A DNA stretch of 21,452 nucleotides from a virus, in the IMG/VR virus record IMGVR_UViG_3300027747_001048, positions 1 through 21,452 of that record. The stretch is one strand, 5' to 3'. This document shows positions 1-21,452 of this stretch, one piece after another. The position numbers and the translations under genes are program-made. Below the pieces are notes generated by a model. The model did no database searches. It saw only the letters and a program-made list of their open reading frames with translations, and was not told the origin of the DNA. Each line of letters opens with the position of its first letter. Position 1 is the first letter of the stretch.

Positions 1-54
1 CAGAAGAAGGCCAAGGTGATGCTGGCGGTGCTGAAGCAGCAACTGGGAGACTGA
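1..54 (+). CDS. 3' end of an unknown phage gene (partial)
   Basis: An open frame enters from the left edge and ends at TGA 52-54, leaving 17 codons that read QKKAKVMLAVLKQQLGD. The stop lies one base before the next ATG at 56, the close packing seen throughout this genome, which supports it as the real end of a gene. The fragment is basic and probably helical. Its position just before tail-fibre genes suggests a structural or tail protein, but nothing visible names it. Confidence 0.6.
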   Translation, partial: QKKAKVMLAVLKQQLGD

Positions 55-55
55 G

Positions 56-526
56 ATGCTCTACGTCAAAGCCATCGACAATCAGATTGTTGCGTATCCT
101 TACACGCAGACTGATCTGATGCGGGACACCCCCTCGACCAGTTTCCCGAATGGCATCCTGTCGCCTGCCAGTCTGGCCGAATGGAACGTGTTCCCGGTCC
201 ATTACTCGGATCAGCCGGTGGTTGATGTTTTGACGCAGCGCATGGTTGAGATTGCCCCGTTGTATGATGGGCAATCTTGGATTCAGCAGTGGACTGTTGA
301 AGCTATCCCGCAGGACGAGATCGATGCCCGCAATGTTCAGCAAGCATACTCAGTGCGCGCAGACCGGAATGCCCGTCTTGCCGCCACTGACTGGCGTGTG
401 ATTAAGGCGCTTGAAGCTGGGCAACTCCAAGACTTCTCGGTGGCCGCTTATCGCCAAGCCTTGCGTGATATCCCTTCCCAACCCGGCTTTCCCTGGGATA
501 TTATTTGGCCGGAGGCACCGCAATGA
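56..526 (+). CDS. Phage tail assembly chaperone-like protein
   Basis: This 156-aa protein probably helps fold or assemble the tail fibre encoded next to it. The C-terminal third (about residues 99-156) has the pattern of the phage tail assembly chaperone family (Phage_tail_APC): RADRNARLAATDW, then YRQALRDIPSQPGFP, then a terminal WPEAPQ. The N-terminal half is variable, as is usual where such proteins match their own fibre. The start at 56 follows the previous stop by one base, and the end overlaps the next ATG by 4 bases (ATGA). The codons for the terminal WPE motif also contain the GGAGG ribosome-binding site of the next gene. A shorter relative lies at 2157-2471. Family assignment is from the motif; the chaperone role is inferred from family and position. 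Confidence 0.78.
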   Translation: MLYVKAIDNQIVAYPYTQTDLMRDTPSTSFPNGILSPASLAEWNVFPVHYSDQPVVDVLTQRMVEIAPLYDGQSWIQQWTVEAIPQDEIDARNVQQAYSVRADRNARLAATDWRVIKALEAGQLQDFSVAAYRQALRDIPSQPGFPWDIIWPEAPQ

Positions 527-1146
527 CCATCCCACGCAATCTATCCAACCTCGCCCCTGGCGCTAGCACTGGCGGCGTTTTGAGCGCGAGCTATGGCGGC
601 ACGGGCGCGGCAACGCTTACCGGCGTTTTGAAGGGCAATGGCACATCTGCTTTCACAGCCGCCACGGCAGGCACGGACTTTGTTGCGCCGGGTACAGCAA
701 CCACCTTCACAGCCACCCAAACTTTCAACGGCTCCTCCAGCGTCCTTGGCGCGGTCTTCACGGACATTGCCGAAACCACCACGATCAGCGCGACGGCTGC
801 CACTGGTACGATTGCGTATGATGTTACCACGCAAAGCGTTCTGTATTACACCAGCAACGCCTCGGCCAACTGGACAATGAATTTCAGGGCTGCGTCTGGA
901 ATATCTCTGAACTCAATTTTGGCTATCGGGCAAACTATCACGGTAGCATTCCTCGTCACCCAAGGGGCAACCGCGTATTACAACAACGTGGTTCAAGTTG
1001 ATGGCTCTGCCGTCACGCCCAAGTATCAGGGCGGCACCGCTTGGGCTTCCGGCAATGCTTCCAGTATTGATATTTACACATACACCATTGTGAAGACGGG
1101 TTCCGCAGCATTCACTGTGTTTGCCAGCCAAACAAAGTTTGCGTGA
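523..1146 (+). CDS. Tail fibre / receptor-binding protein
   Basis: A 207-aa protein rich in Ala, Thr, Gly and Ser. Its early part (about residues 17-70) has the tail-fibre pattern YGGTGA, LTGVLKGNGTSAFTAATAGTDF and ATTFTATQTFNGSSSVLG, seen in many phage fibre shafts and collars. The C-terminal half (about 85-207) is beta-rich with many aromatic and Asn/Ser residues, consistent with a tip domain. I chose the ATG at 523: it overlaps the chaperone stop and has GGAGG seven bases upstream. An in-frame ATG 18 bases earlier lacks that spacing. It is likely on the outside of the virion as part of the fibre or its connector. Nothing visible indicates an enzyme. Confidence 0.72.
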   Translation: MTIPRNLSNLAPGASTGGVLSASYGGTGAATLTGVLKGNGTSAFTAATAGTDFVAPGTATTFTATQTFNGSSSVLGAVFTDIAETTTISATAATGTIAYDVTTQSVLYYTSNASANWTMNFRAASGISLNSILAIGQTITVAFLVTQGATAYYNNVVQVDGSAVTPKYQGGTAWASGNASSIDIYTYTIVKTGSAAFTVFASQTKFA

Positions 1147-1155
1147 GGTAATAGG

Positions 1156-2160
1156 ATGCCAACAATCATCACCAGAGGCGCGGGTTCCGCTAGAGGTTTT
1201 GGGTTTGGTGGTATTGTTGCGGCTCCACCGGGCCAGCAAGCATTTACATTAGCAGCAACATACTCTTGGGTTGCTCCTGCTAACGTAACTTCTGTTTCTG
1301 TCGTTGTTGTTGGAGGAGGTGGCGGCGGTAATAATTATCTTGGTTCTGCTGGAGCAGGTGGTGGTCTAGCATATAAAAATAATATTACGGTAGTTCCTGG
1401 CACATCATATACAGTTATAGTAGGTGCAAATGGTTTAGGTTTACCTTCAGGTACGGGACAGAATACAGCGCCTGGAAGTTTAGGTGCGCCTTATAATGGA
1501 GAAACTAGTTCATTCTCTAATGGCGTTATTACTACTAGCGCAACAGGTGGACAACATGGTGGTGGATATAGTACTTCAACACGACCGGCGGGTGGAGTAG
1601 CTTCGGGAACTAATGATGGCGGCGGCGGTGGCGGTAGCGGCGGTGGCCCTGCCTCTGCTAATGTTCCTGGCGCCACCGGCACAAGAATGGCATCAGGCGG
1701 CGGTGGTGCTGGCGGTTACAGTGGTTCTGGCGGCAATGGCGCTGGCAGTTCCACTACTATTGGCGGCCCATATTCTGAACCTACAGCAGGATCGGGCGGC
1801 GGTGGTGGTGGCAGCGCTGGTATGGCAACCAACAACTTCGCTGGTTTTTACGGCGGTGGTGGCGGTGGCGGCGTAGGTATATTAGGGTCAGGCTCAAATG
1901 GAGCCGCAGGAACTACAGACCTTACGGCAGCCAGCCCTGATCCCACAATGGTGGGTCAAGGGGGTTCTGGTGGTGCTAATGGATTTGTTCCTGCAACCAC
2001 CCAGGTAGGCGGATTTGGCGGTCCTTATGGCGGAGGTGGTGGAGGAGGAAGTGGTTCTAACGTTGCAGCAACAGGCGGAGCTGGCGGTGGTGGAGCAGTC
2101 CGCATAATCTGGCCCGGCACAACGCGGCAATTTCCCTCGACTGGAACAGGTGACTTATGA
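1156..2160 (+). CDS. Glycine-rich tail adhesin-like protein
   Basis: A 334-aa protein. After a short N-terminus it has a beta-strand segment (about residues 28-60, including FTLAATYSWVAPANVTSVSV) typical of glycine-rich domains of phage tip proteins. About 230 residues with dense GGGGG and GGSGG runs follow (60-315), ending in AVRIIWPG. Such sequences can form packed polyglycine helices with variable loops that contact the host, as in some phage adhesins. This suggests receptor binding at the fibre tip. The first third (about 1220-1600) is visibly richer in A/T and in GGT/GGA codons than neighbouring genes, while later blocks use GGC, suggesting mosaic origin. The start follows a GAGGTAATAGG stretch and the end overlaps the next ATG (ATGA). 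Target unknown. Confidence 0.7.
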   Translation: MPTIITRGAGSARGFGFGGIVAAPPGQQAFTLAATYSWVAPANVTSVSVVVVGGGGGGNNYLGSAGAGGGLAYKNNITVVPGTSYTVIVGANGLGLPSGTGQNTAPGSLGAPYNGETSSFSNGVITTSATGGQHGGGYSTSTRPAGGVASGTNDGGGGGGSGGGPASANVPGATGTRMASGGGGAGGYSGSGGNGAGSSTTIGGPYSEPTAGSGGGGGGSAGMATNNFAGFYGGGGGGGVGILGSGSNGAAGTTDLTAASPDPTMVGQGGSGGANGFVPATTQVGGFGGPYGGGGGGGSGSNVAATGGAGGGGAVRIIWPGTTRQFPSTGTGDL

Positions 2161-2471
2161 AGTTGTTTATTCAAATTAAAAGCGGTCAACCCGTTAACCA
2201 TCCAGCGTTTGAAGATAACCTTATCCAAGCGTTTGGCGCCGTTCCCGATCACTGGGAGCAGTTTATTCGGGTTGAACGCCCTATTCCCGGCGTATATGAA
2301 ATCCTAGAATCCGATCAACCGATCTATCAAAAGGTTGATGGTGTTTGGACTGATGTGTGGTCATTGCGGCCAATGACTGAGTATGAAATTACAAAGCAAC
2401 AAGAAGTGCGTGACGAGCTTGAGAAGTTAAATCTTCCCCTCAACGTAATTTGGCCGGAGGTGCCACAATGA
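2157..2471 (+). CDS. Short tail assembly chaperone-like protein
   Basis: A 104-aa protein that follows the glycine-rich fibre gene with an ATGA overlap and likely serves it as an assembly chaperone. It ends in NVIWPEVPQ, matching the DIIWPEAPQ end of the chaperone at 56-526. The DNA of the two ends is also nearly identical (ATTTGGCCGGAGG, then the next ATG). It lacks the RADRNARLAATDW block of the larger protein. The middle (YEILESDQPIYQKVDGVWTD) resembles the beta-rich N-terminal part of tail-fibre assembly proteins. The 3' end carries the ribosome-binding site and overlapping start of the next gene at 2468. The role is inferred from the terminal motif and position. Confidence 0.62.
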   Translation: MKLFIQIKSGQPVNHPAFEDNLIQAFGAVPDHWEQFIRVERPIPGVYEILESDQPIYQKVDGVWTDVWSLRPMTEYEITKQQEVRDELEKLNLPLNVIWPEVPQ

Positions 2472-2698
2472 CTCAAGACATTTTCAACGCCATGATGTCC
2501 ATCGGGGTGGCGGGCTTCGGCTGGCTGCTCAAGACAGTTTGGGACGCCATCGGCTCGCTGAAGGACAGCCTCAGTAAGCTGGAGCGTGAAATTCACACTT
2601 CGTATGTCAGCAAGGCGGATTACCGCCAGGACATTACGGAGATGAAGGACATGCTCAAGGCGATCTTTGAAAAACTGGATAAGAAAGCCGATAAGTGA
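2468..2698 (+). CDS. Small membrane-anchored coiled-coil protein of the lysis cassette
   Basis: A 76-aa protein with a short hydrophobic N-terminal segment (about residues 8-27, including GVAGFGWLLKTVW), then a charged helical or coiled-coil part ending in KAIFEKLDKKADK. Small proteins of this form, with the closing pattern Y-x-x-[KR]-x-D-[YF]-x-x-[DE] followed by FDKLD-KADK, are common beside phage holin/endolysin genes; no activity is established that I can name. I chose ATG 2468: it overlaps the preceding stop and has GGAGG seven bases upstream. The stop overlaps the GTG start of the glycosyltransferase gene. A lysis-accessory role is possible but unproven. Confidence 0.6.
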   Translation: MTQDIFNAMMSIGVAGFGWLLKTVWDAIGSLKDSLSKLEREIHTSYVSKADYRQDITEMKDMLKAIFEKLDKKADK

Positions 2699-4386
2699 TT
2701 CCGCTGGTAGTTTGCACCACCCGGCCTGAAGGCTCGGGGCCTTCGCCGCTAACCGTGATGCGCGAGAGCGTGTATGCCTATGGCGGGTTGCAAACCGAAT
2801 TGCAGGTCTTCCGCACCGGCCATGGCAATTTTGGCGATGCATACAATTATGCAATGCGGGATGCGTTTGAGACGCACGACGAAATCTTGATTGCCAACGA
2901 CGACATCGTTTTGAACCCCTCGACTATCCGCGTGCTGATGGAGGATGTCGCCGCCCTGCGCGCTACGGTGCCGCGCCTCGGCCTTGTCGCCGCGCGATCC
3001 GATTCCGTGCGCTACTGCCAGAACGTCCACCATATGCGGAATCCGGACGCTGTGGAGGTTGAAGCCGTCTCGCCTATCCTGGCGTGGATCAGCCGTGAGG
3101 CGTTTGAGGCCGCACCGTTTCCGCCAATAAATTGGTATTCGGATGATGTGCAGTGCGCCGACCTTTCGGCGCTAGGCTATCAGCATTTCGTTTCGCGTGC
3201 CTATGTGCATCACGTCGGATCGTCCACCATTGGGCACGACAACCAGCGCCACATCGACGAGGCGCGACCCTGGATCGTCGCAAACCGCCCCCAATACGCC
3301 ACGCGCTGGGGCTTGATAACGAGGCCACCTTTGAAAATCGCTGTTTACGCCATCGCCAAAAACGAAGCGCAATTTGTAGAACGCTTTTGCGAAGCCGCCC
3401 GCGACGCTGACGCCATCGTGATTGCCGACACCGGCAGCACGGATGGGACGGCGGAACTGGCCGTGAGGTGCGGCGCGCTGGTGCATACCATCTCCGTGCG
3501 TCCCTGGCGGTTTGACGTGGCGCGCAACGCCGCCTTGGCCTTAGTGCCCGCCGACATCGACGTATGTGTCAGCGTCGATCTGGATGAAGTGCTGGAACCC
3601 GGCTGGCGAGAGGAAATTGAACGTCTTTGGGTGTTGGGCGAGACGACGCGAATGCGTTACCCGTTCGACTGCGGCCAGGGGCTGATTTTCCAAAACGAAA
3701 AAATCCACGCCCGGCACGGCTATCGGTGGGCGTATCTCTGCCACGAATACATCACGGCGGATAAGCGCATCACAGAGGCGTGGGTAGACACCGACAAGCT
3801 GTTGATGAAGCACCTGCCCGACCCGACTAAAAGCCGTGGTCAATATCTGGACATGCTGAAGGCGGCGCGGGACGAAGACCCCAACTGCGAGCGTAGCGCA
3901 TTTTACTACGCGCGCGAGCTTTACTATCACGCGCAGCATCAGGAATGCGTGGACGCCTTCGCGCATTACCTCGCCATGCCCAGCGCCAAATGGCCGAACA
4001 ACCGATCTTTTGCCTACCGGACGCGGGGCCGGTGCTATTGGCAATTGGGCGAGCAGGCAAAGGCGGAGAAGGAATTCCAACTGGCTTCGCTGGAGGAACC
4101 CAACACCCGGGAGCCTTGGTGCGAGCTTTCGGTGTTATGCTATCGACAGGGCCGGTGGGCGGAATCCTTCGCCTACGCCATGCGGGCGCTGGCGATCACA
4201 ATCAAAGTCATCACATTTTCATCTGATCCCGCAGTTTGGGGCGCGCAACCGCATGACCATGCTGCTATTGCAGCGTATCGCTTAGGCATGAAGTCAGTCG
4301 CCATTGAGCAAGGGCAACTGGCGATAGCTTTGGCGCCGGATGATGATCGGTTGAAAGCCAATCTCAAGTTTTACATGGAGGACTGA
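2695..4386 (+). CDS. Two-domain glycosyltransferase with TPR-like tail
   Basis: A 563-aa protein with two GT-A type domains in tandem. The first (about residues 1-205) shows GNFGDAYNYAM, then ILIANDDIVLNP with NDD at 68-70 as the probable metal/nucleotide-sugar site, and HHVGSST near 172. The second (about 212-370) has the GT2 signature YAIAKNEAQF, ADTGSTDGT at 244-252 and SVDLDEVL (DxDE at 295-298). The last 180 residues look like helical TPR repeats (YYARELYYHAQHQECVDAF, RTRGRCYWQLGEQAKAEKEF). It probably transfers sugars in the cytoplasm; the acceptor could be a tail protein, phage DNA or a host surface precursor. It starts with GTG overlapping the previous stop (GTGA), so it is translated with the tail/lysis block. 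Enzyme class is well supported; substrate is not. Confidence 0.82.
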   Translation: MIPLVVCTTRPEGSGPSPLTVMRESVYAYGGLQTELQVFRTGHGNFGDAYNYAMRDAFETHDEILIANDDIVLNPSTIRVLMEDVAALRATVPRLGLVAARSDSVRYCQNVHHMRNPDAVEVEAVSPILAWISREAFEAAPFPPINWYSDDVQCADLSALGYQHFVSRAYVHHVGSSTIGHDNQRHIDEARPWIVANRPQYATRWGLITRPPLKIAVYAIAKNEAQFVERFCEAARDADAIVIADTGSTDGTAELAVRCGALVHTISVRPWRFDVARNAALALVPADIDVCVSVDLDEVLEPGWREEIERLWVLGETTRMRYPFDCGQGLIFQNEKIHARHGYRWAYLCHEYITADKRITEAWVDTDKLLMKHLPDPTKSRGQYLDMLKAARDEDPNCERSAFYYARELYYHAQHQECVDAFAHYLAMPSAKWPNNRSFAYRTRGRCYWQLGEQAKAEKEFQLASLEEPNTREPWCELSVLCYRQGRWAESFAYAMRALAITIKVITFSSDPAVWGAQPHDHAAIAAYRLGMKSVAIEQGQLAIALAPDDDRLKANLKFYMED

Positions 4387-4388
4387 CC

Positions 4389-4904
4389 ATGGACAAAATT
4401 CTGAACATCATCCGCACCGTGGCGCCGTCCATCGCCACGGCGCTAGGTGGTCCGCTGGCAGGCATGGCCGTCACCGCCGTGAGCAACGCCGTCCTGGGGC
4501 GTCCCGATGGATCAGAGGAGCAGATAGCGGCGGCGATGCAAAGCGCCACGCCGGAACAGCTTCTCGCGCTCAAAAGGGCAGAGCAGGAATTCCTGATCCA
4601 CATGCGGGAGTTGGACATCGACCTGGAGCGTCTTGCTGGCGAAGATCGAAACAGCGCGCGGAATCGTGAGGTGCAGACCCACGATTGGGCGCCGCGCATC
4701 TTGGCCGGGCTTGTGACGACGGGCTATTTCGGCGTGTTGTTCTGGATGCTGAAATTCGGGCTGCCGTCCAATGGTGCGTCGGAAGCGTTGCTTGTTATGC
4801 TGGGGGCACTGGGTAGCGCATGGGGCGGTGTGATCACCTACTATTTCGGCTCTTCGGCTGGCAGCCGGGCCAAGGACAACGTCATCCAGCGGCTACAAAA
4901 ATGA
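4389..4904 (+). CDS. Holin, three-transmembrane GTA/phage type
   Basis: A 171-aa protein likely to form the inner-membrane lesion that lets the endolysin reach the cell wall. It has a hydrophobic N-terminal segment (about 17-38, ATALGGPLAGMAVTAVSNAVLG), a charged middle (EQEFLIHMRELDIDLERLAGEDRNSARNRE), and two strong membrane spans (about 100-122 and 130-153). A basic tail follows (SRAKDNVIQRLQK). This layout fits the GTA_holin_3TM family of gene-transfer agents and related phages. The start lies two bases after the glycosyltransferase stop, and its stop overlaps the endolysin ATG (ATGA), the classic coupled holin-endolysin arrangement. No dual-start motif is obvious. Confidence 0.8.
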   Translation: MDKILNIIRTVAPSIATALGGPLAGMAVTAVSNAVLGRPDGSEEQIAAAMQSATPEQLLALKRAEQEFLIHMRELDIDLERLAGEDRNSARNREVQTHDWAPRILAGLVTTGYFGVLFWMLKFGLPSNGASEALLVMLGALGSAWGGVITYYFGSSAGSRAKDNVIQRLQK

Positions 4905-5443
4905 TTACCACGGCGCTGATGAAGCAATTGGACTGGGTGTATCCGGATGCCTGGGCGGCATCCTTCGCCGCCGCCTGCCCGGCGTATGGGATCGACACCA
5001 AAGACCGGATCGCCGCCTTTTTGGCGCAGGTTGGGCATGAGAGTGGCGGCGGAAAATTCACCCGGGAGATATGGGGGCCGACGGAGGCGCAGGCGAAGTA
5101 TGAGGGGCGGCGCGACCTGGGCAATGTGGAAAAGGGCGACGGTCTGCGTTTTCGAGGCCGTGGAGCTATTCAAATAACAGGGCGTGCAAACACGACAGCG
5201 GCGCGAGATGCGTTGAAGCCCGACATGGACCTGGACGTGTTTTGCGCGTGGCTGGAGACGGCGGAAGGTGCTGGAACAAGCGCCGCGTGGTGGTGGAACG
5301 ACAGAAAATTAAATGAGTTAGCCGACGCTGGACGGTTTGATGACATCACCCGCAGAGTGAATGGCGGATTTAATGGGCGGGATGATCGCATTGCACGGTG
5401 GACAAAAGCAAAGGCTGCTCTGGATGAAACCCCTGCAAAATGA
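4901..5443 (+). CDS. Endolysin, GH19 chitinase-like muramidase
   Basis: A 180-aa peptidoglycan hydrolase of the GH19 lysozyme-like type. The core has FLAQVGHESGGG with the likely catalytic Glu at residue 47, then RFRGRGAIQITGR (84-95), WLETAEGAGTSAAWWW, and NGGFNGRDDRIARW near the C-terminus, all typical of phage GH19 endolysins. There is no signal peptide, so release would depend on the holin upstream, whose stop it overlaps by four bases. I chose ATG 4901 for that overlap; the longer open frame that starts inside the holin gene has no visible ribosome-binding site. Length is normal for a single-domain enzyme, and no separate wall-binding domain is seen. Confidence 0.88.
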   Translation: MITTALMKQLDWVYPDAWAASFAAACPAYGIDTKDRIAAFLAQVGHESGGGKFTREIWGPTEAQAKYEGRRDLGNVEKGDGLRFRGRGAIQITGRANTTAARDALKPDMDLDVFCAWLETAEGAGTSAAWWWNDRKLNELADAGRFDDITRRVNGGFNGRDDRIARWTKAKAALDETPAK

Positions 5444-5455
5444 GGATTATCAACC

Positions 5456-6469
5456 ATGGCACAGCCCGCTTACAAGTGGAGCGACATAGAACCAGTCTAT
5501 AACGCGGTGATGCTGCACGGCAATGTGACGGCAGCGGCGCGGTCATTTATACCGCCGATGAGCAACAAAACTGCTGCGAATCAATACGAAGCGGCGCTCA
5601 GTCGTTTCAACAAGCCCGATGTGCGCAAAGCGCACAAGGCGATGGCGGTAGCGTATGATCCGGATAATCCACCGGAATGCGAATTGACGTTAAAAATCAG
5701 CCATTTAAACGCCGTTGCGGTGGCTTTTAGCGATGCGCATTGGACGTCGCTGTCACAGCCCCGCAGCCTAGCGCATGAAGCGCTATTGCGCGCCATTCCT
5801 CTGGTGCAGCCCGATATTTTGCTGAGTGTGGGCGATTTGGTGGATATGGGCGAGCCATCGCGCCATGACCCGCTGGGGTGGAATCGTCGCGTCAAAGTCA
5901 AAGAAGAACTAAGCGCGGCCAAGCAGCATCTCGACGACATTATGGGATTAGCACCGCGCGCGTTGAGATTTTGGGTGCGCGGCAATCACGACGATCGATT
6001 TGATAAATATTTGGCGCTAAATGCTGCCATGTTTGAAGGCGTGGATGGATTTGACTTTGCCGGGCAATTTCCAGATTGGAAAATGTGTCATCGACTGGAT
6101 TTGAACGACTCCGTTGTGATGCACCGTTTTCACGGCGGAATTCATGCGGGATGGAATAACGCCGTTAAGGCAGGCGTTTCTTTTGTTTCCGGCGATACGC
6201 ACTCGTTGGAAGTGAAGCCAATGGTCGATATGCGCGGGCGCCGATATGGCGTGCAGATTGGCATGCTGGCTGATCCAGCGTGGCCATGTTTCGGCTACAT
6301 GCAAGGCAATACCAGACTTTGGAATCCCGGCTTTGCCGTTTTAACGTGGAAGGACGGAGAGCTTATGCCGCCAGAATTATGCGAAATTGTAAATGGGGTT
6401 GCATGGTTTCGCGGTCAGCAATTGGCCGGTAAACCGCGCATTCGCGTCAAAGCGGGCCGTTCCGCGTGA
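5456..6469 (+). CDS. Calcineurin-like metallophosphoesterase with N-terminal HTH-like region
   Basis: A 337-aa protein with the ordered metal-site motifs of calcineurin-like phosphoesterases: FSDAHW (D93, H95), VGDLVDMG (D127), RGNHDD (N177, H178), MHRFHGG (H223) and SGDTHS (H249). The last is a variant of the usual GHTH, with Asp before Thr-His. Residues about 8-60 (WSDIEPVYNAVMLHGNVTAAARSF) resemble a helix-turn-helix and may bind DNA. The substrate could be a nucleic-acid end, a nucleotide or a phosphoprotein. It follows the endolysin by 12 bases with a GAGG site overlapping that stop, so it is probably co-transcribed with the lysis genes. Fold and metal motifs are clear; biological role is not. 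Confidence 0.8.
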   Translation: MAQPAYKWSDIEPVYNAVMLHGNVTAAARSFIPPMSNKTAANQYEAALSRFNKPDVRKAHKAMAVAYDPDNPPECELTLKISHLNAVAVAFSDAHWTSLSQPRSLAHEALLRAIPLVQPDILLSVGDLVDMGEPSRHDPLGWNRRVKVKEELSAAKQHLDDIMGLAPRALRFWVRGNHDDRFDKYLALNAAMFEGVDGFDFAGQFPDWKMCHRLDLNDSVVMHRFHGGIHAGWNNAVKAGVSFVSGDTHSLEVKPMVDMRGRRYGVQIGMLADPAWPCFGYMQGNTRLWNPGFAVLTWKDGELMPPELCEIVNGVAWFRGQQLAGKPRIRVKAGRSA

Positions 6470-6687
6470 AGGGCGAGAAGATTGAAAAGATTGCCCCTGA
6501 TGATTGCCTGATTGCCGCTTCCGCCCGAAAGGCGCTGGAGGATGTTTTATCGCGCAATCCCACCGTGATGATGATCGTTTACGAAACGGCGAAACAAATC
6601 GGCTATGCCAGTGTGCCGCCATCATCGGCGGTGGCTATGGGTCTTTATGTCAAAATCGGCAACGTGCTGGTGCCCGACGACGGCTAA
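6466..6687 (+). CDS. Small hypothetical protein
   Basis: A 73-aa protein not recognised. It starts with GTG overlapping the phosphoesterase stop (GTGA) and so is probably translated by coupling. The sequence is mixed helical (ARKALEDVLSRNPTVMMIVYETAKQIGYA) with a hydrophobic C-terminal part and no motif I can name. It is the last gene of the late block, with 120 non-coding bases following. An imperfect CGTTT-ACG-AAACG palindrome at 6576-6588 lies inside it and may be chance. Confidence 0.55.
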   Translation: MKGEKIEKIAPDDCLIAASARKALEDVLSRNPTVMMIVYETAKQIGYASVPPSSAVAMGLYVKIGNVLVPDDG

Positions 6688-6716
6688 AAACCCGTTCCTG
6701 CATTTTGTAAAAAAAT

Positions 6717-6751
6717 CTTCCGATTTAGGCGGAAAGGCTATTTTATTTTTT
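6717..6751 (+). terminator. Weak candidate terminator after the late block
   Basis: CTTCCG at 6717-6722 can pair with CGGAAAG at 6730-6736, with one bulged A. A U-rich tract (TATTTTATTTTTT, 6739-6751) begins two bases later. The position just after the last lysis-block gene fits an intrinsic terminator. The stem is short, and the U-rich tract is also part of a box repeated near 20411, so it may have another role. Confidence 0.35.
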
Positions 6752-6755
6752 CCGG
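6733..6755 (+). promoter_or_regulatory. Repeated AAAGGCTATTTT box, copy 1
   Basis: This 23-base stretch matches 20411-20433 with only two differences. Both copies lie 75-83 bases before the ATG of a gene that follows a non-coding gap. A small hairpin follows (GGGGGT 6759-6764 with ACTCCC 6770-6775, one G-U pair), then a purine-rich site (GGAAAGGA, 6792-6799). No standard -35/-10 pair is evident. It may be a promoter element, a protein-binding site or a terminator tract. Confidence 0.45.
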
Positions 6756-6807
6756 ATAGGGGGTAAAAAACTCCCAGGCCAACGAGCCAACGGAAAGGAC
6801 TTTGACC

Positions 6808-7209
6808 ATGACCATCGAATTGAACATCCCCGAAACCGCCGCCGAGTGGAACGCGATCATCCTTGGCGAACTGGCCGCTGAGTTTGGCGAGAGCCACATT
6901 GTCACCCGCGCTGCCAAGCGCATCGCCGCCAAAGGCTTTGAACTGCTTGAAGTGCAGAAGACTAGCGGCATGCGGGAAGGCTTCAACTGGGGCCGCTCCT
7001 CGCATGGCGAGCGCCGTGTGACGCTGCGCCATATTAACTTTGCGCACCCCGAAAATCCTGGCGAAGCCATGGCGGTTATCGCGGTGAGCCAGACCATCAA
7101 CTACACACAGTGCAACCCATACGACCGCGCCCCCAAGCACAACGGCATCGAACAGTGGACGCTTCAGGCCAAGGACGACGCAAAAACCGCCCTGGGGTGG
7201 GCGGCATGA
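6808..7209 (+). CDS. Conserved-type phage hypothetical protein
   Basis: A 133-aa soluble protein, not recognised. It has an acidic helical start (MTIELNIPETAAEWNAIILGELAAEFG), a central GFNWGRSSHGERRVTL segment and a C-terminal NPYDRAPKHNGIEQWTLQAKDD. I chose ATG 6808 because GGAAAGGA at 6792-6799 is suitably spaced; a TTG two codons earlier is less likely. It is the first gene after a 120-base leader with a repeated box, so it probably opens a transcription unit. The end overlaps the next start (ATGA). Confidence 0.62.
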   Translation: MTIELNIPETAAEWNAIILGELAAEFGESHIVTRAAKRIAAKGFELLEVQKTSGMREGFNWGRSSHGERRVTLRHINFAHPENPGEAMAVIAVSQTINYTQCNPYDRAPKHNGIEQWTLQAKDDAKTALGWAA

Positions 7210-7490
7210 GGCTCGACCTGCACTTTACGCCGCACGAAGCCCGCGCGGTCAAATTCCTCGCCGCGCGGTGCGGCGAGGAAGTGCCACTGGAGGCGCTGGC
7301 CGATGCGATCTACCTCACCAAAGCCGAGCGCCCCCGGACATGGAGGCAGTCGGCAATGGCCATGATGCGCCAACTGCAAATTAAATGCGCGCTTTATGGC
7401 CCCATTGAATTCTACCGGAAAAGCCGCCTGGGTGCGGGCGGCAAAGCTATCTACCTCGCAACATCAAGAAAGGACGAAACACATGGATAA
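7206..7490 (+). CDS. Winged-helix-like small protein
   Basis: A 94-aa protein whose pattern, LHFTPHEARAVKFLAARCGE, EVPLEALADAIYL, then SAMAMMRQLQIKCAL and a closing KAIYLAT, resembles the winged-helix fold of response-regulator output domains (helix, recognition helix, beta wing). It may bind DNA and act as a small regulator. The match is by pattern only. The start overlaps the preceding stop (ATGA); the end overlaps the following gene by 8 bases. An upstream extension of this frame lies within the previous gene and is not credible. Confidence 0.55.
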   Translation: MRLDLHFTPHEARAVKFLAARCGEEVPLEALADAIYLTKAERPRTWRQSAMAMMRQLQIKCALYGPIEFYRKSRLGAGGKAIYLATSRKDETHG

Positions 7491-7689
7491 GCCCCTGCCC
7501 ATCAATCTGGTGGATTTGGAAATGGCGCAGCGCGTCAAACAGATCAGCCGCGAAATGCCCGCTAACCCGGAGGTGGCCCGCGAGGTGCTGGCCACCGTGG
7601 CGGAATACCTCACCCACCGCTCCAAAGGCGACGACGACGCCGCCCGCCACGATCTAAAATACATCACTATGGTGGTGGGGTTCCTGTGA
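7483..7689 (+). CDS. Small hypothetical protein
   Basis: A 68-aa, mostly helical and charged protein (LVDLEMAQRVKQISREMPANPEVAREVLATVAEYLTHR), not recognised. ATG 7483 is chosen because AAGAAAGGA (7467-7475) is well placed and it overlaps the preceding stop by only 8 bases; the longer open frame runs inside the previous gene. The stop TGA overlaps the next ATG by one base (TGATG). It belongs to a chain of small coupled genes running to 9402. Confidence 0.55.
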   Translation: MDKPLPINLVDLEMAQRVKQISREMPANPEVAREVLATVAEYLTHRSKGDDDAARHDLKYITMVVGFL

Positions 7690-7949
7690 TGGAGAATCTT
7701 CAGAAAATGGCCGTTACGCCCGTCGATTCCCGCTACCTCAAATGCGCCGAGGACATGCGGGAGGAAGCGAATCAGATCGCCATGACCATCGCCCGCGTCG
7801 GTCATTGCCACCCCGGAATTCCGGCGGCGCTGGATGCGCACGTTTCCGTAATGCTCCAAGCCATCGCCGCCGAGCATATGGCATACGGGCGCGAGACGCT
7901 GGCCAAGCACTATTTGGCCAGCGCGTTGCGGGTGGAGGCTGGGGTATGA
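7689..7949 (+). CDS. Small hypothetical protein
   Basis: An 86-aa helical protein with scattered Cys and His (YLKCAEDMREEANQ, VGHCHPGIPAALDAH, AAEHMAYGRETLAKHYL), not recognised. Two adjacent starts are possible: GTG 7686, overlapping the previous stop as GTGA, and ATG 7689 in a TGATG junction. I prefer the ATG. The end overlaps the next ATG by four bases. No membrane segment or signal peptide is seen. Confidence 0.55.
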   Translation: MENLQKMAVTPVDSRYLKCAEDMREEANQIAMTIARVGHCHPGIPAALDAHVSVMLQAIAAEHMAYGRETLAKHYLASALRVEAGV

Positions 7950-8338
7950 ACACCATGCGACCCATCCCCGAGATGATCGACGGCCTACGCGAGCTACGTG
8001 ACGAGGCTCTATCTGACGAGTATTTGTGGGACAGCGCATTGTTGAATGACGCCGCCAATTACATCGAGGGTGCTACCGACAGCCTGCGCGAGCATATGCA
8101 GATGCTGACAGAGATGCGCGTGAGGCTGGAGCAGGTGCGCCCCCTGATGGAGCAAGTAGTCGATAAATTAGAACAAGAAATTAATATATTGTATTACCAT
8201 CGCAATGAAAACCCTTATTACATGCGTCTTTATAATAACGACATGGAACTACCGCGAGCAATCAAGTCCATGCTGCGCTGGTGGGAGCCGGGGACAGCAG
8301 AACCTGCAAGCATTAGCCATTGGGGGATTGTGGAATGA
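7946..8338 (+). CDS. Hypothetical helical protein with AT-rich insert
   Basis: A 130-aa protein, not recognised. The N-terminal half is acidic and helical (LRELRDEALSDEYLWDSALLNDAANYIEGATDSLREHM) and continues as a coiled-coil-like stretch to about residue 85 (LTEMRVRLEQVRPLMEQVVDKLEQEI). Next comes a Tyr/Asn-rich segment (ILYYHRNENPYYMRLYNNDM) encoded by unusually AT-rich DNA at about 8157-8250. The rest of the gene is GC-rich. Start and stop both overlap neighbours as ATGA. Confidence 0.58.
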   Translation: MNTMRPIPEMIDGLRELRDEALSDEYLWDSALLNDAANYIEGATDSLREHMQMLTEMRVRLEQVRPLMEQVVDKLEQEINILYYHRNENPYYMRLYNNDMELPRAIKSMLRWWEPGTAEPASISHWGIVE

Positions 8339-8601
8339 GCGAACCAGCAAAAGACGAAGCCGAACTGATGGAGCGGGTGGCAGAAGCCCTATACGATAAT
8401 TACGATTTGGACCTACCGATGTCTTTTACTCTCGCCGCAATCCGCGCGGCAGGGTGGGCTGTGGTGCCGGTTGAGCCGACGGAAAAAATGTTAACCGCTG
8501 GAATTGAGGCAGATTATGTGTGGCGGCACAATTCTGAAAACGCCCGGATAAAAATAATATTGCAAGACATGCTCGCAGCAGCGCCGGGGGTGAAGCCATG
8601 A
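8335..8601 (+). CDS. Small conserved phage-type protein
   Basis: An 88-aa protein with a layout common in phages: a helical start (ELMERVAEALYDNY), then GWAVVPVEPTEKMLTAG, then a closing ILQDMLAAAPG. I recall many short phage proteins with the W-x-V-V-P-x-E-P-T-x-x-M and MLAAAP pattern, all of unknown function. ATG 8335 overlaps the preceding stop; an in-frame ATG 15 bases earlier lies inside the previous gene. The end overlaps the next ATG. Confidence 0.6.
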   Translation: MSEPAKDEAELMERVAEALYDNYDLDLPMSFTLAAIRAAGWAVVPVEPTEKMLTAGIEADYVWRHNSENARIKIILQDMLAAAPGVKP

Positions 8602-8849
8602 GCGATGAGCAGGAGGCGTTGGTGCAGCAGGCCGTGGCTGGCATCGCGGCCAGAATGCGAGTGGATCTGGCTGACGGCTATAGGCTGGCCGCCAAGGTGG
8701 CTTTGGCCGCGCTACAGCCGTCTGATGGCGTGTATTATTCCCGCGACATCACAACGCATCGCGCTGAAAAAATAGCGCACGAGCGGGTGAAGCAGAAGTT
8801 GGAAGAAGCTGCTGACGCCTGGGGCATCAACATGGAGGAAAAACCATGA
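8598..8849 (+). CDS. Small hypothetical protein
   Basis: An 83-aa soluble, mostly helical protein, not recognised. It has an Ala-rich N-terminal half (ALVQQAVAGIAARMRVDLADGYRLAAKVALAAL) and a charged C-terminal helix (RAEKIAHERVKQKLEEAADAWG). Both ends overlap neighbours as ATGA, so translation is probably coupled through this group. Confidence 0.55.
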   Translation: MSDEQEALVQQAVAGIAARMRVDLADGYRLAAKVALAALQPSDGVYYSRDITTHRAEKIAHERVKQKLEEAADAWGINMEEKP

Positions 8850-9052
8850 TCACTCAACTCAACCCACCGATCCCCGTTCGCACGCTGGACGGTAAAGGCA
8901 TGGCGCATATGGTCATCGACTATGGCGTTGAACACGATCTGCTTTGGGTGGTGTTTCAAAACGATACCGGCGAATGCTGGTGCTGGCGGAATCAGGACAT
9001 CCGCGCGCAGAACAATATCACGATGGGCAGGGTAACGGAGGCTCCGCCATGA
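8846..9052 (+). CDS. Small conserved phage-type protein
   Basis: A 68-aa protein of a type I recall from many phage genomes: ITQLNPPIPVRT at the start, then GKGMAHMVIDYGVEHDLLWVV, and TGECWCWRNQDIRAQ. Function is unknown. The aromatic/beta-rich character suggests a compact beta fold. It overlaps both neighbours as ATGA. Confidence 0.65.
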   Translation: MITQLNPPIPVRTLDGKGMAHMVIDYGVEHDLLWVVFQNDTGECWCWRNQDIRAQNNITMGRVTEAPP

Positions 9053-9402
9053 GTGCCGTCAGGGTGGCGATTGCCGCCCTGATCCTCGCCGCTGGTGCCG
9101 CCCAGGCGTCGTCACGGTGCCCACCAACCGGGCTGGCGTCATGGTATGGCACGAGCCACAATGGACGCCCCACCGCATCCGGGGAGCCTTTCCGAAGCTC
9201 CGCCTTGACCGCAGCTTCACGGTGCCTGCCGCTTGGCACCGTGGTGGAAGTGATGCACCGCGATAGGTCTGTGGTCGTGCTCATCAACGACCGGGGGCCA
9301 TACGTTTCATCGAGAATTCTGGACCTGTCGCATGAAGCCGCGAAGCGCCTGCACATCACCGGCGTGGGGTTTGTGCGAATTAGGGTTTTGCACCGCCCAT
9401 AA
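9049..9402 (+). CDS. Exported RlpA-like double-psi beta-barrel protein
   Basis: A 117-aa protein with a probable Sec signal peptide (residues 1-20, hydrophobic core VAIAALILAAGAA, likely cut after AQA). An RlpA/DPBB domain follows: GLASWYG, RPTASGEPF, ALTAASRCLPLGT, VVVLINDRGPYV, SRILDLSHEAAKRL. RlpA proteins act on peptidoglycan in the periplasm, cutting naked glycan strands. Glu of SGEPF (E46) and Asp of NDRGP (D81) are kept, but the usual TAAH His is Ser (S57), followed by C59, which could pair with C24. As I recall, that His matters for RlpA catalysis, so activity may be lost or changed. No SPOR domain and no lipobox Cys right after the cleavage site are seen. It starts by ATGA overlap and closes the small-gene chain. 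Confidence 0.78.
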   Translation: MSAVRVAIAALILAAGAAQASSRCPPTGLASWYGTSHNGRPTASGEPFRSSALTAASRCLPLGTVVEVMHRDRSVVVLINDRGPYVSSRILDLSHEAAKRLHITGVGFVRIRVLHRP

Positions 9403-9436
9403 AAAATGCCCGCCCTGGCTCGAACCAAGGCGGGCA
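9401..9436 (-). terminator. Intrinsic terminator facing the minus strand
   Basis: TGCCCGCC at 9407-9414 pairs perfectly with GGCGGGCA at 9429-9436, and an inner TGG/CCA pair extends the stem. Reading the minus strand, the hairpin is followed by a run of six T (the A run 9401-9406 on +). That is a standard intrinsic terminator for leftward transcription. In the + direction no U run follows, so it would only be a hairpin between the RlpA-like gene and the regulatory region. Confidence 0.55.
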
Positions 9437-9460
9437 AGTTGGTATCATGGGAAAGGAACA

Positions 9461-9616
9461 ATGATCACATCACGCCAGGAGAGCGCCCTGTCTTATGTCA
9501 TGGCGGCTTGTGGCGTGCAAGCGTCAAAACACTCTTGCCGCGCGTCAACGCCGCGTTTACAAACGCGGCATGGAAAACTCTTACGATCTGGCCGCCTTAG
9601 CGCGGGACGTTATTGA
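9461..9616 (+). CDS. Possible small protein upstream of and overlapping the repressor gene
   Basis: A 51-aa open frame whose ATG has a good ribosome-binding site (GGGAAAGGA, 9449-9457). The product (MITSRQESALSYVMAACGVQ, then a basic stretch) is not recognised, and its basic tail is read out of frame across the start of the HTH gene at 9570. It may be a leader whose translation controls the HTH gene, or it may be spurious. Support is the ribosome-binding site and filling of an otherwise empty gap. Confidence 0.35.
   Translation: MITSRQESALSYVMAACGVQASKHSCRASTPRLQTRHGKLLRSGRLSAGRY
9550..9569. promoter_or_regulatory. Perfect palindrome abutting the repressor start codon
   Basis: GCCGCGTTT (9550-9558) and AAACGCGGC (9561-9569) are perfect inverse copies around a two-base centre. 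The palindrome touches the ATG at 9570. As DNA it looks like an operator for a small HTH dimer; as RNA it would block ribosome access. Its core GTTTACAAAC is close to the GTTTACAAC core (minus strand) of the palindrome at 10199-10213. Confidence 0.55.
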
Positions 9617-9806
9617 TGCAGCCGGTGGCACGGTGGGCGTTGCGCGAAAATTGGGTTATTCGCGCCAGCGCGTGCATTACTGGCGCCGTCGAGGTGTGTC
9701 GCGTAAAGCGCTATCCGCCCTGCATCACACGCTGGGAATTCACCCCAGCGTGGTGCGCCCTGATCTGGTTATCGACGTCGTTAAGCCCGCCGACGAAGCC
9801 GCGTGA
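9570..9806 (+). CDS. YdaS/Cro-like HTH repressor
   Basis: A 78-aa DNA-binding protein of the YdaS/Cro-like type. The helix-turn-helix lies at about residues 18-42 (AGGTVGVARKLGYSRQRVHYWRRRG), and the family's closing pattern appears as HPSVVRPDLV (58-67). Such proteins are small phage regulators that act as dimers on short palindromes. ATG 9570 is chosen because the homology begins directly after it; it has no clear ribosome-binding site and is preceded by a perfect palindrome, suggesting self-control. A longer frame from 9495 is possible. The end overlaps the RusA-like start (GTGA). A role in the early/late or lysis/lysogeny decision is inference. Confidence 0.72.
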   Translation: MENSYDLAALARDVIDAAGGTVGVARKLGYSRQRVHYWRRRGVSRKALSALHHTLGIHPSVVRPDLVIDVVKPADEAA

Positions 9807-10165
9807 GCGATGACGACATCACGCTGATTCTGCCGCTGCCGCCCAGCATCAACAAAGCGTGGGTGCCGGTTCGCACTCGCACGGGCGCGAAGCTGATTAA
9901 ACGCGCCGCGTCCAAAACCTGGGCGAATTCGGCGCGCTGGGAAGTGTCCATACAACGTGCGCACAAGCAAATTGCCGCGCCGTTTGAGGCGATTATCGAA
10001 TTGCCGAAAATGCGCGGCGATGTCGATAATCGCGTGAAGCAACTGCTCGACGCCTGCCAAGCCGGGGGCGCGATCACCAACGACAGGCTATGCCAGCGGC
10101 TGGTGGTGGAGCATGATGTGGACCGAGAAGGCGCCGTTTACCTGACTTTGCGGCCCATCAAATAA
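9803..10165 (+). CDS. rusA: RusA-like Holliday junction resolvase
   Basis: A 120-aa endonuclease of the RusA family, which cuts four-way DNA junctions during phage recombination and replication. The N-terminus has LILPLPPSINKAW. The acidic site is GDVDNRVKQLLDAC (D73, D75, N76) plus ITNDRL (D94), in the order of the three metal-binding Asp residues of RusA. The residue before D94 is Asn, where many relatives have Asp. It starts with GTG overlapping the repressor stop (GTGA). Length is normal. With the Sak4-like ATPase and Cas4-like nuclease downstream it forms a recombination set. Confidence 0.85.
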   Translation: MSDDDITLILPLPPSINKAWVPVRTRTGAKLIKRAASKTWANSARWEVSIQRAHKQIAAPFEAIIELPKMRGDVDNRVKQLLDACQAGGAITNDRLCQRLVVEHDVDREGAVYLTLRPIK

Positions 10166-10174
10166 AATTGCCGA

Positions 10175-10213
10175 TTGGCCTATTGCGCCCCCTCGCCCTA
10201 TGTTGTAAACATA
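10175..10213 (+). promoter_or_regulatory. Possible promoter with overlapping operator palindrome
   Basis: TATGTT (10199-10204) and AACATA (10208-10213) form a perfect palindrome with a three-base centre. TATGTT can serve as a -10 box with TTGGCC (10175-10180) as a poor -35 at 18-base spacing. A repressor bound here would block the operon starting at 10257. The hairpin is also followed by TTTTT, so a weak terminator after the RusA-like gene is an alternative. Confidence 0.4.
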
Positions 10214-10256
10214 TTTTTGCACTTTGCTTTTTGGTGCTTTTGGGAAAGGAAAAAAT

Positions 10257-11033
10257 ATGGCAATTTCAATGGCGTCATTGCGCCGCAGCACGGAGGTGAA
10301 AGCGCCGCGCATCATGCTCCATGCGGTGCATGGCATCGGCAAAACCTCGCTTGGTGCTGGCATGCCCAAGCCGGTGATCCTCCAGACCGAGGACGGTCTT
10401 GGCATGATCGAAATGCCCACCTTTGGGCTTCTTAAAAGCTACGCCGAGGTGATGGAGACCATCGCCTCGCTTTACAGCGAGGACCACGAATTCGAAACCG
10501 TGGTGCTGGACAGCCTCGACTGGCTGGAGCCGCTGGTGTGGGCAGAAACGTGCCGCCTGAACAATTGGAAAGATATTGAACAGCCCGGCTACGGCAAGGG
10601 CTACGCCGCCTCGCTGGATACATGGCGCGGAATTCTGGATGGCTTGAACGCCCTCCGCGACGAGCGCAAAATGACCATCGCAATGATCGCCCACACGGAG
10701 CCAAAGCGCTTTGAAAGCCCGGAGGTGGAAGCCTACGACCGTTACGCGCCCAAGCTCCAGAAGGCCGCGAGCGCCCTGGTGCAAGAGCATGTCGATTGCG
10801 TTTGGTTTATGAATTATCGCGTGTCGGTGGTGAAGGACGACAAGAAAGACCCGTCCAGCCGGGCGCGTGGTGTGGGTGGTGGGCAGCGCGTGCTTTATAC
10901 CACCGAGCGCCCATCGCATCTGGCAAAAAACCGCTACCGGATGCCGGAATCCATCTCTCTGCCGGACGACCCGGAAAGCATGTGGCCGACCATCGCCCAG
11001 CACATCCCCTATTTCGCAACCAGCAAGGAGTAA
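10257..11033 (+). CDS. Sak4-like RecA-fold ATPase (AAA_24 type)
   Basis: A 258-aa ATPase. Walker A is VHGIGKTS (residues 24-31) and Walker B is TVVLDSLDWL (81-90). Later segments, TIAMIAHTEPKRFE, DCVWFMNYRVSVVKDD and GGQRVLYTTERPSHLAKNRY, follow the layout of phage AAA_24/Sak4 single-strand annealing ATPases. These load with an ssDNA-binding protein, here probably the next gene. ATG 10257 has GAAAGGA six bases upstream; the longer frame from 10224 would start before this site. It is the first gene after a 91-base gap containing a palindromic control site. Confidence 0.75.
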   Translation: MAISMASLRRSTEVKAPRIMLHAVHGIGKTSLGAGMPKPVILQTEDGLGMIEMPTFGLLKSYAEVMETIASLYSEDHEFETVVLDSLDWLEPLVWAETCRLNNWKDIEQPGYGKGYAASLDTWRGILDGLNALRDERKMTIAMIAHTEPKRFESPEVEAYDRYAPKLQKAASALVQEHVDCVWFMNYRVSVVKDDKKDPSSRARGVGGGQRVLYTTERPSHLAKNRYRMPESISLPDDPESMWPTIAQHIPYFATSKE

Positions 11034-11038
11034 GACCA

Positions 11039-11572
11039 ATGGCATTTCTCGGTGAAACCTTTGACGCGACCAGCGTCGAACCCGCACAGCCCCGCGACAA
11101 TCTGCCGCCCGGCAAGTACACGGCGCAGGTGATCGAAAGCATGATGAAGGAGACCGCCAAAGGCGGGACGATGCTTCAGCTTACGCTGGAAATCATCGAT
11201 GGCCCCTCCAAAGGGCGCCGGGTTTGGGACAACCTGAACATCAAGAATCCCAACCCGACCGCGCAGGAAATCGCTTTGCGCACGCTTTCCGCCATCTGCT
11301 TGGCCATCGGCAAGCAACACATTTCGGATAGTGAGGAAATTCACTTCCTGCCCATGACAATCACCGTGGCGGTGGAAGTGGACAACCGGGACAAAGACCT
11401 CCCGCCGGATGAGCAGCGCCGTCGCAATGTGGTGAAGGGCTATGCCGCCGCCAGAGGCGATGCGCCTGTCGCCAAGGCACCGTCTAGCTTTAGCTCTAGG
11501 CAGGCCCCACCGCCTTCCACGCCCAGGCCCGCAGCGCCTGCCGCTGGTGGTGTCCCGCCCTGGCGGAAGTGA
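11039..11572 (+). CDS. DUF669-like ssDNA-binding candidate
   Basis: A 177-aa protein with the DUF669 pattern: an N-terminal NLPPGKYTAQVIESMMKETAKGGTMLQLTLEI, then GPSKGRRVWDNLNIKNPNPTAQEIALRTLSAIC. The tail (about 140-177) is Pro/Ala/Ser-rich and flexible, ending GGVPPWRK. DUF669 genes commonly sit beside Sak4-type ATPases in phages and are thought to replace single-strand DNA-binding protein. The acidic tip of bacterial SSB is absent; the tail is basic. AAGGAG (11025-11030) overlaps the end of the ATPase gene and fits ATG 11039. A strong terminator follows 8 bases after the stop. Confidence 0.75.
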   Translation: MAFLGETFDATSVEPAQPRDNLPPGKYTAQVIESMMKETAKGGTMLQLTLEIIDGPSKGRRVWDNLNIKNPNPTAQEIALRTLSAICLAIGKQHISDSEEIHFLPMTITVAVEVDNRDKDLPPDEQRRRNVVKGYAAARGDAPVAKAPSSFSSRQAPPPSTPRPAAPAAGGVPPWRK

Positions 11573-11580
11573 CTAAAATA

Positions 11581-11608
11581 CCGGGGCGCAAAACGCCCCG
11601 GTTTTTTT
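11581..11608 (+). terminator. Strong intrinsic terminator
   Basis: CCGGGGCG (11581-11588) pairs perfectly with CGCCCCGG (11594-11601) around a CAAAA loop, and seven T follow (11602-11608). It ends the ATPase/DUF669 unit. No gap for a full promoter is seen before the nuclease ATG at 11626, so downstream genes would need read-through, antitermination or a promoter inside the upstream gene. Confidence 0.9.
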
Positions 11609-11625
11609 AACGCAGGGGAACCAAC

Positions 11626-12573
11626 ATGGTTGCACTACCACCAGCAGAGGACAAAACCGTCTCTGCGATCTACGACGCCTACGCCGCCGAGCAGGGTTCC
11701 GGCTACCGCAACCACTTGGGGGCCAGCATGATCGGTGCGGAGTGCAGTCGCGCCATTTGGCTGAGTTGGCGGTGGGCGACGCGCGCCAATCATTCTGGCC
11801 GGATGCTGCGACTATTCGAAACCGGGCACCAAGCCGAAAGCCGCTTTATCCACGACCTGCGTCGCATTGGCGTGACGGTGATGGCGCTGGACCCGGAGAC
11901 CGGCCAGCAGTTTAACCTGCGCGACGCCAGCGGGCATTTCGGTGGCAGCATGGATAGCGTCGCCGTCGGATTCCCCGAGGCGCCCAAGGCGTGGCATGTT
12001 TGCGAATTCAAAACGCACAGCGAAAAATCCTTCACGTCGCTCAAGAAAGATGGCGTCGAGAAATCGAAGCCGACCCATTTCGCGCAAATGCAAATTTACA
12101 TGCACCTCGCCGGAATTGAACGCGCATTCTATCTCGCGGTGAACAAAAACACCGACGAGCTATATCAAGAACGCATTCGATACGATGCCGAATGCGCGCT
12201 GCGCCTTGTCACCAAGGCCGCCAGGATCATCGCCAGCGTCGAGCCACCCGCGCGGATCAGCAGCGACCCCACACATTTCGAATGCAAATTCTGCGATCAC
12301 GCCGCCGTCTGTCATGGCGACGCCATGCCCGAGCGTCATTGCCGGTCATGCTTGCACTCCGCCCCTGCGCCGGAAGGTGAATGGATGTGCGCGCGGCATG
12401 TGGAAATTATCCCGCCTGACGCGCAACGCACCGGCTGTGTGGCGCATTTGTTCATTCCCGCTTTGGTGCATGGGGAGCAAGTAGACGCGGGCGAAGACTG
12501 GGTGATGTATGTTCTCTCCAGTGGCGAAAAATGGATGGACGACGCGCAAGACGCGCTGGACTACAAAAAATGA
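11626..12573 (+). CDS. Cas4/RecB-like PD-(D/E)XK nuclease with Fe-S cluster
   Basis: A 315-aa nuclease. The PD-(D/E)XK core shows GHQAE (E71), GGSMDSV (D110), VCEFKTH (E127, K129) and AQMQIYMH (Q154/Q156). Cys40 (GAECSRAIW) and the C-terminal trio C220, C223 and C229 (FECKFCDHAAVC) match the split four-Cys Fe-S arrangement of Cas4 and AddB nucleases. Four more Cys (C239, C242, C255, C271) could form a zinc site. It probably resects DNA ends to give tails for the Sak4/DUF669 pair. There are no cas genes or repeats nearby, so a CRISPR role is not suggested. GCAGGGGAA (11612-11620) is the ribosome-binding site; the end overlaps the helicase start (ATGA). Confidence 0.8.
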   Translation: MVALPPAEDKTVSAIYDAYAAEQGSGYRNHLGASMIGAECSRAIWLSWRWATRANHSGRMLRLFETGHQAESRFIHDLRRIGVTVMALDPETGQQFNLRDASGHFGGSMDSVAVGFPEAPKAWHVCEFKTHSEKSFTSLKKDGVEKSKPTHFAQMQIYMHLAGIERAFYLAVNKNTDELYQERIRYDAECALRLVTKAARIIASVEPPARISSDPTHFECKFCDHAAVCHGDAMPERHCRSCLHSAPAPEGEWMCARHVEIIPPDAQRTGCVAHLFIPALVHGEQVDAGEDWVMYVLSSGEKWMDDAQDALDYKK

Positions 12574-14150
12574 CCATCAGCCTCCGCCCATATCAGCGCG
12601 CCAGCATCGACGCGCTTTATAACTACTTCGGCACCAGCAGCGGCAATCCGCTGGTTGTGCTGCCCACCGGGACCGGCAAGAGCATTTGTCTTGCCGCGTT
12701 CATCCGCGAAGCGATTGAAGCCTATCCCGAGACGCGCATCCTGATGCTCACCCACGTTAAGGAGTTGATCCAGCAGAACTTCACCGCACTGCTACGGCTA
12801 TGGCCGGAAGCGCCTGCGGGCATTTACTCCGCCGGGCTTTCGCGCCGCGACATCAACGCGCAAATCCTGTTCGCCGGTATCCAGTCAATCCATAAGCACG
12901 CCTTCCGCGTGCAACGGTGCGATCTGGTGATCATTGACGAAGCGCACCTTTTGGGGCGCAACGATGGAAGCATGTATCGCGCTTTCCTGACGCAACTGAA
13001 CGAAATCAACGCGGGGCTGCTGAAGGTGATTGGCTTTACCGCCACGCCATACCGCCTGGATTCTGGGCTATTGCACGAAGGAAAAGACCGGGTTTTCACC
13101 GACATCGCTTATGAAACGTCGGTGCTGGAAATGATCCAGCAAGGCTATCTCTGTTCGGTGGTGCCGAAGCAAACCACAACCCAGCTTGATGTGACCGGTG
13201 TCGCAAAGCGGGGCGGGGAATTCATCGCCAAAGATCTAGAAGCCGCCGTTGACCGGGATGAAATCACCACAGCCGCCGTCGATGAAATCATCGAGCACGG
13301 CAAAGACCGTGGATCGTGGCTGGTGTTCTGCTCCGGGGTGGATCATGCGCTACACGTCCGCGACGCCATCCGGGCGCATGGCATTTCCGCCGAGACGGTG
13401 ACAGGCGACACTCCCAGCGGTGAACGGGCCAGCATCCTGGCGAATTTTAAGGCCGGGCGGTTGCGGTGCATCACCAACGCCAACGTCCTCACCACCGGCT
13501 TCGATGCGCCCGGCACTGATCTGGTGGTGTTGCTCCGCCCCACCGCCAGCGTCGGTTTGTATATCCAGATGGTGGGACGCGGCACGCGGCTGGCGGAAGG
13601 CAAGGATGATTGCTTGATTTTGGACTTCGCGGGCAACACCGCGCGCCATGGTCCTATCGACAAGGTGGATGGACGCCGCAACGAGAAATCCGACGTGCCG
13701 GGCGAAGCGCCGACCAGAACCTGCCCGGAATGCCAGACCATCAACCACGCCGCCGCCAGAGCTTGTATTTCCTGCGGCTCTGAATTCCCGCCGCCCGCAT
13801 CCAAAATCGCTGCCATGGCTGCGACGGATGCGCTGCTATCCACGCAAATCAAGCCAGAATGGATTCCGGTCAAAGACGTGACGTATGCGCTGCACGCCAA
13901 GCCGGGCAAGCCGTCGTCGATGCGTGTGACCTACGTTTGCGGGCTGACCATCCACAGCGAGTGGATTTGCTTTGACCACATCGGCTATCCCAGGCAGAAA
14001 GCCGAAAGCTGGTGGAAACGACGCAGCGATGCGCCGATCCCGGCGAATAGCCAAGCCGCAACTGACGCCGCCAACACGCTGCGTCAGCCGACCGAAATTC
14101 AGGTGCGGCCCGTGGGGAAATACGTCGAAATTACAGGCTTCAAATTTTGA
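12570..14150 (+). CDS. SF2 DEAH-box helicase with C-terminal zinc finger
   Basis: A 526-aa ATP-dependent helicase. It has the Q-motif-like LRPYQ (5-9), Walker A LPTGTGKS (31-38), Walker B IIDEAHLL (DEAH 123-126), motif III GFTATPYR, a second RecA-like domain (SWLVFCSGVDHA, TTGFDAPGTD) and motif VI QMVGRGTRLA. A four-Cys finger follows: CPEC (C385, C388) and CISC (C399, C402). The last 115 residues are a distinct domain ending EITGFKF. It probably unwinds or remodels branched DNA during phage replication. ATG 12570 overlaps the nuclease stop (ATGA); an upstream extension lies within that gene. Pairing with a Cas4-like nuclease suggests joint end-processing. Confidence 0.87.
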   Translation: MTISLRPYQRASIDALYNYFGTSSGNPLVVLPTGTGKSICLAAFIREAIEAYPETRILMLTHVKELIQQNFTALLRLWPEAPAGIYSAGLSRRDINAQILFAGIQSIHKHAFRVQRCDLVIIDEAHLLGRNDGSMYRAFLTQLNEINAGLLKVIGFTATPYRLDSGLLHEGKDRVFTDIAYETSVLEMIQQGYLCSVVPKQTTTQLDVTGVAKRGGEFIAKDLEAAVDRDEITTAAVDEIIEHGKDRGSWLVFCSGVDHALHVRDAIRAHGISAETVTGDTPSGERASILANFKAGRLRCITNANVLTTGFDAPGTDLVVLLRPTASVGLYIQMVGRGTRLAEGKDDCLILDFAGNTARHGPIDKVDGRRNEKSDVPGEAPTRTCPECQTINHAAARACISCGSEFPPPASKIAAMAATDALLSTQIKPEWIPVKDVTYALHAKPGKPSSMRVTYVCGLTIHSEWICFDHIGYPRQKAESWWKRRSDAPIPANSQAATDAANTLRQPTEIQVRPVGKYVEITGFKF

Positions 14151-14195
14151 CGGGCGTGCTGCATTCTGACTGACCAACAAGGAGAACATGGGAAA

Positions 14196-14234
14196 ATGAT
14201 CAAAACCGTCTGCATCAATGAGGATGAAGAGTGA
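14196..14234 (+). CDS. 12-codon leader peptide coupled to the HNH gene
   Basis: ATG 14196 opens a 12-residue frame (MIKTVCINEDEE) whose TGA overlaps the GTG of the next gene. AAGGAG lies at 14179-14184. An earlier ATG at 14188 encodes only MGK and its stop overlaps 14196. This chain looks designed to deliver ribosomes to the weak GTG start at 14231. It could instead be chance in an 80-base gap. Confidence 0.35.
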   Translation: MIKTVCINEDEE

Positions 14235-14698
14235 GTGCGTGCGCATCATGCGGTTCTGAGGGAGAATTGCATCGACATCACTTGATTCCTCGCGTTTATG
14301 GCGGCGCTGCCGCGCCAACCGTGCTTCTCTGCCTTGCGTGCCATGGAGTGGTGCATGGAAAAGAATTTCCAACGCACCATAAGTATTTGACCAAAGCTGG
14401 GTTGCTTGCTGCTAAGGCCCGAGGCGTCAAGCTGGGAGGCCACAGGGGCGGGCCTGCACCGACCGACGCCCACCGCGTGAAGGCGAGTGCCGCGCTGGTG
14501 GCCAAGGCTACCAGCCGAGCGCGGGACCTAGCTCCGTTACTGGCGTCGATTCGCGCCGAAAGGCATATGAGCCTGCACGCCATGGCACAGGCCCTGAATG
14601 CCAAGGGCATCCCTACGGCGCGTGGCTGCGCCTGGACACCGACAGCGGTTAAGCGTGTTTTAGAATTAATCAATAATGCTGAAGCGAAAGGAACATGA
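14231..14698 (+). CDS. HNH endonuclease domain joined to a serine-recombinase-like tail
   Basis: A 155-aa protein. Residues 1-45 form an HNH/zinc module: CASC (C4, C7), ELHRHHLIPR (H16, H17), CLAC (C34, C37) and VVHG (H42). Residues 58-148 read like the C-terminal arm of serine recombinases: LLAAKARGVKLGG, then LAPLLASIRAERHMSLHAMAQALNAKGIPTARG and WTPTAVKRVLELI, which normally holds the helix-turn-helix. The recombinase catalytic domain is absent. It may be a site-directed nicking or cutting enzyme using a borrowed DNA-binding tail. The GTG start overlaps a 12-codon leader. The end is followed closely by a small gene with GAAAGGA (14686-14692). Confidence 0.68.
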   Translation: MSACASCGSEGELHRHHLIPRVYGGAAAPTVLLCLACHGVVHGKEFPTHHKYLTKAGLLAAKARGVKLGGHRGGPAPTDAHRVKASAALVAKATSRARDLAPLLASIRAERHMSLHAMAQALNAKGIPTARGCAWTPTAVKRVLELINNAEAKGT

Positions 14699-14700
14699 GA

Positions 14701-14919
14701 ATGATCGAAGCAAACGAACATGAGCTTGCCGCGATGATGCAGGCATCAGACCGGGCCGGGGAATTCATCGAAAGCCTGGGCAAGACGGATATGGCGGCGT
14801 GGAGCCGCGAGCAGTGGGGCCAATTTATCGAGGTGATTTGCACCGGCTATGTCGATAAGCTGGTTGACCTGCGGGCGGGCGTTGATGCCGCCATGGACAA
14901 AATAAGGACCGTCGGATGA
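14701..14919 (+). CDS. DUF6511-like small protein
   Basis: A 72-aa acidic helical protein: NEHELAAMMQASDRAGEFIESLGKTDMAAW, then WGQFIEVICTGYVDKL. This is the pattern I associate with DUF6511, a small domain common in alphaproteobacterial phages next to replication genes, function unknown. ATG 14701 is eight bases after AAAGGA (14687-14692); ATG 14695, overlapping the previous stop, is an alternative that sits too close. The stop overlaps the primase ATG (ATGA), suggesting a role tied to replication. Confidence 0.6.
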   Translation: MIEANEHELAAMMQASDRAGEFIESLGKTDMAAWSREQWGQFIEVICTGYVDKLVDLRAGVDAAMDKIRTVG

Positions 14920-17147
14920 ACCCCCCAATGTCAAGATTTAACGATTACCTCAACTCACGCAAAACCACGCCAACGCTGGTCGATGCCGCCATCGCCATGG
15001 GCGTTCCGGTGTTTCCCTGCGATGCGCAAAAGCGCCCGCTCACCGCGCATGGATTTAAGGACGCGACCGCAAACCCCGAGGAAATCCGCCGCCTTTTTGC
15101 CAACCCCAAGGCCGCCATGATCGGCATGCCGACGGGCGAAATCACTTGGCTTGTGGTGGTTGACGTGGACGTGAAAGATGGCCGCGCCGGGATGGAGTGG
15201 CTCAACGCCAACAGCCACCGCCTACCGCAAACTCGCACCATCCGCACAGGCACCGGCGGGCTGCATATCTACCTCCGATGGCCGGGCCAGATAATCCGGA
15301 ATTCCGCTGGCAAGATCGCGCCCGGCATCGACATCAGGGGCGACGGTGGTTACGTCGTTGTCCCGCCATCCCCAGGCTATGCGGTGGCGGACAATTCCGA
15401 CGTGGCCGAGGTGCCTGAGTGGCTGATGCCCATCCTCGCCCCACCGGCCCCGCCAGAACGCCCCACAGCGCCCGCTCAGGTGTCTGCGCCGTCCCGGCCC
15501 CACAACCCCGACGGTGGGACGCATTACGGCGTGGCGGCGCTGCACAGCGAGTGTGACGCCATCCGTCGGGCGTGGGATGGGAGCAAGCACCACACGCTGA
15601 ACAAGGCGGCGTTTTCGATTGGTGGGCTGGTGGCGGCGGGAGAGTTGCAGGAGGGGTTTGCGTTTGCGGAGCTTTCCGCCGCACTGGCGGACATTCGCCA
15701 TGCCTGCAAGGATTTCAGGCATGCGCAAAACACCTTGCGCACCGCATTCCAAGACGGGATGCGCAAGCCGCGCGACGTGCCTGAGCGCATGCCCGCCATC
15801 CCCGACGGTCAGCCGCACGCCGCCGCTGCATTGCTGGCCAAGCTGGACGCCCGCAACGCCGAAAAGCAGAAGGCGCCGTTGCCGGTGGCCGCGGATTTGA
15901 TGGACGTGCCTGGGGCGCTGAAAATGTTCGTCGAGCATTGCGAGGCGACGGCGATCAGCCCACAGCCTTTCCTCGCTCTCGCCGCCGGGATCACGCTAAT
16001 CGGCACGCTGGCCGGGCGACGCTACTGCACCACCACTAACTTGCGCACCAATATCTACGCCATAGGCATTGCGGATTCCGGCGCCGGTAAAGATCACGCC
16101 CGTCGCGTGATTAAGAAATGCCTGCACGCCGCCGACCTGTCGCAATATTTGGGAGGCTCCGACATCGCATCCGGCTCCGGCCTCCGCACCGCCTTGGCGC
16201 GGCATCCCGCCATGCTGTTTCAGATTGACGAATTCGGTGACTGGTTGACCGGCATCGTCAGCGACAAAGCCGGAAGCCACAGGAAGCAGATCGCCGCCAT
16301 GCTCAAGGAGCTTTACAGCAGCGCCAGCGGGCCGTGGCAGGGCACGGAATACGCCGACCAAAGCAAGATGGGGCGCCCGCGCGAGGACATCCACGATCCT
16401 CACGCCTGTTTTTACGGGACCACCACGCCCGGGCAGTTTTGGAACGCCATAGCGGGCGCAAGCCTGCACGACGGGTTGATGGCGCGGATGCTGCTTTTCG
16501 TCAGCCCGTGCAGCTACCCGGACGAACAAGAACCCGCCTTGATTGATCCGCCCGCCGAACTGATTGAGGCGCTGCAGGCGATTGCGCGGGGCGCTGGGGG
16601 CGGGAATCTGGCGGATTTGATGATGTCCACAATGCCTGCCACGGTCACGACAGTGGCCGAGACGCCGGAGGCCACCGACGCCAAGCGCGCCATGCGTCAC
16701 GACCAGTTGCAGCAGCAGCGCGAAGCCGAGGGAACGTATGTGACGGCCATCGCGGGGCGGTTGGCGGAGAACGCGATGAAGCTGGCCCTGATACGGGCCG
16801 TGGCGCGCGATCCGGGCAAGCCGGTCATTGACGTGACCGATGTCGCCTGGGGCCGGGCGCTGGCACAGCATTGCGTTGATACCCTGCTGCGCGACGCCGG
16901 GATGCACGTCGCAGACACCGATTACGAGCGCAAAATGCAGAAGACGCTAAACATCATCCGCAAGCACGGGCCACTAACGGCTCATGCGATGGTTGACCGG
17001 CACCGCCTGGGGCTGAATCCCAAAGAGCGCGCCGAGGTGCTGGACGATCTAGTCCGGATGGGCAAGGTGGTGACGGTGGAGCCGGACAAAAACAAGCCCG
17101 GACCCAAAACCATCAAATACATGCTCAACCCATCATTTGCCGATTGA
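14916..17147 (+). CDS. Primase-polymerase/helicase fusion
   Basis: A 743-aa replication protein. The N-terminal part is a PrimPol domain of the bifunctional primase/polymerase family: WLVVVDVDVKDG (D83, D85), TGTGGLHIYLRWPG (H117) and GIDIRGDGGYVVVPPS (137-152). A Pro-rich linker (about 173-200) leads to a helical region. Then comes an ATPase module with Walker A GIADSGAGKDHA (K392) and Walker B LFQIDEFGDW (D438, E439), followed by FYGTTTPGQFW and LMARMLLF. The C-terminus (680-743) resembles a winged helix (GPLTAHAMVDRHRLGLNPKERAEVLDDLVRMGKVVTV). It probably primes and unwinds phage DNA. It overlaps the DUF6511-like gene and directly precedes the iteron-like region, the usual place for an origin it could act on. 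Confidence 0.87.
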   Translation: MNPPMSRFNDYLNSRKTTPTLVDAAIAMGVPVFPCDAQKRPLTAHGFKDATANPEEIRRLFANPKAAMIGMPTGEITWLVVVDVDVKDGRAGMEWLNANSHRLPQTRTIRTGTGGLHIYLRWPGQIIRNSAGKIAPGIDIRGDGGYVVVPPSPGYAVADNSDVAEVPEWLMPILAPPAPPERPTAPAQVSAPSRPHNPDGGTHYGVAALHSECDAIRRAWDGSKHHTLNKAAFSIGGLVAAGELQEGFAFAELSAALADIRHACKDFRHAQNTLRTAFQDGMRKPRDVPERMPAIPDGQPHAAAALLAKLDARNAEKQKAPLPVAADLMDVPGALKMFVEHCEATAISPQPFLALAAGITLIGTLAGRRYCTTTNLRTNIYAIGIADSGAGKDHARRVIKKCLHAADLSQYLGGSDIASGSGLRTALARHPAMLFQIDEFGDWLTGIVSDKAGSHRKQIAAMLKELYSSASGPWQGTEYADQSKMGRPREDIHDPHACFYGTTTPGQFWNAIAGASLHDGLMARMLLFVSPCSYPDEQEPALIDPPAELIEALQAIARGAGGGNLADLMMSTMPATVTTVAETPEATDAKRAMRHDQLQQQREAEGTYVTAIAGRLAENAMKLALIRAVARDPGKPVIDVTDVAWGRALAQHCVDTLLRDAGMHVADTDYERKMQKTLNIIRKHGPLTAHAMVDRHRLGLNPKERAEVLDDLVRMGKVVTVEPDKNKPGPKTIKYMLNPSFAD

Positions 17148-17428
17148 TGGATTGATTTACCTGTGGGAAATTAAGTAATCCCCCACAGGTAAATCTTTGA
17201 AAACACTAATTTCCCCATCTTCCCATTTTCCCACATAGAGACCTTTTATACGTCTCGCGTATCACATGATTTCCATCACGCGTAATGGTTTGGTTTTCGA
17301 ACCCCCCCCTCTGTGGGAAAATGGGAAAATGGGAAAATAAAAGAAAAAACAACAAACACATACACTTAGACCCAACTTGACTTCCCACACATTTTCCCAC
17401 GTCAATGGTTTTTTACAGGAGAAAAAAA
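17148..17428. other. Non-coding iteron/inverted-repeat region, candidate replication origin
   Basis: The 281 bases between the primase-helicase and the next gene are AT-rich and carry repeats of TGTGGGAAA and ATGGGAAA. TGTGGGAAAATGGG and its extension to 22 bases at 17312-17333 is inverted at 17214-17235 with one mismatch, 76 bases apart. A related minus-oriented copy lies at 17382-17400, and the core also occurs in the perfect 14-base arms at 17154-17195. There is a run of eight C at 17302-17309. The layout (iterons, dyads, AT-rich DNA, primase beside it) fits an origin. A partition site or terminator cluster is the alternative. Confidence 0.55.
17154..17195. repeat. Perfect 14-bp inverted repeat after the primase-helicase gene
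   Basis: GATTTACCTGTGGG (17154-17167) and CCCACAGGTAAATC (17182-17195) are exact inverse copies around a 14-base loop. It begins six bases after the stop codon. Only three T follow, so it would be a poor intrinsic terminator despite the strong stem. Its arms share TGTGGGAAA with repeats farther right, tying it to the origin candidate. Confidence 0.75.
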
Positions 17429-17728
17429 ATGAACGCAGAATCACGCTCACTACTGGAATCCATTCTGGAGAAAGCATCTAAAAAAAGGGGGCGGGTTCAT
17501 GATGAAATGATCCGCGCCTCCGGCGCAGGTTTTGATTTGACTAAAGCAAGCGGAATAAATGATTTCATCGGCGGCCTTTTGATGAACGCAACCGAAATTT
17601 TTGCAGCGAGCTTTAAGCCGGGTGATAGAGACGCCGCAGGATCAATTTTAGCGGCTTGGGTTGCCGAAAAGGTGGGCACGTATTCGGAGACCGAACATAC
17701 CCCTGGCGTCGATTCTGGTGACCGCTGA
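17429..17728 (+). CDS. Hypothetical early protein
   Basis: A 99-aa protein, not recognised. It has a basic helical N-terminus (SLLESILEKASKKRGRVHDEMIRASG), a central hydrophobic part (INDFIGGLLMNATEIFAASF) and an acidic tail (YSETEHTPGVDSGDR). ATG 17429 follows CAGGAGA (17416-17422) at good spacing; an in-frame start at 17405 precedes that site and is unlikely. It is the first gene after the origin-like region. The stop lies inside a small hairpin (17720-17736). Confidence 0.6.
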   Translation: MNAESRSLLESILEKASKKRGRVHDEMIRASGAGFDLTKASGINDFIGGLLMNATEIFAASFKPGDRDAAGSILAAWVAEKVGTYSETEHTPGVDSGDR

Positions 17729-17736
17729 AGGCGGTC
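17720..17736 (+). repeat. Small hairpin spanning a stop codon
   Basis: GACCGC (17720-17725) pairs with GCGGTC (17731-17736) across a five-base loop that contains the TGA at 17726-17728. No U run follows. It may protect the 3' end or slow release of ribosomes; function unproven. Confidence 0.45.
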
Positions 17737-17758
17737 TGGAGCCTGGGAGGTAGGGGTC

Positions 17759-17806
17759 ATGCGGAGGATGCGTTAAAGCCGCTGGAGGTGCCTTAAAAGC
17801 GGTTTT
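17759..17806 (+). promoter_or_regulatory. Possible MRRMR leader and weak terminator
   Basis: ATG 17759 has a good ribosome-binding site (GGGAGG, 17745-17750, eight bases before) but encodes only MRRMR, using CGG, AGG and CGT for Arg. After its stop (17774-17776), CCGCT (17779-17783) can pair with AGCGG (17798-17802), followed by TTTT. This resembles a small attenuator, but the stem is short and chance is a real alternative. Confidence 0.25.
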
Positions 17807-17847
17807 GGCAAAAGTAAAAATAATTTGTTCGATGGACGCTTTTTGGG

Positions 17848-17875
17848 TTGCATGGTTTTTTGACGGGGCTTAAAA
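17848..17875 (+). promoter_or_regulatory. Promoter of leader A
   Basis: TTGCAT (17848-17853) and TTAAAA (17870-17875) are separated by 16 bases, exactly as in leader B. The AT-rich block upstream could act as an UP element. A TTTTTTGACGGGGC box fills the spacer. Conservation of both hexamers and spacing in two copies is the main support. Confidence 0.6.
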
Positions 17876-17883
17876 GGGTTTCA

Positions 17884-17905
17884 GGCGGACGGATTGGCCG
17901 ACGCC
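17884..17905 (+). repeat. Leader A hairpin
   Basis: GGCG (17884-17887) pairs with CGCC (17902-17905), and CGG (17890-17892) with CCG (17898-17900) inside, giving a stem with an internal loop. It is weaker than the hairpins of the other leaders but holds the same place, between promoter and ribosome-binding site. Confidence 0.45.
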
Positions 17906-17926
17906 ACAAGACGGGGACTGAGACCG

Positions 17927-18127
17927 ATGACCAAAGAAGATTTCCACCGCCAGCACGACGAGGCGTATGAGCAGCGCGAAGCTATCTGGGCGCAATACGC
18001 CACGGCGACCTGGGACCGGATTGCGGACCTGGGCGACAGCGCCCGGGCGCTGACCGCCAAGATGGCGAAGCTGGAGCGGGATTACCACGCGGCGCTGGCC
18101 GCACGGGCGGGGATCAAGGCGCAATGA
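17927..18127 (+). CDS. Small helical early protein
   Basis: A 66-aa charged helical protein (MTKEDFHRQHDEAYEQREAI, then LTAKMAKLERDYHAALAARAG), not recognised, with coiled-coil character. ATG 17927 is chosen because it lies at the end of the repeated leader, in the same place as the start at 18485; a longer frame from 17894 would begin inside the leader hairpin. It overlaps the next gene (ATGA). Confidence 0.6.
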   Translation: MTKEDFHRQHDEAYEQREAIWAQYATATWDRIADLGDSARALTAKMAKLERDYHAALAARAGIKAQ

Positions 18128-18381
18128 TTCTCCCCACGATCCACATGAACGGCACCAGCGCGCGGGCTTTGCTGGAAGGCTACTGCGATGCCATCTCGGC
18201 AATCCACGACGCTCTCGACGCTCTGGCACGGGCCGCGCCCAATGGCCGGGACTATTACCCGCAGGGGCCGGACACATGCGCCCTGGCCGATGCCGAGCAT
18301 GATGCCCGCAAGCGGGCATTGGTCGGCGTGTTGCAAGAATTGCAGGTTTTGGCGGAGCATGTCGCAGACCGGCAAAAATAA
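18124..18381 (+). CDS. Conserved phage-type hypothetical protein
   Basis: An 85-aa protein with a pattern I recall from many phages of Proteobacteria: PTIHMNGTSARALLEGY, DALDALARAAPNGRDYYPQG, then a helical tail ending LAEHVADRQK. Function unknown; the conserved NGT and PNGRDYYPQG motifs suggest a binding surface rather than random helix. It overlaps the previous stop (ATGA). Its last codons run into leader B. Confidence 0.65.
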   Translation: MILPTIHMNGTSARALLEGYCDAISAIHDALDALARAAPNGRDYYPQGPDTCALADAEHDARKRALVGVLQELQVLAEHVADRQK

Positions 18382-18405
18382 TTTGTCGGATGCGCTCTTT
18401 TTGAG

Positions 18406-18433
18406 TTGCATCAACCGTTAATGGGCGTTAAAA
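18406..18433 (+). promoter_or_regulatory. Promoter of leader B
   Basis: TTGCAT (18406-18411) and TTAAAA (18428-18433) with a 16-base spacer, identical hexamers and spacing to leader A although the spacer sequence differs. Transcription would begin near 18440, right at the hairpin, placing the stem at the 5' end of the message. Confidence 0.6.
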
Positions 18434-18442
18434 GGGGTGCAG

Positions 18443-18466
18443 GCGGCGGGATCAACCGACCGCCGC
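18443..18466 (+). repeat. Leader B hairpin
   Basis: GCGGCGG (18443-18449) pairs perfectly with CCGCCGC (18460-18466) around a ten-base loop containing ATCAACCG. AGGAAAGGAACTAG follows as the ribosome-binding site. The AATCAACCG loop theme recurs in the hairpin at 18694-18715. Confidence 0.65.
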
Positions 18467-18484
18467 AGGAAAGGAACTAGGACG

Positions 18485-18649
18485 ATGACCGAATACCAGA
18501 TTGAACTGAGCGTCGAAGCCAAGATGAATTCCTTGGATCGGGCTTTTATGAACCCGGCCAATAAAATGACTCAAGCGGATTACGACGCGGAGGTGAAGAA
18601 ACTCAACCGCTGGGCAAACGCTCAAATGGCCCGTCGGACAAAGGTCTGA
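18485..18649 (+). CDS. Small early protein
   Basis: A 54-aa protein, not recognised (MTEYQIELSVEAKMNSLDRA, then TQADYDAEVKKLNRWANAQM and a basic end). ATG 18485 is preceded by GGAAAGGA (18468-18475) and sits at the end of leader B; a longer frame from 18437 would begin inside the hairpin. Small size and its own promoter-like leader fit an early host-takeover protein, but that is inference. An 18-bp inverted repeat begins at the base after its stop. Confidence 0.6.
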   Translation: MTEYQIELSVEAKMNSLDRAFMNPANKMTQADYDAEVKKLNRWANAQMARRTKV

Positions 18650-18697
18650 CCGGTCACTGGATGCGCCGCCCCACACGGAGGCGCATCCAGTGACCGG
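18650..18697 (+). repeat. Perfect 18-bp inverted repeat
   Basis: CCGGTCACTGGATGCGCC (18650-18667) and its exact inverse copy (18680-18697) flank a 12-base loop. The left arm starts right after a stop codon. No U run follows, so it is not a standard terminator. The last four bases of the right arm also form the first four of the next hairpin, so the two folds exclude each other. Confidence 0.85.
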
Positions 18698-18715
18698 GTG
18701 GAATCAACCGCCCGG
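18694..18715 (+). repeat. Leader hairpin before the 18733 gene
   Basis: CCGGGTGG (18694-18701) pairs with CCGCCCGG (18708-18715), one G-U pair, around loop AATCAA. TGGAGAAAG follows as the ribosome-binding site. It is a member of the leader-hairpin family without an evident promoter just upstream, and competes with the 18-bp repeat for 18694-18697. Confidence 0.6.
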
Positions 18716-18732
18716 CAACATGGAGAAAGAAA

Positions 18733-19068
18733 ATGAACAAAGCCCGCCGCAAAATTCTGGGCGCCTTCGTCAAGCGCCTATCCGAAATCATGGAAGAGAT
18801 CGAAAAGGTCAAAGACTTGACCAGCGAACTTATCAACATGATCGATGAAATCGCCAATGTTTGCGACGAAGAGCAAGAAGCGTTCGACAATATGCCCGAA
18901 AGCTTGCAGGCCGGTGAAAAGGGCCAAGCCATGGAATCCGCTATTGGTCAAATGGACGAAGCGATTGACGCCATCAACGACATCGTTAACGCGCTGGATA
19001 GCCTCAATGCGCTGGACAGCCTCGACATGCAGAGCATTATCGACGCCCTGGAAGGGGCAGCAAAATGA
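18733..19068 (+). CDS. Acidic coiled-coil phage protein
   Basis: A 111-aa, very acidic, helical protein. RLSEIMEEIEKVKDLTSELINMIDEI is followed by DEEQEAFDNMPESLQAGEKGQ, a motif I recall in phage proteins across hosts, and a repeated NALDSLNALDSLD segment near the end. Function unknown; acidity and coiled coil suggest a binding partner or DNA mimic, which is speculation. TGGAGAAAG (18721-18729) lies just before ATG 18733. The stop overlaps the next start (ATGA). Confidence 0.65.
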   Translation: MNKARRKILGAFVKRLSEIMEEIEKVKDLTSELINMIDEIANVCDEEQEAFDNMPESLQAGEKGQAMESAIGQMDEAIDAINDIVNALDSLNALDSLDMQSIIDALEGAAK

Positions 19069-19427
19069 CCATCCAAAACGGACGCACCCGCCGCACGCGG
19101 CAAAAGCCGAACGCGCGATGGGATGCTTACGACAATCTCCCGCCGCTCACCCGTCAAGCGCTGCAGGAAGGGCCGCAGCAATGGTGCGACATCGTGGTGG
19201 CCAAGACCATCAAACAGTTGCGCAAGCAGCACCCACTGCTGTCTATGAACAGCATCGACAACATTGCCGCTCGCATGGTGCAGGGCTGGCACCTCGAAGA
19301 CATTGCAGAAGCGCGTGCGTGGCAGCCTCCGCGCAAACCCTTCCAACGGAAATTGCCATATCCGATTCCGTCGCCGCACATCGCCGCCGACGCCACCATG
19401 CAAATGAGCGGGAGGACACCAGCATGA
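19065..19427 (+). CDS. Basic hypothetical protein, possibly DUF6525-like
   Basis: A 120-aa basic protein. The segment RWDAYDNLPPLTRQALQEGPQQW (from about residue 18) recalls short DUF6525-type phage proteins with a W/F-D-x-L-P-P-x-x-R pattern. The middle is helical (VVAKTIKQLRKQHPLLSMNSIDNIAARMV) and the C-terminus is Pro-rich. A nucleic-acid or regulatory role is plausible but not shown. Start and stop overlap neighbours as ATGA. Confidence 0.5.
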   Translation: MTIQNGRTRRTRQKPNARWDAYDNLPPLTRQALQEGPQQWCDIVVAKTIKQLRKQHPLLSMNSIDNIAARMVQGWHLEDIAEARAWQPPRKPFQRKLPYPIPSPHIAADATMQMSGRTPA

Positions 19428-19732
19428 GCAACGCACCAGTGCCAAATTGGTTTGAATGCGAATACGTTATGATTGACGGCGAGGTGGTGCGCATCGAGCC
19501 GAGAACGAGAGATCAGCAAAAGAAGGAATTCCGAAAACTGCTCGACGACACGGGCGTCTCTATCGCGTGGCTGGCCAAAGCCACCGGACGCAGCAAGGGC
19601 GCATTCCGGCGATGGCTGGATGGCAGCGCCCAACCGCCAGAGGAGCTTTGGGAATGGCTGGAAGAACGCGCCGACAACCCGCCGCCGACCTTTGAACCCG
19701 ACCCACGCAAGAAAAAGAAGAATTCGCCATGA
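19424..19732 (+). CDS. HTH-type DNA-binding protein
   Basis: A 102-aa protein with an N-terminal beta-like part (NWFECEYVMIDGEVVRIEP), an XRE-like helix-turn-helix at about 35-68 (LLDDTGVSIAWLAKATGRSK, then GAFRRWLDGSAQPP), and a basic tail (DPRKKKKNSP). Probably a small transcription regulator. ATG 19424 overlaps the preceding stop; a much longer frame upstream is a shadow of the previous two genes. The stop overlaps the next regulator start (ATGA), so two DNA-binding proteins are made together. Confidence 0.65.
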   Translation: MSNAPVPNWFECEYVMIDGEVVRIEPRTRDQQKKEFRKLLDDTGVSIAWLAKATGRSKGAFRRWLDGSAQPPEELWEWLEERADNPPPTFEPDPRKKKKNSP

Positions 19733-20394
19733 CCACGCCGATTAAATATCCCGAAATCTATGACGAAATTCGGCGCTGCCCGAATGAGCCGCCCGCATCC
19801 ATCGCCAAGCGCCTGGGCTTTGAGGCGAGAACCGTCGGGCATGTCCGTGCCCGAATGGTTAAGGCGGGCGTGGTGGAAAACATTTTCCACAAAAACGTCA
19901 TTGCGCACCCGGAAATTTATAACGCGATCCGCGAAAATCCCAACGAAATGCCTGCGTCCATCGCCAAGCGCCTGGGCGTTGCGCCACGTCTCGTTTCCCA
20001 TGTGCGGGGCAGGATGATCGCCAACGGCGTGGTGCAAAACATCTCAATCCGAAACCTCACGCCCATCACCGACGACGAGCGAACGGTCATCCTGGCGCTG
20101 CGCGAGCGCGGATTCTCTTATCCCGCCATCGGGCAGAAAATGGGACGCAGCAAAGGCGCGATTGAACGTCTGTGCAACAACGCTCGCGACGCGGGGGAGC
20201 TAAGGCCAATTGTTTATCAGCCCCGCGAGGCAGTGCAGCGCGCCATCGAAATGGTTGAAAAGCGCCCACTGCCCAGGCTTGGCTTGAACATGACGGAATC
20301 GGAGGAGCGCGCTGTGGCATCGCTTCAAAATTCCCTGCGGAACAAAACCAAGTTGGAACTGCTCACCATGGTGCGGGGCCGGATGCGAAAATAA
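19729..20394 (+). CDS. Triple-HTH regulator with an internal duplication
   Basis: A 221-aa protein with two near-identical winged-helix-like repeats: residues 8-52 (YPEIYDEIRRCPNEPPASIA, KRLGFEARTVGHVRARMVKA) and 61-105 (HPEIYNAIRENPNEMPASIA, KRLGVAPRLVSHVRGRMIAN). A third helix-turn-helix lies at about 114-155 (TDDERTVILALRERGFSYPA, IGQKMGRSKGAIERLCNNAR). The C-terminal 60 residues are helical and basic. Three DNA-binding units suggest recognition of a repeated or long site, such as the leader or iteron repeats here; that link is inference. It starts by ATGA overlap with the HTH gene before it. Confidence 0.68.
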   Translation: MTTPIKYPEIYDEIRRCPNEPPASIAKRLGFEARTVGHVRARMVKAGVVENIFHKNVIAHPEIYNAIRENPNEMPASIAKRLGVAPRLVSHVRGRMIANGVVQNISIRNLTPITDDERTVILALRERGFSYPAIGQKMGRSKGAIERLCNNARDAGELRPIVYQPREAVQRAIEMVEKRPLPRLGLNMTESEERAVASLQNSLRNKTKLELLTMVRGRMRK

Positions 20395-20410
20395 ATCGAG
20401 AAAAATGGCG

Positions 20411-20433
20411 AAAGGCTATTTTCTTTTTTGCGG
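20411..20433 (+). promoter_or_regulatory. Repeated AAAGGCTATTTT box, copy 2
   Basis: This stretch matches 6733-6755 at 21 of 23 positions and lies 83 bases before the ATG at 20494. CGGG-AA-CCCG (20431-20440) and GTTAAAAC follow, then a TTTTTGACGG box and the leader hairpin. It probably belongs to the promoter region of the 20494 gene. Confidence 0.45.
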
Positions 20434-20455
20434 GAACCCGTTAAAACATTTTTGA

Positions 20456-20473
20456 CGGCGCGATGAGGCGCCG
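20456..20473 (+). repeat. Leader hairpin before the 20494 gene
   Basis: CGGCGC (20456-20461) pairs with GCGCCG (20468-20473) around loop GATGAG. It is followed by CAGAGAAACGGAGAG. The hairpin at 21314-21331 has the same size, a GATGAT loop and the same CAGAGAAA flank, but a different stem base pair. Confidence 0.7.
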
Positions 20474-20493
20474 CAGAGAAACGGAGAGAGAAC

Positions 20494-20877
20494 ATGAACA
20501 ACAATTGGGAAACACAATATGACGCGGTGGTTCTGCATGCTTGGGAGCAGTGGACGCAGAACGGTCTTGGCCTCGACACCGAGGATTGTGCGCAAACCAT
20601 CAAAAGCGTGCAAAACGCCGCGACCAACGCATGGCAGGACGGCATGGCGGACGATCAATGGGTTTACGCCACCATACGGCTGCTGAACGGCAAAACGATG
20701 CCAGCCTATTACATCACCCACACTGACGACGCGGACGAAGAGCATCAGCTTTACGGCGCATGGGACGCGCCCAGCCCCGAGGATGCCATCGCGCAAATGC
20801 TGACGGAAAGCCAAGGCATGGACGATGGCCGCTGGACCGCTCGCGAGGTGACCCGCAAAAGCGACGTGATTTCGTAA
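20494..20877 (+). CDS. Hypothetical early protein
   Basis: A 127-aa acidic protein, not recognised. Features include WETQYDAVVLHAWEQWTQNG, a beta-like QWVYATIRLLNGKTMPAYYI, then THTDDADEEHQLYGAW and SPEDAIAQMLTESQG. No signal peptide or membrane span. ATG 20494 has GGAGAGAG (20483-20490) just upstream and lies behind a leader hairpin, so it likely has its own promoter. Confidence 0.6.
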   Translation: MNNNWETQYDAVVLHAWEQWTQNGLGLDTEDCAQTIKSVQNAATNAWQDGMADDQWVYATIRLLNGKTMPAYYITHTDDADEEHQLYGAWDAPSPEDAIAQMLTESQGMDDGRWTAREVTRKSDVIS

Positions 20878-20912
20878 TCAACCAAAAACTCAAAAAGAGA
20901 AGACAAACAATA

Positions 20913-21191
20913 ATGACGACACACACTCACGGTCCCTGGACCATCACGGAAACCTACACGGGCGCATTGTCCATCAATGTATCGCCTCAAGTGCCAATTG
21001 CCACAGTGGGCGGGGCCGGGTGGCATTTGAGCGCACAGACCGCTCGCGCCAATGCTCGCCTGATAGCCGCCGCGCCGGAATTGTTGGAAGTTTGCCGCGA
21101 AGCTCTGTCCTGCATTGAACGCCATGTTCTGCCGACCACTTTTGCGCCGCGCCAACGGTTGCGCGACGCCATTGCCAAGGCGGACGACTGA
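20913..21191 (+). CDS. Conserved phage-type protein with LIAAAPELL motif
   Basis: A 92-aa protein of a type very common in phages: HTHGPWTITETYTGALSINV, a variable middle with IATVGGAG, then RANARLIAAAPELLEVCREA and a helical tail. Function unknown despite wide occurrence. ATG 20913 is where the family pattern starts; the longer frame from 20760 is a shadow of the previous gene. Only a weak purine-rich site (AAAGAGAAG, 20893-20901) precedes it. Confidence 0.68.
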   Translation: MTTHTHGPWTITETYTGALSINVSPQVPIATVGGAGWHLSAQTARANARLIAAAPELLEVCREALSCIERHVLPTTFAPRQRLRDAIAKADD

Positions 21192-21193
21192 TT

Positions 21194-21261
21194 CGCCCGT
21201 CAAAAATTAACCGGAATCCGGTTAAGTATTTCCCACCTAAAAAATCCGCGCCCGTCAAAAA
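21194..21261 (+). repeat. Direct repeat CGCCCGTCAAAAA
   Basis: Exact copies at 21194-21206 and 21249-21261 lie 55 bases apart, close to five helical turns, and flank the 19-base palindrome. Similar boxes in inverse orientation (TTTTTGACGG) occur near 17856 and 20449. Probable protein-binding sites. Confidence 0.5.
21207..21225. promoter_or_regulatory. 19-base perfect palindrome
   Basis: TTAACCGGA and TCCGGTTAA flank a single A. It sits in the 160-base gap before the last gene, between two copies of CGCCCGTCAAAAA. No U run follows, so an operator is more likely than a terminator. Confidence 0.55.
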
Positions 21262-21264
21262 ATA

Positions 21265-21292
21265 TTGGACAAGGGGGTTGGCGCGGTAAAAA
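21265..21292 (+). promoter_or_regulatory. Promoter of the last leader
   Basis: TTGGAC (21265-21270) and TAAAAA (21287-21292) are 16 bases apart, the same spacing as in leaders A and B. The hairpin follows about 20 bases later. The -35 is close to the usual consensus; the -10 is poor. Confidence 0.5.
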
Positions 21293-21313
21293 AAACCCTG
21301 TAAAAAAATCGGG

Positions 21314-21331
21314 CGGGGCGATGATGCCCCG
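21314..21331 (+). repeat. Leader hairpin before the last gene
   Basis: CGGGGC (21314-21319) pairs with GCCCCG (21326-21331) around GATGAT. CAGAGAAAGGAAC follows as the ribosome-binding site. Compared with the 20456 hairpin, the third/fourth stem position changes on both arms so that pairing is kept. Confidence 0.7.
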
Positions 21332-21351
21332 CAGAGAAAGGAACTAAAAAA

Positions 21352-21452
21352 ATGGCACCGCTTCCCACCCGCATCGCCGCCACCCAGGCCGCTCCCGCAG
21401 CCAAGCACCAGCCCTCGCCCCAGCAAATTGCGGTTTACGACTGGACCAGCAA
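21352..21452 (+). CDS. 5' end of a probable helicase or ATPase gene (partial)
   Basis: ATG 21352 follows GAAAGGAAC (21336-21344) and opens a frame running off the window: MAPLPTRIAATQAAPAAKHQ, then PSPQQIAVYDWTS. The P-S-x-Q-Q-x-A-V-x-D-W pattern is typical just before Walker A of phage superfamily 1 helicases and related ATPases. The Walker motif itself lies outside the window, so the assignment is tentative. Confidence 0.5.
   Translation, partial: MAPLPTRIAATQAAPAAKHQPSPQQIAVYDWTS

Follow-up and report, generated by a model that had tools for sequence, protein, structure and literature searches.

The locus raises the question of why two stretches of control sequence should be so alike in front of two genes that are not. 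The window analysed here is an entire viral record of 21,452 bp, and on its plus strand leader A (17816-17926) and leader B (18374-18484), each 111 nt long, both run into ATGACC. Local alignment of the two leaders gave a score of 108, against a mean of 20.5 (sd 3.4, maximum 39) for 1000 dinucleotide-shuffled pairs, and BLAST returned 73% identity over 117 nt. The 66-aa protein (MTKEDFHR..., gene at 17927-18127, + strand) behind leader A and the 54-aa protein (MTEYQIEL..., 18485-18649, +) behind leader B are unrelated, with a top match of 13 aa at E=0.10. The initial annotation had described such a pair within 17816-18484, sharing an AT-rich block, TTGCAT and TTAAAA elements, a GC hairpin, a purine-rich ribosome site and a common end, and had noted that the proteins behind them were unlike; both points were confirmed, and leaders 73% identical ahead of unrelated proteins support its proposal that control DNA and not genes had been duplicated. 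An 85-aa gene (MILPTIHM..., 18124-18381, +) is distal in the leader A unit and has its stop codon inside the AT block of leader B. Inverted repeats were also observed in this part of the window: one of 21 bp (18650-18697; 95% complementary, 6-nt loop, no T run) lies directly 3' of the 54-aa gene, with similar sequence at the matching place in the related phage contig G001, and two others, both strong, occupy the AT-rich gap 3' of the primase gene (17154-17195, with 20-nt arms, and 17209-17338, with 30-nt arms 70 nt apart).

The leaders share one layout, in which an AT block is followed by a -35 element, 17 nt and TANANN; some 5-6 nt further on come, in many cases, CAGGC, then a hairpin, the ribosome site and the start codon. 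Leader A comprises an AT block at 17816-17827, a -35 element TTGCAT at 17848-17853, a -10 element TAAAAG at 17871-17876, a predicted +1 at ~17883 and a hairpin at ~17884-17905, followed by the ribosome site and ATGACC; the corresponding elements of leader B lie at 18374-18385, 18406-18411 (TTGCAT), 18429-18434 (TAAAAG), ~18441 and 18442-18464, again followed by the ribosome site and ATGACC. The AT block resembles AAAAATAATTT and is located 20-21 nt upstream of the -35 element in clear cases. Of 14 divergent leaders, 13 have TTG upstream of TANANN at a spacing of exactly 17 nt, compared with 0-2 leaders at every other spacing between 11 and 25; the promoter elements are therefore better written TTGCAT-17-TAAAAG than TTGCAT-16-TTAAAA, as first annotated, which named sequences that are present with a less suitable spacing. 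With transcription expected to start ~7 nt after the -10 element, the predicted RNA would begin at the A of CAGGC (~17883 and ~18441), one nucleotide from the values given in the initial annotation. Leaders end in GGAAAGGAACTAGGACG or GGATAACTCAG ahead of ATGACC, and ATGACC itself follows 23 of 36 leaders, whereas in three genomes scanned throughout it opens 5-6 of 60-67 ORFs that start with ATG, some leader genes being counted among these.

The leaders were not called as promoters in a strict sigma-70 scan because their -10 elements are weak; the consensus used was that of E. coli and may differ from that of the host. No sigma-70 region 2 gene was found in G000, G001, G003 or G004, and a search for a single-subunit phage RNA polymerase gave no match, with the control of that search failing as well. 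The form of the promoter together with the lack of a sigma-70 region 2 gene suggests that the host polymerase may transcribe the leaders. Their conservation points to a reused promoter, and their location and the size of the genes behind them to probable early timing and accessory function.

Folding potential along the leaders peaks at the predicted +1, where the most stable 24-nt window starts (mean -6.95 kcal/mol). The stems vary between leaders in both sequence and length (GGCGGCGG, CGGCGC, CGGGGC, GCGGGGG, CAGGC and GGGC), yet within a leader the two arms are matched: across 14 distinct leaders, pairing of each leader's own arms totalled -142.4 kcal/mol, compared with about -99 kcal/mol for mixed arms, and none of 20,000 arm permutations reached the native value. 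The split point between arms had come from the native fold, and the arm-matching test was redone on shuffled sets; the native-minus-mixed gap was -43.3 in the real leaders and -7.3 (sd 7.7, lowest -31.6) in 200 shuffled sets, none of which reached it. The 5' hairpin is not universal, since in many leaders of a sister group it has only 3 bp and for two leaders, L051a and L052p, no stable 5' hairpin was predicted. Within the leader the hairpin comes after the promoter and before the purine-rich ribosome site, where its most likely role would be to stabilise the mRNA and to isolate the ribosome site from the following gene. This proposed protection of mRNA and shielding of ribosome sites draws on what is generally known of 5' stem-loops. 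The hairpin was rejected as a terminator, as no T run is present 3' of it, and on the + strand no terminator was called at either leader A or leader B.

With simple repeat and BLAST searches, only the two copies A and B were found in the window, and profile models were needed for the other three. The window contains at least five leaders, beginning at ~6710, 17816, 18374, 20389 and 21241, so that the initial annotation was right about the pair and too low in its count, and the first outcome that it named as refuting, a lack of other copies in the genome, did not arise. A profile whose training leaders came solely from the sister group and L051, and thus from none of the window, G001 or L025, matched the window at 6732-6787 (leader I, E 9.8e-4) and 20400-20477 (leader IV, E 1.6e-4), and matched leader A weakly (E 0.13). 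Leader I was also matched at E 4.1e-5 by a model built without the window leaders, a profile lacking any A or B copies recovered A at E 0.0015 and B at E 0.0058, and a profile of window-type leaders recovered leader V at 21295-21353 (E 0.0011), although it was not a seed. Leader I (6710-6807, +) has a -35 region of poly-T type, a -10 element TAAAAA at 6764-6769 and a small hairpin at ~6777-6788, then ATGACC, and precedes a 133-aa gene (MTIELN..., 6808-7209, +). Leader IV (20389-20493, +; -10 element TAAAAC at 20442-20447, hairpin ~20454-20476) precedes a 127-aa gene (MNNNWETQYD..., 20494-20877, +), and leader V (21241-21351, +; hairpin ~21313-21332) precedes the start of a UvrD-type helicase gene (21352-21452, +), which is cut by the contig end and whole in G001. 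Rfam gave no match above the family gathering score anywhere in the window.

Searches with leader patterns and with the small genes, the primase and a conserved 120-aa gene brought up relatives, and similar leaders are present in about 12 other metagenomic phage contigs. A second leader type, with the same plan and a poly-T -35 region, occurs in the sister group (L037, L039, L041, L043-L050). In G001, G003 and G004 (59.8, 53.8 and 52.5 kb) clear leaders are present only in the early-gene part and none in the structural part. A further phage is L051 (9600-13390), where about five leaders of the TTGCGG-17-TACAAG type (GGAGATAACTCAGATGACC) within 3.8 kb each precede a different small gene. The leader pattern had two matches in bacterial genomes (Chitinophagaceae and Melghiribacillus), both judged to be due to chance, so that prophages pointed to no host, and the primase search of bacterial genomes found nothing.

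G001 encodes a contractile tail (sheath gene), and nothing in G003 or G004 matches its terminase, portal, sheath or baseplate proteins. Both of these contigs nevertheless have members of the leader family and share early genes with the window, among them one for a 337-aa protein (80-85%), so that different phage types have the module and early genes in common. A separate observation in G001 (L059:18796-19716) is a match to the beta-glucosyl-HMC-alpha-glucosyltransferase PHROG (3e-42), which hints at modified DNA. Judged by the sister-group terminase, the nearest isolates are the roseophages CRP-901 and CRP-902 (41-42%).

When related phages were compared, leaders were 82-97% identical up to ATGACC, and the sequence beyond it was unrelated at three of the window's five slots and, for two sister-group slots, in most of the pairs. 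Between the window and G001 the leaders are 88% (slot I), 88% (A) and 94% (B) identical, while the three successive 50-nt bins after ATGACC fall to 42/42/32%, 28/26/24% and 22/26/22%, respectively. The likeness covers the hairpin, the ribosome site and the second codon and ends exactly at ATGACC in the swapped slots. The fixed slots IV and V, where the gene is conserved between the window and G001 (90-98%), provide a built-in control. Behind leader I, G001 carries an unrelated 111-aa gene, and unrelated genes replace the 54-aa gene behind leader B; the homologue of the 66-aa gene is the second gene in G001 and L025, where a different gene adjoins the leader, and in L045 a leader is directly followed by a homologue of the 85-aa gene that is distal in the window. 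Seven sister-group contigs have, between them, five unrelated first genes at slot 'a', behind leaders that are 82-95% identical, and the second slot is occupied by MPYPDNF, MTEYLF, MTNTEL or MLINHN. One gene family (MTD..YANKLGY..PYE) is found behind leaders in three phages, L037 (L037a), G001 (g1I) and L051 (L051e).

Clustering of the first genes using BLASTP, with L063x omitted owing to a mis-set start, gave 26 families for 36 leaders, some of which come from related phages, so that leader counts do not represent independent events. Searches of Pfam, PHROGs and PADLOC returned almost nothing for the genes behind leaders. One such gene (L042:3492-4304) encodes a 270-aa DUF3489 protein, whose C-terminal part gives a weak PADLOC match (2e-5) to a CARF-associated model. 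Comparison of these phages thus shows gene exchange behind a fixed leader. The initial annotation had suggested a moveable or copied early-expression cassette; the copying is upheld and the mobility is not, as it is the leaders that look fixed and the genes behind them that move.

The borders of the exchanged sequence were examined at several slots. In G001 an 88-aa gene is present between leader A and the homologue of the window's first gene, with the two starts 296 bp apart and preceded by near-identical sequence (GACGGGACTAGCACCATGACC and AAAGGAACTAGCACCATGACC), and on each side of this 296-bp gene unit is a direct repeat, the two being near-identical and ending ACTAGCACCATGACC. At leader A the window has only one repeat and a single such start, which would fit either a unit that has been lost or one that had yet to be gained. 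In L049, L046 and L050 a gene unit separates the hairpin from the ribosome site belonging to the next gene; its distal joint is (TA)ACTCA and its proximal joint GGATAACTCA, or GGATAACTTA in L050. The start part also precedes inner genes without the promoter (L037, L046, L051 and L052). From the direct repeats, we infer that exchange may proceed via homology at the ribosome site and ATGACC.

Control elements of this general kind have been reported before. In cluster K phages, whose hosts are mycobacteria, SAS and ESAS repeats stand immediately 5' of the start codon in many non-structural genes, which belong to different families, and the repeats are confined to the non-structural half of the genome; some copies have an upstream part with -35 and -10 hexamers 17-18 bp apart and an imperfect inverted repeat of 15-17 bp, other copies consist of the ribosome-site part alone, and the SAS itself is a 13-bp sequence, GGGATAGGAGCCC, with at most 2 changes, located 3-7 bp before the start codon (PMC3203893, PMC11373665). 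The comparison with cluster K made in the initial annotation is apt, in that the leaders likewise precede genes of different families in the non-structural region. As with SAS lacking ESAS, the start part of the leader also occurs without the promoter, and the hexamers are 17 bp apart here too. The sequences, however, are unrelated, with no GGGATAGGAGCCC-type 13-mer in the leaders examined, and the inverted repeat is shorter, variable in sequence and placed after the -10 element. In addition, the leader arms are matched, unlike those of ESAS, which reportedly do not support RNA pairing, and the gene behind a leader changes, whereas ESAS stay with their gene families.

The PeSLs of T4-type phages were reportedly described by Arbiol in 2010 and by Comeau in 2014. 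As presented in PMC4503421, they combine a repeated early promoter with a stem-loop and are tied to the shuffling of small genes (PMC4503421). The leaders resemble PeSLs, so characterised, in their link to small-gene exchange between related phages; unlike these promoter-terminator composites, they have a hairpin downstream of the promoter, where the RNA is predicted to begin, with no T run behind it, and this hairpin joins a conserved ribosome site and ATGACC. In the haloarchaeal virus HGTV-1, most ORFs of one region are preceded by a motif of promoter box plus inverted repeat, proposed to aid shuffling (PMC3950731). Its promoter is of the archaeal TATA type, unlike that of the leaders, and the account of the motif in that source does not extend to gene exchange behind a fixed leader.

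CRP-901 and CRP-902 have a repeated leader of their own, TTGTAATCTGTGACA...GAGAGAGAGGA-ATG, in four copies per genome (L068 4193, 4823, 5442 and 6455; L069 4191, 4823, 5409 and 5958), the copies being nearly identical in their promoter and ribosome-site parts; the MNKFS gene follows leader 3 in CRP-901 and leader 2 in CRP-902, and some copies lie directly 3' of a terminator-like hairpin. This set is analogous to the leaders of the window and unrelated to them in sequence, and the words promoter, intergenic and stem-loop are absent from the paper describing these phages. The initial annotation had stated that no description was known for this type of phage. A search of INPHARED (50,697 phage records), in which no leader match exceeded chance, agrees with that statement, but the kind of element is not new, because related ideas have been described for T4 PeSLs, HGTV-1 and cluster K SAS/ESAS. 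The leaders function like cluster K SAS/ESAS and T4 PeSLs and fit neither definition, because the SAS sequence and the PeSL terminator are missing. What seems new is the matched hairpin at +1, the switch from conserved to unrelated sequence exactly at the start codon and the sharing across phage types.

The leaders are probably copies of a reused early promoter and 5'UTR module behind which small accessory genes are exchanged. Such a module would start with an upstream AT-rich element, followed by a promoter of the host's sigma-70 type (-35, 17 nt, -10), a 5' RNA hairpin and a strong ribosome site, closed in most copies by ATGACC, and would have multiplied within the early regions of a phage group, becoming common to phages whose packaging and tail genes differ. 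At variable slots it would stay in place and a small gene or gene unit would be gained, lost or replaced by recombination, with the repeated ribosome-site and start sequence acting as the short stretch of homology where the pieces join; where a slot is fixed, the module would drive a conserved gene. The leaders may instead be an ordinary set of phage early promoters, kept alike by selection on promoter and ribosome site, with nearby turnover reflecting mosaicism independent of them. Families of near-identical promoters are common in phages, and this possible reading is consistent with the confinement of leaders to the early region of G001, G003 and G004 and with the constant genes served at slots IV and V. 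It fits less well with a likeness that takes in the hairpin, the ribosome site and the second codon and, in swapped slots, breaks off precisely at ATGACC, with gene units flanked by direct repeats of the start region, and with start sequences lacking a promoter before inner genes.

It is unlikely that the inverted repeat is a DNA operator, a site for a phage or host regulator controlling all five leaders as proposed for ESAS. A common operator should keep its sequence, and an RNA hairpin is favoured because the arms match within each leader while the stems differ between leaders. Pointing towards an operator are the position of the dyads at the predicted transcription start, the proteins matching DNA-binding families encoded nearby (19424-20394) and the view that ESAS repeats are likelier protein sites (PMC3203893). 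An actively mobile leader-plus-gene cassette, moved by an enzyme recognising the repeats, is very unlikely: the same module does occur in phages with unrelated packaging and tail genes, and units with a repeat at each end resemble cassettes, but the leaders keep matching positions while the genes change, the joints share short homology only, and an unsystematic look noticed no recombinase adjoining the leaders. Returning to the reused module, a tentative extension is that it serves as a gene-exchange platform, in which the leaders would be fixed docking sites and units of ribosome site, ATGACC and gene would be interchangeable cassettes recombining at the repeated start.

At the level of sequence, the picture is one of phages that change their small early genes and keep their expression, the control module being fixed and repeated and the gene exchangeable. 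The leader offers a probe for collecting the genes that sit behind copies of it; most of these genes belong to no known family here, and host takeover and counter-defence are candidate roles for them. For the RNA, the matching of the hairpin arms yields a clear prediction, and because cultured roseophages have a comparable set of leaders, the idea can be tested. If the leaders do act as an exchange platform, different phage types in one habitat would trade early accessory genes with immediate expression.
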